Origin: Maritalea porphyrae
Lineage (GTDB): Bacteria; Pseudomonadota; Alphaproteobacteria; Rhizobiales; Devosiaceae
Direction: 5' to 3'
NCBI RefSeq assembly: GCF_030159895.1
Contig: NZ_BSNI01000002.1
Span: 1,390,306-1,454,305 of the forward strand
Length of the DNA: 64,000 nt
The notes beneath the pieces are model-generated. The model had not been told where the DNA came from and searched no databases. It worked only from the letters and a program-made list of their open reading frames with translations. Of this stretch, positions 1 through 64,000 are shown piece after piece. Position 1 is the stretch's first letter. Each line of letters opens with the position of its first letter. The position numbers and the translations under genes are program-made.

Positions 1-387
1 TGGAAATATGACCGCGCTTTCATAGAAGCATGCCGCGAAGAACTCACGATCACACCCGAGAACCTAAATGATGACTACATCATGGTTGCTGACGATGATG
101 GCAAGCATGCGGGCGTAATTCATCTTGTTTTAGAGGGCACTACGGCAGAACTTGAAAAGCTGTTTATCGATCCGAATTGGATCGGCAAAGGCGTCGGGCG
201 CAAGCTTTTTCAGTGGGCGGTGGAGACAGCCCGCGCAAAAGGTGCAACTCTGATGAATGTGGTTGCTGACCCCGGCGCAGTGCCGTTCTACGAAAAAATG
301 GGTTTCAAGCAGTTCGCCACGTTCCCGTCCGGGTCAATTCCGGGCCGTGAATTGCCTCATATGCGTTTACGCCTCAGCGCCGAATAG
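1..387 (+). CDS. GNAT family N-acetyltransferase, 5'-truncated by the window edge
   Basis: The reading frame is open from base 1, so the true start lies upstream; 128 codons and a stop are visible. A GNAT acetyl-CoA binding motif is seen (LEKLFIDPNWIGKGVGRKLF, with the Q/RxxGxG/A-like loop IGKGVG), followed by the usual helix and a VPFYEKMGF segment typical of the C-terminal half of the fold. This family transfers acetyl from acetyl-CoA to an amine. The substrate cannot be told from this fragment. It converges on the lipoprotein gene with a gap of three bases. Confidence 0.8.
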   Translation, partial: WKYDRAFIEACREELTITPENLNDDYIMVADDDGKHAGVIHLVLEGTTAELEKLFIDPNWIGKGVGRKLFQWAVETARAKGATLMNVVADPGAVPFYEKMGFKQFATFPSGSIPGRELPHMRLRLSAE

Positions 388-390
388 CGC

Positions 391-1926
391 TTACCCCTTG
401 CATCCTGGCCCCAACCGCGTATCACGGCAGGTCAAAATGTGAATTTCCTCAGCATTTGTGCGACCGTAACCCCCTAGGGCGGTTATTTGCTTGGCATTGG
501 ACTTCTGTTCTCTGTTCAAGCTGCCTAGATTGGCGTTCACAAGGCCAAGCATGTCATTGATGCATGCAGCAGAGGTTTCGCGTGGCTCCTTGCGCATCCG
601 ATCGAAGCTTTTGTTGCCGCAATGGTAGGTGAGCGCGATATCTTGAATTCTGGTGTTTTCAGTTCTATTCAAACTTTTGCTTCTGGACATTCCAATGGTG
701 ATTTTTATCGTTTCCTTGCCATCTCCTAGATTGAGCTGACGCGCTTCCACCCAATAGGGAGCGCCTGTTTGTATGGTGTCTCTGGTCTTACACACGCCGA
801 CTTCTTCGCTTGTCGCATCGCGACCGTAAGATGCCCAGTTGCTCTTGTTTGCACAACTGTGAAGGATATGAACGGCATCCGGTGAACCAAACTTGTTGTA
901 TGCCCTTATGCCGGTATAAGTCGCCAATTTGCTTCGGTTGTCTTTGTTTGCAAGCATGAGTTGGAAGCAATAGACGTGGTCCATTATCTTTGCGTACCCC
1001 TTCGGCTTGACAGTCGGGCAGGATTGCACGAGCTCACCATCCAAGTAGATCTCATACTCTCCAAGGTAACCGGGGCCTTTGCTTTGCATGCTGTCTCTTA
1101 ACTCTCTGCAAGCCTTAGCTCCAAGGTTGAGTGCAACAACCGCCGGGTTGGGGGCGGAAGTGGCGACAACTTTCCCCGCCCTTACGTTACAGCCAGCGGT
1201 AAACAGTTTCAGATAACTCGTAGGATTCGACCAGTCGAAATTGTCTTTATTGGGCGGATTGAAGGCCCGGAAGTCAGCGGATACGGTAAATGTTGAACCC
1301 TTCGAGTTCTTTGCAGAAATGCAAGAAAGCGCTGATTTACCATCACCAAAGGTGCGCGTACGCCAGTTATTTTTATTCAAACAAGTCCAGAGTGGCGTGT
1401 CGGAAATCTGTGGTTGCCTATTCGGTATGGTGCCCACGCCCGGGTGATGACCGGAGACCTGCAAAGTTGGCTGTTCCTTAACCGGTTCGTTTGCCGGCAT
1501 TGATTGCAAAATTGAGTTGGCAATTTGCTCGGCTGTTTCCGCTTTGGCCATGTTCAGCGCTGTTCGATCAAAATTGCCGGAACAAGCGTTTGAGCATGTG
1601 ATTTCGGTGATCGTACATTCAAATTCTTTGTTGAGGACTATTGATGGGTCAGCTTTGCTTGCCTTGAGTTCTTTTGCGCTGGCATAGCAAGCTCGTACTT
1701 CCGGGTTCGCGCCGCAACGATCTGAACACTCCTTCTTGGCCATGAATTTGGCGAAGGCTTTCTTTTGGATTTCTGCCTTCGTAGCGTTCCACTGTGCATC
1801 ATTGCAAGTTGGGCAAGTTTGTGCGCGGTACTCTGCTTCGCTTAGTCTTGTGCCAAAGCAACCAGACAAGACAAACGACAATACGACTGCAACAACGGCA
1901 ATCCGCAACACTGAAAACAACGACAC
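391..1926 (-). CDS. Cysteine-rich putative lipoprotein of unknown function
   Basis: 511 residues. It starts at GTG; a GGGAG Shine-Dalgarno lies about seven bases upstream and the N-terminus is a good lipoprotein signal (hydrophobic stretch ending LSGC, Cys near residue 22), so the mature protein should be lipid-anchored in the envelope. The mature part carries many cysteines, often in pairs such as CPTC right after the signal, suggesting several disulphides in the periplasm. I recognise no domain. The central and C-terminal thirds show a loosely repeated pattern of Cys, Asn-Lys and Trp (near 'CLNKNNW' and 'CANKSNW'), hinting at a repeated module. It stands alone between a GNAT gene and a PhnB-like gene. 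Confidence 0.7.
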   Translation of the reverse strand: MSLFSVLRIAVVAVVLSFVLSGCFGTRLSEAEYRAQTCPTCNDAQWNATKAEIQKKAFAKFMAKKECSDRCGANPEVRACYASAKELKASKADPSIVLNKEFECTITEITCSNACSGNFDRTALNMAKAETAEQIANSILQSMPANEPVKEQPTLQVSGHHPGVGTIPNRQPQISDTPLWTCLNKNNWRTRTFGDGKSALSCISAKNSKGSTFTVSADFRAFNPPNKDNFDWSNPTSYLKLFTAGCNVRAGKVVATSAPNPAVVALNLGAKACRELRDSMQSKGPGYLGEYEIYLDGELVQSCPTVKPKGYAKIMDHVYCFQLMLANKDNRSKLATYTGIRAYNKFGSPDAVHILHSCANKSNWASYGRDATSEEVGVCKTRDTIQTGAPYWVEARQLNLGDGKETIKITIGMSRSKSLNRTENTRIQDIALTYHCGNKSFDRMRKEPRETSAACINDMLGLVNANLGSLNREQKSNAKQITALGGYGRTNAEEIHILTCRDTRLGPGCKG

Positions 1927-2166
1927 TCAATTCTCCCGCCCGTCCAACCCAGCGATTGTGAATTGAATACCCAATACGCATTATCCACTAGTTCGCCTCA
2001 TTTGGCGACCCATTAGATCCCAAGTTTAGATGCTGGGGGTGGTGCTTCTTTTGGACACTCGTTTGAGTGGACGATGGCTGTGTTCGCGTTGCGAGGGCAT
2101 ATCCTCGAATTGAAGAGGAACCGAAAGCTTGGTGTTCAGATTTGCGAGTTTTGTCGTAACTGTGCG

Positions 2167-2601
2167 CTAAACGTTTGATTCTGCGGGTTTGGGCGGTTCT
2201 GCCTTTGCCTGAAACGCCAATTGCCACGACAATCCAAATTTATCAATGATCCAACAATAGCGCGGCGAGAACTCATAACTATCAATAGGCATCAACGTTT
2301 TCCCAGACTGGATTAATCCAGCATAGAGCTGTTCAACTTCCTCAATACTCTCGCAGTTCACAAAAAACGACTGCGATGGGTTGAGTTTGAAGTCATGTGG
2401 AATGGCGCTATCGACAAAAATCAGTTTCTGCCCTGCGATAAACAGTGACGCATGCATGACGGTGCCTTCAGCGCCCATGCCGCCGATGCCATATCGCACA
2501 ATACGTTCAAGCCTGCTGCGCTTAAATGTGGCTAGATAGAAGTTTATTGCCTCTTCGGCTTCACCGTTGAATAAAACGAATGGTGAGACATCGTTTGGCA
2601 T
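2167..2601 (-). CDS. PhnB-like VOC superfamily protein
   Basis: 144 residues with the pattern of the PhnB / 3-demethylubiquinone-methyltransferase-like branch of the VOC (glyoxalase) fold: an N-terminal PFVLFNGEAEEAINFY start, a central SFFVNCESIEEVEQLY segment and the C-terminal CWIIDKFGLSWQL strand. Proteins of this branch are often encoded near stress or resistance genes, but their chemistry is mostly unknown. The gene runs in the same direction as the upstream amidohydrolase with about 35 bases between them, so the two may be cotranscribed. No substrate can be inferred. Confidence 0.8.
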   Translation of the reverse strand: MPNDVSPFVLFNGEAEEAINFYLATFKRSRLERIVRYGIGGMGAEGTVMHASLFIAGQKLIFVDSAIPHDFKLNPSQSFFVNCESIEEVEQLYAGLIQSGKTLMPIDSYEFSPRYCWIIDKFGLSWQLAFQAKAEPPKPAESNV

Positions 2602-2636
2602 TGTCTTGCTCTTTGTTGCAATTGTTTGAGAAAACT

Positions 2637-3974
2637 CTAGCTCAAAAGCGTCAACGCAAGCTTATTGTGTTTTTCAATTGCTGGACGAAGATCAATGCTC
2701 GTTAAATGTCCATCGCGCACAATCTGCCGCCCTTCAACAAAAAGGTCTTTCACTTGGTGAGGTCCGGTCAGCACGAGAGCTGCAACAGCGTCCCAATTGC
2801 CTGCTGCTTGCACATTGTTTAGGTCCCAAATGGCAATGTCGGCGCGTTTTCCCACCTCAATCGACCCACAATCATCGCGCCCCAGCACTTTAGCGCCGCC
2901 AAGGGTTGCAATCTCGAGCGTTTCGCGCGCGGACATGGCGTCTGCCCCGTTTTGCACCCGTTGTAACAAGAGGGCCTGCCGCGCTTCGCTTAGCAGATGC
3001 GCGGAGTCGTTCGACGCGGAGCCATCAACGCCCAGCCCCACATTTACGCCGGCATCGCGCATTTGCCGCACTGGGGCGACGCCAGATCCCAACCGACAGT
3101 TCGAGCAGGGGCAGTGGGCAACGCCTGTGCCTGAGCGTGCGAAAAGGTCGATTTCACTGCTATCAAGTTTCACACAATGTGCATGCCAAACATCTCCGCC
3201 GATCCAACCAAGGTCTTCAGCGTATTGCCCGGGGCGGCAGCCAAACCTTTCCAAACTATAAGAAATATCTTCGTTATTCTCGGCAAGATGCGTGTGCAAC
3301 ATCACGCCCTTGTCTCGTGCAAGAACGGCGCTGTCTTGCATCAGATCTCTGCTAACAGAGAATGGCGAGCATGGCGCAAGACCAACACGGATCATTGCCC
3401 CATCCTCGGGATCGTGGAACCGATCCACAACGCGGATACTATCGCTGAGAATTTCTGCTTCCGCTTCAACAAGGTGATCCGGCGGTAATCCGCCATCACT
3501 TTCGCCAATGGACATTGAACCACGTGTAGCGTGAAAGCGCAGCCCAATAGAGCTCGCCGCTTCAATACTGTCGTCCAATCGCGATCCGTTTGGGAATAAA
3601 TACATGTGGTCTGACGACATTGTGCAGCCCGAAAGCGCAAGTTCGGCCAATCCAATTTGCGTGGCGCTAAACATATGCTCGGGTGTCATTTTTGCCCAGA
3701 TGGGGTAGAGCGTCTGCAACCAGCCAAACAGTAGTGCATCCTGCCCACCCGGCACCGCACGCGTCATCGACTGAAACAAATGATGATGGGTGTTCACAAG
3801 ACCCGGCGTAACCACACAATCCGACGCATTAATTGAATCGCCGGTGGTTGATAAATTGAAGCCAATTTCAGCAATAACGCCGTCGACAATGCGAATGTCT
3901 GCACCTGCGATTTCTTGGCGCGCCTCGTTCATCGTGACAAGAGTTTTGGCGTTTCTAATGAGTGTTTCTGGCAT
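2637..3974 (-). CDS. 8-oxoguanine deaminase-like amidohydrolase
   Basis: 445 residues of the amidohydrolase superfamily (Atz/Trz branch). Metal-site motifs are in order: THHH near residue 63 (HxH pair), HTHLAE near 236, WHAHCVKL near 268 and GVDGSASND near 317. The PCSNCRLGSG stretch between the last two is typical of 8-oxoguanine/isoxanthopterin deaminases, which hydrolyse the exocyclic amino group of oxidised guanine; related members act on guanine or s-triazines. Length is normal. It lies downstream of the atp operon but is separated from it by a terminator. Assignment at the superfamily level is firm, the exact substrate less so. Confidence 0.8.
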   Translation of the reverse strand: MPETLIRNAKTLVTMNEARQEIAGADIRIVDGVIAEIGFNLSTTGDSINASDCVVTPGLVNTHHHLFQSMTRAVPGGQDALLFGWLQTLYPIWAKMTPEHMFSATQIGLAELALSGCTMSSDHMYLFPNGSRLDDSIEAASSIGLRFHATRGSMSIGESDGGLPPDHLVEAEAEILSDSIRVVDRFHDPEDGAMIRVGLAPCSPFSVSRDLMQDSAVLARDKGVMLHTHLAENNEDISYSLERFGCRPGQYAEDLGWIGGDVWHAHCVKLDSSEIDLFARSGTGVAHCPCSNCRLGSGVAPVRQMRDAGVNVGLGVDGSASNDSAHLLSEARQALLLQRVQNGADAMSARETLEIATLGGAKVLGRDDCGSIEVGKRADIAIWDLNNVQAAGNWDAVAALVLTGPHQVKDLFVEGRQIVRDGHLTSIDLRPAIEKHNKLALTLLS

Positions 3975-4065
3975 CTATCGACCACGTTGCAAAAAGGACA
4001 TGGCCACTGTGGCAATGTCATTCTATTTTCGCAATCACTCATTTGTCCAATTGGTCAAAACGCAC

Positions 4066-4090
4066 AAAAAAGCGGGCCCAAAGGACCCGC
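4066..4090 (-). terminator. Intrinsic terminator of the atp F0 operon
   Basis: Read on the reverse strand, an 8-bp stem (GCGGGTCC with GGGCCCGC, one G-U pair) with a three-base loop is followed directly by TTTTTT. It lies about 30 bases past the atpF stop and before the amidohydrolase gene. Confidence 0.85.
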
Positions 4091-4120
4091 ATTTAAATTT
4101 CGTATTTGATGTCGCTCAGC

Positions 4121-4609
4121 CTAGTTTAGGCTTGCTGAAACATCCTTGATCGCTTGTTCAACAAGCGCATCGCCTTTTTCCGCCATCTTGTCCACAAGAA
4201 CATGACGGGCAGCTTCAACAGCGATGTCTGCAGAACGTGCGCGCACATCTGCAATAGCTTGGCTCTCAGCTTGGGCGATTTTCTCTTCAACCGCTTTTGT
4301 ACGGCGAGTAATCAAATCTTCCAAAGAAGCCTGAGCTTCCTCAGTCAAACGAGTAGCTTCAGCTTTCGCAGCTTCCACGATCTCTTGGGCTTCGTCTTCA
4401 GCAGCTTGGCGCTTGCGCTCATACTCTGCAAGCAAGCTTTGAGCTTCCTCGCGAAGACGTTTTGCTTCGTCCAAATCGTCGGCAATCTTTTTCGACTTGT
4501 CGTCCAACATGCCAAGAATTTGTTTTGGCACACCCACATAAACAAGAATGCCAAGGAAAGTAACTAGGCCAATAGTGGCCCATACGGTTGCGAGTGATGT
4601 TGCGTCCAT
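4121..4609 (-). CDS. atpF: ATP synthase F0 subunit b
   Basis: 162 residues: one N-terminal membrane helix (about residues 8-28) and then a long charged coiled coil rich in Ala, Glu, Lys and Arg, the peripheral-stalk design of subunit b. It anchors F1 to F0 and resists rotor torque. It is the last gene of the I-a-c-b'-b operon, five bases after b', and is followed by a terminator. Having two different b-type subunits (b and b') is usual for alphaproteobacteria, cyanobacteria and chloroplasts. The ATG start gives the expected short periplasmic N-terminus. Confidence 0.93.
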   Translation of the reverse strand: MDATSLATVWATIGLVTFLGILVYVGVPKQILGMLDDKSKKIADDLDEAKRLREEAQSLLAEYERKRQAAEDEAQEIVEAAKAEATRLTEEAQASLEDLITRRTKAVEEKIAQAESQAIADVRARSADIAVEAARHVLVDKMAEKGDALVEQAIKDVSASLN

Positions 4610-4614
4610 TGCCC

Positions 4615-5196
4615 TTATCCCTTCACAACTTTAGCAACTGCATCCTTGGTGGCTTTTTGTGCCGTGCGGCCCAACAAGTTTGTCACCATTGCGTGTGCAG
4701 TGTCTGATGCGATTTCTTCGACATGGCCAAGCGCTTCAGTCTTTGTCGACTGGATGCGGCTTTCAGCCGTCGCCATTTTCTTGGCCAAATCTGTTTCAAC
4801 GTCAGCGCGCTTTGCGTCCAAGTCCTTGCGAATTGCTTCGCGAGTTTCTTCTGCAATCGTGTGCGCTTTTTGTTTCGCGTTTGCCAAATCTGTTTCGTAG
4901 GCTTCGATGGCTTGATCAGTTTTCTGACGAAGACGTTCTGCTTCTGCCAAATCACCTTCAATTCGGTCACGCCGAACTTCCAAGATTTCGCCAATCCGAG
5001 GCAATGCAATTTTGCTCATCAAAATGTAGAGCGCTGCAAAGCTTAGGGCCAACCACAAGAGCTGAGAGCCAAAGCTGGCAGGATCGAACGGTGGAAATAC
5101 ATCACTGTGTCCGCCATTGCCGCCATGCGCTTCAGTTGTCGCATGTGTGTCTTCTGTGGCGTGCGTATCGTTTGATGTGGTTGTATTGCTTGCCAT
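4615..5196 (-). CDS. atpF2: ATP synthase F0 subunit b'
   Basis: 193 residues. An N-terminal extension of about 38 residues rich in Thr, His, Asp and Gly precedes the single membrane helix (about residues 43-62, LLWLALSFAALYILMSK); the rest is a charged coiled coil as in b. The phrase LALSFAALYILM followed by LPRIGEILEVRRDRI is characteristic of b' subunits. It pairs with b in a heterodimeric stator. Between atpE and atpF in the operon. The His/Thr-rich extension is longer than in many homologues and could in principle bind metal, but this is speculation. Confidence 0.93.
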   Translation of the reverse strand: MASNTTTSNDTHATEDTHATTEAHGGNGGHSDVFPPFDPASFGSQLLWLALSFAALYILMSKIALPRIGEILEVRRDRIEGDLAEAERLRQKTDQAIEAYETDLANAKQKAHTIAEETREAIRKDLDAKRADVETDLAKKMATAESRIQSTKTEALGHVEEIASDTAHAMVTNLLGRTAQKATKDAVAKVVKG

Positions 5197-5348
5197 CTGG
5201 ATACCTAAAAATTCTTTTGCTGGCCCCTTGATACGCCAAAGTGGTGCATCCTGCCAGCGTCAATGCCTGATTGGTTCAGGTCGGTAAGTTTAGGCAGCCC
5301 ATGCACAACAAGCGCGCGGTGGGCTGCCCAAATTCAGTTGCCGTGGAA

Positions 5349-5576
5349 TTAAACGGCGAACAATAGCAATAGGGCAACCAAGAATGAGAAAATGCCCAAA
5401 GCTTCTGTTACCGCAAAACCAAAGATCAAGTTACCGAACTGGCTTTGTGCGGCAGATGGGTTGCGTAGAGCACCTGACAAGAAATTGCCAAAGATGTTAC
5501 CCACGCCCATTGCAGCCCCAGCCATGCCCACACAGGCGATACCGGCACCGATCAACTTCGCTGCTTCCGCTTCCAT
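5349..5576 (-). CDS. atpE: ATP synthase F0 subunit c
   Basis: 75 residues forming the standard two-helix hairpin. The Gly/Ala-rich first helix ([17 protein letters not shown]), the polar loop with RNP (Arg38-Asn39-Pro40) and the ion-binding Glu58 in the second helix (VTEALGIF) are all present. It forms the proton-driven rotor ring. There is no obvious Na+-binding signature (no Gln in helix 1 paired with the Glu and a Ser/Thr in the usual sodium pattern), so protons are the likely coupling ion. It is separated from b' by about 150 bases, the largest gap in the operon. Confidence 0.95.
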
Positions 5577-5658
5577 TTTATATTCCTTTCAAAGCTTCAA
5601 ATGCGATGTAAATTTGTCATCGAACCGGCATTGGTCGATAACGGGTTCTTCAACTCAA

Positions 5659-6426
5659 CTAGTGCGATGGGTGTATCGCATCATTGAGATACATGGAGGT
5701 CAAAACCGCAAACACATATGCTTGCAAAGCAGAGACCAAAAACTCAAGCGCGGTCAGCGCAACAGTCATCGAGAATGGCAGAATAGCGCCGAGCCAGCCC
5801 ACAAACCCAAATGATGACAATGTTACGATAAAGCCCGCGAAAACTTTCAGTGTGATGTGACCCGCCAACATGTTGGCGAACAAACGAACAGACAAGCTGA
5901 TCGGACGTGAGAGAAACGATACGATCTCAATCGGGATCACAATCGGCAAAACGTAACCAGGTACGCCAGCCGGAACAAACAATTTCAGGAAGCCGAGGCC
6001 GTTCTTCATGAAGCCGTATACGAGTACAACGGTAATCACCAACATTGCCAATGCAAATGTTACGATGATGTGGCTGGTTACGGTGAAGAAGTAAGGCACC
6101 ATGCCAAGCAAGTTCGCAACAAGAACGAACATGAACAACGAAAACACGAATGGGAAGAATTTCATGCCCTCTGTGCCCGCTGAGCTGCGCACCATGTTGG
6201 CGACAAACTCATAAAGCATTTCCGACAAGAGCTGCAAACGGCCCGGAACCAAGCCACGTCCGCTTGTTGATAAGATCAAGAAAGACGAAATCGCCAAAAC
6301 CGTGATCACCATGAACAAAGAAGAGTTGGTGAACGCAATGTTGAAACCAGCGCCTTCGCCACCGATAGAGAAAATATCAGTGATCGCAAACTGGTGAATT
6401 GGATCGACTTTATTTGGATCTGCCAC
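5659..6426 (-). CDS. atpB: ATP synthase F0 subunit a
   Basis: 255 residues with five to six membrane helices. The essential Arg of helix 5 is visible in the conserved stretch [16 protein letters not shown], the motif around the a-subunit Arg that faces the c-ring Glu; the C-terminal helix carries [22 protein letters not shown], typical of the family. It provides the two proton half-channels. It sits between atpI and atpE in the usual alphaproteobacterial order. Confidence 0.95.
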
Positions 6427-6447
6427 GTTTTAGGCCCTTATTTCTAT

Positions 6448-6846
6448 TCAACCGTTGCCGACGTCGTCGTCTTCCGGTCCCAAATCCATATCAGGTGTGA
6501 TCACAACCGCCGCGTTCATCTCATTGGCGCTACGCACCACATTCAAAACGCCGGCGGCAAATCCCACCAACACCATTACCAACATGATCCATGGCGAAGA
6601 GCCAAAAATCAGATCAGCAAAATAGCCAATGCCAAACCCTACAAGAATTGCTGCGATAAATTCAGTGCCCAACCGCACCGCCCGCGCATGTCCTGTGAGG
6701 TGGCTCTCCGACTTTTTCTCGTTGCCGATGCCCGCATCTTTTTTGGCTAAGTTAATCTTCTCAGCCAAGGCGCGGGTATCTTCTGAACGAGACCCAATCG
6801 AAGTTGATGCCTTTTTATCGCTAGTTGATTTAGTTGAATTGGACAT
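6448..6846 (-). CDS. atpI: ATP synthase protein I (AtpZ/AtpI-like)
   Basis: 132 residues from the ATG at 6846, chosen because AAAGGGGG lies about eight bases upstream; a longer reading from 6891 lacks such a site. The N-terminal half is hydrophilic (Ser/Lys-rich), then come two membrane helices (about residues 65-85 and 92-115) with the Gly-rich pattern of AtpI/AtpZ proteins. Family members help assemble the c-ring or act as Mg2+ channel partners; the gene heads the F0 operon as in most alphaproteobacteria. Confidence 0.85.
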   Translation of the reverse strand: MSNSTKSTSDKKASTSIGSRSEDTRALAEKINLAKKDAGIGNEKKSESHLTGHARAVRLGTEFIAAILVGFGIGYFADLIFGSSPWIMLVMVLVGFAAGVLNVVRSANEMNAAVVITPDMDLGPEDDDVGNG

Positions 6847-6908
6847 CGACCAACCCCCTTTAAACCAGCCAAATCCGCGATGCAAAGGCACCCCTCAAAG
6901 TTGGGCGC

Positions 6909-6937
6909 AACATAAGGGGAGGGCATTTGCGTGTCAA
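6909..6937 (-). promoter_or_regulatory. Sigma-70-type promoter of the atp F0 operon
   Basis: On the reverse strand TTGACA (6932-6937) and TATGTT (6909-6914) are separated by exactly 17 bases. The predicted transcription start is near 6902, about 55 bases before atpI. The remainder of the roughly 340-base gap between atpI and the DUF1330 gene holds no gene that I can see; a 12-bp palindrome TACATATATGTA lies at 7111-7122. Confidence 0.75.
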
Positions 6938-7189
6938 GCAAAGTTGTGATTTCGAAAAGTGGGTGGAAAGTGGCTTAAAAACAACAGTTTATGGGATGGG
7001 TGCGACGAAAGGTTGAGGATTGTTTTGCGACCGATTATCGCATTCTTTGGTGCTTTTCGGGGATTCGCATGAATGCAAGGCGTGGCCAGGATAAAAAAGG
7101 TCTATTTTTGTACATATATGTAGAAAACAAAAAATGATGCAGCTGCTCCGACAATGCCACGTTTGCCGGAGCCCTAAGTGATGGAGTTG

Positions 7190-7483
7190 CTAGTTTGCTG
7201 GTACGATGTAGCTGACCAAGTTCATATCGCATGCTTCGTTTCGCAGGGGTATGATCGCTTGGTATTCGGATGAGTTGAACCATCTGTTTAGGCTTTCCAT
7301 ATCAGCGAATTCTAGAACGGCAACTGCGTGATGAGAATTAGCGCCGGCTAGACTTTCGCCAAACTGGCCACGCTTTGCGACGCTCCCACCATGTGCCGCA
7401 AGCGACGCCGCCGCAGCTTTCGCATATTTCCCGAATTTTTCTTTATCCTTGATTGTGGAAGTCGCAACGACAAATGCGCTCAT
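7190..7483 (-). CDS. DUF1330 domain protein
   Basis: 97 residues matching the small DUF1330 family, a dimeric ferredoxin-like (alpha-beta barrel) fold of unknown function: strand ATSTIKDKEKFGKYAKAA, then GGSVAKRGQ and the AVLEFADMESLNRWFNSSEY segment that defines the family. The Cys in the C-terminal NEACDMNLV strand is also seen in some relatives. It is divergent from a TetR-family gene, with two palindromes in the 96-base gap, so it is probably the regulator's target. Role unknown; similar pairs may deal with small reactive or aromatic molecules, but nothing here shows it. Confidence 0.8.
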   Translation of the reverse strand: MSAFVVATSTIKDKEKFGKYAKAAAASLAAHGGSVAKRGQFGESLAGANSHHAVAVLEFADMESLNRWFNSSEYQAIIPLRNEACDMNLVSYIVPAN

Positions 7484-7518
7484 TTCTCATCTCCATTGAG
7501 TTCGGCAAAAATCTATTT

Positions 7519-7534
7519 TATACAGGGGTGTATA
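7519..7534. promoter_or_regulatory. Palindromic operator candidate 1 (TATACA-N4-TGTATA)
   Basis: Perfect 6-bp inverted repeat with a GGGG spacer, midway between the divergent DUF1330 and TetR genes. A likely site for the TetR-family protein encoded next to it. Confidence 0.5.
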
Positions 7535-7547
7535 TAAAAACCAATTA

Positions 7548-7569
7548 TTTTGTACAGTCAAGTACAAAA
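7548..7569. promoter_or_regulatory. Palindromic operator candidate 2 (TTTTGTAC-N6-GTACAAAA)
   Basis: Perfect 8-bp arms. The right arm runs into the AAAAAGGAG ribosome binding site of the TetR gene, so binding here would allow direct autorepression. Confidence 0.55.
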
Positions 7570-7579
7570 AGGAGCAGCT

Positions 7580-8194
7580 ATGGGTCGTCCCGCCGCGTTT
7601 GATCGTGAACAAGCTATTGATGACGTGATGCATATGATTTGGCGTGACGGTTATGAAGCGTCGTCGGTTAAGGCTTTGTCCGAGAAATTGGGGATTACGC
7701 GTTCGAGTTTCTATAATGCGTTTGGCTCGCGCGAAGAGCTGTTCAAACTCGCACTGCAACACTATTGCAAACAGTCGCCAGATTATGCACTGACCCTTGC
7801 TACGCCACCAATTGATGTGAAAATGTTGCTGACCTTGGTGTTTCGCGAAGCATGTGCGGCGCGCGCAGCTGATCCGGAGGGGCGGGGGTGTCTTGCTATC
7901 AATTCTGTGACTGAATTGTGCAATCAGGATGAAGAGCTGGGCCCAGTGCTTGAGCAGTTGGTGCTTGGCTCAATCGATCAAATTCAGACCATCTTGAATT
8001 GGGGCGTTGCGTCAAAAGAGTTCGCTCGCGATCTCGATACGCATGCAATGGCGCTTTGTCTGCAAAATTTGCTGATTGGTCTGAACGTTATGTGCAAGGT
8101 TGTGCGAGACGAAGCTGAATTATTGCTGGCGGCAGAAACTACACTTAAGGCGCTCGGCATGTATGAATATGCGTTGGACGATGTGCAACAATAA
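7580..8194 (+). CDS. TetR/AcrR family transcriptional regulator
   Basis: 204 residues from the ATG at 7580, which follows AAAGGAG by five bases; an upstream in-frame start would overlap the operator. The N-terminal helix-turn-helix is clear (GRPAAFDREQAIDDVMHM, then the recognition segment ALSEKLGITRSSFYNAFGSREELF at about residues 35-58). The C-terminal ligand domain has the CAARAADPEGRGCLAINS pattern of the AcrR C-terminal 'TetR_C' group that senses small electrophiles or solvents. Divergent from DUF1330, with two palindromes between them. Confidence 0.88.
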   Translation: MGRPAAFDREQAIDDVMHMIWRDGYEASSVKALSEKLGITRSSFYNAFGSREELFKLALQHYCKQSPDYALTLATPPIDVKMLLTLVFREACAARAADPEGRGCLAINSVTELCNQDEELGPVLEQLVLGSIDQIQTILNWGVASKEFARDLDTHAMALCLQNLLIGLNVMCKVVRDEAELLLAAETTLKALGMYEYALDDVQQ

Positions 8195-8284
8195 TTATGG
8201 TCGCATTGGTGCTGCTCCAATCTTGCCAATCGCCAGCTTGTAATCGATAACAGTCTCAACCTGAAACGAGATAGGGAGAGGCAC

Positions 8285-9271
8285 ATGTTACGTTGGGGCA
8301 TTTTAGGAACTGCAAAAATTGCGCGGGAGCGCTTGGTTCCGGCAATTCATGCAGCAAGCAATGCAAGCCTGATGGGCATAGCAAGCCGTTCACAACAAAG
8401 CGCTGACGCGTTTGCCAAAACCCACGGCATTCCGCTTGCCTTCCCAACTTACGAAGCAATGCTGGAAAGCGACCAGATCGATGCAATCTACATTCCGCTG
8501 CCCACATCCGCTCACGTTGAATGGACGAAAAAAGTCCTAGACGCGGGCAAACACGTCCTGTGCGAAAAACCGATTGCTCTAGAAGCTGCTCAAATTAATC
8601 AGCTCATTTCAGCGCGCGATGAAAGCGGCAAAGTGGCGGCCGAAGCCTTTATGGTCACCTACCATCCGCAATGGCACAAAGTGCGTGATCTGATAGCCGA
8701 CGGCGCAATTGGCAAATTGCGGCACATCCAAGGCTCCTTTACCTACTTCAACCGTGACCCAAACAATATGCGCAACAAGCCTGAGTTGGGCGGCGGCGGA
8801 CTTTTGGATATCGGTGTTTACCCAACAGTTACCTCTCGGTTTGTGACGGGCCAAGAGCCAACGCAAGCCTATGCAAAAGTCGAGCGCGATCCAGAATTTG
8901 GCACCGACATCTTTGCCAACTGCCAATATCAGTTCGATGGCTTTGATATGAGCTTTTATTGCTCGACCCAATTGGCGGCGCGCCAATCGATGGTGTTCCA
9001 TGGCGAAAAGGGCTACATTGAAGTGAGCGCGCCGTTCAACGCCGAAATTTTTGATGCAGTTACCGTCACCTTGTCCAACCAAGGACACAACGAGGCGCAA
9101 AGCTGGTCGTTTAGCGCTGCCCAGCAATATACATTGCAGGTGGAAGCATTTGGTCAAAAAGTGGCTGGCGATCCTGTTGACCTTTTCACATTGGAAAGCT
9201 CTAAACGTAACCAAGCTGCCATCGATGCGCTTTTCGCTTCGGGTGAAAGCGGCAATTGGGAAACGGTTTAG
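8285..9271 (+). CDS. Gfo/Idh/MocA family oxidoreductase
   Basis: 328 residues. Rossmann NAD(P)-binding N-terminus (RWGILGTAKIAR), the diagnostic CEKPIAL motif near residue 95 carrying the catalytic Lys, and the C-terminal alpha/beta domain with GGGGLLDIGVYP in which the Asp/His region binds substrate. Family members oxidise or reduce sugars, inositols or dehydrogenate dihydrodiols; the GLLDIGVYP stretch is nearest to the sugar/dihydrodiol dehydrogenase branch. RBS AGGGAGAG sits just before the ATG. Together with the following sugar permease it suggests carbohydrate use. Confidence 0.85.
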   Translation: MLRWGILGTAKIARERLVPAIHAASNASLMGIASRSQQSADAFAKTHGIPLAFPTYEAMLESDQIDAIYIPLPTSAHVEWTKKVLDAGKHVLCEKPIALEAAQINQLISARDESGKVAAEAFMVTYHPQWHKVRDLIADGAIGKLRHIQGSFTYFNRDPNNMRNKPELGGGGLLDIGVYPTVTSRFVTGQEPTQAYAKVERDPEFGTDIFANCQYQFDGFDMSFYCSTQLAARQSMVFHGEKGYIEVSAPFNAEIFDAVTVTLSNQGHNEAQSWSFSAAQQYTLQVEAFGQKVAGDPVDLFTLESSKRNQAAIDALFASGESGNWETV

Positions 9272-9329
9272 TCATTGGCTTTGCGCAATCCAATTGTGCG
9301 GCGGCAAACGTACGGGGAGGGAATGCGAC

Positions 9330-10163
9330 GTGATCAACCGATACAAATGGTATGAAACACTTGGTATTTATGTTGGCATTGCTGCATTTCTCACCTTCAT
9401 TCTGGCGCCGTTTTTTGAGGCCTTCTTGGTGTCTCTGCGCCCTTGGCGAGAAATTGTCACCATCCCTTATCAAGTCTTCACCGAGGGTATGGGCTTTGGC
9501 GCCTACATCTCGGTTTGGCAAAGCATCCCTCTGCTTTGGCTCTACATTTGGAACAGCTTTTTCATTGGCATTAGCGCAACAATCATCACCTTAATTGCGG
9601 TAATTCCCGCCGCATGGGCGTTTGCCCGTTTTCGGTTTTGGGGGCGAGACGTTCTGCTTTGGAGCCTTTTGGCCATCAATATGGTTGGCGCAACCACGCT
9701 GATCACGCCGCTATTTTTGATGTTGATGAATTTGGGGCTGCTCAATACCTATTGGGCGCTGATCGTGCCCGGCACCGCCTTTTTGATTCCAATTGGCATT
9801 TGGCTGCTGCGATCCTACTTCATGAAAATACCGCGCGAACTGGAAGAAGCCGCATGGGCCGATGGCGCATCCCGGCTATATATCTTGCGGCGCGTTATCA
9901 TCCCAGTTGCAATGCCCGGCATCATCGTGGTCGCCATCGCTACCTTTATCGGCGCTTACTCGCAGCAATTCCTGCTGGCCATCACTTTCAATGCAGATCG
10001 ATATCTTCATCCCTTGCCCGTTGGGCTGTCGCTTTATTATGGCGGCAGAATGAATGAGGTCATGGCCGCAGGGTTGATGGGTGTTTTGCCAGTTTTGATA
10101 ATTTTCTTCTTCCTGCAACGCCATATGGTGGCGGGCCTCACCGCCGGTGCGGTGAAGTCGTAA
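9330..10163 (+). CDS. Carbohydrate ABC transporter permease (MalG type), orphan
   Basis: 277 residues from the GTG at 9330, preceded by GGGGAGGG; the upstream frame overlaps the oxidoreductase and was discarded. Six membrane helices and the EAA cytoplasmic loop (ELEEAAWADGASRLYILRRV) place it in the MalG/AglG permease family that feeds sugars through an ATP-driven importer. Normally it is encoded with a MalF-type permease, a binding protein and an ATPase; none is present here, so it must borrow partners from elsewhere or be a remnant of an operon. It starts 58 bases after the Gfo/Idh gene. Confidence 0.85.
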   Translation: MINRYKWYETLGIYVGIAAFLTFILAPFFEAFLVSLRPWREIVTIPYQVFTEGMGFGAYISVWQSIPLLWLYIWNSFFIGISATIITLIAVIPAAWAFARFRFWGRDVLLWSLLAINMVGATTLITPLFLMLMNLGLLNTYWALIVPGTAFLIPIGIWLLRSYFMKIPRELEEAAWADGASRLYILRRVIIPVAMPGIIVVAIATFIGAYSQQFLLAITFNADRYLHPLPVGLSLYYGGRMNEVMAAGLMGVLPVLIIFFFLQRHMVAGLTAGAVKS

Positions 10164-10289
10164 GAGCTGGCGAGCCCGGCAGGTGCATCCAAGACGCCTG
10201 TTTTGCAGTTACTGTCGAAATTGCTCATTTGATGAATCAGTTGGACAAGCCGTTGCTGTGTAGGCTTCAATGGGAAAAAGGATTTTTCG

Positions 10290-11123
10290 ATGAGTTATGC
10301 TGAGAAGATCTCTACCCATTATCGTCACACAAGCTTGTTGCCTGCCATTCGGGTCGGTCTTGAGAAACAGGGAATAAAGCCAGAAAACGCCAGCGTTGAG
10401 GACCTTGGTCCGGTTGACGAGTTTCACATTGGCGGGCGCGCCGCAAGCGAGCATTTCTTGGACCAACTTGAAATCACGCCTTCCCAAAACCTTCTTGATA
10501 TTGGGTGCGGATTGGGCGGATCGGCACGTTTCGCAGCAAAAACCTACGGCGCAAGGGTTGCTGGAGTTGATCTAACCCCGGAATATATCGAGGCCGGACA
10601 AGTGCTTTGCAATTGGGTTGGCCTGTCGGATCGTATCGAACTTAAGCAAGGCAGTGCCCTATCTCTTCCCTATCAGGATGCAAGCTTTGATGGTGCATAT
10701 ATGATACATGTTGGAATGAACATCGAAGACAAACAAACTCTGTTTTCTGAAGTTTTCAGAGTTTTGAAGCCCGGCGCGAAATTCGGCATTTACGACATCA
10801 TGAAAACCAACGACGAAGAACTCGTTTACCCAGTGCCATGGGCAACAACTTCAGAAACAAGCTGGGTTGCAAAGCCTGATCAATATCGGCACGCGCTTGA
10901 AAATAACGGTTTTCGCATTTTGGCGGAAAACAATCGTCGCGATTTCGCAATGGCGTTCTTCACAAAAATGAAGGAAGCAGGCATTGCCGCCGGCGGCCCA
11001 CCGCCCTTGGGGTTGCACGTGCTCATGCAAAAAACGACTGCTGAGAAAATTCCAAATATGGTCGCCAATCTGGCAGAAAACCGTATTGCTCCAATCGAGA
11101 TGATTGCGGTGAAGGCCGGTTAA
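10290..11123 (+). CDS. Class I SAM-dependent methyltransferase
   Basis: 277 residues. SAM motif I is LLDIGCGLGGSARF at about residues 68-81, followed by an acidic residue in VAGVDLTPEYI and motif IV around SFDGAYMIHVGMNI. The FRVLKPGAKFGIYD segment is typical of UbiE/sterol/sarcosine-type small-molecule methyltransferases. The substrate is unknown; resemblance is to methyltransferases acting on amines or lipids. An AAAAAGGA site precedes the start. No clear functional partner adjacent. Confidence 0.8.
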   Translation: MSYAEKISTHYRHTSLLPAIRVGLEKQGIKPENASVEDLGPVDEFHIGGRAASEHFLDQLEITPSQNLLDIGCGLGGSARFAAKTYGARVAGVDLTPEYIEAGQVLCNWVGLSDRIELKQGSALSLPYQDASFDGAYMIHVGMNIEDKQTLFSEVFRVLKPGAKFGIYDIMKTNDEELVYPVPWATTSETSWVAKPDQYRHALENNGFRILAENNRRDFAMAFFTKMKEAGIAAGGPPPLGLHVLMQKTTAEKIPNMVANLAENRIAPIEMIAVKAG

Positions 11124-11207
11124 ACCGCGGTATGCTAATTAGGCGCAAGGTACGGGGCAGGAGTTTGAAGCTCTCCGGCGCTCCTGTTTTGCTGATGCGC
11201 ATCATGG

Positions 11208-11230
11208 ACCCTCGGGTCAAGCCCGAGGGT
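11208..11230. repeat. REP-like palindrome A
   Basis: ACCCTCGGG-TCAAG-CCCGAGGGT, perfect 9-bp arms. The TGGACCCTCGGG...GAGGGTGACG wording recurs in many alphaproteobacterial intergenic repeats. Confidence 0.75.
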
Positions 11231-11284
11231 GACGAAGGAAATGAAAGCGCCGCGCCCACAGCCTCATTGTGAGCGTGAGCAATG

Positions 11285-11356
11285 CCTCATCCTGAACTTG
11301 TCGAAGGATAGCCTGGGCGCGCTGTCTGATCACCCTTCAGCAAGCTCATGGTGAGG
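11285..11356. repeat. Inverted pair of REP-like units B
   Basis: CCTCATCCTGAACTTGTCGA begins the left unit and the reverse complement of an alike unit (about 19 of 25 bases the same) closes it at 11331-11356. The 72 bases can fold into one long imperfect hairpin. Confidence 0.7.
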
Positions 11357-11387
11357 GAAGTGGGTTCGCAAACTCCTACCCTGCACC

Positions 11388-11408
11388 GTCCCGCACTTGA
11401 TGCGGGAC
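11388..11408. repeat. REP-like palindrome C
   Basis: GTCCCGCA-CTTGA-TGCGGGAC, perfect 8-bp arms with a 5-base loop. Confidence 0.7.
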
Positions 11409-11447
11409 CAACTGATTTTGATTGGCTTCACCACACAATCTAACGTC

Positions 11448-11497
11448 ATACTCGGGCACCCAAGTGGCGTTTACGCCATGCGGGCTGACCTGAGTAT
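11448..11497. repeat. Compound REP-like hairpin D
   Basis: Outer arms ATACTCGGG / CCTGAGTAT (one mismatch) enclose an inner perfect hairpin TGGCGT-TT-ACGCCA at 11465-11478. Confidence 0.65.
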
Positions 11498-11552
11498 CCA
11501 GAACTGAAGTTGAAAAACACAGAGCTTTAGTTCAACAGAAAGTCAGACCTGG

Positions 11553-11572
11553 ATTCCCGCCTTCGCGGGAAT
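11553..11572. repeat. REP-like palindrome E
   Basis: ATTCCCGC-CTTC-GCGGGAAT, perfect 8-bp arms with a tetraloop, flanked by GG and GACG as in common dispersed repeats. Confidence 0.75.
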
Positions 11573-11719
11573 GACGCGTTCGTTGCTTGGTGTCGGCTTT
11601 GCAGACAATAATGCCCTCTGAACGCGAGTTGCGTGAATAACCGGTTTAGCGCAAATTGAATTGTTCATCATGCAGCAACAGCCATTGCGCACTTTTGTCC
11701 AAAGGCAGATAGTAACGCC

Positions 11720-13012
11720 ATGGCAGCGGAAATTGAGTTCTCATTCAAGGCATTGACGGGTAACGCCCAACGGCACATTCGTGTGTTTCAGCTTCACCAA
11801 TTCTTGGATCGTTTTGCCATGGGGCTGACGGTTGCAGTGGTCGCACTTACGTTGACGGATCGCGGTATGGACCTCTTTCAGATTTCGCTGCTGTTCGGCG
11901 TCTATTCGATAGCAACTGTGGTGATGGAACTACCTTTCGGTGGCTTGGCCGACAACATAGGTCGAAAGCCGGTCTTTCTTGCTGCCGTCATTTCGAGCTT
12001 GATATCTTTGGTGCTTTTTTTGTCGTCAAGCGACTTCGGCGTCCTGGCTCTGTCGTTCGCCTTCATTGGTCTTGGGCGCTCCCTACGGTCAGGCACGCTC
12101 GATGCGTGGTTCGTCGAAACATTCAAAACTGTTGCGCCAAATGTGGATGTCCAGCCCGCCCTTGCGAAGGCGCATTGGGCAAATGCGATGGGTTTAGCCA
12201 TAGGTGCGGTTGTAGGAGGGCTCCTGCCTGACGCCTTAGGCGAGTTAAGTCTGCGGTATGGGATCAGCGTCTATGATGTTTCATATTCGGCGAGTTTTAT
12301 CGTAATGGTAGCCGTGCTGATCTACACCATTTTTGCCATTTCGGAAGAACCGCGTCCGCTAAACCCCAAAGCCATCAAACAAGGCTTCGCAAATGTCCCA
12401 AGTGTGATCACCGAAGCCAGTCTCCTCGCGTTGAAGCATCCCGCACTTTCCTTGCTGCTTGCCGCTTTGGCATTGTTCCTATTTGCGACCAACCCCGTCG
12501 AAGTGTTTTGGCCGACATACGCCAAACCAATGTTGGATGAAAGCTATGCCAATTCTGCAATTGGCGCGCTAACGGCGTGCTATTTTTTCTCAATCGCTTT
12601 TGGTGCGTCCTTGTCCTCCCATATCAGCCGGTTATTCAAGCGTCGCCACGCGGTTACGCTCGCGGCACTTTTTGCTTGTCTCGCGGCTGTTCAGGTCGCT
12701 CTGGCAATGCAAGGCGGAATCGTAGGATTTATCGGCGTCTTTATTGTGTATTCAATGGTTCTTGGCGCAAGCGAGACGCCGGCAAGTAGTATCTTGCATA
12801 GCTGTGTGGAAGATCGCCAGAGATCAACAATACTGTCGCTGCGATCCCTTATTCAGCAATTGGGTGCTGCTTTGGGGCTGGTCATGGCCGGAGCTGTCGC
12901 CGAGGTTTACTCCACGCCCGTTGCATGGATTTCAGGTGCTGTGCTTCTTTTCATTGCGACGGCACTGAGCTTGGTGTTGGCCAAACGGCTGGCTTTGTCC
13001 GGTATTAGCTGA
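11720..13012 (+). CDS. MFS transporter
   Basis: 430 residues with about twelve membrane helices. The MFS motif A is recognisable in the loop after helix 2 (GGLADNIGRKPVFLAA, residues about 74-89), and the second-half repeat lies around SSHISRLFKRRHAVTLAAL. The N-terminal half (MELPFGGLADNIGRK) resembles drug/metabolite exporters. Substrate unknown. It stands alone after the repeat-filled gap and is followed by a small membrane protein gene with its own promoter. The palindromes upstream may limit transcription from the methyltransferase. Confidence 0.85.
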   Translation: MAAEIEFSFKALTGNAQRHIRVFQLHQFLDRFAMGLTVAVVALTLTDRGMDLFQISLLFGVYSIATVVMELPFGGLADNIGRKPVFLAAVISSLISLVLFLSSSDFGVLALSFAFIGLGRSLRSGTLDAWFVETFKTVAPNVDVQPALAKAHWANAMGLAIGAVVGGLLPDALGELSLRYGISVYDVSYSASFIVMVAVLIYTIFAISEEPRPLNPKAIKQGFANVPSVITEASLLALKHPALSLLLAALALFLFATNPVEVFWPTYAKPMLDESYANSAIGALTACYFFSIAFGASLSSHISRLFKRRHAVTLAALFACLAAVQVALAMQGGIVGFIGVFIVYSMVLGASETPASSILHSCVEDRQRSTILSLRSLIQQLGAALGLVMAGAVAEVYSTPVAWISGAVLLFIATALSLVLAKRLALSGIS

Positions 13013-13100
13013 CAATCGTCGACTATCGCACGAGCAATTCAGAATTTGCAAAGACTCGTTTTGAGCCAACGGCTTAGGCGCTCACTCACCGATCCGTCTC

Positions 13101-13128
13101 TTGACATTGAACCTCGTTGTTCTAACCT
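13101..13128 (+). promoter_or_regulatory. Promoter predicting a leaderless transcript
   Basis: TTGACA (13101-13106), a 16-base spacer and TAACCT (13123-13128). The expected transcription start falls at about 13135, which is the A of the following gene's ATG; no Shine-Dalgarno is seen between. Confidence 0.45.
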
Positions 13129-13134
13129 GCACGC

Positions 13135-13416
13135 ATGTTTAAAGATGTACTGGCAACGCTTGCCGCATTAATTTTTTTCATTATGGTGCTCGGGCCTAGC
13201 TTAGTTCTGGTCCTAATGAGACAATCGGGGCAACTTCCCTACAAATATAGAGACAAATATTCTGGCCATCTCTATTTAAAATCCGGCAAGACCTCGCATC
13301 AAGAAGACATGCGGCAAAATCGGATATACGCAAAGCGATTAAACAAGATTTTGTTATCGATTTGCGGCGTAGGTCTGTTTCTCGTCATCGCGTTGAATTT
13401 GATTATTGTCCTGTAG
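13135..13416 (+). CDS. Small two-helix membrane protein of unknown function
   Basis: 93 residues: a membrane helix at about 6-29 (LAALIFFIMVLGPSLVLVLM), a basic middle section rich in Tyr and Lys (about 30-68), and a second helix at about 70-93 that ends the protein. No family recognised. The ATG has no ribosome binding site but lies at the predicted start of transcription of a good -35/-10 pair, consistent with leaderless translation, which also supports it as a real gene. It converges on the DUF721 gene. Confidence 0.6.
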   Translation: MFKDVLATLAALIFFIMVLGPSLVLVLMRQSGQLPYKYRDKYSGHLYLKSGKTSHQEDMRQNRIYAKRLNKILLSICGVGLFLVIALNLIIVL

Positions 13417-13431
13417 CAGTCACGTTTGCCG

Positions 13432-13941
13432 CTAACCACGCCCCTTCAAACCACGCCCGAGCTTTAACAAGCTTTCGCGCAATTCAGGGTTTTCGATGCC
13501 TTCAACCATTTGGGCGAGCGATTTTTCTTCGCCTTCACTCAAGCGCCGTTGGGTGGGCTTTTTCGCTTCTTCTAATTGCGGCACAAAGGGGCGGCGGCTG
13601 GGTTTGATTTTATCGACCAGATAAAACCCGAAATAGCGGTTGATCGCACCTTTGATGGTTTCGGTTTCGTGGGTGAAGGCGAGGGCGTGAATCGGGTCCA
13701 CGCGCACCGTCAGCACCGCGCCCACATGCGGGTTCATTTCGCTTTCGCGCGGCCAATTCAGCTTGTCCGGCACCACACCCTTGTCGAATGGCGCGCTGAC
13801 AATGGTCGACCATCGCATCAACAATTCGGAATTGGCGAAGCCGCGCTTGCGCACCATTGGCTCAATCGCCCGTTCGGCCAATTCAGCAATCGAAGCGGAG
13901 CGGCGCAATCGTTTCGGCGTTTTCGGCTTTTTGTCGGCCAT
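13432..13941 (-). CDS. DUF721 (DciA-like) protein
   Basis: 169 residues. The DUF721 core runs from about residue 15 to 110 (AELAERAIEPMVRKRGF... LMRWSTIVSAPF ... GAVLTVRVDPIHALAF). DciA, the best-studied DUF721 protein, loads the replicative helicase DnaB in bacteria without DnaC; whether this alphaproteobacterial version does so is not shown here. In relatives the gene lies between mutY and a DsbA-type gene; here it is divergent from mutY with 67 bases between the starts, but no dsbA or smc follows. The C-terminal 50 residues are charged. Confidence 0.8.
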   Translation of the reverse strand: MADKKPKTPKRLRRSASIAELAERAIEPMVRKRGFANSELLMRWSTIVSAPFDKGVVPDKLNWPRESEMNPHVGAVLTVRVDPIHALAFTHETETIKGAINRYFGFYLVDKIKPSRRPFVPQLEEAKKPTQRRLSEGEEKSLAQMVEGIENPELRESLLKLGRGLKGRG

Positions 13942-14008
13942 TACTCATCCAAATTGTCTTGATCGGACGTATCTTGTTTGTCGCGTCCAAATCACCCATA
14001 ACCCCATC

Positions 14009-15106
14009 ATGCCAGAAATCAACCGCCACAAAAACGATAAATCAAACAAACCGCCCATCGATGCCGCCGCGCTGTTGGCGTGGTACGACAATAATGCGCG
14101 GGCATTGCCTTGGCGGGTTAGCCCGGCAGACCGGGCGCGCGGCGTTGCGCCTAACCCATATTTTGTGTGGCTATCCGAAATTATGCTGCAGCAAACAACG
14201 GTGCCAACCGTTGGGAAATATTTTGCCGCTTTCACTTCTCGTTGGCCAACGGTCCAAGATTTGGCCGCAGCAGATCGGGACGATGTGCTGAAGGAATGGG
14301 CGGGGCTCGGCTACTATGCGCGGGCCCGCAACCTGCACGCTTGCGCCAATATGGTGGTGGATGAATTTGGCGGCGACTTCCCGCAAACCGCCGCTGAATT
14401 GATGAACCTGCCAGGCATCGGGCCATATACGAGCGCCGCAATTGCCGCCATTTGCTACGATCAGCAAGTGGCCGTGGTCGATGGCAATGTGGACCGGGTG
14501 GTGGCGCGGTTCACAGCGCTGGATCAGCCAGTGCGTGATGCAAAACCGTTCGTCAAATCGTTCGTGCAGCAATCCGTGCCAAAACGGGCAGGGGACTTTG
14601 CCCAAAGCTTGATGGATTTGGGCGCAACCATCTGCGCGCCGAAGCGGGCCAATTGCTTGATTTGCCCAATCGCTGAAAATTGCCAAGGCACCAAAACGGC
14701 AGACCCAACCAACTTTCCTGTGATGCCAGCGAAAAAGCAAAAGCCCAAACGGGCGGGCCATGCCTTTGTGGTGGAAAACGCAAAGGGCGAAATCTGGTTG
14801 CAGCAGCGGCCAGAAAAAGGGCTGCTGGCGGCGATGACCGAGGTGCCAGGGAGCGAATGGCATAAATTGGCAGAAATTAAGTCAGATACAATTCCTGAGC
14901 CAGAATTTCCAATTCGGGGCGAATGGCGAAATTGCGGCAGCATCGAACATGTGTTCACCCATTTTGCGTTGACCCTGACGGTTTGGAAACTAAATTCTGA
15001 TGAGGCGCCAACTCAAAAGGGTTGGTGGTCAAAAAAGCAGAATTTGGATGCTGAGGCGCTGCCAACGGTGTTCAAAAAGGTGTTGGCAAAAACGTTCGAA
15101 GAATAG
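14009..15106 (+). CDS. mutY: A/G-specific adenine glycosylase
   Basis: 365 residues from the ATG at 14009; earlier in-frame starts overlap the divergent DUF721 gene and add nothing conserved. The helix-hairpin-helix (LMNLPGIGPYTSAAI), the catalytic Glu57 (SEIMLQQTTV) and Asp158 (VVDGNVDRV) and the 4Fe-4S cluster ligands Cys209, 216, 219 and 225 (C-X6-C-X2-C-X5-C) are present. The C-terminal NUDIX-like domain (about 235-360) recognises 8-oxoguanine. It removes adenine mispaired with 8-oxoguanine. All key residues are intact. Confidence 0.95.
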   Translation: MPEINRHKNDKSNKPPIDAAALLAWYDNNARALPWRVSPADRARGVAPNPYFVWLSEIMLQQTTVPTVGKYFAAFTSRWPTVQDLAAADRDDVLKEWAGLGYYARARNLHACANMVVDEFGGDFPQTAAELMNLPGIGPYTSAAIAAICYDQQVAVVDGNVDRVVARFTALDQPVRDAKPFVKSFVQQSVPKRAGDFAQSLMDLGATICAPKRANCLICPIAENCQGTKTADPTNFPVMPAKKQKPKRAGHAFVVENAKGEIWLQQRPEKGLLAAMTEVPGSEWHKLAEIKSDTIPEPEFPIRGEWRNCGSIEHVFTHFALTLTVWKLNSDEAPTQKGWWSKKQNLDAEALPTVFKKVLAKTFEE

Positions 15107-15179
15107 GCCGGAATATTGCGTGAATCTTGCAGAATTTGAACCGACATTCCATTACAGTTTTTGCCAGTTATCCTCGCAC

Positions 15180-15211
15180 AAAAAAAGACCGCTGATCAAA
15201 TGACCAGCGGT
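15180..15211 (-). terminator. Intrinsic terminator downstream of ccrM
   Basis: On the reverse strand an 11-bp stem (ACCGCTGGTCA with TGATCAGCGGT, one G-U pair) is followed by TTTTTTT. It lies about 30 bases past the ccrM stop and also separates it from convergent mutY. Confidence 0.85.
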
Positions 15212-15239
15212 GAGTTGCCTGAAATGTTTGGAGGTCTTG

Positions 15240-16499
<1,260 letters not shown>

Positions 16500-16517
16500 C
16501 TAAGCGGCTGTTTTGAA

Positions 16518-17168
16518 TCAGCTTTTTTGTGCGATTATCTCTGCAATTGGTTTGAAATCAGCCCGATGATGCGGCGTTGCGCCTTGTGATTTCAGCGCTT
16601 TCATATGCTGTGCAGTGCCATATCCCTTATGCTTACCAAACCCATAATCGGGCAATGCGTCGCCAAGCAATTCGCACATCCGGTCGCGGGTGACCTTGGC
16701 AATGATGGACGCGGCAGCTATCGACAGGGACCTGCTATCGCCTTTAATCAATGCCTGCCCGCGGCAGGGTAGTTGGGGCGGAATATCCCGCCCATCAATC
16801 AATGCAATGTCTGGCGTTTTCGCCAAAGCTTTTACCGATTGCGCCATTGCGTGAAGCGTTGCACCGCGAATGTTGCGCTCAAAGATGGTCGTCGGCGGTG
16901 CAGAGCAAATGCCTACAAACGCTGTTTCCATGATCGCATCATAAAGCGCATCGCGCTTTTTCGCGGTCAGCTTTTTGCTATCATTCAATCCGTCCGGAAT
17001 GGCTTGATGATCAAGGATTACTGCAGCCGTAACCACCGGCCCGGCCAACGGCCCACGGCCTGCCTCATCAACACCACAAACAACTAAGCCTTTGGCGCGA
17101 AATTGTTCTTCAATCAAGAAGTCAGGTCCGTCAGGAAATAGAGAAGGCTGGGAATCGGTTTTTCGCAT
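16518..17168 (-). CDS. rnhB: Ribonuclease HII
   Basis: 216 residues. The active-site acidic residues are in VCGVDEAGRGPLAGPV (Asp-Glu near residues 34-35) and in ALIDGRDIP; the C-terminal YGFGKHKGYGTAQH stretch is the family signature. It cuts RNA in RNA-DNA hybrids and initiates ribonucleotide excision. The extreme N-terminus reads SQPSLF at residues 6-11, which resembles a sliding-clamp binding peptide. It lies upstream of ccrM in the same direction, as in many Rhizobiales, with 123 bases between. Confidence 0.94.
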   Translation of the reverse strand: MRKTDSQPSLFPDGPDFLIEEQFRAKGLVVCGVDEAGRGPLAGPVVTAAVILDHQAIPDGLNDSKKLTAKKRDALYDAIMETAFVGICSAPPTTIFERNIRGATLHAMAQSVKALAKTPDIALIDGRDIPPQLPCRGQALIKGDSRSLSIAAASIIAKVTRDRMCELLGDALPDYGFGKHKGYGTAQHMKALKSQGATPHHRADFKPIAEIIAQKS

Positions 17169-17299
17169 GTCGACAGGTTTACAGTTTTCTTCGGCGGCGC
17201 CAACTCATGTTCACATTGGCTGCGACAAAACGATCCTTGCGTAACACATTGTCTGACAATAATCTCGTCGCATTCATATTGGGCGCTGAGCGCGGTCGA

Positions 17300-17383
17300 A
17301 TGCCAGATTGGCTCGACAACCGCGGCGTTTCAGCCCCGTTGGATGGTCTGATCGGGGCGTGCAAACCGGAGCAAACCCGATGA
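17300..17383 (+). CDS. Possible 27-residue leader peptide upstream of tnaA
   Basis: A short frame (ATG at 17300, TGA at 17381-17383) reading MPDWLDNRGVSAPLDGLIGA and seven more residues. Its stop overlaps the tnaA start as ATGA. E. coli TnaC, the tryptophan-sensing leader of tnaA, has Trp followed by an Asn-Ile-Asp-Asn stretch and a Pro near the stall site; here Trp4 is followed by Leu-Asp-Asn and a Pro nine residues after the Trp. There is no strong ribosome binding site and the resemblance is short, so this is a suggestion only. Confidence 0.25.
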   Translation: MPDWLDNRGVSAPLDGLIGACKPEQTR

Positions 17384-18750
17384 AAACGATCATTGAACCA
17401 TTTCGAATTAAGTCCGTAGAACCAATTCGCTTCACCACAATGGAGGAGCGCCGCGCACTGGCGAAAGACGCGCACTACAACCTTTTCAGCCTGCATGCGG
17501 ACGATGTGCTGATTGACCTTTTGACAGACAGTGGCACTTCCGCCATGAGTGCCGCGCAGTGGGGCGCCGTAATGAATGGCGATGAAAGCTATGCCGGTTC
17601 GCCTTCATTTGAGCGATTTGAAGGCGCGGTGCGCCATCTCATGGACTTCAAACACATCATACCCACGCATCAGGGCCGGGCCGCAGAGGCTATTTTGTTT
17701 TCGATTTTGGGGGGCGAAGGCAAGAAGGTACCATCGAACACGCACTTCGATACGACGCGTGGAAATATCGAAGCCACAGGCGCCCAAGCCCATGATCTTT
17801 TGATTGCTGAAGGCAAAGACCCAAGCAATCTACACCCTTTTAAAGGCAATATCGATATTGAACGGCTCGACGCTTTTCTCAAAGAGCATGGCGACGCGGT
17901 GCCGTGCGTGATGATCACGGTTACAAATAATGCTGGCGGCGGCCAACCTGTGAGCCTTGCCAATATCCGTGAAACGGCTGCAACGGCCCGCAAATATAAT
18001 TTGCCATTCATCATTGATGGGTGCCGGTTTGCTGAGAATGCCTACTTCATCAAACAGCGAGAGGAAGGGCAGGGCGATAGAGAAATCGCAGACATTGTAC
18101 GCGATATGTTCGAGTTGGCTGATGGCATGACCATGAGCGCCAAGAAAGACGCATTCGCAAATATCGGTGGATGGCTGGCGCTGAACGATGATGAGTTGGC
18201 GCAAAAGGCGCGCAACCGCTTGATCATGACCGAAGGTTTTCCAACTTATGGTGGCTTAGCCGGCCGTGATTTGGACGCGATTGCGCAGGGACTTAGCGAA
18301 ATCGTAGATGAGGAATATCTCAAATACCGGGTTCGTTCTAACGCCTATATTGTCGAGCGGTTAGACGCATTGGGCGTGCCTGTGGTCAAACCGGCTGGCG
18401 GACACGCAGTGTTTGTTGATGCACGCAGTTGGCTCCACCATATCGATCCGTTGCAATTTCCCGGGCAGGCTTTGGCTGTAGCTCTTTATGAAATGGGTGG
18501 TATCCGCGCATGCGAAATTGGCACGGTTATGTTTGGCCGCGCGCCTGATGGCAGTGAAAAACCTGCAGCGATGGATTTGGTGCGGCTTGCGATGCCGCGT
18601 CGCGTATATACCCAATCACATGCCGACTACATTGTTGAGGTCTTTGAGGAGCTAAGTGCCACCAAGGACAAGTTGCCCGGCTATCGAATAACAGAAGAGC
18701 CACAAGCGATGCGGCACTTTACCGCCAAGTTTGCGCCGATCAATGACTAA
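17380..18750 (+). CDS. tnaA: Tryptophanase
   Basis: 456 residues from the ATG at 17380 (GGAG eleven bases upstream). PLP-dependent beta-eliminating lyase with the cofactor Lys in MSAKKDAFANIGG. Two features favour tryptophanase over the close relative tyrosine phenol-lyase: an Asp in FDTTRG (the E. coli TnaA Asp137 position, Thr in the phenol-lyase) and His in MRHFTAKF (TnaA His463, Phe in the phenol-lyase). It also has the CEIGTVMFGR stretch like EIGSFLLGR of TnaA. It splits L-tryptophan to indole, pyruvate and ammonia. No tnaB permease follows. Uncommon in this bacterial group. Confidence 0.88.
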   Translation: MKTIIEPFRIKSVEPIRFTTMEERRALAKDAHYNLFSLHADDVLIDLLTDSGTSAMSAAQWGAVMNGDESYAGSPSFERFEGAVRHLMDFKHIIPTHQGRAAEAILFSILGGEGKKVPSNTHFDTTRGNIEATGAQAHDLLIAEGKDPSNLHPFKGNIDIERLDAFLKEHGDAVPCVMITVTNNAGGGQPVSLANIRETAATARKYNLPFIIDGCRFAENAYFIKQREEGQGDREIADIVRDMFELADGMTMSAKKDAFANIGGWLALNDDELAQKARNRLIMTEGFPTYGGLAGRDLDAIAQGLSEIVDEEYLKYRVRSNAYIVERLDALGVPVVKPAGGHAVFVDARSWLHHIDPLQFPGQALAVALYEMGGIRACEIGTVMFGRAPDGSEKPAAMDLVRLAMPRRVYTQSHADYIVEVFEELSATKDKLPGYRITEEPQAMRHFTAKFAPIND

Positions 18751-18757
18751 GCGGATT

Positions 18758-18781
18758 GGGTTGGGGGCTATCCCTCAACCC
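18758..18781. terminator. Terminator-like hairpin between convergent tnaA and multicopper oxidase
   Basis: GGGTTG ... CAACCC arms with an inner GGG/CCC pair; it contains the stop codon of the oxidase. It lacks a clear T tract, so it may be only a 3'-end protecting hairpin. Confidence 0.35.
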
Positions 18782-20153
18782 TCAAATAACCTGTTAGCCC
18801 AGTTTTCTGGTGCTCAATCACGTGGCAATGAAATGCCCAGTCGCCTTCATTGTCGGCGACCAGGGCCACATCCATCGTTTCGTCTGATAACAAAAGTGCC
18901 GTGTCTGTGAACAATGGCGGCAATGGGCGTTTGTCTGATCTTAACAGCTTAAAGGCCAATCCATGTAAATGAATCGGATGGTCGTTGGGTGTGTTGTTGC
19001 GCAGGCGCAAAATGTAGCTTTTGCCCTTCTTCATTACCGCCAGTGGATCAAGCGGGCCGGGCGTATCGCCCAGCCATGGCTTGCGATTGATCGACCAAAA
19101 CACATAGCCCAGTGAACCACATATGCTTTCAAGCGGTTCGCCTCCATCCGGCGTCCAACCAAAAGTAAAATCTAGAATCTCAGCATTGGTAAGGTCCGGT
19201 TCTTTTACAGGGTTATTCGGCAAGGGTTTCAAATCTGCCATGGATCGACCCAGCGATCTCCCAACGGCGCGAAATGTTGCCATCAATCGGGGACCCGCCA
19301 GCGTGTTGAGTATTAATTTAGCAGTTTCGCCTTCGCGTTCTGGCATGCGAAGCGCAATGTCGGCGCGCTGGCCAGGGCTGAGCAGAACATCCGTTGCCGG
19401 CAAAGGCGCTGGAACAGGGTGGCTGTCCAGAGCAATGACTTGAGCTTGGCCACCGTTAATTTGGTAAGTACCAACCCGGGTGACATCAGTCACGGCCAAC
19501 CGCAATCGCACCAAACTGCCAGAAGTAAGGTCATAAGTCGGCTTTTGCCGCCAATTGACCGTGGAAATGGTGCCGAGCGTGCCGCCTCTAGCAGCAAGCC
19601 GGGGCGTGAATAGCGAGACAAACTGCCCATCATTGCCGAGGCGAAAATCACGAATATTGAGCGGAAGATCTTGATCAAAGCCGACTTCTTCAGGCTCTTC
19701 AACAATCAACATACCGGTCATGCCTCGAGCCATCTGGTCAAGAGTGTTGCAGTGTGGGTGATACCAAAATGTACCTGCGTCTGGCGACCAGATATCGTAT
19801 CTGTGGGTTTCACCCATCGCAATCGGCTTTTGCGTGAGATATGGCACACCATCTTGCGCGTTTTCGTGCCGCAACCCGTGCCAATGCACAATGCTAGCTT
19901 CGCGCAAATTATTGGTCACATCGATAGACAGTTTTTGATGCTGCTTTAGCCGGATGGTCGGTGCAGGCCCGTCTGTGCCAAACCCCATCATTTGATTGGT
20001 GATGTTTTCTGGCACAATTTCGTGCGAGGTGTAGTTCAGAGGTAATTGCAAATCAGCCGACAGGGCTTTATTCGCAAACGCATAAGTTGCAGTGGAGGCG
20101 GCAAGCGTGGCGGAAGTGCCCAGCAAGAATTCGCGGCGAGACATGCCCAGCAT
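18768..20153 (-). CDS. Tat-exported multicopper oxidase
   Basis: 461 residues. A twin-arginine signal begins the protein (SRREFLLG at residues 5-12, then an Ala-rich stretch), so it should fold with copper in the cytoplasm and be exported. All four copper motifs are present: HWHG near residue 93, HPH near 132, HPIHLHG near 395 and HCHVIEHQKTGL near 443, giving the type 1, 2 and 3 sites of a three-domain laccase-like oxidase. The 'HCHVIEHQKTGL' ending resembles the CueO/bilirubin-oxidase-type group. Substrate could be Cu(I), Mn(II) or phenols; no copper-resistance genes lie nearby. Confidence 0.9.
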   Translation of the reverse strand: MLGMSRREFLLGTSATLAASTATYAFANKALSADLQLPLNYTSHEIVPENITNQMMGFGTDGPAPTIRLKQHQKLSIDVTNNLREASIVHWHGLRHENAQDGVPYLTQKPIAMGETHRYDIWSPDAGTFWYHPHCNTLDQMARGMTGMLIVEEPEEVGFDQDLPLNIRDFRLGNDGQFVSLFTPRLAARGGTLGTISTVNWRQKPTYDLTSGSLVRLRLAVTDVTRVGTYQINGGQAQVIALDSHPVPAPLPATDVLLSPGQRADIALRMPEREGETAKLILNTLAGPRLMATFRAVGRSLGRSMADLKPLPNNPVKEPDLTNAEILDFTFGWTPDGGEPLESICGSLGYVFWSINRKPWLGDTPGPLDPLAVMKKGKSYILRLRNNTPNDHPIHLHGLAFKLLRSDKRPLPPLFTDTALLLSDETMDVALVADNEGDWAFHCHVIEHQKTGLTGYLRVEG

Positions 20154-20276
20154 AAATTATGACCCTAATCTGGTTTCACGGCGCGACCTGAAACACATCG
20201 AATTGCTGATGCGAGGCGACACTAACCGAACCGTTGACCGGAGCCAACGGACAAATGGTCACAATTGTAACTTGCG

Positions 20277-21431
20277 TCAAAACAAGCTGAGTTGATCATC
20301 CGTTTGTGCTGGCGGTGAAAACAAATCGGTGCGCAAATGCGGCAAGCGCTTCTTTAGACCATTCTTGTTCATCGACAACTCAAAACGACGCTGCAATTGA
20401 TAAGCATATGGACCTTGGCCGGACATGCGCGAACCATATCTGGGGTCATTATCACGTCCACCGCGCACATCGCGCACCAAATTCAATACATGCCGCAGTT
20501 TGTCAGGGTAGTACCGCAGCAACCATTCTCGGAACAAGTTGCGCACCTCTCCGGGTAAACGCAGCATAATCATGCCAGCGGAAATTGCACCTTGCGCTGC
20601 TGCAGCGTCGAGAATTTTTTCCAGTTCGCTGTCATTGATCGCCGGGATCATTGGTGCGGCCATTACCATGGTCGGGATGCCTGATTGGCTGAGCAGCTCA
20701 ACCGCCTCTAACCGTTTAGACGGCGTGGAAGCGCGTGGCTCCAGTTGACGGCTCAACTTGTGGTCAAGCGTTGTGATTGTCATCGCCACATGGACCAAAT
20801 TGTTTTTGGCCAGTTCTGTCAGCAAATCAAGGTCGCGCACCACAAGCGCAGATTTGGTGACAATGGTCACAGGGTGCTGAAACTCGACAAACACCTCGAG
20901 CAATTGCCGCATGATCTTCTTTTCACGCTCAATCGGTTGATAGGGGTCGGTATTGGTGCCGATGGCAATTGGCTTGGCCACATACTTTTTGCGGCTCAAC
21001 TCTTCGCGGAGCCTTTCAGCCGCATTTACTTTGGCATAGAGCTCGCGCTCAAAATCCAAGCCAGCCGAATGCCCCAAATAAGCGTGTGTTTGACGCGCGA
21101 AACAATAAGAGCAGCCATGTTCGCAACCGCGATAGGGATTGATAGATCGATCAAAATTGAGGTCAGGAGACTCGTTCTTGGTGATGATAGTCTTCGCACG
21201 TTCGTCGCGCACATTTGTTTTAAATGCGTCTAGTGTGTCCAATGACTGCCAACCATCATCAAAGGTTTCGTTCTGAAAAATCTCATAGCGTCCTGAAACA
21301 TTGCTTTGCGCCCCTCGGCCACGATTGCGCCCAGGGTTGACCATTTTATTGGTCAAAATGTCATGATCAGCGCTTTTAGCGATGCGCGCCAGACTGTCTG
21401 GCGGTGGCGGGAATGCAGCGTGAATTGCCAT
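20277..21431 (-). CDS. PA0069/Rv2578c-family radical SAM protein with clamp-binding tail
   Basis: 384 residues. The radical SAM cluster motif is CEHGCSYC at about residues 104-111 (C-X3-C-X2-C), inside the family phrase NPYRGCEHGCSYCFAR; the barrel continues through IGTNTDPYQPIE and TIVTKSALVVRD. The family is related to spore photoproduct lyase (SplB) but has no known reaction. The last five residues, QLSLF (380-384), match the consensus beta-sliding-clamp peptide QL[SD]LF exactly. Its promoter contains a LexA box (next entry). Together these point to a role in DNA repair or damage tolerance; the chemistry is unknown. Confidence 0.88.
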   Translation of the reverse strand: MAIHAAFPPPPDSLARIAKSADHDILTNKMVNPGRNRGRGAQSNVSGRYEIFQNETFDDGWQSLDTLDAFKTNVRDERAKTIITKNESPDLNFDRSINPYRGCEHGCSYCFARQTHAYLGHSAGLDFERELYAKVNAAERLREELSRKKYVAKPIAIGTNTDPYQPIEREKKIMRQLLEVFVEFQHPVTIVTKSALVVRDLDLLTELAKNNLVHVAMTITTLDHKLSRQLEPRASTPSKRLEAVELLSQSGIPTMVMAAPMIPAINDSELEKILDAAAAQGAISAGMIMLRLPGEVRNLFREWLLRYYPDKLRHVLNLVRDVRGGRDNDPRYGSRMSGQGPYAYQLQRRFELSMNKNGLKKRLPHLRTDLFSPPAQTDDQLSLF

Positions 21432-21471
21432 TTTGACCTCGCGATTGAAAGGTTAACAAATCGTTCTAACT

Positions 21472-21501
21472 AAATAGAACAAAATGAGAACAAAAAGTCA
21501 A
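21472..21501 (-). promoter_or_regulatory. SOS promoter with alphaproteobacterial LexA box
   Basis: On the reverse strand, -35 TTGACT (21496-21501), then GTTC-TCATTTT-GTTC (21477-21491), then a weak -10 (TCTATT or CTATTT at 21472-21478). GTTC-N7-GTTC is the direct-repeat LexA site of alphaproteobacteria. It lies about 46 bases before the radical SAM start, overlapping the promoter as expected for repression. Confidence 0.75.
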
Positions 21502-21545
21502 TCAGAATTCGCGACGTCAACGCCAGCACCGGTTAGAACTGGGTT

Positions 21546-22082
21546 CTAGCGACTTGAATATTTCGGCAAGACTTCCAGAAAGTTGCACGGTTTGTGCCGC
21601 GAATCGAGTTGGAAGTTGATCACCCCTTGCCAGCCATCACGGCACGCGCCACGTGAACCGGGCAGGCAGAAAATCAAAGTTTCGCCAGCTAGACCGCCAG
21701 TGGCACGACTTTGAATGGTCGACGTGCCGATTTGTGCGGCAGAATATTGGTGAAATAGAACTGAAAATCCGTCCATGACTTTATCAAACAAAGGCTCTAG
21801 CGCCTCTGGCGTCACGTCGCGTTGTGAAAAACCTGTTCCGCCGGTTGTGATCACCACGTCAATATCGGCATTCGAAATCCATTGCTGCACCCGTTGACGG
21901 ATCAATTGCTTGTCGTCGGTCACGATATCCCGATCCAGCACGTTGTGGCCGCTTTCTTCGATCATCTCTTTCAACAAAGCGCCGGAATCGTCCGTTTCCA
22001 AAGTGCGCGTGTCGGACACGGCAAGCACTGCGAAATTTAGCTTCACCATTTCTTGGGTGTCATCGATCTTAGACTTGAACAT
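21546..22082 (-). CDS. moaB: Molybdenum cofactor biosynthesis protein MoaB
   Basis: 178 residues of the MoaB/Mog fold. The signature VITTGGTGFSQRDVTPEAL (residues about 79-97) includes the Gly-Gly-Thr-Gly loop and the Asp that contacts molybdopterin; LAGETLIFCLPGS near the C-terminus is the second conserved loop. Family members adenylylate molybdopterin before metal insertion. No other moa or moe gene is adjacent; it lies between the radical SAM gene and the uracil glycosylase, transcribed in the same direction as both but with gaps of over 100 bases, so probably separate units. Confidence 0.9.
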   Translation of the reverse strand: MFKSKIDDTQEMVKLNFAVLAVSDTRTLETDDSGALLKEMIEESGHNVLDRDIVTDDKQLIRQRVQQWISNADIDVVITTGGTGFSQRDVTPEALEPLFDKVMDGFSVLFHQYSAAQIGTSTIQSRATGGLAGETLIFCLPGSRGACRDGWQGVINFQLDSRHKPCNFLEVLPKYSSR

Positions 22083-22188
22083 CTAGCTTATTGCTCCGAA
22101 CAAATTACAATTTGCGCGACATTGGCAGCATTGTTGTTGCGCTTCAATGATCTAAAGCAAACAAATCGGCATATTGGCTTGAGAATTT

Positions 22189-23013
22189 TTAAAGCGCCGC
22201 CAGTTTCGATTTAAGGCTTAGAAGGTCTTGCCAGGCCAACGCTTTTTGTGCTGGCTGACGCAGCAAATAGGCAGGGTGAAGTGTGGCAATACCAGCACAC
22301 GAATGAGCGCCCAAAGTGACATCTCGCCATTCGCCGCGCACACGCAAAATGCCTGCGTCTGTTTCAAATATGGTTTTCGCAGCCGGACCGCCCAAAGTGA
22401 CAATGAATTTTGGCGCAACCAGTTCCACTTGGCGAACAAGGAATGGCATGCAAACTGCGGTTTCGGCGGGTGTTGGATTGCGATTTCCCGGCGGTCGCCA
22501 CGGCAAAGTGTTGGCAATAAAAACCTTGTCTCTATCCAAGCTGATGGCGGCAAGCATGCGGTCCAGCAGTTGACCGGAACTGCCAACAAATGGCGTGCCT
22601 TGCATGTCTTCTTCGCGCCCAGGTGCTTCCCCAATCACCATGATTTCGGCTTCCGGGTTCCCATCGGCAAACACCAAGTTTGTCGCTCGATGCTTCAGCG
22701 GACAACCATCAAAGCCTTCCATGGCGGTGCGCAACGCGTCCAAGCTTTCAGCAGCAGCGGCGATTGCTTTGGCTTCGTCCACATTGTGCGTTTCCGGCTG
22801 CATATGGCTTTGCGGTGCGGGCGGACTGTCAGCAGCCGACGCGGTGGGGCTTGTTGGTCTTGTTGCCGCGGTGTTTGCAACAGATTTCTGCATAACCTTG
22901 GGCGCCGCAAATCGATCGACCGGTTCGTCGTCCAATGCGATATCAACGCCCATGGCGCTATACCATTCCAAGGCGGCGCGCATTGCACCTATGTCATTGC
23001 CATTTTGTTGCAT
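22189..23013 (-). CDS. Uracil-DNA glycosylase, family 4/5-like
   Basis: 274 residues. Motif A is GEAPGREEDMQGTPFVG (about residues 129-145), followed by the LPWRPPGNRNPTPAE segment and the C-terminal LHPAYLLRQPAQK motif with the catalytic-pocket His. This is the alphaproteobacterial version of the iron-sulphur UDG, with DGCPLK as the first cluster Cys. It removes uracil arising from cytosine deamination. The first 95 residues form a low-complexity Ala/Pro/Ser-rich extension, a common variable feature. It is divergent from the TPR lipoprotein gene. Confidence 0.88.
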   Translation of the reverse strand: MQQNGNDIGAMRAALEWYSAMGVDIALDDEPVDRFAAPKVMQKSVANTAATRPTSPTASAADSPPAPQSHMQPETHNVDEAKAIAAAAESLDALRTAMEGFDGCPLKHRATNLVFADGNPEAEIMVIGEAPGREEDMQGTPFVGSSGQLLDRMLAAISLDRDKVFIANTLPWRPPGNRNPTPAETAVCMPFLVRQVELVAPKFIVTLGGPAAKTIFETDAGILRVRGEWRDVTLGAHSCAGIATLHPAYLLRQPAQKALAWQDLLSLKSKLAAL

Positions 23014-23182
23014 GGTATCATGCTATCACGCTGAGAGAACCAATGTCATGGAGATGTTTGCCTTCCAACCAAACTGTGAACAAAGTTTTCCGCCTAAATG
23101 GTTGCGCAAGCGCCACAAAATGGCCAATCTCAGGCATAATGAGTACCCAAGCGATTCAGTTGAAAGAAGAAAGCCAGTTCTA

Positions 23183-24889
23183 GTGAACAAGAAATTGAAG
23201 TTGATTCTCGCGTCCTTCGGCGCATCTTTGATGGCGCTTGGCGCGTGCACCGCCTCGGTTGCGCAAGAAATGCCAAACACAGAAGGTTTTCGCGTCGTCC
23301 AAACTTCAACTTCTGGCAGTTTCTTGGCGGGCCGGGGCGCTTATGAAGACCGACGCGCAAAAGTTGCCGCGAATTACTTCGAAGACGCTCTTGATTCAAA
23401 TTGGGACAATTTGGTTCTGCAAGAGCGCGCGTTTAAAGCGCTGTTGGCATCTGGTCAGGTTGAAAAGGCTGAAGCGATTGCGCGGCGCTTGGTCGAAGCG
23501 GCGCCAAACTACGAAGTCGCAAAACTTGTTTTGGGTGCGGTTGCTTTAAAAGAGAGACGCTACAAGTCAGTTGAAAAGGACTTGAGCGGCTCTTCGCTCA
23601 ACACGCTTTATGGCATCACTTCAAATGTCATTCTGGCTTGGAGCTATATTGGCAATGGCAAACCCGAACTTGGCTACCGCACCGTTGAAGCGATTACTCA
23701 AGATGGGTTCAAGAACTTTCTGGTCTTCCAACGCGCATTGATGGCCGACGTGGGCGGCAACAAGCAGATGGCGCGCTCACTATATGAACAGGCTTATGAT
23801 GCAGATCCGTTTGTCTTTTCGATTGTTGAGGCTTATGCGCGGTTCCTCGCAAACAATGGCGAGTTTGATCAATCCCTTGAGGTAATTGAGCGCGTACTTG
23901 AGCGCGGGGTGACCAACATCGAATTGGAGCAATTGGCTCAAAAAGTGCGGGCAAAGAAACGCCCGGGCCGGATGACGGAGAACGCGCAGGAAGGCGCTGC
24001 CGAATTGCTTCGCGGCTTGTCGTCTGCATTATCACGTGAAGGCGCATCAGAGCCGTCTTTGATGCTCGTAAGGGTGGCTGGATATATGAACCCGAAATCG
24101 GTTCAAATCGCTTTTGCGACAGCAGATTTTTTGGAGCGTGCGGAACGTTACGAACAAGCCAACGAGATATATGAAAGCATTCCGCAGTCGTCATTGCACT
24201 ATCATTCGGCGCTGGTTCGCAGTGCAGAAAATTTGCGCGAACTTGAGCGCAGCGCGGAAGCGATAAAGCGATTAAACAACATCGTTGCCATTGAGCCAGA
24301 CAACCTCGTTGCGATAACTGCTCTTGGCGACACGCTCCGGTTCGAAAAACAATATGAAGAGGCTGAAAAGGCATATACGCGCGTATTGGACATGACCGGC
24401 GGCGAGCGCCTGATTGATTGGCATTTATATTATGTGCGCGGCATTGCTTTCGAACGTCAGAAGAAATGGGACCAAGCCGAGGCGGATTTCAAACGAGCGT
24501 TGGCACTTTATCCTGACCAACCGCAGGTTCTAAACTATTTGGGTTATAGCTGGGTTGATCAGGGCATGAACCTAGAGCAAGCACTAGGTATGATTGAAAC
24601 GGCAGTAAGCTTGCGTCCGAATGACGGCTACATTGTTGATAGTCTAGGCTGGGCTTACTACAAACTTGGTCGATATGAAGATGCGGTTGAAACACTTGAA
24701 CGTGCGAACCGACTAACGCCGAGCGATCCAACAATTTCAGATCATTTGGGTGACGCATATTGGCAAGTGGGTCGCAAGCGCGAAGCGGGTTTCCAATGGG
24801 CGAAAGCCAAAGAAATGGACCCAGACGAAGAGTTGCTTGAAAAGTTGGATGCAAAGCTGGCTGAAGGTCTAATCGCCGATGCGGGATAG
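23183..24889 (+). CDS. TPR-repeat lipoprotein
   Basis: 568 residues from the GTG at 23183, chosen because it begins a lipoprotein-type signal (KKLKLILASFGASLMALGAC, Cys about residue 21); a much longer open frame upstream runs antisense to the uracil glycosylase and is not credible. The mature protein consists of tetratricopeptide repeats, clearest between about residues 330 and 545 (for example NYLGYSWVDQG, SLGWAYYKLGRYEDAVETLE, HLGDAYWQVGRKREA). TPR lipoproteins act as envelope scaffolds, often for cell-wall or outer-membrane assembly; the partner is unknown. Six bases separate it from ispE, so the two are probably cotranscribed. Confidence 0.8.
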   Translation: MNKKLKLILASFGASLMALGACTASVAQEMPNTEGFRVVQTSTSGSFLAGRGAYEDRRAKVAANYFEDALDSNWDNLVLQERAFKALLASGQVEKAEAIARRLVEAAPNYEVAKLVLGAVALKERRYKSVEKDLSGSSLNTLYGITSNVILAWSYIGNGKPELGYRTVEAITQDGFKNFLVFQRALMADVGGNKQMARSLYEQAYDADPFVFSIVEAYARFLANNGEFDQSLEVIERVLERGVTNIELEQLAQKVRAKKRPGRMTENAQEGAAELLRGLSSALSREGASEPSLMLVRVAGYMNPKSVQIAFATADFLERAERYEQANEIYESIPQSSLHYHSALVRSAENLRELERSAEAIKRLNNIVAIEPDNLVAITALGDTLRFEKQYEEAEKAYTRVLDMTGGERLIDWHLYYVRGIAFERQKKWDQAEADFKRALALYPDQPQVLNYLGYSWVDQGMNLEQALGMIETAVSLRPNDGYIVDSLGWAYYKLGRYEDAVETLERANRLTPSDPTISDHLGDAYWQVGRKREAGFQWAKAKEMDPDEELLEKLDAKLAEGLIADAG

Positions 24890-24895
24890 CGCACA

Positions 24896-25762
24896 ATGAG
24901 TGTTTGGAGCGAACCTGCGCCTGCGAAAATCAACCTGTCTTTGCATGTTGTCGGCCAAACCGACAAGGGCTATCACCAATTGCAGGGGCTAACGGTTTTC
25001 ACCAAATTGTGTGACGAACTAAGCGCGCAAGAGGCCAAAAAGGATAGCCTTGATATCACCGGTCCATTTGCAAAAGCGCTCGCCGGCGAGCGTTCAAACA
25101 TTATCCTGAAGGCTTTTCAATTGTTTCGGCAACACTGGCCAAATTCGTTGCCCGATGGTTTGCATGTTTCACTAGACAAAATGCTTCCTGTCGCGGCGGG
25201 AATAGGCGGTGGTTCAGCCGATGCTGCTGCAGCGCTTCGTATGGCTGCGCGTATATCGGGGCGCAATGTTGTCATTGGTGAACTGTCGGAAATCGCCTTG
25301 GAACTTGGCGCAGACGTGCCAATGTGCTTGTTTTCAAGAACTTGCTTGATTGGCGGCGTTGGCGAAAAAATTCAAATTGTTGATCCATTTCCAAAATTGC
25401 ATTTGGTGCTTGCAAACCCTGGTGTTGCCGTTCCAACCGCGGAAATATTCCGCAAATTAAAGTCCAAATCAAACCCTGCATTGCCGCCACTTCCAACCGA
25501 AGTTGAGCACAGTGCAGCCCTTGCGCTATGGCTCCAGGATACGCGGAATGATTTGGAGTTGCCGGCTTTTGAAATGGTGCCGCAACTATCTGAACTAACT
25601 AGGGAAATAAACAAGCTGCCTGGTTGCATTTTGTCCCGGATGTCTGGTTCAGGCGCCACTGTTTTTGGTGTATTCGGTGCTGAAACACCTGCCATGTCAG
25701 CGGCTCAACAATTGCACCAATTATTTCCAAACTATTGGGTCGCCCAAACACCCGTTATGTAA
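24896..25762 (+). CDS. ispE: 4-diphosphocytidyl-2-C-methyl-D-erythritol kinase
   Basis: 288 residues of the GHMP kinase family. The N-terminal PAKINLSLHVVG carries the catalytic Lys, the ATP loop is PVAAGIGGGSADAAAALR (about residues 99-116), the catalytic Asp is in LGADVPMCL and the C-terminal MSGSGATVFGVF is GHMP motif 3. It phosphorylates CDP-methylerythritol in the MEP route to isoprenoids. ispH and a polyprenyl diphosphate synthase are also in this window but not in one operon. Located directly after the TPR gene, an arrangement common in Rhizobiales. Confidence 0.94.
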   Translation: MSVWSEPAPAKINLSLHVVGQTDKGYHQLQGLTVFTKLCDELSAQEAKKDSLDITGPFAKALAGERSNIILKAFQLFRQHWPNSLPDGLHVSLDKMLPVAAGIGGGSADAAAALRMAARISGRNVVIGELSEIALELGADVPMCLFSRTCLIGGVGEKIQIVDPFPKLHLVLANPGVAVPTAEIFRKLKSKSNPALPPLPTEVEHSAALALWLQDTRNDLELPAFEMVPQLSELTREINKLPGCILSRMSGSGATVFGVFGAETPAMSAAQQLHQLFPNYWVAQTPVM

Positions 25763-25879
25763 ACTGCAGAAGTAAAACTGCTTAACACTTTAATAGTTAC
25801 ACTTTTATCTGACCTTTCGACAAATTCTCAAAACCCATGTGCCACACTTTAACTTCGATGAAAGTGAGTGGGTATTGCT

Positions 25880-26353
25880 ATGATATCTAATGAGAACATG
25901 TTGCAGCCGTTCCAAATCATCTACGCCAGCCTAGCTAACCGCCGACTGACGCAGGACGAGATTCGCGACTTGCTGCATATCGCTAGAAAAAACAATCAAA
26001 GTGTCGATGTGGGGGGCATGCTTGTCTATCATGACAATTGTTTCCTGCAAGTTCTGGAAGGGCCGCGCATCGCAGTAGAAGCCATCTACATGCGCGTAAA
26101 AACTGACCCGCGACACCGCAATGTGAAACTGCTTCTGCGCTGCGGCATAAGCGAAACGGAATTTGGCGATTGGTCAATGGCCTATGTCGACACTGACGGC
26201 AAAAACAAGGGCCTGAAGGGTTATGTCGACTATCTAGATCAGCTCGACAAGCAAATTGTCAGCGACTCGCAAGCGATGCGTGTGCTTAGTCGGTTCAAAA
26301 AAGGTGACTGGCGAGATCTGGTGCTCGAAGAAGTGGCGGACAAGAGCGCTTAA
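25880..26353 (+). CDS. BLUF-domain blue-light sensor
   Basis: 157 residues from the ATG at 25880 (a GTG at 25868 is an alternative). The BLUF domain covers about residues 10-105 and keeps all photocycle residues: Tyr15 (IIYAS), Asn39 (RKNNQS), Gln57 (FLQVLEGP) and Trp98/Met100 (DWSM), with spacings identical to those of AppA. It binds FAD non-covalently and shifts its hydrogen bonds on blue light. After it comes a 50-residue helical cap and no output domain, so it must act by protein-protein contact. Nothing nearby suggests the partner. It overlaps the convergent prenyl synthase by four bases. Confidence 0.92.
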   Translation: MISNENMLQPFQIIYASLANRRLTQDEIRDLLHIARKNNQSVDVGGMLVYHDNCFLQVLEGPRIAVEAIYMRVKTDPRHRNVKLLLRCGISETEFGDWSMAYVDTDGKNKGLKGYVDYLDQLDKQIVSDSQAMRVLSRFKKGDWRDLVLEEVADKSA

Positions 26354-27366
26354 GCAGCACGCTCAACGCAATAGTCCGCGATCTCAATGAGAATGTGGGC
26401 GCCATTGCGCGCCGCAAGTGGGGCAAGTGCCGCTTTTGCTAGATTGGCGTGCTCATAAGCGCGATCCAATGTCACTTTTAGCGCACCGCTTTCTTTCATG
26501 ATCGCCACAACGCGCGCAACAGTCTGCTCGTTCGCTTCAGGATCACCTAGGTTTTCGCGGATGAACTGAGCGTCAACATCATTTGTATTTTGCAGGGCGT
26601 GCAAAATTGGCAGGGTCATTTTGCCTTCACGCAGATCGTCGCCGACATTCTTGCCGATGGTGCCCGAAAGACCACCATAGTCGAGCACGTCGTCAACAAG
26701 TTGAAAAGCAATACCTAGTTCCGCGCCGTACTTTTTCAATGCAGTACGATCAGCTTCGCTTGCGCCGCCAGCCATTGCACCAACTTCAGTTGCAGCTTCA
26801 AAAAGCGCAGCGGTTTTAGCCTTGATCACTTCAAAATAATCATCAACTTTTGTCGTTAGGTCTTTTGCCTTGGACAGCTGGAAGACTTCACCTTCCGCGA
26901 TAATTGCAGCTGAGCGTGAAAGGATACCAAGTGCATCCAGATTGCCCGCTTCCACCATCATCATGAAAGCTTGGCCGAGCAAAAAATCGCCGACCAACAC
27001 ACTGGCCGAATTTCCCCAGATTTTACGTGGCGCGAGTTGCCCGCGACGCTTGTCGCTCTCATCGACCACGTCGTCATGCAGCAACGTGGCGGTGTGCATA
27101 AACTCAACAGCCGCAGCGTAGGATACATGTTGATTGTCGCGCGGCTCAAACATCATCGCAGCTGCAACGGTCAACATAGGGCGCAAGCGTTTGCCACCTG
27201 CAGAAATGAGATAATTCGCAATTTCCGGCACCATTTCCACATGTGAATCCACACGTGAAAGTAGCAGCTCATTGACCTTTTCCATCTCGGCGTTGGTGTG
27301 CTCGATCAACTGCTCAACAATTGGTTGGTCAGTAATCTTGGCAGCCGTTGCTTCAATAGTACTCAT
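26350..27366 (-). CDS. Polyprenyl (octa/decaprenyl) diphosphate synthase
   Basis: 338 residues from the ATG at 27366 (GAGAGA upstream). Both Asp-rich motifs are present: LLHDDVVDESDKRRG (about 95-109) and QLVDDVLDYGG (about 226-236), as is the GGKRLRPML substrate motif near residue 55. It is an all-trans prenyl synthase; the residues before the first Asp motif (MHTATLLHDD) lack bulky blockers at the -5 and -4 positions, in line with long C40-C50 products for ubiquinone side chains. Convergent with the BLUF gene and divergent from the TrmN6-like gene. Confidence 0.9.
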   Translation of the reverse strand: MSTIEATAAKITDQPIVEQLIEHTNAEMEKVNELLLSRVDSHVEMVPEIANYLISAGGKRLRPMLTVAAAMMFEPRDNQHVSYAAAVEFMHTATLLHDDVVDESDKRRGQLAPRKIWGNSASVLVGDFLLGQAFMMMVEAGNLDALGILSRSAAIIAEGEVFQLSKAKDLTTKVDDYFEVIKAKTAALFEAATEVGAMAGGASEADRTALKKYGAELGIAFQLVDDVLDYGGLSGTIGKNVGDDLREGKMTLPILHALQNTNDVDAQFIRENLGDPEANEQTVARVVAIMKESGALKVTLDRAYEHANLAKAALAPLAARNGAHILIEIADYCVERAA

Positions 27367-27546
27367 ATTCTCTCGCCCCAACGCACTTTATTGCGCGTCA
27401 ACTAATCTCATTATCCGTTGAGAGCTTTAAGCTACAACGACGGAATTCGCAAATCATCTTGTTGCTATTGGTCCCAATGTAATAGCCTTATGCTATAAGC
27501 TTTGGGCAGACACCAATCTCAACCGAATGAGCGCATCACGCATTTT

Positions 27547-28332
27547 ATGTCCGTAGACCAGCCAGATCCGAATGTAAAACAGCAATATGTCACACAAGAC
27601 GCGTTCTTGGGGGGCGAGTTGCATATTTTACAGCCGAAGAAAGGATTTCGGGCTGGTGTAGATAGCGTGTTGCTTGGCGCCGCGGTTTCACAAGATGCAA
27701 ACTCATTGCTTGAATTAGGCGCAGGGGTCGGCGTTGCCTCCTTCACAGCGCTGGTGCACCGCCCGCATTTAAGCGCGCACTTAGCCGAGATATCGAGCGA
27801 GGCGATTGAGCTGTGCGCAACAAATGCCAAAAACAATGGGCTCAGCGATCGCGTGCAGATTGGCCAACTCGATATCATGGCAACCGGTCCAGAACGCGAA
27901 GCGGCAGGCTTGAAGCCGGATCATTTTGATTGTGTGATCGCCAACCCACCATATTTCGACGATAAATCAGTATCTTTGCCGCAAGACCAATATGGCGCAC
28001 AAGCCCACGCGCATGCCAAAGATTGCCTGGAGAAATGGGTGAAAGTTGCAGTTAGCGCAGCTTCCGCCACCGCTGAGATAATTTTCATACACCGTGCTGA
28101 AGCCATCAACGACTTGTTGCGCGCATATGATCGACGCATCGGCAACATTTCAATTTTACCCATCATGTCGCGCCCTGGTCAGCCTGCCAGTCGCGTGTTG
28201 CTGCGTGGTAAAAAGGGGTCGCGTGCGCCAACCACCTTGCTCTCACCCCTTCATCTGCACGGTGAAACGGGTCGTGAGTTTTCCGCTGACGTTGAAAGAA
28301 TTTTGATGGGAAAAGCGTGCCTGCACTGGTAG
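27547..28332 (+). CDS. TrmN6-like methyltransferase
   Basis: 261 residues from the ATG at 27547; an upstream GTG-type extension of 15 residues looks unconserved. The start region (TQDAFLGGELHILQPKKGFR) is the family hallmark, SAM motif I is LLELGAGVGVASF and the catalytic CVIANPPYF (NPPY, about residue 133) marks an N6-adenine methyltransferase. E. coli TrmN6 methylates A37 of tRNA1(Val). The start codon is uncertain as the ribosome site is weak. Precedes the S49 protease gene by about 50 bases in the same direction, an arrangement seen in many Rhizobiales. Confidence 0.85.
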   Translation: MSVDQPDPNVKQQYVTQDAFLGGELHILQPKKGFRAGVDSVLLGAAVSQDANSLLELGAGVGVASFTALVHRPHLSAHLAEISSEAIELCATNAKNNGLSDRVQIGQLDIMATGPEREAAGLKPDHFDCVIANPPYFDDKSVSLPQDQYGAQAHAHAKDCLEKWVKVAVSAASATAEIIFIHRAEAINDLLRAYDRRIGNISILPIMSRPGQPASRVLLRGKKGSRAPTTLLSPLHLHGETGREFSADVERILMGKACLHW

Positions 28333-28384
28333 AAGCGCATTTGATGCCTACATATCGGCAACAAGAATAAACCAGGGGATAATA

Positions 28385-29260
28385 ATGACTTCAGATTTCG
28401 ACCCAGCTAACAATGCTGTTCCTGCACCATGGCATGTGCGGCTGCTTGGCCGTGACAAAACGGTCATTCCTGTGGTGCGCCTTTCTGGCGTCATCGAGGC
28501 AGCTTCCCGACCAGGACGGATCAACATCCAAAGCGCTGCGCCTTTGCTAAAGCGCGCATTTGGTATTAAGCGCGCACCTGCCGTTGCAATTATTATCAAC
28601 TCGCCAGGTGGTTCGCCCGTCCAGTCGAGGTTGGTTGCAAAATATATTCGTGATTTGGCGGAAGAAAAAGAAAAACAAGTCTTGGTTTTCGTTGAGGATG
28701 TTGCCGCATCTGGTGGCTACTTCATCGCAACCGCTGGCGACGAGATTATTGCCGACCCATCGTCAATTGTAGGGTCAATCGGCGTGATTTCAGCGAGCTT
28801 TGGATTTGAAGAGGCAATTGAAAAGATCGGCGTGAAGCGTCGTCTCTATACAGCGGGCAAAAACAAATCGACACTTGATCCGTTTTTGCCGGAGAAAAAG
28901 GCCGATATTGATCGGTTGAAAAAACTTCAGCTCGATATTCATGACGTGTTTATCGACTACGTGAAATCTCGCCGTGGCGACAAGCTCGACACAGAGAACA
29001 AAGATTTGTTCACAGGCGAATTCTGGACGGCCAAAACCGCGATTGATTTTGGGCTGGTCGATAAACTCGGCGATATGCACGAAGTGCTGCGCGAAAAGTT
29101 TGGCAAGAAAGTAAAGATCGAACGCATCACGCCAAAGAAACCACTTTTTGGTGTGCCACGGCTTCCATTTATGCAAATTGGTGCATCAGATGAAAGTTTC
29201 ACTGACGATTTGATTTCGTCCGTCGAAGCGAAGTCCATGTGGAGCCGTTTCGGACTTTAG
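28385..29260 (+). CDS. S49 family peptidase (SppA/SohB-like)
   Basis: 291 residues, one ClpP-like domain. The serine nucleophile is in VAASGGYFIATA (about residue 117) and the general-base Lys is in LYTAGKNKSTLDPF (about residue 163), the Ser-Lys dyad of signal peptide peptidase A relatives. INSPGGSPVQSR is the oxyanion/substrate strand. There is no clear N-terminal membrane helix, so it probably works at the inner face of the membrane or in the cytoplasm. Heads a likely unit with a small membrane protein gene (22 bases on) and glyQ. Confidence 0.88.
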   Translation: MTSDFDPANNAVPAPWHVRLLGRDKTVIPVVRLSGVIEAASRPGRINIQSAAPLLKRAFGIKRAPAVAIIINSPGGSPVQSRLVAKYIRDLAEEKEKQVLVFVEDVAASGGYFIATAGDEIIADPSSIVGSIGVISASFGFEEAIEKIGVKRRLYTAGKNKSTLDPFLPEKKADIDRLKKLQLDIHDVFIDYVKSRRGDKLDTENKDLFTGEFWTAKTAIDFGLVDKLGDMHEVLREKFGKKVKIERITPKKPLFGVPRLPFMQIGASDESFTDDLISSVEAKSMWSRFGL

Positions 29261-29282
29261 CTGCATTGAGGAGGGCGCGCAT

Positions 29283-29510
29283 ATGTGGTTGAAAATACTT
29301 ACCTTTGTGATCGTAGCTGTAGCGATCGCATATGGCTTGCGCGCCATTCGCCGGAACATCAATGACTATTTTGCAGACGTTGATAAGGATAAACTGAAGC
29401 GCGATCGCGAAGATCGAAGGCGCTCGGACATTGTTGATCTCAAACGCGACCCCAAAGATGGTGTTTTCCGACCCGGCGACAACAAAAAAGATGACGATAA
29501 GGACGCTTGA
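29283..29510 (+). CDS. Small membrane-anchored charged protein
   Basis: 75 residues: one N-terminal membrane helix (residues about 3-21, LKILTFVIVAVAIAYGLRAI) and a very charged cytoplasmic tail rich in Asp, Lys and Arg, ending in DDDKDA. GGAGGG precedes the start. No domain recognised. Short proteins of this design commonly lie between the S49 peptidase gene and glyQ in Rhizobiales, which supports it as real. Confidence 0.7.
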   Translation: MWLKILTFVIVAVAIAYGLRAIRRNINDYFADVDKDKLKRDREDRRRSDIVDLKRDPKDGVFRPGDNKKDDDKDA

Positions 29511-29589
29511 TAAATTGAGCGTCGCGCATTAGGTTCGCGCCTGCAATTATCCACGCCAGCTTGGCCGATCGACAAAAGGTTGCGACACA

Positions 29590-30516
29590 ATGAGCGACAC
29601 CAAACTTCCTGCGCATATGGACCCAAAGAACTCGTTTCAGGGTTTGATTTTGACATTGCAAAATTTCTGGGCCGACCAAGGCTGCGTTATTTTGCAACCC
29701 TATGACATGGAAATGGGCGCTGGTACATTTCACCCTGCGACTACCTTGCGCGCGCTTGGTCCAAAACCTTGGCGCGCTGCTTATGTGCAGCCTTCGCGTC
29801 GTCCAACCGACGGTCGATATGGCGAAAACCCAAACCGTTTGCAGCACTTTTATCAGTACCAAGTTATCCTCAAGCCATCACCTGAAAATTTGCAAGAGCT
29901 TTATCTGCAGTCGCTTTACGCGATCGGGATTGACCCCAAGGTGCACGACTTGCGGTTTGTGGAAGACGATTGGGAAAGCCCAACACTTGGCGCATGGGGA
30001 CTTGGTTGGGAATGCTGGTGTGACGGCATGGAAGTCAGCCAATTCACTTATTTCCAACAAGTTGCGGGTTATGAATGTGCGCCGGTTTCAGGTGAATTGA
30101 CTTATGGCTTAGAGCGGATTGCCTGCTATTTGCAAAATGTCGATAGCATCATGGAATTGAACTTTAATGGCCGTGAAGGTGACGAAAAGATCACCTATTC
30201 AGACGTATTCTTGCAAGCTGAGCAAGAATTCTCTCGCTACAACTTTGATCACGCCAATACGGATATGTTGTTCCGTCACTTCAAAGACGCTGAAGACGAG
30301 TGCAAAGCGCTTTTAGAAGCGGGCCAAGATGGCAATCAGCACAAACTAGCAATGCCCGCCTATGAGCAGTGTATCAAAGCATCGCACGCTTTCAACTTGC
30401 TTGATGCGCGCGGCGTTATCTCAGTCACGGAGCGTCAAAGCTACATTTTGCGCGTACGCGAATTGGCCAAAGCTTGTGGTGGCGCGTGGCTGCAAACTGA
30501 ATCTGGCGGCGCTTAA
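29590..30516 (+). CDS. glyQ: Glycyl-tRNA synthetase alpha subunit
   Basis: 308 residues of the bacterial alpha2-beta2 enzyme. Signature stretches are [21 protein letters not shown] near residue 23 (shortened here for reference to GCVILQPYD), [20 protein letters not shown] (about 77-96) and the class II motif 3-like [11 protein letters not shown]. It forms glycyl-adenylate with the beta subunit supplying tRNA recognition. glyS lies 2.9 kb downstream, separated by arfA-like, lemA and DUF2207 genes rather than following directly. Confidence 0.95.
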
Positions 30517-30575
30517 GTCTTTAAATTGCATTTCTTATCTCCTATATCGGGCGTGTACTGAAAAGGAGATGTGCA

Positions 30576-30755
30576 ATGAGGCGGAATAAGAACCGACGCA
30601 TTGCCGCACCGCCAAACGCTGCGGCAAAGGCGCTGAGTGAGAACCAATTCAAGCTCAAAGTCGTCAAAAACAAGCGTGAATATTCGCGCAAGATTAAACA
30701 CAAAAAGGGACATTTGGATAATCGCCAAAATGTCCCTTTTTTATTGGCCGCTTAG
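30576..30755 (+). CDS. arfA: Alternative ribosome-rescue factor A (ArfA-like)
   Basis: 59 codons with an excellent AAAAGGAG seven bases before the ATG. From residue 14 the sequence follows E. coli ArfA column by column: N14-A15, Ala-Leu, F25, a basic pair, V29, K31-N32-K33; then, after a three-residue gap, Y36-x-R38-K39-x-K41-H42 matches the YxRKxKH ribosome-channel motif. ArfA recruits RF2 to ribosomes stalled on non-stop mRNA when trans-translation fails. As in E. coli, a strong intrinsic hairpin lies inside the 3' part of the frame; termination there would give an mRNA without stop codon, coding about 55 residues. Sixty bases after glyQ. Confidence 0.82.
   Translation: MRRNKNRRIAAPPNAAAKALSENQFKLKVVKNKREYSRKIKHKKGHLDNRQNVPFLLAA
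30702..30742 (+). terminator. Intrinsic terminator inside the arfA coding frame
   Basis: Stem AAAAAGGGACATTT (30702-30715) with AAATGTCCCTTTTT (30728-30741), 14 bp, loop of about 12, T tract 30737-30742. It begins at codon 43 and ends at codon 56, before the stop at 30753-30755. Confidence 0.88.
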
Positions 30756-30820
30756 TCGTTCACAAGTTGCAACTCTTTGTATAAACTCGCGGCAAAAATC
30801 CATATGGGAGGCGCTGCGTC

Positions 30821-31381
30821 ATGGAAATTTTCTGGGTACTTTTCTCAATTATTATCGCCGTGGGCATCTATGCCATCATGGCCTACAACAATTTGGTCAA
30901 AAATCGACAAATGGTTGAAGAAGGCTGGTCCGGCATTGATGTGCAGCTGAAACGCCGGGCGAACCTAATCCCGAACATGCTCGAAACTGTCAAAGGCTAT
31001 ATGAGCCACGAAAAAGAAACGCTGCAAGCAGTGACCGAAGCACGCGCAGCCGTTCAGGGCGCGGGCAATGCATCTCCTGCCGAACGTAGCAAGCTGGAAG
31101 GCATTTTGTCTGGAGCGCTGGGAAAACTCATCGCTGTTGCCGAAGCTTATCCTGATCTTAAAGCGGACAGCACGTTCCTTGAATTCCAAGGCGCCTTGCA
31201 AACAACTGAAGACGAAATTCAGCTGTCGCGCCGCTATTACAACGGGGCTGTGCGCAACATGAATGTGATGGTCGAGAGCTTCCCGTCAAACATCATCGCT
31301 AACATGTTTCAATTCTTTAAAGCTGAATATTTCGAGCTTGAAAATGAGGCTGACCGCGCCGTTCCAGATGTATCATTCTAA
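30821..31381 (+). CDS. lemA: LemA family protein
   Basis: 186 residues: an N-terminal membrane helix (about 3-22), then the four-helix-bundle LemA domain with its start NNLVKNRQMVEEGWSGIDVQLKRR (core: EEGWSGIDVQLKRR) and the end motif YNGAVRNMNVMVESFPSN. Function of LemA proteins is not settled; they are membrane-tethered coiled bundles often encoded next to TPM or DUF2207 proteins, as here. The terminator in arfA lies 80 bases upstream, and TATAAA at 30780-30785 may be the -10 of its own promoter, though the -35 is weak. Confidence 0.9.
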   Translation: MEIFWVLFSIIIAVGIYAIMAYNNLVKNRQMVEEGWSGIDVQLKRRANLIPNMLETVKGYMSHEKETLQAVTEARAAVQGAGNASPAERSKLEGILSGALGKLIAVAEAYPDLKADSTFLEFQGALQTTEDEIQLSRRYYNGAVRNMNVMVESFPSNIIANMFQFFKAEYFELENEADRAVPDVSF

Positions 31382-31388
31382 AGTCAAT

Positions 31389-33335
31389 ATGAAGGCTGTT
31401 CTTTCACGCTTTCTATTTGTTTTTGCATTTCTTTTTGTCTCTGCGCCCGCGTTGGGCGCGGAGGCAATTATCTCGCATTCTTCCATAATCGATGTGCAAA
31501 CAGATCGCTCGATTATTGTCACTGAAACAATTCGTGTGAAATCAGAAGCACGAGAGATTAAGCGCGGCATATGGCGCTATATTCCAACAGAGTCGCGCGG
31601 CGACAATGGTTATGCCATTGATCATGGACTTGAAGTGCTCGAAGTTCTTCGAGACGGCAAACCGGACGACTGGCATTCAGAATCTGAGGCAAGCGGCGAG
31701 CGGATCTATATCGGCAATGCGGATGTATTTCTTAAGCCTGGAATATACACCTACAAGCTGAAATACCGGACTTGGCGACTGGTGCGAGACTTGCCAGAGG
31801 CGGATGAAATCTATTGGAACGCGACAGGAAATTTCTGGAACTTCCCCATTCAGGCAGCGGTCGCACAGGTGCGGTTGCCTGAAGGAGCGAAAATCCAACA
31901 AGCCCGTGTGTTCACCGGTGGTTTTGGTAGCACAGCCAACAACGGCATGATCACCTATGACGGCGCTTTGAACATCATTTTTAGATCAAACCAAGCATTC
32001 GCACCCGGCGAAGGTATGAGTGTGGTCGTTGGATTTGAAAAAGGCTTGATGGAACCTCCTTCAGATTGGGACCGGTTTTGGACCTATATCTCAGATCGAC
32101 GTGCACTTTTCCTACCTGCGCTTAGCTTTTTGATTGTATTTGCGTACTTTTACTCCGCATGGAATGCGGTTGGACGAGACCCGCAAAAGGGCACCATCAT
32201 TCCACTGTTCTATCCCCCGAAGAACTTTTCTCCTGCGCTCACACATTATGTGCATAATTTCGGGTGGAAAAAATCGGGCTGGACAGCATTTACCGCTGCT
32301 TTGATCTCGCTGGCGACAAAAGGGCTGGTTAAGCTGGGCCAATCAGGCAAGGACACCAAAGTAACCGTTACCGACAAAGAGCCGGATGATTTGCCAAGCG
32401 GTGAACTAAAACTCTACACGTGGTTCCATGCTAAGGGTTCGGTGACCATCAACAAGGATATCGGCAAAGGCCTTCATGAACTACATGCAGACTTTATCGA
32501 GACAATTGAAGACGAAAACCGCCGGACCTATTTCAATCGCAACACGGGATTTATCATACTAGGTCTGGCGCTGTCGCTTTTAAGCTTGGTCGGTATGCTT
32601 TACTTCGAGGTTTTGCATTTCGTTTGGTTGGTGGTGGCAATTGTTGCTGGCATTTTTGTCGCTATGGTGTCTGGTATGTTGTCCCACGCCGGCAAAGGCG
32701 TTCGCATTTCGCGGGGCATTGGCTTCTTTATCTTCTTTGTGCTGTTAAGCAATGTTTCATCAGGGTTTCTCGCATCGCTGGACTTGTTTGATTTCGGCGC
32801 GCTTTATACAGGCGATTTTTGGGCAAGCACCAAGGGGTTTGTGCAAGGACAACCGGGCGCAATTGCTGCGATATCGATTGTGGTTATCAATGTAGGGTTT
32901 GGCTTGACCATGCGCGCTGCGACTGTGCAAGGGCGCAAAATTATGGACCAGATTGAGGGCTTTAAACTTTACATGGAGACGGCCGAGAAGGAGCGTCTGA
33001 ATATCCACGGCGCACCCGACCTTACGGTGGAGCGATTTGAAAAAATCTTGCCCTACGCCGTTGCACTGGGCGTTGAAAAACCGTGGTCAGAGCATTTCGA
33101 AAAAGAATTGGCACGTAACGCCGTGAATCCAGATGACCAGAGTTACAACCCCGCGTGGCATACAGGGCGCGGCTGGCGAACAAGTCGGATTGCTTCCAAT
33201 ATCGCTTCTACTGCTTCTGGTATGAGTGCCGCCATGATCGCAGCGCAACCAGCGTCATCATCGTCATCCGGTTTTTCTTCGGGCGGTGGTTTTTCTGGCG
33301 GCGGCGGTGGCGGTGGCGGAGGTGGCGGCTGGTAA
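31389..33335 (+). CDS. DUF2207 membrane protein with glycine-rich tail
   Basis: 648 residues from the ATG at 31389, seven bases after lemA. A cleavable signal (FAFLFVSAPALGAEA) precedes a periplasmic DUF2207 beta domain (about 20-225), then a membrane helix (about 240-262), a cytoplasmic part, a cluster of two to four helices (about 395-515) and a C-terminal tail of Ser and nearly pure Gly ending in Trp. The tail is typical of YciQ/DUF2207 and TPM proteins. LemA and DUF2207 probably form one membrane complex. Its presence between glyQ and glyS is noted under findings. Confidence 0.88.
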   Translation: MKAVLSRFLFVFAFLFVSAPALGAEAIISHSSIIDVQTDRSIIVTETIRVKSEAREIKRGIWRYIPTESRGDNGYAIDHGLEVLEVLRDGKPDDWHSESEASGERIYIGNADVFLKPGIYTYKLKYRTWRLVRDLPEADEIYWNATGNFWNFPIQAAVAQVRLPEGAKIQQARVFTGGFGSTANNGMITYDGALNIIFRSNQAFAPGEGMSVVVGFEKGLMEPPSDWDRFWTYISDRRALFLPALSFLIVFAYFYSAWNAVGRDPQKGTIIPLFYPPKNFSPALTHYVHNFGWKKSGWTAFTAALISLATKGLVKLGQSGKDTKVTVTDKEPDDLPSGELKLYTWFHAKGSVTINKDIGKGLHELHADFIETIEDENRRTYFNRNTGFIILGLALSLLSLVGMLYFEVLHFVWLVVAIVAGIFVAMVSGMLSHAGKGVRISRGIGFFIFFVLLSNVSSGFLASLDLFDFGALYTGDFWASTKGFVQGQPGAIAAISIVVINVGFGLTMRAATVQGRKIMDQIEGFKLYMETAEKERLNIHGAPDLTVERFEKILPYAVALGVEKPWSEHFEKELARNAVNPDDQSYNPAWHTGRGWRTSRIASNIASTASGMSAAMIAAQPASSSSSGFSSGGGFSGGGGGGGGGGGW

Positions 33336-33426
33336 GCGCCACAAAACGGGCAAAAATCATGGACAACTGCGACAATGCTCGTTATCAAACTTTGACCTGA
33401 AATTCACCCAATTGAAGTAAGCAAAT

Positions 33427-35514
33427 ATGCCTGAACTCCTGCTCGAACTGTTTTCAGAAGAAATCCCTGCGCGTCATCAACGTCGCGCTGCAGAAAACTT
33501 GAAAAAGCTCGTCACTGACGCGCTGGTAGAGCGAGGTTTGCTTTATGAAGGCGCTGTGTCGTATGCAACGCCGCGACGGCTGACTTTGTCTGTTGTTGGC
33601 GTGCCTGCTGCATCTGCCGCCACCAAATCGGAACGCAAGGGTCCGCGAACTGACGCACCTGAAAAAGCAATTGAGGGCTTTTTGCGCGCCGCCGGACTAA
33701 CGTCCGTTGACCAGGCGACGATTCAAAATGATCCCAAAAAGGGTGATTTCTACGTCGCCATTACCGAGAAACCCGGCGAGAAGGCCACCGATATTGTGGC
33801 TGACATCGTACCGCAATTGATCGAAAAGTTTCCGTGGCCAAAATCTATGCGTTGGGGCAGCGGAAAACTGACCTGGATCCGTCCACTACGTGCCATCACA
33901 GCAACATTTGCGGTTGAAGGCGACGAGACAGAAACCATTGAATTCGAGATTGATGGGGTGAAGTCAGGCAACACCACTTTTGGTCACCGCTTCTTGGCAC
34001 CAGATGCGATCAAAGTGCGTCGCTTTGATGACTATGCGGCAGCACTAGAGAAAGCAAAGGTTGTTCTTGATCTCGATCGTCGGATGGAAATCATTCGCGC
34101 GGACGCAGATAACCTGGCTTTTGCGCAAGGTTTGGAAGTGATTGCAGACCAAGGTTTGCTTGAAGAAGCAGCCGGCCTTGTCGAATGGCCCGTTGTGATG
34201 ATGGGGAATTTTGAAGAAGAGTTTTTGCAATTGCCTGAAGAGGTGGTGACAACTGCCATTCGGTCGCACCAAAAATGTTTCTGTTTACGCAATGCTGAAA
34301 CTGGCAAGCTGGCCGATCGGTTCTTGCTGATATCAAATCTTGAAGCACCGGATGGCGGCAAAACCATCGTTGCAGGCAATGAGCGGGTGATCCACGCGCG
34401 ATTGTCTGACGCCAAATTCTTCTATGATACGGATTTACATGCGCCGCTTGAAAGCCGGTTACATAAGCTCGACGCGATGGTGTTCCACGAGAAATTAGGC
34501 ACTCAATCAAAACGTGTTGAACGTCTGATCGAGTTGGCTGCACAATTGGCACCGATGGTTGGCGCGCATGCCGACGACGCTGCGCGCGCAGCTAAATTGG
34601 CAAAAGCTGATCTTGTGACCGACATGGTGTTTGAGTTCCCTGAACTGCAAGGTTTGATGGGGAAGTATTATGCTGCGGCACAAGGCGAGAAACCTGAAAT
34701 CGCAAGTGCAATTCTTGATCACTACAAACCATCCGGTCCAAGCGATGAAGTGCCAACTGATGCGGTTTCAATTGCTGTCGCGCTGGCGGACAAGCTAGAT
34801 ATTTTGACGGGTTTCTGGGCGATCGACGAAAAACCAACAGGCTCCAAAGATCCGTTTGCTCTGCGCCGCGCAGCGCTGGGGGTGATCCGAATTTCGCTCG
34901 AAAATCAGCTTGATCTTGATTTGGCTGGAATTGTGAAGTCTCACATGGAACGCATTTCGGGCGTAGATGACGCTAAAATTGCTGACCTCATGTCGTTCTT
35001 TGAAGATCGTCTGGTTGTGCAAATGCGTGATAGCGGTATCAAGCACGACGTGCTGGATGCGGTTTTGGGCAATGGTGGATTGGCTAAAGGCTTCACGCTG
35101 CCAAGCATCGTGGCGCGCGCCAAGGAGTTGGCGACATTGTTGGAAAGTGAGGCGGGCGCAAGCTTGCTTGCAGGATATCGCCGAGCCGCAAACATTTTGC
35201 GTGCTGAAGAGAAAAAAGACGGTGTTTCTTACAATGACGCGGTCAATAACAGTGCGTTTTCGCAAGACGAAGAAGCGCAGCTATTCTCTGCGATCAAAGT
35301 GGTCAACGAAAGCGTTGCAGCCAACATTTCAAACGAAGAATTTGCAGCAGCCATGGCTGACCTCGCTTCCTTGCGTGAGCCTGTTGATGCATTCTTTGAA
35401 GATGTGTTGGTCAATGATGATGATCCAAAGGTACGGATCAATCGTTTGAATTTGCTCGCAAAGTTGCGCGATACGATGCATTTGATCGCGGATTTTTCAA
35501 AACTGGCTGGATAA
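33427..35514 (+). CDS. glyS: Glycyl-tRNA synthetase beta subunit
   Basis: 695 residues, normal length. Starts with the family signature PELLLELFSEEIPAR; further conserved stretches are ATPRRLTLSV, IRSHQKCFC, KLGTQSKRVERL and the DPFALRRAALGVIRI segment before the C-terminal anticodon-binding (DALR-like) domain (about 570-690). It works with GlyQ to charge tRNA-Gly. Followed by an agmatinase-like gene 28 bases on with a strong AAGGAGGGG site, likely the same transcript. Confidence 0.95.
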   Translation: MPELLLELFSEEIPARHQRRAAENLKKLVTDALVERGLLYEGAVSYATPRRLTLSVVGVPAASAATKSERKGPRTDAPEKAIEGFLRAAGLTSVDQATIQNDPKKGDFYVAITEKPGEKATDIVADIVPQLIEKFPWPKSMRWGSGKLTWIRPLRAITATFAVEGDETETIEFEIDGVKSGNTTFGHRFLAPDAIKVRRFDDYAAALEKAKVVLDLDRRMEIIRADADNLAFAQGLEVIADQGLLEEAAGLVEWPVVMMGNFEEEFLQLPEEVVTTAIRSHQKCFCLRNAETGKLADRFLLISNLEAPDGGKTIVAGNERVIHARLSDAKFFYDTDLHAPLESRLHKLDAMVFHEKLGTQSKRVERLIELAAQLAPMVGAHADDAARAAKLAKADLVTDMVFEFPELQGLMGKYYAAAQGEKPEIASAILDHYKPSGPSDEVPTDAVSIAVALADKLDILTGFWAIDEKPTGSKDPFALRRAALGVIRISLENQLDLDLAGIVKSHMERISGVDDAKIADLMSFFEDRLVVQMRDSGIKHDVLDAVLGNGGLAKGFTLPSIVARAKELATLLESEAGASLLAGYRRAANILRAEEKKDGVSYNDAVNNSAFSQDEEAQLFSAIKVVNESVAANISNEEFAAAMADLASLREPVDAFFEDVLVNDDDPKVRINRLNLLAKLRDTMHLIADFSKLAG

Positions 35515-35542
35515 ACATCATTCTGGCCACAAGGAGGGGACA

Positions 35543-36355
35543 ATGGCGCAACACAAAGTTGCACTTCTCGGTGTGCCGGTTGATCACAATTCTAGTTACT
35601 TGCCGGGTGCTGCATTAGCGCCTGCGCGCATTCGTGAGGCAATCCACAGCGATAGCTCGAATATGTGGACCGAACTTGGCGTCAATCTTGGCGAGCAAGG
35701 TGTTTGGGCCGATATGGGCGACGTGGCTGTGAATGGCGAAGATCGTGAAGAAACGTCGAATAGCATCCGGCAAAAGGCTATTGAATTGATCAAGCAGGGC
35801 GAGCGGGTTATCTCGCTCGGTGGCGATCATTCGGTTTCCTATCCACTTATTGACGCCCATGCACAAAACTATGACGGGCTAAACGTCCTGCATGTGGATG
35901 CCCACGCCGATCTCTATGGTGATTTTGGCGGCAATCCATTGTCTCATGCTTCGCCATTTGCACGGCTGATGGAAACGGGCGGGGTGTCACGCTTGTTGCA
36001 GGTTGGCATTCGGACTTTGAACGACCACCAGCGAGAACAAGCAGCGCGCTTTGGCGTAGAGATCATTGAAATGAAAGACTGGTTGGACAGTGCGAATATT
36101 GGCTTTGATGGGCCGGTTTACATGTCCATTGACCTTGATGGTCTTGATCCTGCGTTCGCGCCGGGGGTATCGCATCATGAACCCGGTGGCTTTAGTTCGC
36201 GTCAGGTGATTGATCTAATTCATCGATTTAAGGGGCCACTTGTCGGTGCTGATATTGTGGAGCTTAACCCACACCGAGACATCAATAATATGACAGCCAT
36301 GGTCGCCGCGCGCTTAACCAAAGAAATAATTGGTCGTTTACGCACCGGCGCATAA
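35543..36355 (+). CDS. Arginase/agmatinase family metallohydrolase
   Basis: 270 residues. The binuclear manganese motifs are complete: SLGGDHSVSYP (about 92-102), HVDAHADLYGD (about 117-127) and SIDLDGLDPAFAPG (about 196-209). Family members hydrolyse arginine, agmatine or related guanidino compounds to urea or formamide. The loop after GGDHS and the lack of an arginase-specific N-terminus leave the substrate open; it is arginase-like in HEPGGFSSRQ. Strong ribosome site. No polyamine or urea genes nearby. Confidence 0.85.
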   Translation: MAQHKVALLGVPVDHNSSYLPGAALAPARIREAIHSDSSNMWTELGVNLGEQGVWADMGDVAVNGEDREETSNSIRQKAIELIKQGERVISLGGDHSVSYPLIDAHAQNYDGLNVLHVDAHADLYGDFGGNPLSHASPFARLMETGGVSRLLQVGIRTLNDHQREQAARFGVEIIEMKDWLDSANIGFDGPVYMSIDLDGLDPAFAPGVSHHEPGGFSSRQVIDLIHRFKGPLVGADIVELNPHRDINNMTAMVAARLTKEIIGRLRTGA

Positions 36356-36375
36356 ATGCAAACAATTCATTCACC

Positions 36376-36395
36376 ATATTCAGATAGATGAATAT
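36376..36395. promoter_or_regulatory. Inverted repeat ATATTCA-N6-TGAATAT
   Basis: Perfect 7-bp arms in the 84-base gap between the agmatinase-like gene and the small secreted protein gene. Could be an operator for the latter; no T tract, so not a standard terminator. Confidence 0.35.
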
Positions 36396-36439
36396 CGCAA
36401 TTATACGTAGTTTCGCGAGTTGAGTGGCTAAAGAGTAAA

Positions 36440-36730
36440 ATGAACAAAAATTTGACTGCAAAACTTGTGTTGGCTGCCAGTCTGTTGCTTGTGCCGAACG
36501 CCGCGTTTAGTGCAACGTTTGAATTGAAAGCGCCAAGTGCGAGCGAGCGAGGGTGGTCCGCAAAGGCAGACTGCGAGTCCAAGGCAGGCGGTGCTTGTGC
36601 ATCTGCCTATTTCTGTTCCAACAATATCTGGATGGCGGCCACGGCATTTGATCGTGTGCAGGACCGTCGCTATGCGGGCGAGCAATTGATCATCGTAAGA
36701 GATGGTCAGCCGATTTGTGCGGTGAACTAA
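36440..36730 (+). CDS. Small secreted protein of unknown function
   Basis: 96 residues with a clean signal peptide (KLVLAASLLLVPNAAFSA, cleavage after about residue 24). The mature part of about 72 residues has four cysteines (ADCESKAGGACASAYFC and the C-terminal ICAVN) and could be held by two disulphides in the periplasm. No known domain. It stands alone and converges on rnhA with seven bases between. An inverted repeat upstream may control it. Confidence 0.65.
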   Translation: MNKNLTAKLVLAASLLLVPNAAFSATFELKAPSASERGWSAKADCESKAGGACASAYFCSNNIWMAATAFDRVQDRRYAGEQLIIVRDGQPICAVN

Positions 36731-36737
36731 GCAGAAC

Positions 36738-37181
36738 CTACTTTGATTTAAACGGGGCCATTCCTTGGTTGGCTAGGTCGTCAGCACGCTCATTCCCTTC
36801 GTGGCCTGCGTGGCCTTTCACCCAGTGAAAGTCGATCTTGTGGCGCTCAAGTGCTGAATCAAGTAACCGCCATAAATCCTCGTTTTTAACCGGCTTTTTT
36901 GCAGCGGTTTTCCAGCCGTTTCGTTTCCAATTATGCATCCAGCCGGTCACGCCGCCTTTGACATATTGGCTATCCGTATAAAGGTCGATTTCGCAAGGGC
37001 GTTTGAGTGCGTTTAGCGCCTCGATGGCGGCCATCAATTCCATCCGGTTGTTAGTGGTCAGCTCTTCGCCACCGCAAAGCTCTTTCTCTTTTCCGTTGAA
37101 ACGCAGCAAAGCGCCCCAACCGCCCGGCCCGGGATTGCCTGAACATGCACCATCAGTGAAAATCGTTACCCGCTCAGCCAT
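36738..37181 (-). CDS. rnhA: Ribonuclease HI
   Basis: 147 residues with all catalytic residues: Asp in [16 protein letters not shown], Glu in [11 protein letters not shown], Asp in [12 protein letters not shown], and the C-terminal [14 protein letters not shown] with the flexible His loop and last Asp. It degrades the RNA strand of RNA-DNA hybrids. The start overlaps the end of the GNAT gene by eight bases, so the ispH-GNAT-rnhA set is an operon; ispH near rnhA is common in Rhizobiales (often with thrB). Complete and normal. Confidence 0.95.
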
Positions 37182-37695
37182 GCCATTCTTCTTTTGTCAG
37201 CTTGTGAAAGCTGAGTTCTTTACCTGAGTCGTCATGTTCTGTGTGGGTAAATTGCATGCCAATTTTGCGCAAAATGTGCACGGAAGCCGCATTATCGATA
37301 AATGCATATCCGATGAAATCTGCGTGGTCGGTCGCGCGGAAGATCCAATCGCGAAGTGCAAATGCCGCCTCTGCGGCATATCCTTGGCCCCAGAATGCGT
37401 GTTTAAGCGCATAGCCAATTTCGGGTTCACCTTCATGCAACCCAAATCCGGCTCGACCGATAAATGCGCCATCGCTTTTGCGAAGGACACGAAATTTGCA
37501 CCATCCATAGGCTGCATAATCATCGCGCCATTGTGTCATGCGTCGTTCGGCATCCTCACGCGTTTCTTCGCGTCCGGAAAGATGTTCGGTAACTCTGATA
37601 TCACTGTGTAGGTCTAGTACATCGTCAATATGCTCAGGCAACCACAAACAATATGCGAGCCGCTCCGACTGCAGGATCAGCTTTCCTTCAGACAT
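37174..37695 (-). CDS. RimJ/RimL-type GNAT acetyltransferase
   Basis: 173 residues of the Acetyltransf_3 group: [20 protein letters not shown] start, a [18 protein letters not shown] acetyl-CoA segment (about 92-109) and [17 protein letters not shown] (about 130-146), the usual 'N-x-x-S-x-x-x-x-x-K-x-G' end motif. Relatives acetylate protein N-termini or small amines; the substrate is unknown. Lies between ispH (one base gap) and rnhA (eight base overlap), so clearly cotranscribed. Confidence 0.85.
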
Positions 37696-37696
37696 G

Positions 37697-38650
37697 TTAG
37701 GCGCTGCGTAGTTCGCGTGGAACGTTAAAGGCGATATTTTCGGTAGCAGTTACCTTGGCGGAAACAGAAATGTCAAAACGTTTACCAAATGCCTCGATGA
37801 TCTCGTCCACCAACTCCTCAGGGGCAGACGCCCCAGCCGTGATGCCCAGTGATTTGATACCTGTAAATTGGTTCCAATCGATTTCGCTTGCGCGCTGCAC
37901 CAGCATAGATTTCGAACAACCACCTCGATCAGCGACTTCAACAAGACGCATCGAGTTGGATGAGTTTGGCGCGCCAACAACGATCATTGCATCGACCAAT
38001 GGCGCGACCACTTTCACCGCTTCTTGGCGGTTGGTTGTGGCGTAGCAAATATCTTCTTTGTGCGGCGCTGCAATTTCTGGGAAACGCGCACGCAGAGCGG
38101 CAACAATTGCGGCGGTGTCATCAAGCGATAAAGTGGTCTGCGTCACAAAAGCAAGTTTCTGATCGCTTTTAGGTTTGAAGGTTGCGACGTCTTCGACGGT
38201 TTCAATAAGGCTAATTGCGCCCTCAGGCAGCTGACCCATTGTGCCGACGACTTCTGGGTGGCCAGCATGACCGATCAATATGATTTCAAACCCAGCCTCA
38301 AAATGCCGCTGCGCTTCCACATGTACTTTGGATACAAGCGGGCAGGTGGCATCGAGATAGAACATGTTGCGATGTTTGGCTTCAACTGGCACGCTTTTCG
38401 CCACGCCGTGAGCAGAAAAAATGACAGGCGCATCGGTGTCGGGAATCTCTTCCAATTCCTCAACAAAGATTGCGCCTTTTGCCTTCAGTCCATCGACAAC
38501 ATATTTGTTGTGCACAATCTCGTGGCGCACATAAACGGGCGCACCATATTTTTCGAGCGCGAGTTCCACAATTTGGATCGCTCGATCAACACCGGCACAA
38601 AAGCCGCGCGGCGCACAAAGTAATATTTCCAAAGGACTTTTTTTTGCCAT
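37697..38650 (-). CDS. ispH: 4-hydroxy-3-methylbut-2-enyl diphosphate reductase
   Basis: 317 residues. The three cluster cysteines are in [14 protein letters not shown] (Cys18), [12 protein letters not shown] (about 104) and [21 protein letters not shown] region of the C-terminal third; SAHGVAKSV and [10 protein letters not shown] are family motifs. It makes IPP and DMAPP, the last step of the MEP route, using an Fe-S cluster. First gene of an operon with GNAT and rnhA. The ATG has no ribosome binding site and lies near a predicted transcription start (see promoter entry), so its mRNA may be leaderless. Confidence 0.94.
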
Positions 38651-38656
38651 AGATGT

Positions 38657-38685
38657 GAGATGCTTTGTTCTGGAACTGGTGTCAA
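38657..38685 (-). promoter_or_regulatory. Candidate ispH promoter
   Basis: Reverse strand TTGACA (38680-38685), 17-base spacer, weak -10 CATCTC (38657-38662). The start of transcription would fall at or next to the ispH ATG at 38650. Confidence 0.4.
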
Positions 38686-38690
38686 GTTGG

Positions 38691-38720
38691 TTGCACTTTA
38701 CGGCGACACTAAGTCATACT
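38691..38720 (+). promoter_or_regulatory. Candidate promoter of the PPDK-like gene
   Basis: TTGCAC (38691-38696), 18-base spacer, CATACT (38715-38720), back-to-back with the ispH promoter. It supports a start downstream of about 38727 for the PPDK-like gene. Confidence 0.35.
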
Positions 38721-38756
38721 AAACAAAATCTGTTACGCAATCTAGGTCGAGCTGAA

Positions 38757-41054
38757 GTGCCGCTAACTGTATCCCAACAAATGTTCGCGATTGCACCAGC
38801 GAACGAACGCCCGCTTCTGTCGCGTGAGCAAGAGCGCTTGGTTGTGGGAAAAGCGGCTTGGGTATTCGCTATGGCGAGATCTGGTCAGCGCGTTTGCCCA
38901 ACGATCTGCATCACGCGAGAGGCTTGGGAAGCTGTAAAGTCAGCAAAGCCGGGAAGTCCACTACACACCAATTGGGTCGCAGCGCTTTTCAAATTGGTTC
39001 CAAAGGGTGAAGAGCCGCCTCAGCTTGTGGTGCGGACTGCAGCGCAAACGCACATGGCTGGCTTGGCTCGTGTACGCGGCAAAGTCGATGCGCCAAAGCG
39101 CGAAAGCGATGCGGCCGACACATCGAAGCCGCTTGGGCGTGCAATTGATAGGGCGTTCGAATCATATCTGCACGGCACACCAGTTTGGACAATTGATACG
39201 GGCCGCGATTTGTCGCTTGAGCAAATCGTTTTGGTGCAAGCCGCGACCGAACAAAAACCGTTTTCAATTTTGACACGCAGCACATCAACTGGTGAACTCG
39301 GGCCATTCAAGTTGCAAGGGCAACCCGAACTGCCACAACTGGCCAATCCCGTTGCAGCCAAGCAGCTCTGCCGCAAGATGGATGCGCTTTCCGGCGCACA
39401 CATGGTTTGCCTTGTTGCTGAGGACAAAGGTGAACTCGTTTTCTTGTCCGCTCGACCAGTCCAGGCAAACATCTCGGCGAATTTGGAAGCTGCAATAGAC
39501 CGGGTGAGCAATGGTGATTGGACGCCGCGTAAAGCGGTGTCGGAAATCGATCCAGCACAATTGCCGCAAATACTGCACCCACGCCTAACGGGTAAGAAAC
39601 GCGGTACACCGCTTTCCAACGGCCTTGGTGTATCTCCTGGCGCCGCCAGTGGCGCAATTGTGTTTTCATCAGAGGACGCGTCGCGATACCGCGCACGCGG
39701 CAAAGATTGCATATTGGTTAGCGTTGAAACTGGACCATCCGATATCGAAGGTATGCAGGCTGCCGCGGGCATCCTAACTGCGCGCGGTGGCATAACTAGC
39801 CATGCTGCTGTGATCGCGCGCGTGACAGGAAAACCATGTGTTGCCGGCGTGCGCACCATGTCGATTGACCCAGACCATACAAAGGTGCGCCTTGGCGAGC
39901 GTGAGTTTTTGGCTGGTGCGGAAATCACAATCGATGGTGGCACGGGCGAAGTCTATGCGGGCGCGTTGCCGCTCAGTCAGCCAAAAATCGGGGGTGCACT
40001 GGGCACGCTGCTTGATTGGGCAGATGGCAGTCGCACGATTGAAGTGCGTACGAACGTAGAAACAGAAGAGTCAGCACGCATTGCGCTTTCATTTGGTGCA
40101 GAAGGTATTGGCTTGGCGCGTTCCGAGCATATGTTCTTTTCGACCGAGCGTATGGTTGCACTGCGGCGTATGATCTTTTCGCAAAATGATCGCGACCGTA
40201 AACAAGCACTGGATGGTTTAGTCGAATATCAAGCAGATGATTACGCAAGGCTCTTTTCCACCATGGAAGGGTTGCCCATCACTGTTCGTCTGTTCGATCC
40301 ACCTTTGCATGAGTTTCTGCCGCGAAGCGAAGAGGAGCTTGAAGACGCCGCTGCGTCATTGGGGCTTGAAACTGAACGGCTGCGCAATCGACTTGAGCGC
40401 ATGGCGGAAGTGAATCCGATGCTTGGGCACCGTGGCTGTCGGTTGGCAATTTCACATCCCGAAATATTGGATATGCAAATTCGAGCGTTGATTGCTGGCG
40501 CGCGCGCTGCAATTGATGCACATGATATTCAAGTCAATTTAGAAATAATGGTGCCGTTCGTATCATCCGCACGTGAGGTGAATTGGGTGCGGACGAAAAT
40601 CCTGCAATTAATGGAGCGGTTGGGTGTCAATCAAACCGAGAGCTTCAAGTTTTCTATTGGAACGATGATCGAACTGCCACGGGCCGCTTTGCGTGCTTAT
40701 GATATTGCAAAGCATGTGGACTTCTTTTCATTCGGCACAAACGATTTAACGCAAACGACATTTGGCATCTCGCGTGATGACGCACCAGCATTTTTGGCGA
40801 CCTATCAGCGGCGTGGTCTCTATGATGCTGATCCCTTTGTTACAATTGACAAAAAGGGTGTCGGTGAACTGATCAAGATTGCCATTCAGCGCGGCAAAGA
40901 AGCTAATCCGGATCTCAAAATCGGGATTTGTGGCGAGCATGCGGGCGATCCGGAAAGTCTGCGATTCTTTGCGGGATTGAACGTTGATTATGTGAGTTGC
41001 TCACCTTATCGCTTGCCAATTGCTCGTCTTGCCCTTGCTCAGTCGCAAAACTAG
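38757..41054 (+). CDS. Pyruvate phosphate dikinase-like protein with degenerate ATP-grasp domain
   Basis: 765 residues if started at the GTG at 38757; a GTG at 38655 would leave no room for a promoter. The swivel domain has the phospho-His loop LTARGGITSHAAVIAR (about 370-385) and the C-terminal barrel keeps VRLFDPPLHEF, NPMLGHRGCRLA, SIGTMIELPRAA, FFSFGTNDLTQTTF, CGEHAGDPES and the catalytic Cys in SCSPYRLPIARLA, so PEP/pyruvate chemistry looks intact. The N-terminal 290 residues align only loosely with the ATP domain: the GGKGANLAEM loop reads VVGKAAWVFAM, SVRSGARASMPG reads VVRTAAQTHMAG, and about 100 residues are missing. Probably not a working dikinase; maybe a PEP-dependent regulator. 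Confidence 0.8.
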   Translation: MPLTVSQQMFAIAPANERPLLSREQERLVVGKAAWVFAMARSGQRVCPTICITREAWEAVKSAKPGSPLHTNWVAALFKLVPKGEEPPQLVVRTAAQTHMAGLARVRGKVDAPKRESDAADTSKPLGRAIDRAFESYLHGTPVWTIDTGRDLSLEQIVLVQAATEQKPFSILTRSTSTGELGPFKLQGQPELPQLANPVAAKQLCRKMDALSGAHMVCLVAEDKGELVFLSARPVQANISANLEAAIDRVSNGDWTPRKAVSEIDPAQLPQILHPRLTGKKRGTPLSNGLGVSPGAASGAIVFSSEDASRYRARGKDCILVSVETGPSDIEGMQAAAGILTARGGITSHAAVIARVTGKPCVAGVRTMSIDPDHTKVRLGEREFLAGAEITIDGGTGEVYAGALPLSQPKIGGALGTLLDWADGSRTIEVRTNVETEESARIALSFGAEGIGLARSEHMFFSTERMVALRRMIFSQNDRDRKQALDGLVEYQADDYARLFSTMEGLPITVRLFDPPLHEFLPRSEEELEDAAASLGLETERLRNRLERMAEVNPMLGHRGCRLAISHPEILDMQIRALIAGARAAIDAHDIQVNLEIMVPFVSSAREVNWVRTKILQLMERLGVNQTESFKFSIGTMIELPRAALRAYDIAKHVDFFSFGTNDLTQTTFGISRDDAPAFLATYQRRGLYDADPFVTIDKKGVGELIKIAIQRGKEANPDLKIGICGEHAGDPESLRFFAGLNVDYVSCSPYRLPIARLALAQSQN

Positions 41055-41098
41055 CAAACTTAACCGACCATAAAATTGCCATTAAACGACCACAACGC

Positions 41099-41114
41099 GG
41101 CCCGCGTACGGGCC
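41099..41114. terminator. GC-rich hairpin after the PPDK-like gene
   Basis: GGCCCG-CGTA-CGGGCC, perfect 6-bp arms, 45 bases past the stop. No T tract follows, so it may be only an RNA-protecting hairpin. Confidence 0.3.
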
Positions 41115-41213
41115 AACTGTGTCCATAACTCGTGTTTACACCCCATAAACCAAGATTTGAGATAATAGCGGGGTCGGCATGTGTTTGGTCGATTGAGTAG
41201 CATCGAGTTGAGT

Positions 41214-42251
41214 ATGAGTATCTATCTGGCCGCCCGGCTTCAACAGGCCCGGCGAAAAAAGGCAAATGCCTTTAAGCGCGGCTGCGCTTTGCTTAGTTTT
41301 GCAGTGACCACAACAGCAGCGCTGGTGGCATGGCCTCATCACATGAATACTGAGTTTGCCGTCACAATGGCAGACATCGCTTCGCCCGTTCAAGTGGCTG
41401 AGGCAAAGCCCGATGGCATTGCGGCAATGTTCAATCAATCAATATTTGAAGCACAGAAAGAACTTGAGCTTGGCCCCGCAGGACCGAGTGCCGAAGAGAT
41501 ATCTAAGAGCTTTAGCAACTTGCGTTTTGCGATGCTTGAGGCGCGAACCAAAACACCGCCGAAGATTGATATTGATCCTATAAAAGTTGCTTCGATTTCC
41601 CCAAAGGCTGCGCAAACCAAAGCGTTGAACCGCGCTGAACGCTCTTTTGGCGCTGCAGCACAGACAATGCCGGAAGTCGCGGCTCTTGATGCAATTAATG
41701 CGTTGGGCGACCAGGAAGTGGGGGGTGAAACTCGCGACCCATCTCTTCCTTATCCAGTAACCGTGCCCACCAAACTTGCCTACGCACGAGATAACGCGCC
41801 AAGCTTGAAGGACTACAAGCCAGTGATGACGCAGGCATCCATGGATGCGAACAAAAAGCAGCATTGGTGTCTGGCAACAGCGATCTATTTTGAAGCGCGT
41901 GGCGAAAGCTATCGCGGGCAGGTGGCCGTTGCGCAAGTGGTGCGCAATCGTGTGAAGCACAAGGCCTACCCAAATTCGATTTGCTCAGTGGTGTTTCAGA
42001 ATCAAAGTTGGAAGAATCGCTGCCAGTTCTCATTTGCATGCGATGGCATCCCCGAGCGCGTGAACGAGAAAAACGCTTGGAAGCAAGCAGAAGAAATTGC
42101 CACCAAAGTAATCAATGGTGATATTTATCTGCCGGAAGTGGCGAATGCGACGCACTATCACGCCAATTATGTTTGGCCAAAATGGGCACCCAAGCTGAAA
42201 AAGCTAACCAAAATCGGTGTGCACATTTTTTATCGGTTCAGAAGTGGGTAG
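41214..42251 (+). CDS. SleB-type cell wall hydrolase
   Basis: 345 residues from the ATG at 41214 (an upstream GTG at 41181 has no better site). A basic N-terminus and a membrane helix (about 24-42, CALLSFAVTTTAALVAW) put the rest in the periplasm. A low-complexity linker of about 170 residues leads to the C-terminal hydrolase_2 domain (about 220-345): WCLATAIYFEARGESYRGQVAVAQVVRNR (key Glu in YFEARGE) and ATHYHANYVWPKW. SleB-type enzymes are lytic transglycosylases or amidases for peptidoglycan; widespread in Rhizobiales. Confidence 0.88.
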   Translation: MSIYLAARLQQARRKKANAFKRGCALLSFAVTTTAALVAWPHHMNTEFAVTMADIASPVQVAEAKPDGIAAMFNQSIFEAQKELELGPAGPSAEEISKSFSNLRFAMLEARTKTPPKIDIDPIKVASISPKAAQTKALNRAERSFGAAAQTMPEVAALDAINALGDQEVGGETRDPSLPYPVTVPTKLAYARDNAPSLKDYKPVMTQASMDANKKQHWCLATAIYFEARGESYRGQVAVAQVVRNRVKHKAYPNSICSVVFQNQSWKNRCQFSFACDGIPERVNEKNAWKQAEEIATKVINGDIYLPEVANATHYHANYVWPKWAPKLKKLTKIGVHIFYRFRSG

Positions 42252-42266
42252 GCGAAGGTCGCCTAC
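42248..42266. terminator. Shared hairpin containing both stop codons
   Basis: GTAGGCG-AAGGT-CGCCTAC, perfect 7-bp arms. It includes the stop of the cell wall hydrolase and, on the other strand, the stop of the convergent gene. No T tract on either side. Confidence 0.35.
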
Positions 42267-42799
42267 TTGCAACCGATATAACTGCCCAGCGAACTACAAC
42301 CTTCGTCGTCGCTTGCGGCGAAGTCGTCGAGACCGTGAATGAATTTCAACAATTCACGTCCCTGCAACTTCGACACAATAATCAATGTGGTCTCAGCAAG
42401 TGGACTTGTCGAAACCTCATCCACATTTATGCCAGGATAGAGCACATGCTTTGATTGCATGCTGTCGGTTGAGTAGGTGCCTGTAGAAGTCGTTGCGATA
42501 TTGACGTTGAACACGTGGCCCGCGCTGATCTTCTTGACAGTTGCCGAGGACATTGGGTTTAAGTCCACATAGTCTTCAACGGTTACGTTGTAGAGCTTTT
42601 TGTCAATCCGTACCAAGTCGTCCAAGTCGATGGCGCCAGGTGTGCTGTTTGAGCTTCCGCTGGCTACATCCAGAATATTGGATGCGAATGCTGGGTTGGC
42701 GAATTTGAAGCCACTTTCCGCGATAAACACGCCAGAAACTGCTGCAAGCACAAGGGCAAGCGGCATAAGATTGGTTTTGTTGCGAACAGTGCCAAACAT
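42263..42799 (-). CDS. Exported protein of unknown function
   Basis: 178 residues. N-terminal hydrophobic segment (about 11-30, LMPLALVLAAVSGVFIAE) followed by FANPAFAS, which could be a signal cleavage site or an anchor. The mature part is Ser/Thr/Asp-rich, with YNVTVEDYVDLNPMSSATVKK (first part YNVTVEDYVDLN) and predicted beta strands, and two Cys near the C-terminus (GCSSLGSYIGCK). No family recognised. About 90 bases of AT-rich DNA upstream hold its likely promoter; it stands alone. Confidence 0.6.
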   Translation of the reverse strand: MFGTVRNKTNLMPLALVLAAVSGVFIAESGFKFANPAFASNILDVASGSSNSTPGAIDLDDLVRIDKKLYNVTVEDYVDLNPMSSATVKKISAGHVFNVNIATTSTGTYSTDSMQSKHVLYPGINVDEVSTSPLAETTLIIVSKLQGRELLKFIHGLDDFAASDDEGCSSLGSYIGCK

Positions 42800-42917
42800 A
42801 TCAAATCCTTAAATCAGCAGTATGCTTTAAGGATTTATCAACCAATGCCCCCTGAGGTCAAAGCAATGCTTAACATAGGGTTAATTTGTGTTTCGTATTG
42901 AAACATATGAATGTTTT

Positions 42918-43529
42918 TTATTTCACCGGCCCCAAAATCGAATTGAAAACTGAAACAAACTGTTCATGGGCTACGTGGATTGGCCAAGGGCGAATAAGCT
43001 GTTCAAAATCAGGCAGATCAAAACTCGCTAAAGATGGTTCGCCGAAGATCTTTCTCGCTTCAGAGGGCTCAAAACCAGCAAGATTTACAGCTTCAAAATA
43101 GGCAGCTTCTTTGTCGGCCTTTTTGATGAGCTTTGCTATCGACGTTGGCGCTTTTGCAGCAAGCGAGAACCGCACGTGAATAGCACCCAAGAGTCGGTTT
43201 TCCAGGTCTTTATATTGTCCACCCATTGCGGCTTTCAGAGGGGAGATAATGTCGCCCATTACATATTCAGGCGCATCGTGCAAAAGAGCGTATAGTCTGC
43301 TGCTCCCATCCAGATCAGGTTTTGCGCCTAATGCTAAATGCATCACCAAAACTGAGTGTTGAGCAACGGAAAACGCATAGTCCCCGTTTGTTTGCCCATT
43401 CCAGCGGGCAACGCGCGCGAGGCCGTGAGCTATATCACTCAATTCAACATCAAGCGGCGAGGGGTCTAACAAGTCAAGTCGGCGCCCAGACAACATGCGT
43501 TGCCAAGCGCGTTGCGGAGCACGGGCCAT
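42918..43529 (-). CDS. HD-domain phosphohydrolase (YfbR-like)
   Basis: 203 residues. Metal-binding HD motif: His in VAQHSVLV (about residue 58), His-Asp in LLHDAPEYVMGD (about 83-94) and Asp in IKKADKEAA (about 138). This pattern is that of the YfbR/YfdR group of HD nucleotidases, which act on dNMPs or related nucleotides. The first residues (APQRAWQRMLSGRRLDLLDP) are typical of the alphaproteobacterial members. Downstream of the ygfZ gene in the same direction with a gap of about 30 bases. Confidence 0.85.
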   Translation of the reverse strand: MARAPQRAWQRMLSGRRLDLLDPSPLDVELSDIAHGLARVARWNGQTNGDYAFSVAQHSVLVMHLALGAKPDLDGSSRLYALLHDAPEYVMGDIISPLKAAMGGQYKDLENRLLGAIHVRFSLAAKAPTSIAKLIKKADKEAAYFEAVNLAGFEPSEARKIFGEPSLASFDLPDFEQLIRPWPIHVAHEQFVSVFNSILGPVK

Positions 43530-43562
43530 CTTTATTCCAGCAAATTTGCGTCAATAGAATCG

Positions 43563-44351
43563 CTAAAAAGCGTAGCTTGCCCAAGAAGGCACGGCAAGCT
43601 GAACAAGCTTTTCATTGACCATGCAATGGGTTGGGTCATTCACCTTATCAAGTCGCACCAAGCCAATGCCTTTTATACCGCATGCTGAAGTTACGGTGCC
43701 GATGGTTTTTCCATCGGATGTGATGGCGTCATCGCCTTTAAGTGCGTCTCCGTCAACACAAGTAGGTCTCTTGCGCGCCGTACCGCGATGCTGCATGCGA
43801 GAGACAACCTCTTGGCCGATGTAGCAGCCTTTTTTGAAATCGACACCACCGAGTTGGTCCATACCAATATCGTGTGGAAACAAGCTGTTGCTTTCGAAAT
43901 CGTCGCCCATTTGCATAATCGCGTGAGCAATGCGTGCGTTTTCAAACTTGGATTGATCCTCCGACCAGTTTGACGCATCCGTCGCATAAACACGATAACC
44001 CATTCCGGGTCGCGTATCTTCAACAGCATCTTTTTCAACGGCGTCGGTCCAACCGGCAAACAAGTCACTTCGCGGCGTTATGGTGACGTCAGCGCGCATT
44101 TTGTAAAGGCGCATGCGTTTGGCAAAATTGTCTAGTTCGTTGGCCGAGAAATCAAGCAAGAATCCATTCTCAAGCGCCGAGATCAGCCCTTCCACCAAAA
44201 TTTTGCCTTGCGGCGCAAGCAGCGCAAACCATCGCGCTTTTTTCTCTAGCGGCGTGGAAAGGTTGCACGTCAGCGTGTCATGCAACAGTTTTTGTGCATC
44301 GGGCCCACTGATATGGACCAGTGCACGGTCCAATTTAACAATTTTTCCCAT
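43563..44351 (-). CDS. ygfZ: YgfZ/GcvT-type folate-binding iron-sulphur protein
   Basis: 262 residues from the ATG at 44351. The family signature KKGCYIGQEVVSRMQHRG (about residues 170-187, K-G-C-Y-x-G-Q-E) is present with the Cys used in Fe-S work, as are the N-terminal LVHISGPDAQKLLHDTLT and the tetrahydrofolate-binding fold related to GcvT. YgfZ (IBA57) helps maintain certain 4Fe-4S enzymes, such as MiaB. Divergent from dihydroorotase with 89 bases between, the usual arrangement in Rhizobiales. Confidence 0.9.
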   Translation of the reverse strand: MGKIVKLDRALVHISGPDAQKLLHDTLTCNLSTPLEKKARWFALLAPQGKILVEGLISALENGFLLDFSANELDNFAKRMRLYKMRADVTITPRSDLFAGWTDAVEKDAVEDTRPGMGYRVYATDASNWSEDQSKFENARIAHAIMQMGDDFESNSLFPHDIGMDQLGGVDFKKGCYIGQEVVSRMQHRGTARKRPTCVDGDALKGDDAITSDGKTIGTVTSACGIKGIGLVRLDKVNDPTHCMVNEKLVQLAVPSWASYAF

Positions 44352-44440
44352 CAATCGCTCCGTTTGCCTTGCTCTTACAACGAGCATCGCGTTACACCCC
44401 TTAAAAGCAATCCATAACAGCTTCTTCAGGACGCACCAGC

Positions 44441-45772
44441 ATGAATGCCAAATTTGACACTATTTTTCTTAATGGAACTGTTGCCAATCACAATGGCGTC
44501 ACCAAAGGAGATGTGGGGGTCATAAATGGCAAAATCGCAGAAGTTGGCGACTTATCTGGACGCGAAACCGAAGCGTCCGTTGATTGTGCGGGTCTGCACA
44601 TTTTGCCGGGTGTAATTGATACACAAGTACATTTTCGCGAACCAGGCAATGAGCATAAAGAAGATTTAGAATCAGGTTCGCTTGCTGCGGTCATGGGGGG
44701 CGTAACAGGCGTGTTTGAAATGCCAAACACCAATCCTTTGACCATCGACAAGGCAACTTTCGAAGATAAGATCAAACGCGCAAAGCACCGCATGCATTGC
44801 GACTTTGCATTCTATATCGGCGGAACACATGAAAATGTTGATCAACTGCCCGAGCTAGAAAAAATGCCCGGCTGTGCTGGTGTAAAAGTCTTTATGGGTT
44901 CATCGACGGGTTCGCTCTTGGTTGAAGACGATGATGGTGTAGAGAACATTCTACGGGCGATCTCACGCAGAGCTGCATTCCATTCTGAAGATGAGCCACG
45001 ATTGGTTTCGCGCGAGCATTTGCGCGTTGAAGGCGATCCAAGTTCGCACCCTGTTTGGCGCGACGTCGAAGCCGCGGTGAAATGCACCAAACGGTTGCTT
45101 GCGCTATCAAAGAAAACAGGAAAACGCATTCACGTGCTGCACATTTCAACGGCAGATGAAATGGCGTTGCTGGCGGAGCACAAAGACCTTGCAAGTGTTG
45201 AGGTTACACCTCACCACCTAACGTTGGACGAAACAGCTTACGACAAGCTGGGCACCTATGTGCAAATGAACCCACCCGTGCGCGATGCGCAGCATCGGGC
45301 AGGCATTTGGGCAGGTGTGGATGCAGGCATCGCCGATATTTTGGGTTCAGATCACGCGCCGCACACAAAGGAAGAGAAAGATCAACCTTATCCAAAATCA
45401 CCATCTGGCATGACTGGTGTGCAAACACTGGTGCCGGTGATGCTGGATCACGTAAATAAAGGCAAAATGACACTTGAGCGCTTTGTGGATATGACAAGCC
45501 ATGGGCCAAATCGTCTCTTCCAAATCGCAGGCAAAGGCCGCATCGCAGTTGGATACGATGCCGATTTGACTATTGTTGATCTCAAGCGCAAGCAAGTGAT
45601 TGATAACAACTGGATCGCTTCAAAGCCTGGTTGGACGCCATATGATGGCGTAGAAGTCACCGGTTGGCCCGTCGGTACAATTTTGCGCGGCCACAAAGTG
45701 ATGTGGGAAGGCGAATTGGTTGAGGCTCACAAAGGCGAGCCAATGACATTTGCAGAATCGCTGGCCAACTAG
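44441..45772 (+). CDS. pyrC: Dihydroorotase (type I, PyrC-like)
   Basis: 443 residues of the amidohydrolase family. DTQVHFREPGNEHKEDLESG holds the HxR metal site (normally HxH; here His-Phe-Arg, as usual in type I dihydroorotases), the carbamylated Lys is in GVKVFMGSSTG, further His are in FHSEDEPR, HVLHIST and VTPHHLTL, and the catalytic Asp in LGSDHAPH. It closes carbamoyl aspartate to dihydroorotate in pyrimidine synthesis. NPPVRDAQHR contacts substrate. Complete and normal length. Confidence 0.92.
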   Translation: MNAKFDTIFLNGTVANHNGVTKGDVGVINGKIAEVGDLSGRETEASVDCAGLHILPGVIDTQVHFREPGNEHKEDLESGSLAAVMGGVTGVFEMPNTNPLTIDKATFEDKIKRAKHRMHCDFAFYIGGTHENVDQLPELEKMPGCAGVKVFMGSSTGSLLVEDDDGVENILRAISRRAAFHSEDEPRLVSREHLRVEGDPSSHPVWRDVEAAVKCTKRLLALSKKTGKRIHVLHISTADEMALLAEHKDLASVEVTPHHLTLDETAYDKLGTYVQMNPPVRDAQHRAGIWAGVDAGIADILGSDHAPHTKEEKDQPYPKSPSGMTGVQTLVPVMLDHVNKGKMTLERFVDMTSHGPNRLFQIAGKGRIAVGYDADLTIVDLKRKQVIDNNWIASKPGWTPYDGVEVTGWPVGTILRGHKVMWEGELVEAHKGEPMTFAESLAN

Positions 45773-45775
45773 GCG

Positions 45776-46444
45776 CTAGTCGCCTGCAACGAAATAGCGC
45801 CATTCGCCATTGGCATCGATTCCAACGCGAAAGAAATACCAGCCGCCATAAAGCTGCATTTCTTCCAAGTCTTGGTGACTGACGATCTTATAGACATCAA
45901 TCAGCTCTTTGGGGCTTAGGTTCTCGAGATCGTTGGAAGCATAGGCGGGCCAGACATAAATCTCCGGCTCTCCGTTTTCTGCTGGTGTGATCGCGTATGG
46001 TGCTTCGAGCAACTCAATCATTATCGCCATTAGCTCACGGCCTTCGCCGTCATTTGACGAATCTCGCAAAAACAGAATCGGATCAAGTACGGCTCCGAAT
46101 GACAGAACGGGCATGTTGGTCTGCCGTTTGATTATTGGGCGAAGCGCTTCGGCGTCGCCAGATTTTGCAGCGGCCAACAATTCATCTCGGGCCTGACGCA
46201 CTTTTTCTGGAAGCAGTGACAAATCTCGGCGAATCTCCAAGTTTTGATATCCTTGGCGCTCTTCTCGCTCTGGCGCATCAGGGATAATCATCCGTTCATC
46301 GCCCTCCGACAATGGCTCACCTTCGCTTGCCATTGGAACAGGCGTTGAAATTGGTGAGTTGGAATAGGCGGCGGCTGGCGCAACCAAGCAAATCGTCGAC
46401 ATAGCCAGTGCGCAAATTACGTTGCCAATAGTTGAATGCGTCAT
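45776..46444 (-). CDS. Exported protein of unknown function
   Basis: 222 residues with a signal peptide (ICALAMSTICLVAPAAAYS). The mature part has an acidic, Pro-rich start, a helical section (LPEKVRQARDELLAAAKSGDAEAL), a stretch on a catalytic-looking FLRDSSNDGEGRELMAI, and a C-terminal YGGWYFFRVGIDANGEWRYF strand pair. I know similar proteins only as hypothetical ones conserved in Rhizobiales. It converges on pyrC with three bases between the stops. Confidence 0.65.
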   Translation of the reverse strand: MTHSTIGNVICALAMSTICLVAPAAAYSNSPISTPVPMASEGEPLSEGDERMIIPDAPEREERQGYQNLEIRRDLSLLPEKVRQARDELLAAAKSGDAEALRPIIKRQTNMPVLSFGAVLDPILFLRDSSNDGEGRELMAIMIELLEAPYAITPAENGEPEIYVWPAYASNDLENLSPKELIDVYKIVSHQDLEEMQLYGGWYFFRVGIDANGEWRYFVAGD

Positions 46445-46504
46445 TCAGGTCCCCAAATTGCCATTGTCGCAAGTTTTGCACAAAGCGCAGCATTTGGGCA
46501 GTAA

Positions 46505-46765
46505 TTATTGCAATGTGCGGTCGACCGTATATTCGCCCTGAATAACCTTGTCTGGAATGCGTTTCATCAACTCGCAGATTGCGGTTTCACCGTAAAGCTC
46601 CACAAGCGTTGCAAGGCCAGCAAAGATTGCCGCATGCGCCAACGCTTCGGTTTTAACCTCTTCACCTTCGGCATTGCGCCAAGCTTCGGCCAAATATTGC
46701 AGGGCGCGTTTTCGTGCTTCGTCTTCGCGCTCAAAAAGCGCTTGGCTGTTTTCGTGATGGAACAT
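46505..46765 (-). CDS. Small helical protein of unknown function
   Basis: 86 residues from the ATG at 46765, which follows AGGAG by ten bases; a longer frame from 46834 lacks this. The sequence is mostly helical and acidic (SQALFEREDEARKRALQYLAE core: EDEARKRALQYLAE) with a hydrophobic helix around ALAHAAIFAGLATLVELYGE. No signal peptide. No known domain recognised. Alone between two exported-protein genes. Confidence 0.6.
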   Translation of the reverse strand: MFHHENSQALFEREDEARKRALQYLAEAWRNAEGEEVKTEALAHAAIFAGLATLVELYGETAICELMKRIPDKVIQGEYTVDRTLQ

Positions 46766-46858
46766 AGATGCGGTACTCCTGACACGGAAAGGTTTAACAC
46801 GCACTTGAGGTGTCGTAACCACAGAAGTGATCAAAAGGTTAACGCGTAGGGGAAAACT

Positions 46859-47236
46859 TTATTCAGCAAACCTTGTGTGGATATTTTTGGAGATTTCGGC
46901 ACCTTCTTCAATGAACCTTTTCATCATGGTTTGGGCGTTGAAGGTACATCGCACATGTAGTCGACTGAAATCATAATATCCGTTGTTAAATGAAGCAGTT
47001 AGTCGTTCACGACGATCCTCATCCACCTCTTCAAGATCCATCAATTCAGCAAATTGGTCGCGCCAGTTGGTGCCAGATTGCATGCATAAATCGTCAAGGT
47101 GATATAGCGCCCCCATAATGGTCGCCAACCGTTCCATATCTGCTTGATAAGGCGGATCAACGGCAAATACAGCCGGCACTTGAAACAGCGATATTCCAAG
47201 CGCAAGAATCACATGTTTGATTGATAGACTGTTCAC
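46859..47236 (-). CDS. TIGR02301 / DUF2385 family exported protein
   Basis: 125 residues from a GTG start. Signal peptide (IKHVILALGISLFQVPAVFA), then the family core PPYQADMERLATIMGALYHL, DLCMQSGTNWRDQFAELM and NNGYYDFSRLHVRCT with the two conserved, well-separated cysteines (in DLC and RC), presumably a disulphide. The family is confined to alphaproteobacteria and has no assigned function. Its Shine-Dalgarno (CCGGAG) overlaps the 3' arm of a strong hairpin; see the next entry. Confidence 0.85.
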   Translation of the reverse strand: MNSLSIKHVILALGISLFQVPAVFAVDPPYQADMERLATIMGALYHLDDLCMQSGTNWRDQFAELMDLEEVDEDRRERLTASFNNGYYDFSRLHVRCTFNAQTMMKRFIEEGAEISKNIHTRFAE

Positions 47237-47278
47237 AAAAAGACTCCGGTCCCTACGTCTTTTGTACGTAAGGACCGG
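47237..47278 (-). terminator. Terminator/attenuator hairpin before the TIGR02301 gene
   Basis: On the reverse strand CCGGTCC-x-TACGT pairs with ACGTA-x-GGACCGG (12 pairs, one mismatch, loop of seven), followed after four bases by TTTTT and then directly the GTG start. It may end the DUF3179 transcript; its 3' arm also touches the downstream ribosome site. Confidence 0.6.
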
Positions 47279-47298
47279 CTCAATCTCAAGCCTAACCT

Positions 47299-48312
47299 TT
47301 ATTGGATGATTTCAAGGTCAGGAATGAACGCGCGCGCGGCGAAGGCGAACGTGATTTCATGCACCACATGGTTCCCATTTTTATCGACTACGGAAATATT
47401 GCCTACATCCCGACCATCTGAAATCCGGGATGTATCAAGTGCCGAGGCTTGTCCTGCGCTCCAAGAAAACGTCAAACCGTCTTTGCTAAAACTGCCGTCT
47501 TCACTGAGTCTTGGTAGCGCCACTGCGAATGGCTTGCTGCCTTGGATCAAAATGACTCGCACCATGCCATTTATGTCTTCTGGCATTTCACCCCTAAACA
47601 AGAATGGCTGAGAGGTCCGATCATATCCCGCATATGGGTTCCGACCAAGTTGTGAAATTCGACGAGGATCTGGCAATAGCATTTTGCCATCGGGATATTC
47701 TTGTTTGAACAAATCAAGGCTCATCAAGCGCGAAGGGTATGATTTTAGCTTTCTGCCAGCATGAACACCCGCCAGTGCGTTGCCGTCGAACTGTTGCCAC
47801 CAGCTTTGGGTTGGGCGGTCGTACATGATCAAATCTGAATTGCGTAACTTTCCAGATGTGCCGAACGTAACCGCCTCACCATCAATGGTTCGATCAAAAA
47901 CGATCGATGTATTGCACAGTGGACAAAATGTAACTGCGACCGGCACGCCACCGACATTATCATTGACGATTTCGTGCCACATCATAATCCGCAACGGGTA
48001 GGCGCGTGCATCGCCATTAAGCTCCAAACCGATAACCGGTTCATTGCCGGGAATGATGATGTTGTTGGAGACATCTTCAAATTTCGGTTCATCAATTGAA
48101 GGAATGTTGTCGCGCCCAATAACGTCAGTGACGTCCCAATATGGAATGGTGGCACGTGAAAAATCAGTTTTCCAGCCTTCAGCAACCCACCGACCTGGCG
48201 TTTCTTGGCTTTCATATAGCGGGATATTTTCCGCAAATGCGGTTTGAGTTGCAAATCCGCCGGCACTTATCGCCATTACCGCCAGAATGCGCGCAAAGCT
48301 TCTAATCAACAT
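47299..48312 (-). CDS. DUF3179 domain exported protein
   Basis: 337 residues from the ATG at 48312, preceded by GAGGAGG. Signal peptide (ARILAVMAISAGGFATQTAFA). The DUF3179 core follows: PLRIMMWHEIVNDNVGGVPVAVTFCPLCNTSIVF (key part TFCPLCNTSIVFDR with a CxxC pair, about 110-125), GTSGKLRNSDLIMYDR and WWQQFDGNALAG. Function unknown; the CPLC and the nearby His suggest metal or thiol chemistry in the periplasm. Common in marine bacteria and archaea. A hairpin terminator follows it. Confidence 0.85.
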   Translation of the reverse strand: MLIRSFARILAVMAISAGGFATQTAFAENIPLYESQETPGRWVAEGWKTDFSRATIPYWDVTDVIGRDNIPSIDEPKFEDVSNNIIIPGNEPVIGLELNGDARAYPLRIMMWHEIVNDNVGGVPVAVTFCPLCNTSIVFDRTIDGEAVTFGTSGKLRNSDLIMYDRPTQSWWQQFDGNALAGVHAGRKLKSYPSRLMSLDLFKQEYPDGKMLLPDPRRISQLGRNPYAGYDRTSQPFLFRGEMPEDINGMVRVILIQGSKPFAVALPRLSEDGSFSKDGLTFSWSAGQASALDTSRISDGRDVGNISVVDKNGNHVVHEITFAFAARAFIPDLEIIQ

Positions 48313-48403
48313 TGGGTCCTCCTCATTTGAGAAGAATGGTGCAACAGTGGCATGGCTGAAACAACTCAAGCATTCTCACGCTTGTGTGATTGCCTTTGGC
48401 ACA

Positions 48404-48814
48404 TCACTTGCTTTTGGAGAATAATGCCCAGGCGGCTTTGACGGTTTCTTCAAGCTTTGGCGTTGTGTGACAACGGTGCAGGTCTTCAATGCCAATCACT
48501 GCTGTTGCGGCGGCATCATCTAGTGCGACGGCGTGATCAATGTCCGCAGTGCCAGTAAACACATGTAACTCGTGACGCGGCACATCAAAGCTGAGTTTCT
48601 TCACAAACTGTAACTGCTCAACCTGCAAGTTGGTCTCTTCCATCAACTCCCGGCGAATGGCGTCGATAAACTGCTCGCCCTTTTCGACGCGACCGCCAGG
48701 TAAGCTCCACAAGCCTTTATATGGCGGGTTTGAGCGTTCAACCAACAATACTCTATCCCCGCTAAACAGGGCAGCACTTACAGCATAAACGAGTTCGCCG
48801 GACATGGGGCTCAT
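48404..48814 (-). CDS. NUDIX hydrolase
   Basis: 136 residues. The NUDIX box is GGRVEKGEQFIDAIRREL followed by MEETNL (about residues 38-61; the last Gly of the usual EExG is Asn). It cleaves a nucleoside diphosphate linked to another group; FSGDRVLLVERSNPPYKGLW is like the ADP-ribose/8-oxo-dGTP type. The ATG overlaps the stop of the upstream Lrp gene as ATGA, so the two are translationally coupled. Confidence 0.85.
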   Translation of the reverse strand: MSPMSGELVYAVSAALFSGDRVLLVERSNPPYKGLWSLPGGRVEKGEQFIDAIRRELMEETNLQVEQLQFVKKLSFDVPRHELHVFTGTADIDHAVALDDAAATAVIGIEDLHRCHTTPKLEETVKAAWALFSKSK

Positions 48815-49242
48815 AGTGGTGGTAGTCGCCTCTTCACAGGTGATGCTTTTACGATTGAAGTGTTAGTTTGAGCATGTTCGGAGATTCTATCAAGGATCAA
48901 ATCCAACTGCTCAATAGATTTTAGATAGAGCTTACACACAAAGCAATCGTCACCCGTTACCTTGTCACATTCGACAATTTCTGCCGTATCCATGATAAGC
49001 TTTTGAACCATCTGCAGCTTTCCCGGCATTGGGTTTATCCGAACTACGGCGCGCAACGGGTATCCAAGCTGAGCGTGGTCCACGCGCAATGTGTAACCTC
49101 CGATTGTGCCGCGTTCCTCTAAGCGCTTGAGGCGCTCAGATGTGCTTGGTGAGGAAAGTCCAACAGCGGACGCCAAATCCTTAAGCGGTGTTTTCGCGTC
49201 CTTGTGCATAATGCCAATTATTTGCCGATCTACATCATCCAT
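48811..49242 (-). CDS. Lrp/AsnC family regulator (1)
   Basis: 143 residues. Helix-turn-helix at about 18-44 (TPLKDLASAVGLSSPSTSERLKRLEERG) and the C-terminal RAM (ferredoxin-like, amino-acid sensing) domain with EIVECDKVTGDDCFVCKLYLKS. It probably responds to an amino acid. It is divergent from an EamA exporter across 118 bases that hold an inverted repeat and a direct repeat, and cotranscribed with a NUDIX gene. An exporter as target is common for Lrp neighbours. Confidence 0.9.
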   Translation of the reverse strand: MDDVDRQIIGIMHKDAKTPLKDLASAVGLSSPSTSERLKRLEERGTIGGYTLRVDHAQLGYPLRAVVRINPMPGKLQMVQKLIMDTAEIVECDKVTGDDCFVCKLYLKSIEQLDLILDRISEHAQTNTSIVKASPVKRRLPPL

Positions 49243-49272
49243 TTAGGTAAATCCATGTTCCGTATTAATAAA

Positions 49273-49300
49273 ATTAGGTCTATCGAACAATATGCCTAAT
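49273..49300. promoter_or_regulatory. Candidate Lrp operator (ATTAGG-N16-CCTAAT) plus TTGCAAAT direct repeat
   Basis: Perfect inverted repeat 49273-49278 / 49295-49300 in the divergent gap; two copies of TTGCAAAT follow at about 49310 and 49325. AT-rich spaced arms suit an Lrp-type multimer. Confidence 0.4.
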
Positions 49301-49360
49301 GTGAAGTGTTTGCAAATTTGATGCTTGCAAATAGGCTTTAGCCAACAAAGGATGGAAAAC

Positions 49361-50257
49361 ATGAAAAGTACAACTGTTGGCACGATCGAAATGGTCGCCG
49401 CGATGCTTATATCAGGTACGATCGGCTATTTTGTCGTCATATCTGAGTTGCCGATATTGAATGTAGTCTGGTTTCGTTGCCTGCTCGGCGCTATCACCTT
49501 GCTCGCAATCTGCTGGATGCTTGGTTTTCTAAAACGCGACCATTTCACCAAGCGTGTTCTGCTTCTGGGCGGCATTAGCGGCGTAACCGTTGTTGCCAAT
49601 TGGGTATTGCTGTTCTCGTCTTTTTCAAAGGCGTCAATAACCATTGCTACGGTTACTTATCACACGCAGCCATTTATGCTTGTCGCGCTGGGCGCTCTTT
49701 TTCTGTCCGAAAAAGTCACGCTGAGCAAAGTCTTTTGGTTGTCGCTGGCATTTGTCGGTATGGTTTTCGTTGTCCAAGCCCGGCAAGCTGATGGATCAGG
49801 CACAGACTATTTGCTGGGCATTGCGATGTCTCTAGGGGCAGCATTCTTGTACGCGATTACCGTAATACTTGTGAAAAGGCTGAAAGGTACGCCACCGCAT
49901 CTTGTTGCGCTCATTCACGTCAGTGTGGGGACTATTTTGCTTGCGCCGCTTGCCAGTTGGGCTGTGCAGCCTGAAACGACCGTTCAATGGACAAGCGTCC
50001 TGGCGCTCGGCATCTTATGTACAACGATTATGTACATCATCATGTATGATGCCTTCCAAAAGCTCAGCACGTCACTTACGGGCGCATTGTCATTTGTTTA
50101 TCCAGTTGCGGCAATTGTTGTTGACTACATTGCGTTTGATCGACAGCTAACAATGGGCCAATGGATCGGGTCTGCAGCAATTTTGTTTGCCGCCTGCGCG
50201 ATGACACTTGGATGGAAAATGCCATTCCTCAAAGCGTCCAGCCCTGCGCGTACATAG
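49361..50257 (+). CDS. EamA/DMT family exporter
   Basis: 298 residues from the ATG at 49361 (AAAGGA eight bases upstream). About ten membrane helices in two EamA repeats (about 10-140 and 155-290); GALFLSEKVTLSKVFWLSLAFVGMVFV is the usual end of the first repeat. RhaT/YdcZ-like transporters of this family export amino acids or metabolites. Its divergent position from an Lrp regulator suggests amino acid efflux under Lrp control. Confidence 0.87.
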   Translation: MKSTTVGTIEMVAAMLISGTIGYFVVISELPILNVVWFRCLLGAITLLAICWMLGFLKRDHFTKRVLLLGGISGVTVVANWVLLFSSFSKASITIATVTYHTQPFMLVALGALFLSEKVTLSKVFWLSLAFVGMVFVVQARQADGSGTDYLLGIAMSLGAAFLYAITVILVKRLKGTPPHLVALIHVSVGTILLAPLASWAVQPETTVQWTSVLALGILCTTIMYIIMYDAFQKLSTSLTGALSFVYPVAAIVVDYIAFDRQLTMGQWIGSAAILFAACAMTLGWKMPFLKASSPART

Positions 50258-50349
50258 TTTTTGGCGAATAATTGAGCTTTTTAGGCAAAACACAGATTTT
50301 GCAATAAGGTCTCTTCAGGTTGCTAGTAATGAGCAAATGGGGATACTTT

Positions 50350-51150
50350 ATGCAAGATGATATTCGGCCGCGCACGGCGCAAATTAACGGCGAAAGCTGG
50401 GGCGCTCGAGCACATGATTGGGCGGACATTCAAGAAAAAACTGTTCAAGCTGTTTATGAGACAGTCTTTAAGGAGGTAGCGCTGGGTGAAGGGCATCATT
50501 ACCTGGATGCCGGGTGTGGATCTGGTTTAGCCGCAAGTTTGGCGGCAGAACGCGGCGCAAATGTGAGTGGCGTAGATGCCGCCGCCGCTCTGATTGAAAT
50601 TGCGAAGGCCCGCACCGTTGATGGGGAGTTTGTCGTTGGCGATATTGAGGAATTGCCTTTCGAAGACAATTACTTTGATCTCGTCACAGGGTTCAATTCC
50701 TTTCAATATGCTGGGAATCCTAAAACCGCGCTCCGCGAGGCAGGACGAGTTTGCAAGCCGGACGGTCATATTCTCATTATGACATGGGGCGAGCCTGAAA
50801 ACATGGAGGCGGCTTCCCTAGTTGCTGCGCTAAAGCCGCTGATGCCGCCTCCACCACCGGGTGCTCCCGGCCCATTTGCGCTTTCTGAAAAGTCAAAGAT
50901 CCAGGACTTTGCGACAGCTGCGGGCCTTTCGCCCATTGAAATTCTCGATGTACAGAGCCCTTGGAATTACCCGGATCGTGAAACCGCTATCCGCGGACTG
51001 ATGAGCGCTGGAACGGCGAAAAGACCAATTGACGAACATGGTGCGCAAGTGGTTCACGACGTCTTTGCCAAGGCACTAGAACCATTTGAGCAGCCAGACG
51101 GGCGTATTATCATCAGCGCGTGGTTCAGATGTTTGCTTGCCAAGAAATGA
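50350..51150 (+). CDS. Class I SAM-dependent methyltransferase
   Basis: 266 residues from the ATG at 50350 (GGGGA upstream; in-frame ATG at 50329 also possible). SAM motif I is YLDAGCGSGLAASLAAERG (about 48-66), motif II acidic loop VSGVDAAAALIEIA, motif IV EDNYFDLVTGFNSFQYA. A Pro-rich loop LMPPPPPGAPGPF follows at about 160. UbiE-like small-molecule methyltransferase; substrate unknown. The downstream VOC gene starts 16 bases after its stop, so the two form an operon. Confidence 0.82.
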   Translation: MQDDIRPRTAQINGESWGARAHDWADIQEKTVQAVYETVFKEVALGEGHHYLDAGCGSGLAASLAAERGANVSGVDAAAALIEIAKARTVDGEFVVGDIEELPFEDNYFDLVTGFNSFQYAGNPKTALREAGRVCKPDGHILIMTWGEPENMEAASLVAALKPLMPPPPPGAPGPFALSEKSKIQDFATAAGLSPIEILDVQSPWNYPDRETAIRGLMSAGTAKRPIDEHGAQVVHDVFAKALEPFEQPDGRIIISAWFRCLLAKK

Positions 51151-51165
51151 TTTGAGGAGTTTTAA

Positions 51166-51558
51166 TTGGCGCAATTTATTTCCGCAGTTAGCTTGGTCGT
51201 ACCTGACTACGACCAAGCAATAGACTTTTATGTTGGTCAATTGGGTTTTGAACTCGTTGAAGATACAAGACTTTCACCCACCAAGCGCTGGGTGACCGTC
51301 GCGCCACTGGGCAGTCAGGAAACCCGACTTTTGCTGGCAAAGGCTGACGGCGAAACGCAAACGGCGTCAATTGGAAACCAAACAGGCGGACGCGTGTTTT
51401 TGTTTCTCACCACTGACAATTTTGTACGTGACTTTTCGCATTATCAAAAGCTTGGGGTGAGATTTCTGGAAGCGCCTCGACACGAGGTTTATGGCTCCGT
51501 TGTTGTTTTTGAAGATCCATTTGGCAATAGATGGGATTTGATCGAACCAAAGAAATAA
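51166..51558 (+). CDS. VOC (glyoxalase/bleomycin resistance) family protein
   Basis: 130 residues starting at TTG, chosen because GAGGAG lies six bases upstream. Two beta-alpha-beta-beta-beta modules are visible, starting SAVSLVVPDYDQAIDFYV and ending with VYGSVVVFEDPFGNRWDLIEP, the standard family ending. Relatives are glyoxalases, dioxygenases or resistance proteins; the metal ligands cannot be fixed here. Cotranscribed with the methyltransferase. Confidence 0.85.
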   Translation: MAQFISAVSLVVPDYDQAIDFYVGQLGFELVEDTRLSPTKRWVTVAPLGSQETRLLLAKADGETQTASIGNQTGGRVFLFLTTDNFVRDFSHYQKLGVRFLEAPRHEVYGSVVVFEDPFGNRWDLIEPKK

Positions 51559-51621
51559 GACTTGTCTTGAATTTGTTTCGTCGTTGACGCACCATAAACA
51601 AAATTGCAGTGAGCGAACCTG

Positions 51622-52368
51622 ATGTGCGGTAGACTGGACCTCAACGATACACGCGTTGAAATAAATAATGTTTTCAAAACCAAGGGTGGTATTCCATTCC
51701 CGCCGCGCTACAATATTGCGCCCACACAACCCGTGCTCACTGTGGCCAATATGCCTGCCGGCCGTGATGCGGTTCTGATGCGCTGGGGGTTGGTGCCACA
51801 TTGGGTCAAAGACCCACGTGACTTCTCTGTTCTAATCAACGCGCGAGTTGAGACAGTGCTGGAAAAACCGGCCTTTCGCTCGTCGATCAAAAACCAACGT
51901 TGTGTTGTGCCCGCTAGCGGCTACTATGAATGGTTGAGGGAAGGGGGCGAAAAGCAGCCTTACCATATCTCGAAGTCTGACGGTAAAATGCTGGCATTGG
52001 CTGGCATATATTCCACTTGGGAAGGGCCAAATGGCGAGGAGATTGATTCAATGGCCATTTTGACCCAAGAAGCGACAGGCGATTTGGCAAAAATCCACCA
52101 CCGCACCCCAGTTCATCTCAATGCCGAACAAATGGACTTATGGCTCGACACAAAATCGGTTACCGCCAAAGAAGCGCTCACCCTAGTTGAGCCACTTGAG
52201 CGGGTCGGCATGAAATCTTACCCCGTTTCGAAAAAGGTCAATAATGCACGAAATGAAGGCGAAGAACTGATCGTCCCGATCGACCGTGATGCCAAAGAAA
52301 GCAAAACGGAATCTCTTTCCAAAGAACCGGTTGGCAAGCCCAACAGTGATCAAATGGATTTGTTCTAA
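51622..52368 (+). CDS. yedK: SRAP domain protein (YedK/HMCES family)
   Basis: 248 residues. After the initiator Met comes the catalytic Cys2 (MCGRLDL), which forms a thiazolidine link with abasic sites in single-stranded DNA; Asn in RYNIAPTQP, Glu in PASGYYEWLREG and His in IHHRTPVHL complete the active site. It shields abasic sites at stalled forks. The C-terminal tail is charged and ends QMDLF (244-248), a near match to a beta-clamp-binding peptide. It overlaps the convergent dehydrogenase by four bases. No LexA box is seen upstream. Confidence 0.92.
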   Translation: MCGRLDLNDTRVEINNVFKTKGGIPFPPRYNIAPTQPVLTVANMPAGRDAVLMRWGLVPHWVKDPRDFSVLINARVETVLEKPAFRSSIKNQRCVVPASGYYEWLREGGEKQPYHISKSDGKMLALAGIYSTWEGPNGEEIDSMAILTQEATGDLAKIHHRTPVHLNAEQMDLWLDTKSVTAKEALTLVEPLERVGMKSYPVSKKVNNARNEGEELIVPIDRDAKESKTESLSKEPVGKPNSDQMDLF

Positions 52369-53783
52369 TTCCGTCGTGACAAAACTTTGCCCGGGTTCAA
52401 TATTCCTTTTGGATCAAGTGCTTGCTTGATGGAATACATCATATCAAGGGCAACAGGGTCCTTCTTTTGCTGCAGCAAACCCGCCTTCATTTGGCCTATG
52501 CCGTGTTCGGCCGATATTGAGCCATTTAAGTCATCAACAATTTCGTACATCCCGTCATGAAGTGCAGCGGCATGGCCGCGCAATTCGCCTTTCGGCATGT
52601 CGATAGGCGCCAGAAAGTCATAATGGATATTGCCGTCACCCATGTGACCAAAGGCGAAAGAGCGAATGCCAGGAATGACCTTTTCCGCCATCGCGTCACC
52701 ACGCTCAATCAGTTCTGGTATGTTTTTCACAGGCACCGAAATATCATGCTTGATGCCTTCAGCTTCTCGTGTTTGGCACTCGGCGTAGTTTTCGCGCATC
52801 AGCCACATCATTTTACGGTCAGCCAACGATTGGCAAACCGACGCATCGCTAATCAGCTCCGCTTCAAACAATGCCTCGAGTGTGGACATCAACGCACCGG
52901 GTTCTTCGCCGTCAAAAAGCGAATATTCCATCAAAATGTGCCATGGGCTTGCGCTGGCACGTGGATCGCGTTCGGCAAGACCGTGTTTGATTTGCAGCTC
53001 GATGCCAAGTGTCGGTAAAACCTCAAACGAGGTGACTTTATTGCCCGATTTACGGCGCACCATTTCCAGCACTTCAACGCCAGCTTGCGGATTTTCGATG
53101 TTCAACAACGCGGTTTCAAATGTCGTCGGACGCGGAAACAGCTTCAGTGATGCAGCAGTGATGATGCCTAGCGTACCTTCCGCACCGACCAGCAGGTCTT
53201 TTAAGTCGTAGCCAGTGTTATCTTTGCGAAGCTTTGAAAGGCCATTGTAGAGCCTGCCATCGGCCAAGACAGCCTCCACGCCCATGCACAAATCGCGCGA
53301 GTTTCCATAGGCTAGAACCGCAGTGCCGCCGGCGTTGGTCGACAAAATGCCGCCAATTTGGCAAGAGCCTTCAGACCCAAGCGATAGCGGGAACAGCCGG
53401 TTCTTTTCCTCTGCGATTTGCTGCGTTTCCAGCACAGTTGTTCCAGCTTCAACAATCATCACATTAGTCGCTGGGTCTATGTCGCGCACAGCCTTTAGCT
53501 TTTTTAAAGAGATTATAACTTCACCACCGTCCAACGGGACTTGGCCACCCACCAAACCGGTATTGCCGCCTTGTGGGATGACGGCAACGGCATTTTCATT
53601 GGCCCAAACCATAATCTTTTGTACGTCTTCGACGCTTGTTGGTGTCAGCACAAAGCTTGGCTGAGCGTTGTAGAGCCTGCGCGGCTCTTCAGCGAAAGCG
53701 GCCATATCTTTTGATTCGCCCATCACATTTTGTGCGCCAATCAGAGCGGCGAGGGCCTCAAAGCGTGCTTTAGGTGCGGACAT
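52365..53783 (-). CDS. FAD-binding dehydrogenase, GlcD / D-2-hydroxyglutarate type
   Basis: 472 residues. FAD-binding (PCMH) domain at about 35-215: PQGGNTGLVGGQVPL, SLGSEGSCQIGGILSTNAGG, DNTGYDLKDLLVGAEGTLGI. The C-terminal domain carries GHMGDGNIHYDFL and SAEHGIGQMK, the metal-site His motifs of D-2-hydroxyglutarate/D-lactate dehydrogenases. It oxidises a D-2-hydroxy acid and hands electrons to an acceptor. No glcE/glcF partner genes follow, which favours the single-subunit D-2-hydroxyglutarate (or D-lactate) type over glycolate oxidase. Confidence 0.87.
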   Translation of the reverse strand: MSAPKARFEALAALIGAQNVMGESKDMAAFAEEPRRLYNAQPSFVLTPTSVEDVQKIMVWANENAVAVIPQGGNTGLVGGQVPLDGGEVIISLKKLKAVRDIDPATNVMIVEAGTTVLETQQIAEEKNRLFPLSLGSEGSCQIGGILSTNAGGTAVLAYGNSRDLCMGVEAVLADGRLYNGLSKLRKDNTGYDLKDLLVGAEGTLGIITAASLKLFPRPTTFETALLNIENPQAGVEVLEMVRRKSGNKVTSFEVLPTLGIELQIKHGLAERDPRASASPWHILMEYSLFDGEEPGALMSTLEALFEAELISDASVCQSLADRKMMWLMRENYAECQTREAEGIKHDISVPVKNIPELIERGDAMAEKVIPGIRSFAFGHMGDGNIHYDFLAPIDMPKGELRGHAAALHDGMYEIVDDLNGSISAEHGIGQMKAGLLQQKKDPVALDMMYSIKQALDPKGILNPGKVLSRRN

Positions 53784-53890
53784 ATCAACTCAACATCATC
53801 TTTTGGGGGAACAAGTGCGGTCAAAACTTGCCCGTTTCGCCCGCCTGTGTCAAAACCCAATTTAAGATTATTCATTTGCGGAGTGCATTT

Positions 53891-54688
53891 ATGACTGACG
53901 GCAACCTGATGAAGGGCAAACGCGGCCTGATTATGGGCGTAGCGAACAATCGTTCAATCGCTTGGGGCATTGCTAAAGCAGTGGCTGGCCAAGGTGCTGA
54001 ACTAGCGTTTACCTATCAGGGTGAAGCGCTCAAGCGCCGTGTTGACCCTTTGGCTGCTGAAGTTGGCTCTGATCTTGTTGTCGAATGTGACGTGACAGAC
54101 GAAGCCGCAATGGACAAAGCATTCGCCGAGATCAAAGAAAAATGGGGCACCATCGACTTTGTTGTTCACGCGATTGCATTTGCTGACAAATCAGCACTTG
54201 AAGGCCGCTATATCGACACGACCGTTGAGCAGTTTAAGCACTCAATGGAAATCTCAGCGTTTTCATTGGTCGCGGTTGCAAAGCGAGCGCGCGAGTTGAT
54301 GACAGAAGGCGGATCAATCCTGACACTCACTTACTACGGTGCGGAAAAAGTCATTCCAAACTATAATCTTATGGGTGTTGCAAAAGCCGCTCTTGAAGCC
54401 TCCGTGCGCTATCTTGCAGCAGATCTTGGCCCTGAAGGCATCCGCGTAAATGGCATTTCTGCTGGTGCCATTAAGACGCTTGCGGCGTCAGGTATTGGCG
54501 ATTTCCGCAAAATGCTTGCTTATGGCGAAGAAAACTCTCCGCTACGGCGCAATGTGACTACAGATGAAGTTGGAAATGCCGGCATGTATATGCTGTCTGA
54601 CTTGTCATCTGGTGTAACCGGCGAAATCCACTATGTGGATTCCGGCTATAACGTGATGGGCATGTCTGTCCTGAAAAAAGAAGACTAA
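53891..54688 (+). CDS. fabI: Enoyl-ACP reductase FabI
   Basis: 265 residues from the ATG at 53891 (CGGAG upstream); the longer frame is unconserved. Short-chain dehydrogenase fold with the FabI type of NAD site (GLIMGVANNRSIAWGIA), active-site Tyr and Lys spaced as in Y-x6-K within YNLMGVAKAALE and the preceding LTYYGAEKV. It reduces enoyl-ACP in fatty-acid elongation and is the triclosan target. Divergent from the dehydrogenase and followed by a phosphatase gene about 50 bases on. Confidence 0.93.
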   Translation: MTDGNLMKGKRGLIMGVANNRSIAWGIAKAVAGQGAELAFTYQGEALKRRVDPLAAEVGSDLVVECDVTDEAAMDKAFAEIKEKWGTIDFVVHAIAFADKSALEGRYIDTTVEQFKHSMEISAFSLVAVAKRARELMTEGGSILTLTYYGAEKVIPNYNLMGVAKAALEASVRYLAADLGPEGIRVNGISAGAIKTLAASGIGDFRKMLAYGEENSPLRRNVTTDEVGNAGMYMLSDLSSGVTGEIHYVDSGYNVMGMSVLKKED

Positions 54689-54739
54689 CTGGGGGCGGCC
54701 TATCCGGGCAGCAAAACCCCTTCAAATAATTGGTGTTTT

Positions 54740-55351
54740 ATGTCCAGTGACCATTGGCCGCTCATCTATTTTATTCGCCACGGCCAGACCGATTGGAACA
54801 AAGAACAACGTTTCCAGGGGCAACGCGATATCCCGCTTAACGACCACGGACGCGCCCAGGCCGATGCGAATGGTTTGACACTGCATTCGGTTCTAGAACA
54901 GCATTCGATTGACCCAAAGCAGCTCGATTGGTTTTGTTCGCCGCTCGGTCGAACGCGTGAAACTATGGCGCGTGTTCGCGCCGCATTTGATCCCGATTTG
55001 CCTGAAGTCGAGTTTGACAAGCGGTTGGTGGAAATATCGTTTGGTGAGTTCGAAGGCGTGTTGCTAACCGAAATTGAACGGGATCACCCAGATCATTTCG
55101 CAGCTCGGGAGACGAGTAAATGGGATCATTTGCCGCCAAACGGTGAAAACTACGAAATGCTTGTTGAGCGGCTTGAGAGTTTCCGCCGCGACAAGATCAA
55201 AGGACCATCAATAATTGTTGCACACGGCGGCGTTGCTCGAGCGATTCGACGCATTGTTACTGGCTTATCCGGCAAAAACCTCGATCAATGGATGCCGCAA
55301 CAAGACAAGGTCATGCGTCTCCTCGACGGCAATATCGAATTCTTTGGCTGA
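54740..55351 (+). CDS. Histidine phosphatase family protein
   Basis: 203 residues. The phospho-His is in YFIRHGQTDWN (RHG, about residue 13), the second His in VAHGGVARAIRR (about 160) and an acidic general base in EISFGEFEGVLL. Cofactor-independent phosphoglycerate-mutase-like phosphatases of this size act on sugar phosphates, adenosylcobalamin precursors or other esters. Runs with fabI, in the typical alphaproteobacterial fabI-phosphatase-aroC neighbourhood. Confidence 0.88.
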   Translation: MSSDHWPLIYFIRHGQTDWNKEQRFQGQRDIPLNDHGRAQADANGLTLHSVLEQHSIDPKQLDWFCSPLGRTRETMARVRAAFDPDLPEVEFDKRLVEISFGEFEGVLLTEIERDHPDHFAARETSKWDHLPPNGENYEMLVERLESFRRDKIKGPSIIVAHGGVARAIRRIVTGLSGKNLDQWMPQQDKVMRLLDGNIEFFG

Positions 55352-55369
55352 CTACGGTCAGCAATCAAA

Positions 55370-55669
55370 CTAAAAAATCCGAACAAACTGCAGTGAAGCA
55401 GTCATAACAGCAACGAACATCAAAACTGCGATTACTGCAAGCAAAGAACCACACTCTTTATAATAGGTATCGATGAGTAGTTTGGGGCATTCCGGGTGAA
55501 ACTGCATAATGCCGACCGGCCAAAAAGTCCCAGCGTAGTACGCAAATCGTTCGTATGATGGATCGGACCTCAATAGCCGCCAAGTTCTATAAAAATACAA
55601 AACTGCTGTTACTAACATCGTAACCAGTGCAATGTTCGTGATATGGTAGAGCATTAAGCCAAAATTCAA
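55370..55669 (-). CDS. Small membrane protein of unknown function
   Basis: 99 residues: membrane helix at about 8-28 (ITNIALVTMLVTAVLYFYR), a loop with two Cys (PECPKLL and KECG), and a C-terminal helix at about 74-96 (LLAVIAVLMFVAVMTASLQF). No family recognised. It converges on the phosphatase gene. The coding potential is moderate. Confidence 0.5.
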   Translation of the reverse strand: MNFGLMLYHITNIALVTMLVTAVLYFYRTWRLLRSDPSYERFAYYAGTFWPVGIMQFHPECPKLLIDTYYKECGSLLAVIAVLMFVAVMTASLQFVRIF

Positions 55670-56086
55670 GCGTTTCAGTGGTGTAAACAGAACACAATTC
55701 TAGCAAGAATACTGAAAATATGTCATTGGATTCTTTTGTTTAGTTAATTGACGCCACAAAACTCCAAATATGAACCGTACAAGAGCGCACTTGTTTAAAG
55801 CAACATCAAGCTCCAGTTCGTTGTGAGGACCGAACCGAAGGGAATGCGGCACTTCGTCCGCAAGGCACAACAGCGGTGTCATAGAATGCGATGAGCCTGG
55901 GGAAATGTTGGAGTGGCTGCCGGTGCAAGGCTCAGTCATGAAGATTTCTAACGGCCAAATTGAGACATTTGGCGAATAGCAATCATACTTTGGTGATGCG
56001 CTCACGCCTTGGTTGCGCTTGACCAAATGTGCGGGTAACCCTAGAAACGTCTCACCTAGCAAAAACCATGAATTTTCAGGCGATAA
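55670..56086. other. 417-base gap before aroC
   Basis: An open frame of 120 codons runs on the reverse strand (55700-56062) but has no recognisable domain, no ribosome site that I can see and an odd residue make-up (many Ser, Pro, His and Cys), so I do not call it a gene. It could be a decayed one. Otherwise nothing is seen; the last 60 bases must contain the aroC leader. Confidence 0.4.
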
Positions 56087-57196
56087 ATGTCACACAACTC
56101 ATTCGGACAGATGTTTCGGTTCACTACTTGGGGCGAGAGCCACGGCCCAGCCCTAGGCGTGGTTATTGACGGCTGTCCGTCGGGCCTGAGAATTGATGCG
56201 GAAACCATTCAGCGCGATTTGGATCGTCGCAAGCCTGGCCAGTCAAAATATACGACCCAGCGGCGCGAAGCTGACGAAGTGAAAATCCTGTCTGGTGTGT
56301 TCGAGGACGATCGCACAGATGGATTGCGCACAACTGGCACGCCGATATCGCTAATGATTGAGAATACCGATCAGCGCTCTAAGGACTATGGCGACATTCG
56401 CGACAAATATCGCCCTGGCCATGCAGATTTCACCTACCATCAGAAATATGGCATTCGCGATTATCGCGGTGGCGGGCGTTCCTCAGCGCGGGAGACAGCA
56501 GCGCGTGTTGCTGCAGGCGCAGTGGCAAAGCTTGTTATTCCTGATGTTCAAATTCGCGCCTCGTTAGTGCAGGTTGGGCCGCACAAAATCGACTATTCGC
56601 GCTTTGATTGGGACGAAGTAGATAACAACCCATTCTTTTGCGCGGATCCGGTCGCAGCCAAAGAGTGGGCGACGTACTTGGATGGCATCCGTAAAGAAGG
56701 CTCATCAGTTGGTGCGGTGATCGAAGTTGTTGCGGAAAATGTGCCTGTCGGTTTGGGCGCGCCTGTTTATGGCAAACTCGACCAAGATTTGGCTTCAGCT
56801 ATGATGTCCATTAATGCTGTAAAAGCAGTTGAAATCGGCGCCGGCTTTGAAGCAGCGGAACTAACTGGCGTCACCAACGCTGATGAAATGCGCGCAGGGC
56901 AGGAGCAACCATATTTCTTGTCTAATCATGCGGGTGGTATTCTTGGCGGTATTTCCAACGGTGATCCGGTGGTTGTGCGCTTCGCGGTAAAACCAACGTC
57001 ATCGATCTTGGTACCGCGACAAACTGTGACCGAAAAAAACCAAAACGCAGACATTATCACCAAAGGCCGCCACGACCCATGTGTGGGCATTCGCGCGGTG
57101 CCTGTTGGCGAATCTATGATGGCGCTGGTGCTGGCAGATCATCTGCTACGCCACCGCGCGCAAACTGGTAGAGAAGGTGGCATTGGCCATGAATGA
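56087..57196 (+). CDS. aroC: Chorismate synthase
   Basis: 369 residues. Signature motifs: [18 protein letters not shown] (His in GESHG), [19 protein letters not shown], the long [30 protein letters not shown] region (key [11 protein letters not shown], about 130-140) and [19 protein letters not shown] plus GRHDPC. It turns EPSP into chorismate using reduced FMN. It overlaps the following ribB-like gene by eight bases; the riboflavin link fits because the enzyme needs FMN. Confidence 0.95.
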
Positions 57197-58286
57197 GCTA
57201 GATCAACGTGTTGAAGCAGCAATCGCGGCAATCGCAGCAGGCGAAATGGTTGTTGTCACTGACGATGATGACCGCGAAAATGAAGGTGATCTAGTGATGG
57301 CCGCTGCCGCAGCTACGCCGGAAAAGATGGCCTTCATCATCCGAAATACATGCGGCATTGTGTGTGCGCCAGTAACACAAGAGATTGCACAAAAGCTGCA
57401 CCTCGACCCTATGGTTGCGAGCAATAATGCGCCGTTGGGCACAGCGTTCACGATCACCGTCGATGTGAAGCACGGCACAACAACCGGCATTTCGGCCGAA
57501 GATCGTACCGCAACAGTGCGCGCGCTAGCCAACGACAATGTAGGCGCAAGCGACTTTGCACGCCCGGGCCACGTGTTTCCACTGGTAGCCAAAAAAGGTG
57601 GCGTGCTTTTGCGCTCCGGCCATACAGAAGCAGCGGTAGATTTATGTCGCCTTGCGGATCAACCAGAAGTCGGTGTGATCTGCGAGTTGGTCAACGATGA
57701 CGGCACAGTAAAACGCGGCGATCAGGTTAAAGAATTTGCGGAAGAACATAACCTTGTTCTGGTGTCAGTTGCTGATTTGATTGCCTATCGTCAGCGCCGC
57801 GAAAAGCTTGTTGGTCGTGTCGCAACATTCCCGATTGATACGGTTGCTGGTCGCGCAACAGCGTTTGCTTACAAAACACCATTTGATCGCGTTGAGCATT
57901 TGGCAGTTGTGTTTGGCGATGTGGAATCCGGGGAAGATATTCCTGTTCGTTTCCAGCGTGAAAATATTCTAACAGACGTGTTTGGTGATGCCGAAGCGCT
58001 GAACAGTTCTGTCCGAGAATTAGCAGGAATCGGCCACGGGATTCTCGTTTATTTGCGAGAAGGTTCAACCGGCGTTGCCGCATCTTCATCAAAGCATCAG
58101 CGCGAAGATGAGGACCATGCAAGCGCCTTGGACCGCGAAGAAGAGTGGCGCGAAATCGGATTGGGCGCGCAGATATTGAAGGATTTGGGCGTGCGCTCAA
58201 TCAAGCTTCAAGCGACGAAAAATCGTCATTATGTGGGCTTGGACGGCTTTGGATTGAAGATTTCAGAAATCAAGATAAGTGATTAA
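57189..58286 (+). CDS. ribB: DHBP synthase with degenerate GTP cyclohydrolase II domain (RibBX type)
   Basis: 365 residues from the ATG at 57189, inside the end of aroC. The RibB domain (about 5-205) is complete: [33 protein letters not shown] and HTEAAVDL with the metal-binding residues. The C-terminal 160 residues have the GTP cyclohydrolase II fold in outline but lack the zinc cysteines: where RibA has SECLTGDVFGSLRCDCG, this reads [16 protein letters not shown]. So it should make 3,4-dihydroxybutanone phosphate only, and a separate RibA is expected elsewhere. This is the RibBX arrangement of Proteobacteria. Confidence 0.88.
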
Positions 58287-58297
58287 TTTGAATCACT
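58278..58297 (+). terminator. Hairpin at the end of the aroC-ribBX operon
   Basis: AGTGATT-N6-AATCACT, perfect 7-bp arms, starting inside the last codons of ribBX. AT-rich and without a clear T tract, so a weak terminator at best. Confidence 0.3.
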
Positions 58298-58341
58298 AAA
58301 TTGGTTTAGTTCATTTTGAATCTGAAGTTGAACGCTTAGCG

Positions 58342-59082
58342 CTAGCTTTTTGAAAAGACTCGCAAAAACTCTTGGTTTCCATCTGCGCCGGTGATCGGCG
58401 ATGGGAGCGCCAATTTGTCTTGCCAACCTTTATTTTCCATGAAGGTTTTGAAGCTTTGTTGTGCGCGATCGGTTGCGTCTTGATTTGAGACGATCCCACC
58501 TTTTCCAACAAATTCTCGCCCCACTTCGAATTGCGGCTTGAACAGCAGAATGGCGTCTGCACCATCGCGGCAAAGTGACAATGGTGCGTCCAAGATTTTT
58601 TCTAAAGAGACAAAGCTGATGTCACAAACCAGCAAATCAATTTGGTCTGGGATGGTATCGGCGGAGAGTGAGTTGGCGTTGGTTTTGTCCAATTGTACAA
58701 TGCGATCATTGTTGGCGATTTTTTCCGCCAGCTGCCCATGCCCAACATCAACCGCATAGATTTTTGCAGCGTCGTGCTCAAGCAGTACCTGACTGAAACC
58801 ACCTGTTGAAGCACCAAGATCAAGACAGATTTTTCCGCGCGGATCGATGCCAGAATGCTCAAGACCTGCCTTCAGCTTTAACGCCGCACGGGAGACATAA
58901 TCCCCCGCCGGATCATCCACCTCGATGCGCATCTGCGCGGTGACGCGATGACCGGGTTTCGTAATGATTTTGTCATCCACCTTTACGGTGCCGCGAACAA
59001 TCGCATCACGCGCCCGAGCGCGGGACTGGCAAAGCCCGCGCTTTTCCAAAGCCACATCAAGTCGATGCGGTGCGCTAACCAT
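58342..59082 (-). CDS. tlyA: TlyA family rRNA 2'-O-methyltransferase
   Basis: 246 residues. N-terminal S4 RNA-binding domain (RLDVALEKRGLCQSRARARDAI, key RLDVALEKRGLCQSR) then an FtsJ-like methyltransferase domain with SAM motif CLDLGASTGGFSQVLL (about 87-102), VDVGHGQL and VCDISFVSL; KPQFEVGRE is the catalytic Lys-containing segment. TlyA methylates ribose in rRNA and sets capreomycin sensitivity; older notes call it haemolysin. Overlaps the SCO gene by eight bases, the last gene of its operon. Confidence 0.92.
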   Translation of the reverse strand: MVSAPHRLDVALEKRGLCQSRARARDAIVRGTVKVDDKIITKPGHRVTAQMRIEVDDPAGDYVSRAALKLKAGLEHSGIDPRGKICLDLGASTGGFSQVLLEHDAAKIYAVDVGHGQLAEKIANNDRIVQLDKTNANSLSADTIPDQIDLLVCDISFVSLEKILDAPLSLCRDGADAILLFKPQFEVGREFVGKGGIVSNQDATDRAQQSFKTFMENKGWQDKLALPSPITGADGNQEFLRVFSKS

Positions 59083-59677
59083 TGCTGTCCATCAAGCGCT
59101 TCAATTTGGCCAATGCGCTATCTTTGTTTTCGCCAAATCCTATTGTACCAGCTAAGTCACCGTTTCGGTCCAGCAAGAAGAGGGTAGCGGTGTGGTTGAC
59201 CAAATATTCCGATGCACCTTCACTCTCGACGTTTTCCGCGAACACACCAAATGTCTTCTTGACATGATCCACCTGTTCGCGCGTACCAGTTAGCCCAATC
59301 AAATCGTCACCGAATGATGTGAGGTAAGTTGCAAGCATTTCAGGTGTATCGCGCTCGGGGTCGACAGACATGAAGACGATCTGTACGTCGTCGCCAGTCA
59401 GGCCGAGTTCTGTGCGCCATGTGGTGCTTTCATAAAGGGTGGTTGGGCAGACATCTGGGCAAAATGTGTAGCCGAAGAAGAGCATGGTTGGCTTGCCCTT
59501 GAAATCTGCCTGCGTGAACTCACCGCCCTTTGCGCGCTGCATGGTGAAGTCGCCGCCGAACTGTACCGCCTGTGGTTTTTTCGGCTGGCTTTGCTGAAAG
59601 ACCGTGAACAAGGTCGCGGCGATGCCAACAACGACAACCAAGCCCCAAAGGACCAAACGAACGCGAGCGAGTGACAT
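59075..59677 (-). CDS. SCO1/SenC family copper chaperone
   Basis: 200 residues from the ATG at 59677, after AAAGGGG. One N-terminal membrane anchor (about 5-27) and a periplasmic thioredoxin-like domain. The copper ligands Cys73 and Cys77 (TFCPDVCPT) and the distant His (VNHTATLFLLD) are all present. SCO proteins deliver copper to the CuA site of cytochrome c oxidase. Operon with xseB-DUF6500 upstream (89-base gap) and tlyA downstream. Confidence 0.92.
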   Translation of the reverse strand: MSLARVRLVLWGLVVVVGIAATLFTVFQQSQPKKPQAVQFGGDFTMQRAKGGEFTQADFKGKPTMLFFGYTFCPDVCPTTLYESTTWRTELGLTGDDVQIVFMSVDPERDTPEMLATYLTSFGDDLIGLTGTREQVDHVKKTFGVFAENVESEGASEYLVNHTATLFLLDRNGDLAGTIGFGENKDSALAKLKRLMDSNG

Positions 59678-59766
59678 ATTATTCCCCTTTGGAATCTGAT
59701 CAGCTTGCAAACTATGCAAAAATTCTTGCTGGTGCGATGCGACTTTTTCGCATTGCCCATCACAAT

Positions 59767-59985
59767 TTACTTACCTGCCAAAACCATCGCTTTGATTCTT
59801 TGCGCTTTTTCAAAGTGGTCGAGTTTGTGGGTAGAAATCCACCAAGTGGCTGCTTCCATCAACAGGTCAGGGTCATCGTTTTTGTTTTTGAAGAAAGCGT
59901 AGAAAGAAAGGCCAACTTTGTCACCTTTCTGCGCGATCTTGGCATCACATACTTCAATGACTTTTGAACGCAAGCTTTCGCGCAA
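59767..59985 (-). CDS. DUF6500-like small protein
   Basis: 72 residues from a TTG at 59985, four bases after the xseB stop; a much longer frame runs antisense-shifted through xseB and is not credible upstream of there. The body reads SKVIEVCDAKIAQKG, LSFYAFFKNKNDDPD and LLMEAATWWISTHKLDHF, a wording I recall from small conserved proteins of Rhizobiales filed as DUF6500. Mostly helical, with Trp-Trp and one Cys, no signal. Function unknown. In relatives this position after xseB is often taken by dxs. Confidence 0.6.
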   Translation of the reverse strand: MRESLRSKVIEVCDAKIAQKGDKVGLSFYAFFKNKNDDPDLLMEAATWWISTHKLDHFEKAQRIKAMVLAGK

Positions 59986-59989
59986 GGCT

Positions 59990-60238
59990 TTAGCCGTCCA
60001 ACGGCTCTGTGCCAGCAGGGTTGCCGTCGCGATCAAGAGTGATTTTTTCAATGCGTGCTTCTGCCTTGCGAAGCAGGTTCTCGCAATGTGCTTTGAGCAA
60101 TCCGCCACGCTCGTAAATGTCGATCGACTCTTGAAGTGGCGCTTGGCCACCCTCTAGCTTGCCCACGATCTGTTCCAGCTCGGTCAATGCATCTTCAAAA
60201 CTTAGCGCTTCAATTGCCGCTTTTTGGTCTTCGCTCAC
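59990..60238 (-). CDS. xseB: Exodeoxyribonuclease VII small subunit
   Basis: 82 residues, the usual length. The family signature FEDALTELEQIVGKLEGGQAPL (key FEDALTELEQIVGKLE) and SIDIYERGGLLKAHCENLLRKAE (key YERGGLLKAHC) are clear, forming a helical hairpin that binds the XseA large subunit. xseA is not in the window. Its ATG overlaps the HDAC-like gene's stop as ATGA, a translational coupling well known in Rhizobiales. Confidence 0.93.
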   Translation of the reverse strand: MSEDQKAAIEALSFEDALTELEQIVGKLEGGQAPLQESIDIYERGGLLKAHCENLLRKAEARIEKITLDRDGNPAGTEPLDG

Positions 60239-61212
60239 CCAAAATGCTCCTCTTGCTCAAACTTGATATGATCTATCGCAGGGCCAGATGTGCCGTGTGC
60301 GAGCATAGACAAATGTGCCGCAACACCTTGGCCCAACCCATCAAGATCATATCCGCCTTCTAAAAGTGATATGATTCGATTGTCGCAACGCTTGTCAGCA
60401 ATGTCCATCAATTTGCCCGTGATCCACGCAAAATCATCAGGCACCCAGTTGAGCCCTGCCAACGGGTCACGTCGGTCAGCGTCAAATCCAGCAGAAATCA
60501 GAATTAGATCAGGATGAAAGTTCTCAATCGCGGGCAAAATCACATCTTTGTAGGCAAGCTGCATTTCCTTGCCATCAGTCCCTTCAGAAAGTGGCGCATT
60601 GAAAATGTTGCCGGCACCAGTTTCATTGATAGCGCCCGTGCCCGGGAACAAAGGCATTTGATGGCTTGAAGCATACATCACGTTTTTGTCGGTATAGAAA
60701 ATGTCCTGTGTGCCGTTACCGTGGTGAACATCGAAATCAACAATGGCTATCCGCTCCAAGCCCTTTTGCTGGGCAATGCGCGCCACAACGGCAATGGTGT
60801 TAACTAGGCAAAAACCCATCGGTGCGTCGCGTTCAGCGTGGTGGCCCGGTGGTCGAATGGCGCAAAATGCATTTTCATGATGGCCAGCAAGCACTTCATC
60901 AAGCGCGTCAAGACCGGCCCCCATCGCAGTCATAATCGCGCCTAAGGATTCTTTTGCAATATAGGTGTCGCCGTCAATCTGGCTCATGCCTTCGACGGGG
61001 CGCAGCGTTTTGAGTTGGTCGATATACGCTTTTGGGTGAACCTCAAGTGCAAATTCAAGGCCCGCGCATGCAGCTTCCTTGCGTTTTATATCCGCAAAAT
61101 GGGGTAGGGCAAATACCTTGTTAAGCCGCCGCAACCTATCCGCCCGCTCCGGATGTCCAGGCGGTGTTGCATGGTCTAATCCCTGCGGTTGCGTGATCAA
61201 AAGGCTCGACAT
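60235..61212 (-). CDS. Histone deacetylase family protein (AcuC/HdaH-like)
   Basis: 325 residues from the ATG at 61212 (AGGG upstream; ATG at 61215 also possible). Zinc deacetylase motifs: IRPPGHHAERDAPMGFC (tandem catalytic His, about 137-153), IVDFDVHHGNGTQDIFY (Asp-x-His metal ligands) and SAGFDADRRDPLAG (third Asp ligand). Bacterial members deacetylate polyamines or acetyl-CoA synthetase. Heads the xseB operon and is divergent from tsaC with 73 bases between. Confidence 0.9.
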   Translation of the reverse strand: MSSLLITQPQGLDHATPPGHPERADRLRRLNKVFALPHFADIKRKEAACAGLEFALEVHPKAYIDQLKTLRPVEGMSQIDGDTYIAKESLGAIMTAMGAGLDALDEVLAGHHENAFCAIRPPGHHAERDAPMGFCLVNTIAVVARIAQQKGLERIAIVDFDVHHGNGTQDIFYTDKNVMYASSHQMPLFPGTGAINETGAGNIFNAPLSEGTDGKEMQLAYKDVILPAIENFHPDLILISAGFDADRRDPLAGLNWVPDDFAWITGKLMDIADKRCDNRIISLLEGGYDLDGLGQGVAAHLSMLAHGTSGPAIDHIKFEQEEHFG

Positions 61213-61285
61213 CATTTTCCCTATCATTGCACGTCAGTTCATTATGTTCCTTGACGCGGCGCACTTCAATTGCCAAACAGCGCAA

Positions 61286-62239
61286 ATGAGTGAACGCCAT
61301 CTATACCCTTTTCCGGTTTCAGTAAATGAAGCTGTTGAATATTTGCATAACGGCAACGTGGTCGCCATGCCCACCGAAACGGTTTATGGGCTGGCCGGAC
61401 TTGCACGCAATGATGATGCGGTGCTCAAAATCTTTGAGACCAAAGGGCGCCCCCGTTTTAATCCGCTAATTGTGCATTGCGCAGATATGGATATGGCGCA
61501 GAAAGTCGCACAGTTTAACCCATTGGCGCTCAAAATCGCTGAGAAGTTTTGGCCCGGTCCGCTCACCCTAGTTCTACCAAAAAAAGCAGATGCAAATATT
61601 TCGGATCTTGTAACCGCAGGGTTGGATACCGTGGCCATTCGGTTGCCAGAGCATTCAATCGCACGCAAAATACTACAAACACTGGGGCACCCTGTTGCTG
61701 CCCCTTCAGCCAACCCTTCTGGAAAGCTCTCGCCCACGATGTCGCAACACGTGATTGATGCCTTTGAGCAGAAAGTTCCTGTGGTTGATGGGGGGGCGTG
61801 CGAAGCAGGCGTTGAATCTACAATTCTAGCGGTTGAAGGCGAGCAAGTGACCTTGTTGCGCCCGGGAAGCGTTACTGCGGAAATGGTCAAACACGCAATA
61901 GGCGCATCGGTTGCATATCCAACTGGCAGCAAAATCGTTGCGCCGGGTATGTTGAAATCTCACTACGCGCCCAATGCTTCTGTTCGTCTCAATGCCCGCG
62001 AACCAAATATTGGCGAGGCATTCCTTGGCTTTGGTGAGCTGCAAGGCGAGGGCGACAATTGTCGGAACCTTTCGTCAACGGGCGATTTGGCAGAAGCGGC
62101 TAAAAACCTTTTTCAGTATTTGCGAGAGCTTGATGGAACTGGCGCGGCGACAATCGCCGTGGCACCAATCCCCAATGAGGGGATCGGCATCGCCATCAAT
62201 GATCGACTAACCCGCGCTGCCGCGGATCGCACAAGCTAG
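61286..62239 (+). CDS. L-threonylcarbamoyladenylate synthase (Sua5/TsaC type)
   Basis: 317 residues from the ATG at 61286 (ATG at 61244 is an alternative). YrdC domain with [32 protein letters not shown] and [13 protein letters not shown]; the extra C-terminal Sua5 domain (about 200-317) has [14 protein letters not shown], the Sua5-specific linker. It makes the threonylcarbamoyl-AMP used for t6A37 in tRNA. Length fits the Sua5 rather than short TsaC type. It overlaps convergent dnaJ-like by four bases. Confidence 0.92.
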
Positions 62240-63174
62240 TCCCGCGGATTGTAAGGTTTTTGGTCTCGCCAAAAGCGCATTAGGCTTTCAAGGTCCGGAT
62301 CGGATTCGTCTGGCAGCTTGATCCGCAAATTGACATACAGATCGCCTTCACCAAACAACCCCTTGCCCTTCAGCCGCATAGCCTTGGATGTATCAACACC
62401 TGCAGGGATGTTGAGTTCCACCGCGCCAGACAATGTCGGAACGCGCACTTTGCCGCCTAACACCGCTTCGTAAAGCGCAAGCGGTACATCAACACGTAGG
62501 TTTTCACCGTCTTTGCGGAAGTGTTTGTGCGGTTGTATGCGCACATTGACAAGCACATCGCCTTTGGAGCCGCCAAATGGTGGTGCTTCGCCTTGGCCCT
62601 TGAGACGGATCTGTTGCCCGTTTTCTAATGGCCAGGGCAGATTGACGGAAAGAGTTTTGCCATTTGGCAGTCGCACAGGAACGGGCTGTCGTGCGCTGAT
62701 TTGCTCAAGCGTCACTTTTAAGCCCACCTTCACGTCCTGGCCTTTGGTTGCGCGACCAGCGCCACCCGTGAAGCCGCCAGCACTGCCCATGCCCATTGGG
62801 CCCGCGCCGCGTCCGCCGCCGAAACCGCCCATAAACTCTTTCAAGATGTCTTCTGGGTTTACGCCAGCGCCGCCGCCAAAGCCACCTGCACTGCGTTGTC
62901 CGCCGCGCTGACCGCCGCCGAAGCCAGAAAAGTCGAAACCAGCCATCTTTGGGTTGCCGTCGGCGTCGATTTCGCCGCGATCATATTGGCCACGCTTTTG
63001 CTTGTCGGACAAAAAGTCATAAGCATTCGAGGCTTCAGCAAACTTGGCTTGGGCCTTAGGGTCATCTTTATTCTGGTCGGGGTGATAGGTTTTGGCGAGT
63101 TTGCGATATGCAGACTTTATGTCTTTTTCGCTCGCGGACCTTGGTACACCCAACACACTGTAAGGATCACGCAT
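62236..63174 (-). CDS. DnaJ-type cochaperone (CbpA-like)
   Basis: 312 residues. J domain at 1-70 with the HPD loop ([10 protein letters not shown]), then a long Gly-rich linker with many GGF/GGG repeats (about 80-145), and the two beta-sandwich client domains (about 150-310) with [20 protein letters not shown] and LRLKGKGL. No zinc-finger cysteines, so it is of the CbpA type rather than DnaJ. It feeds substrates to DnaK. No dnaK in the window. Confidence 0.9.
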
Positions 63175-63302
63175 GTTTCTTCATTCACTCCTATCAACGC
63201 GTTGCAGCGACAAATTATGCGGCTACGCGGACATATTCATAAGTTGCGCCATATATGGCCATCCGGCGCTCGATTGTCCAGTGTTGCGCACTCCGTGTAG
63301 CG

Positions 63303-63767
63303 CTAAAGTGGTAGGGGACGTTGCTCTTCGATTGCCTCCATGGCGAAATATGAAGTAACAGAATCCAATTCAACCTTTGAAATCAGCCTTTGATAAACAT
63401 CATCATAGCTGTCCATATCGTTGGTGATGACCTTCAGAAAATAGTCGTAATCACCACCAATTCGGTAAAAATCGACCACTTCCGGAATTGTTGAGACATG
63501 TCGTCGAAATTTCTCGAGCCAATCAACCGAATGATGACGCGTCTTCAACATAACAAAAACGACAAGACCCAATCCGAGTAGCTTGCGGTTTAGCATCATA
63601 GATTGATTTAGAATCAACCCTGCCTCACGCAAGATCGTAATGCGCCGCCAGCACGCGTTTTGCGAAAGATTGACCATCTCCGCCAGCTCTCGTTGCGACA
63701 GTGATGCATCTCTTTGCAAAATTCTTAGGATCGCTATGTCAGTTTGATCGAGTTTTGCTCCATTCAT
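63303..63767 (-). CDS. Lrp/AsnC family regulator (2)
   Basis: 154 residues from the ATG at 63767; the longer frame upstream is not conserved. Helix-turn-helix at about 22-45 (LSQRELAEMVNLSQNACWRRITIL, key LAEMVNLSQNACWRR) and a RAM domain with VVDFYRIGGDYDYFLKVITNDM. This wording is typical of the Lrp group paired with amino-acid catabolism or glutamine amidotransferase genes. Divergent from the amidotransferase gene with a gap of 102 bases. Confidence 0.9.
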   Translation of the reverse strand: MNGAKLDQTDIAILRILQRDASLSQRELAEMVNLSQNACWRRITILREAGLILNQSMMLNRKLLGLGLVVFVMLKTRHHSVDWLEKFRRHVSTIPEVVDFYRIGGDYDYFLKVITNDMDSYDDVYQRLISKVELDSVTSYFAMEAIEEQRPLPL

Positions 63768-63869
63768 TCGTTCATTTGACAACAAAAGCAGTGGTTTTGG
63801 CAAGTAAAATGGTGAAATATTGCGATAGTGCAGTGGTATTATGGTATTTCTTGAGGAAATGAGGGTCAT

Positions 63870-64000
63870 ATGTGCCGCTGGATCGCATATTTGGGGCAAC
63901 CCACTTACATCGCTGAGTTCTTATATGACGGGCCGCGCTCGCTGTGCGCGCAGGCACAACAATCGCACAAAGCAAAGTTGGGCGTGCACGGTGATGGCGG
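63870..64000 (+). CDS. Class II glutamine amidotransferase, 3'-truncated by the window edge
   Basis: 43 codons and part of the next are visible. MCRWIAYLGQPTYIAE begins with the nucleophilic Cys2 of class II (Ntn-type) amidotransferases and the wording of the YafJ/EgtC group; HGDG at the end of the window matches their NGDGFG loop. Family members hydrolyse glutamine, or in EgtC a glutamyl bond, and stand alone. AGGG seven bases before the ATG. Probably controlled by the divergent Lrp gene. Confidence 0.8.
   Translation, partial: MCRWIAYLGQPTYIAEFLYDGPRSLCAQAQQSHKAKLGVHGDG

What the first reader, a model, noticed from the sequence alone, without database searches (positions are those of the whole stretch)
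20277..21501. SOS-regulated radical SAM protein carrying a sliding-clamp peptide
Seen: GTTC-N7-GTTC (21477-21491) lies between a TTGACT -35 and a TCTATT-like -10, 46 bases before a PA0069/Rv2578c-type radical SAM gene, and the protein ends with QLSLF. Known: GTTC-N7-GTTC is the LexA site of alphaproteobacteria; QL[SD]LF is the consensus beta-clamp peptide; this radical SAM family is related to spore photoproduct lyase and has no known reaction. Inference: two independent signals, damage induction and clamp docking, indicate a DNA-lesion repair or tolerance enzyme working at replication forks.
Basis: partly seen in the sequence, partly recalled or inferred. Interest (0 to 1): 0.8.

Follow-up and report, generated by a model that had tools for sequence, protein, structure and literature searches.

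The report
SOS-controlled radical enzyme with clamp-binding tail
This gene makes an uncharacterised iron-sulfur radical enzyme predicted to be shaped like a known DNA-repair lyase; a DNA-damage switch in front of the gene and a replication-clamp-type peptide at the protein's end are kept in most of the relatives examined, so it probably works on damaged DNA at replication sites.

Summary
A PA0069-family radical SAM protein (20277-21431, minus strand) ends in QLSLF, and GTTC-N7-GTTC lies in its promoter (21477-21491). In this genome alone the box is not above chance; conservation decides. The exact box precedes 65 of 65 order-level copies and 78 of 89 class-level copies, against 2 of 325 and 7 of 445 shuffles. 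Outside the class, 18 of 31 copies carry the E. coli-type box instead. A C-terminal QxxL[FLI] peptide is present in 63 of 65, 76 of 91 and 31 of 31 copies, against 12 of 1092 other ORFs. Nine of 15 chosen distant relatives end in a similar peptide. The predicted fold is closest to spore photoproduct lyase, but the lyase family model is not matched and no fourth cysteine is conserved. LexA control of 'splB' is already in print (PMC3323433); the clamp-type tail was not found in the papers searched. Best reading: an SOS-induced, clamp-tethered radical enzyme acting on abnormal nucleotides. Clamp binding, induction, substrate and reaction are untested.

The parts
20277..21431 (-). PA0069-family radical SAM protein, 384 aa (NF033668; Pfam Radical_SAM residues 97-276)
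   Evidence: predicted model pLDDT 92.5
20280..20294 (-). C-terminal clamp-type pentapeptide QLSLF (residues 380-384)
   Evidence: Q380 in 77 and L383 in 76 of 79 aligned rows; QxxL[FLI] in the last 30 residues in 63/65, 76/91 and 31/31 copies, looser pattern 65/65, 89/91, 31/31 and 80/80 named copies
20295..20309 (-). linker before the tail (residues 375-379), variable in sequence and length
   Evidence: 1.0-1.7 bits per column, with gaps, against over 4 bits at Q380 and L383; pLDDT falls to 77 and 62 in the last two blocks
20310..20336 (-). short conserved element before the linker (residues 366-374, L366, F371 and P374 most conserved); role unknown
   Evidence: F371 in 77 and P374 in 73 of 79 rows
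21102..21125 (-). radical SAM cluster motif C103-x3-C107-x2-C110
   Evidence: invariant in 79 of 79 rows; no other conserved cysteine
21477..21491 (-). LexA-type box GTTC-N7-GTTC
   Evidence: the same pattern precedes lexA and the uvrA/ssb pair of this genome
21496..21501 (-). -35 like TTGACT
   Evidence: read by eye; TTGACA in L049 and L051
21473..21478 (-). -10 like TCTATT, overlapping the box
   Evidence: read by eye; kept in L049 and L051
16518..17168 (-). RNase HII gene; in most order-level relatives it lies downstream of the radical SAM gene on the same strand, here separated from it by two genes

Best explanation
An SOS-regulated, clamp-tethered radical SAM enzyme. LexA sits on the box inside the promoter and keeps the gene low; RecA-triggered LexA cleavage after DNA damage turns it on (inferred; the conserved box and SOS genes sharing it are shown). 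The short variable linker and the QLxLF peptide dock the protein in the hydrophobic cleft of the beta sliding clamp (inferred from motif conservation). That holds the spore-photoproduct-lyase-like catalytic domain next to DNA, where a SAM-derived 5'-deoxyadenosyl radical attacks an abnormal nucleotide, most likely reversing a base lesion directly without cutting the strand (inferred from the predicted fold and the cluster motif). The exact lesion is unknown.
Against: No experiment. Clamp-type peptides are short; conservation shows selection, not the partner. Likeness to the lyase is 14% identity and does not give the substrate. A fourth conserved cysteine, which I recall the lyase needs as hydrogen donor, is absent. 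CTGT-N8-ACAG is missing in 13 of 31 non-class copies (one of these has TTAGCAATAATACTAA), and no shuffle control was run for it. In the class set 11 of 89 lack the exact box: 9 have one mismatch, which shuffles also give in 85 of 445, and L156 and L180 have none. L180 has no tail either, although its genome has a LexA match over the cut-off. L354 has a degenerate or absent tail and at best a one-mismatch box. Of 46 genome boxes examined many lie inside ORFs and some precede genes with no SOS link, such as DUF2157, rhodanese and GGDEF proteins; recA was not checked.
Confidence: 0.62

Rival explanations
1. The enzyme works with the SOS mutasome (ImuA-ImuB-DnaE2): it prepares or modifies templates for translesion synthesis, or uses its clamp peptide mainly to compete with other clamp clients during polymerase exchange.
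For: In 190 class genomes, 74 have both an over-cut-off copy of this gene and an over-cut-off DnaE2-type polymerase, 18 only the gene, 13 only the polymerase and 85 neither. A box precedes a gene weakly matching ImuA near the DnaE2 gene in this genome.
Against: 18 genomes have the gene without an over-cut-off DnaE2 (in G240 the DnaE2 is split over contig ends); in these, 15 of 18 copies keep the exact box and 16 of 18 the tail. Genome size and relatedness confound the association. A pure competitor would not need an invariant radical SAM cluster.
Confidence: 0.18
2. The substrate is ribonucleotide-related (a ribonucleotide or RNA end in DNA, or an oxidised ribo lesion), handled together with RNase HII encoded nearby.
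For: RNase HII is downstream on the same strand in 67 of 80 named loci and in 20 of 29, 16 of 29 and 26 of 28 loci of three other sets, in some cases overlapping or within 50 bp.
Against: Many gaps exceed 100 bp and some 1 kb, so a separate promoter is possible. RNase HII was not found within 1.5 kb in 13 of 29 class loci, and the pair is separated in the window itself. No sequence feature points to ribonucleotides.
Confidence: 0.1
3. It is an ordinary spore photoproduct lyase, repairing the spore photoproduct or a related UV thymine dimer, that happens to be under LexA, as PMC3323433 proposed under the name splB.
For: Best structural match is the lyase, including an entry with a bound dinucleoside photoproduct; published proposal.
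Against: No match to the lyase family model at E 0.001 (the model, TIGR04070, does appear for the weak paralogue L096, far below its cut-off). No fourth conserved cysteine in 79 rows. I recall the spore photoproduct as a lesion of dehydrated spore DNA and these bacteria as not making such spores.
Confidence: 0.1

Closest known systems
PA0069 family radical SAM protein (NF033668) and Rv2578c family (NF038135)
   Same: The window protein is a member of the first (536 bits, cut-off 360) and a distant relative of the second. Four plasmid-borne actinobacterial relatives end in clamp-type peptides (QLTLL, QLRLL, QEPLF, QESLF), two of them with an exact GAAC-N4-GTTC upstream.
   Different: NCBIfam gives no function for the PA0069 family (kind: hypoth_equivalog). 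The Rv2578c model stops before the tail (L335 matched to residue 308 of 345).
Spore photoproduct lyase SplB (PDB 4fhf and relatives)
   Different: 14% identity; no family-model match; no fourth conserved cysteine; linker and clamp-type peptide lie beyond the last residue aligned with the lyase.
LexA-regulated splB of alpha- and beta-proteobacteria (PMC3323433) and SplB-like SOS genes (PMC8565304, PMC3765255)
   Same: Very probably the same gene kind: a COG1533-type radical SAM gene with LexA sites of two motif types.
   Different: No clamp motif in the texts seen: 'clamp' 0 times in the main text of PMC3323433 and of PMC3765255 (the search listing counted one). PMC3323433 calls the product a photolyase and does not see the trait in the gamma-proteobacteria; here a named gamma-proteobacterial copy (Aeromonas caviae, L333) has CTGTATATATAAACAG upstream.
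Beta-clamp clients with QLxLF-type peptides (Pol IV, UmuC, MutS, Hda; recalled)
   Same: Same peptide class, including hexapeptide forms such as QLTLGL and QMALDL in some relatives.
   Different: Those are polymerases, mismatch-repair or initiation proteins. I know of no radical SAM client, and the searches showed none (0, 5 and 4 papers listed; only PMC3765255 was opened).

Membership tests
PA0069 family radical SAM protein (NF033668) | score above the curated cut-off over the full model | tested here: met
   536.2 bits against 360, positions 1-348 of 348
Rv2578c family (NF038135) | score above the curated cut-off (430 bits) | tested here: not met
   229.1 bits
Spore photoproduct lyase | match to the NCBIfam lyase model (TIGR04070) | tested here: not met
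   not among the matches at E 0.001; the model is in the library (protein 7)
Spore photoproduct lyase | lyase fold | tested here: met
Spore photoproduct lyase | conserved fourth cysteine as hydrogen donor (role recalled) | tested here: not met
   only C103, C107 and C110 conserved; next best column has Cys in 28 of 79 rows
Spore photoproduct lyase | reversal of spore photoproduct | not testable with these tools
   needs an enzyme assay
LexA regulon, alphaproteobacteria | GTTC-N7-GTTC in the promoter, conserved in relatives | tested here: met
LexA regulon, alphaproteobacteria | LexA binding and damage induction | not testable with these tools
   needs EMSA and a transcript assay
Beta-clamp binding proteins | QxxL[F/L]-type peptide, conserved, at a flexible end | tested here: met
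Beta-clamp binding proteins | binding to DnaN through that peptide | not testable with these tools
   no complex prediction offered; needs a binding assay

The most novel reading that the evidence does not exclude
A widespread class of direct-reversal enzymes in several phyla is carried by the sliding clamp itself: SPL-fold radical SAM proteins, in many lineages switched on by LexA and docked through a C-terminal peptide, that repair a still unknown lesion or misincorporated nucleotide at the fork without excision. Clamp docking may be older than any single LexA motif, since four clostridial relatives keep a clamp-type or clamp-like end although no GAAC-N4-GTTC site with up to one mismatch was found upstream.
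Probability: 0.4. Interest if true: 0.85.

Novelty: new variant of a known kind. Interest (0 to 1): 0.62.

Why it matters
The damage response of many bacteria appears to include this gene, yet I know of no reaction for it. A conserved clamp-type peptide says where the enzyme should act and gives a simple test (tail mutant against wild type) that separates docking from catalysis. If confirmed, radical-based direct reversal would join polymerases and mismatch repair among clamp-directed activities, and a family named only after a locus number would get a testable function.

Tried and rejected
Box significance from one genome: rejected as evidence. The second window match of the pattern (40660-40674) lies inside a 799-aa ORF and was not pursued.

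One-mismatch boxes: shuffles give them in 76 of 325 and 85 of 445, so the 9 one-mismatch class copies count little.

Clamp-like QPSLF near the N-terminus of the window's RNase HII: 0 of 68 RNase HII relatives have QxxL[FLY] there, so treated as chance.

The loose tail pattern is weak alone (88 of 1092 other ORFs in the last 30 residues); the stricter forms carry the argument (12 of 1092; 2 of 1092 in the last 9). The 1092 are six-frame stop-to-stop ORFs of 200 aa or more in the loci of sets A and D, not verified genes.

Rows left out of counts: contig-edge fragments L097, L098 and L100 (ends QLDLF, QIPLF, QLSLF) and L099 (no hit); G050's second fragment was not fetched; split copies in G145 and G125. 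Of 47 non-class copies listed, 31 were fetched, and that list was itself cut.

Sequence search of solved structures gave no lyase match; only the fold search did. Phage relatives are distant: no place covers 80% of the query. No clamp-type end was seen in two mobile pair B proteins, Paenibacillus, Runella, Nostoc, one Pseudomonas phage or the weak paralogues L096, L349-L351 and L353, and no box of the types sought, except a CTGT-N8-ACAG match 410 bp upstream in Selenomonas pair B. L352 is cut by a contig end.

Literature. PMC2238201 and PMC4951493 are not held. That PA0069 and Rv2578c are LexA-regulated in Pseudomonas and Mycobacterium is recalled, not seen.

Full report
The gene. The ORF at 20277-21431 on the minus strand encodes 384 residues. 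It belongs to NF033668, PA0069 family radical SAM protein, at 536 bits against a cut-off of 360, matched to the last profile position; the next best family, Rv2578c, is well below its own cut-off. Pfam sees only the Radical_SAM domain. The genome holds one match.

The promoter. GTTCTCATTTTGTTC lies at 21477-21491. Read by eye on the minus strand, TTGACT, 17 bp and TCTATT surround it, so the box fills the promoter spacer. In two same-genus relatives (L049, L051) the surroundings have diverged but TTGACA, the box and TCTATT stay; three others have a box in another layout. By count alone the pattern is unremarkable: 2 in the window against 1.99 expected, and 77 in the genome against 265 for the reversed pattern. 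I examined 46 of the 77 or so genome matches, partly chosen for AT-rich spacers. Many lie inside ORFs and some precede genes with no SOS link (DUF2157, rhodanese, GGDEF). Others precede lexA (two sites), the divergent uvrA/ssb pair, a gene with a UvrB_inter domain and a ComM-like gene, and a gene with a weak ImuA match shortly before a DnaE2-type polymerase. recA was not checked.

Conservation of the box. One search covered 81 genomes and found 66 over-cut-off copies; I used 65 (set A; the missing one is a contig-edge fragment in G050). All 65 have the exact box within 400 bp upstream to 150 bp downstream of the estimated start, and 64 of 65 in the narrower window. One search covered 190 genomes drawn across the class; 92 had an over-cut-off copy including our own. 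Of the other 91, 89 were fetched first (set B): exact box in 78, one mismatch in 9, none in L156 and L180. Shuffles gave 2 of 325 and 7 of 445 exact boxes. Other spacings from 3 to 12 occur in at most 4 (A) and 3 (B) copies. The last two were fetched later: L354 has at best one mismatch, and L355 is cut at a contig end. Among 80 named genomes (set D), 76 have the exact box; these overlap the same order and are not independent.

A different box elsewhere. Outside the class I fetched 31 of the 47 copies listed (set C). Eighteen carry CTGT-N8-ACAG, the E. coli type of LexA site (type recalled): 13 of 20 and 5 of 11. By arithmetic about 0.6% each would be expected; no shuffle was run. One more has TTAGCAATAATACTAA; the other 12 show neither. 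The exact alpha-type box was absent from the 19 copies with enough upstream sequence and from the 11. So the gene often stays under LexA while the site changes, as PMC3323433 argued in 2012 for splB in alpha- and beta-proteobacteria (section 8 read).

The tail. In a 79-row alignment (13 rows of set A, about half of set B, 20 of set C, the weak paralogue L096 and the window) Q380 is kept in 77 rows and L383 in 76. The five positions before it carry 1.0-1.7 bits and vary in length, against over 4 bits at these two. QxxL[FLI] occurs in the last 30 residues in 63 of 65 (A), 76 of 91 (B with L354, L355) and 31 of 31 (C) copies, against 12 of 1092 other ORFs. The looser pattern, which admits hexapeptides such as QLTLGL, gives 65 of 65, 89 of 91 and 31 of 31 and 80 of 80 (D), against 88 of 1092. 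The strict form in the last nine residues is in 208 of 234 copies of A, B and D against 2 of 1092. L180 lacks both tail and box, although its genome has a LexA match over the cut-off. L354 has a degenerate or absent tail.

Distant relatives. From the plasmid and phage lists I picked 15 distant relatives. Nine end in a clamp-type or clamp-like peptide: Streptomyces (QLTLL, with GAACATGTGTTC upstream), Nonomuraea (QLRLL, with GAACTGCTGTTC), Arthrobacter (QEPLF), Tsukamurella (QESLF), Gemmatirosa (QLSLGI), Acetoanaerobium (QLSFF), Roseburia (QQSLFD), Subdoligranulum (QLSFL) and, less clearly, Monoglobus (QLGF). Only the first two have an exact GAAC-N4-GTTC. Six do not: two mobile pair B proteins, Paenibacillus, Runella, Nostoc and a Pseudomonas phage. 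Five weak alphaproteobacterial paralogues with complete ends (L096, L349-L351, L353) lack it too. The tail therefore looks like a property of one branch, not of all SPL-like proteins; no tree was built.

Context. In 190 class genomes the gene and a DnaE2-type polymerase (both over cut-off) co-occur in 74; 18 have only the gene, 13 only the polymerase, 85 neither. Of the 18, 15 keep the exact box and 16 the tail. A LexA match at E 0.001 exists in 91 of 92 genomes with the gene and 69 of 98 without (Fisher tests). RNase HII follows on the same strand in 67 of 80 named loci and in 20 of 29, 16 of 29 and 26 of 28 loci of other sets. In the window a tryptophanase-family gene and a multicopper oxidase gene lie between the two.

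Reading. Shown: family, box, conserved tail, predicted fold. Inferred: LexA repression, clamp docking, action on DNA, direct reversal. I put about 0.95 on LexA control, 0.85 on clamp binding and 0.6 on DNA as substrate; these are judgements. LexA control was already published for this kind of gene. For the tail, (open-licence PubMed Central only) listed no paper that, from title, abstract start or the one opened, links SOS radical SAM proteins to a clamp motif; this does not prove there is none.

Noticed in passing
window 16518-17168 and 20277-21431; loci: RNase HII lies downstream of the radical SAM gene on the same strand in 67 of 80 named loci, and an N6/N4 DNA methylase in 19 of 80, sometimes with RNase HII overlapping; RNase HII may share the SOS promoter.
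   Followed up: partly
window 17308-20153: A tryptophanase-family gene (plus strand) and a multicopper oxidase gene sit between the radical SAM gene and RNase HII here, whereas same-genus L049 has RNase HII about 135 bp downstream: a possible recent insertion.
   Followed up: partly
promoters of class set L101-L189: In 51 of 75 copies with a measured distance the start codon lies 38-42 bp after the box start. Over 140 order and class boxes the spacer favours TTG, 17 bp before a TA...T element. LexA site, -35, -10 and start codon look welded together, possibly giving leaderless mRNA.
   Followed up: partly
L012 (G000:C2:4038) and L021 (G000:C2:155012): AT-rich exact boxes sit at the start of small ORFs of 138 and 132 aa without NCBIfam match: candidate new SOS genes.
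   Followed up: no
L223 upstream region: A long near-perfect palindrome (TGATCAATATAG...CTATATTGATCA) lies just upstream of the radical SAM gene where no known LexA box was found.
   Followed up: no
residues 366-374 of the protein (window 20310-20336): A second short element is conserved just before the variable linker (F371 in 77 and P374 in 73 of 79 rows); role unknown.
   Followed up: no
G145:C3 (L356) and G125:C351 (L357): Split copies of the gene in two draft genomes; the piece read in G125 ends in QINLF and an exact box lies in its locus.
   Followed up: no
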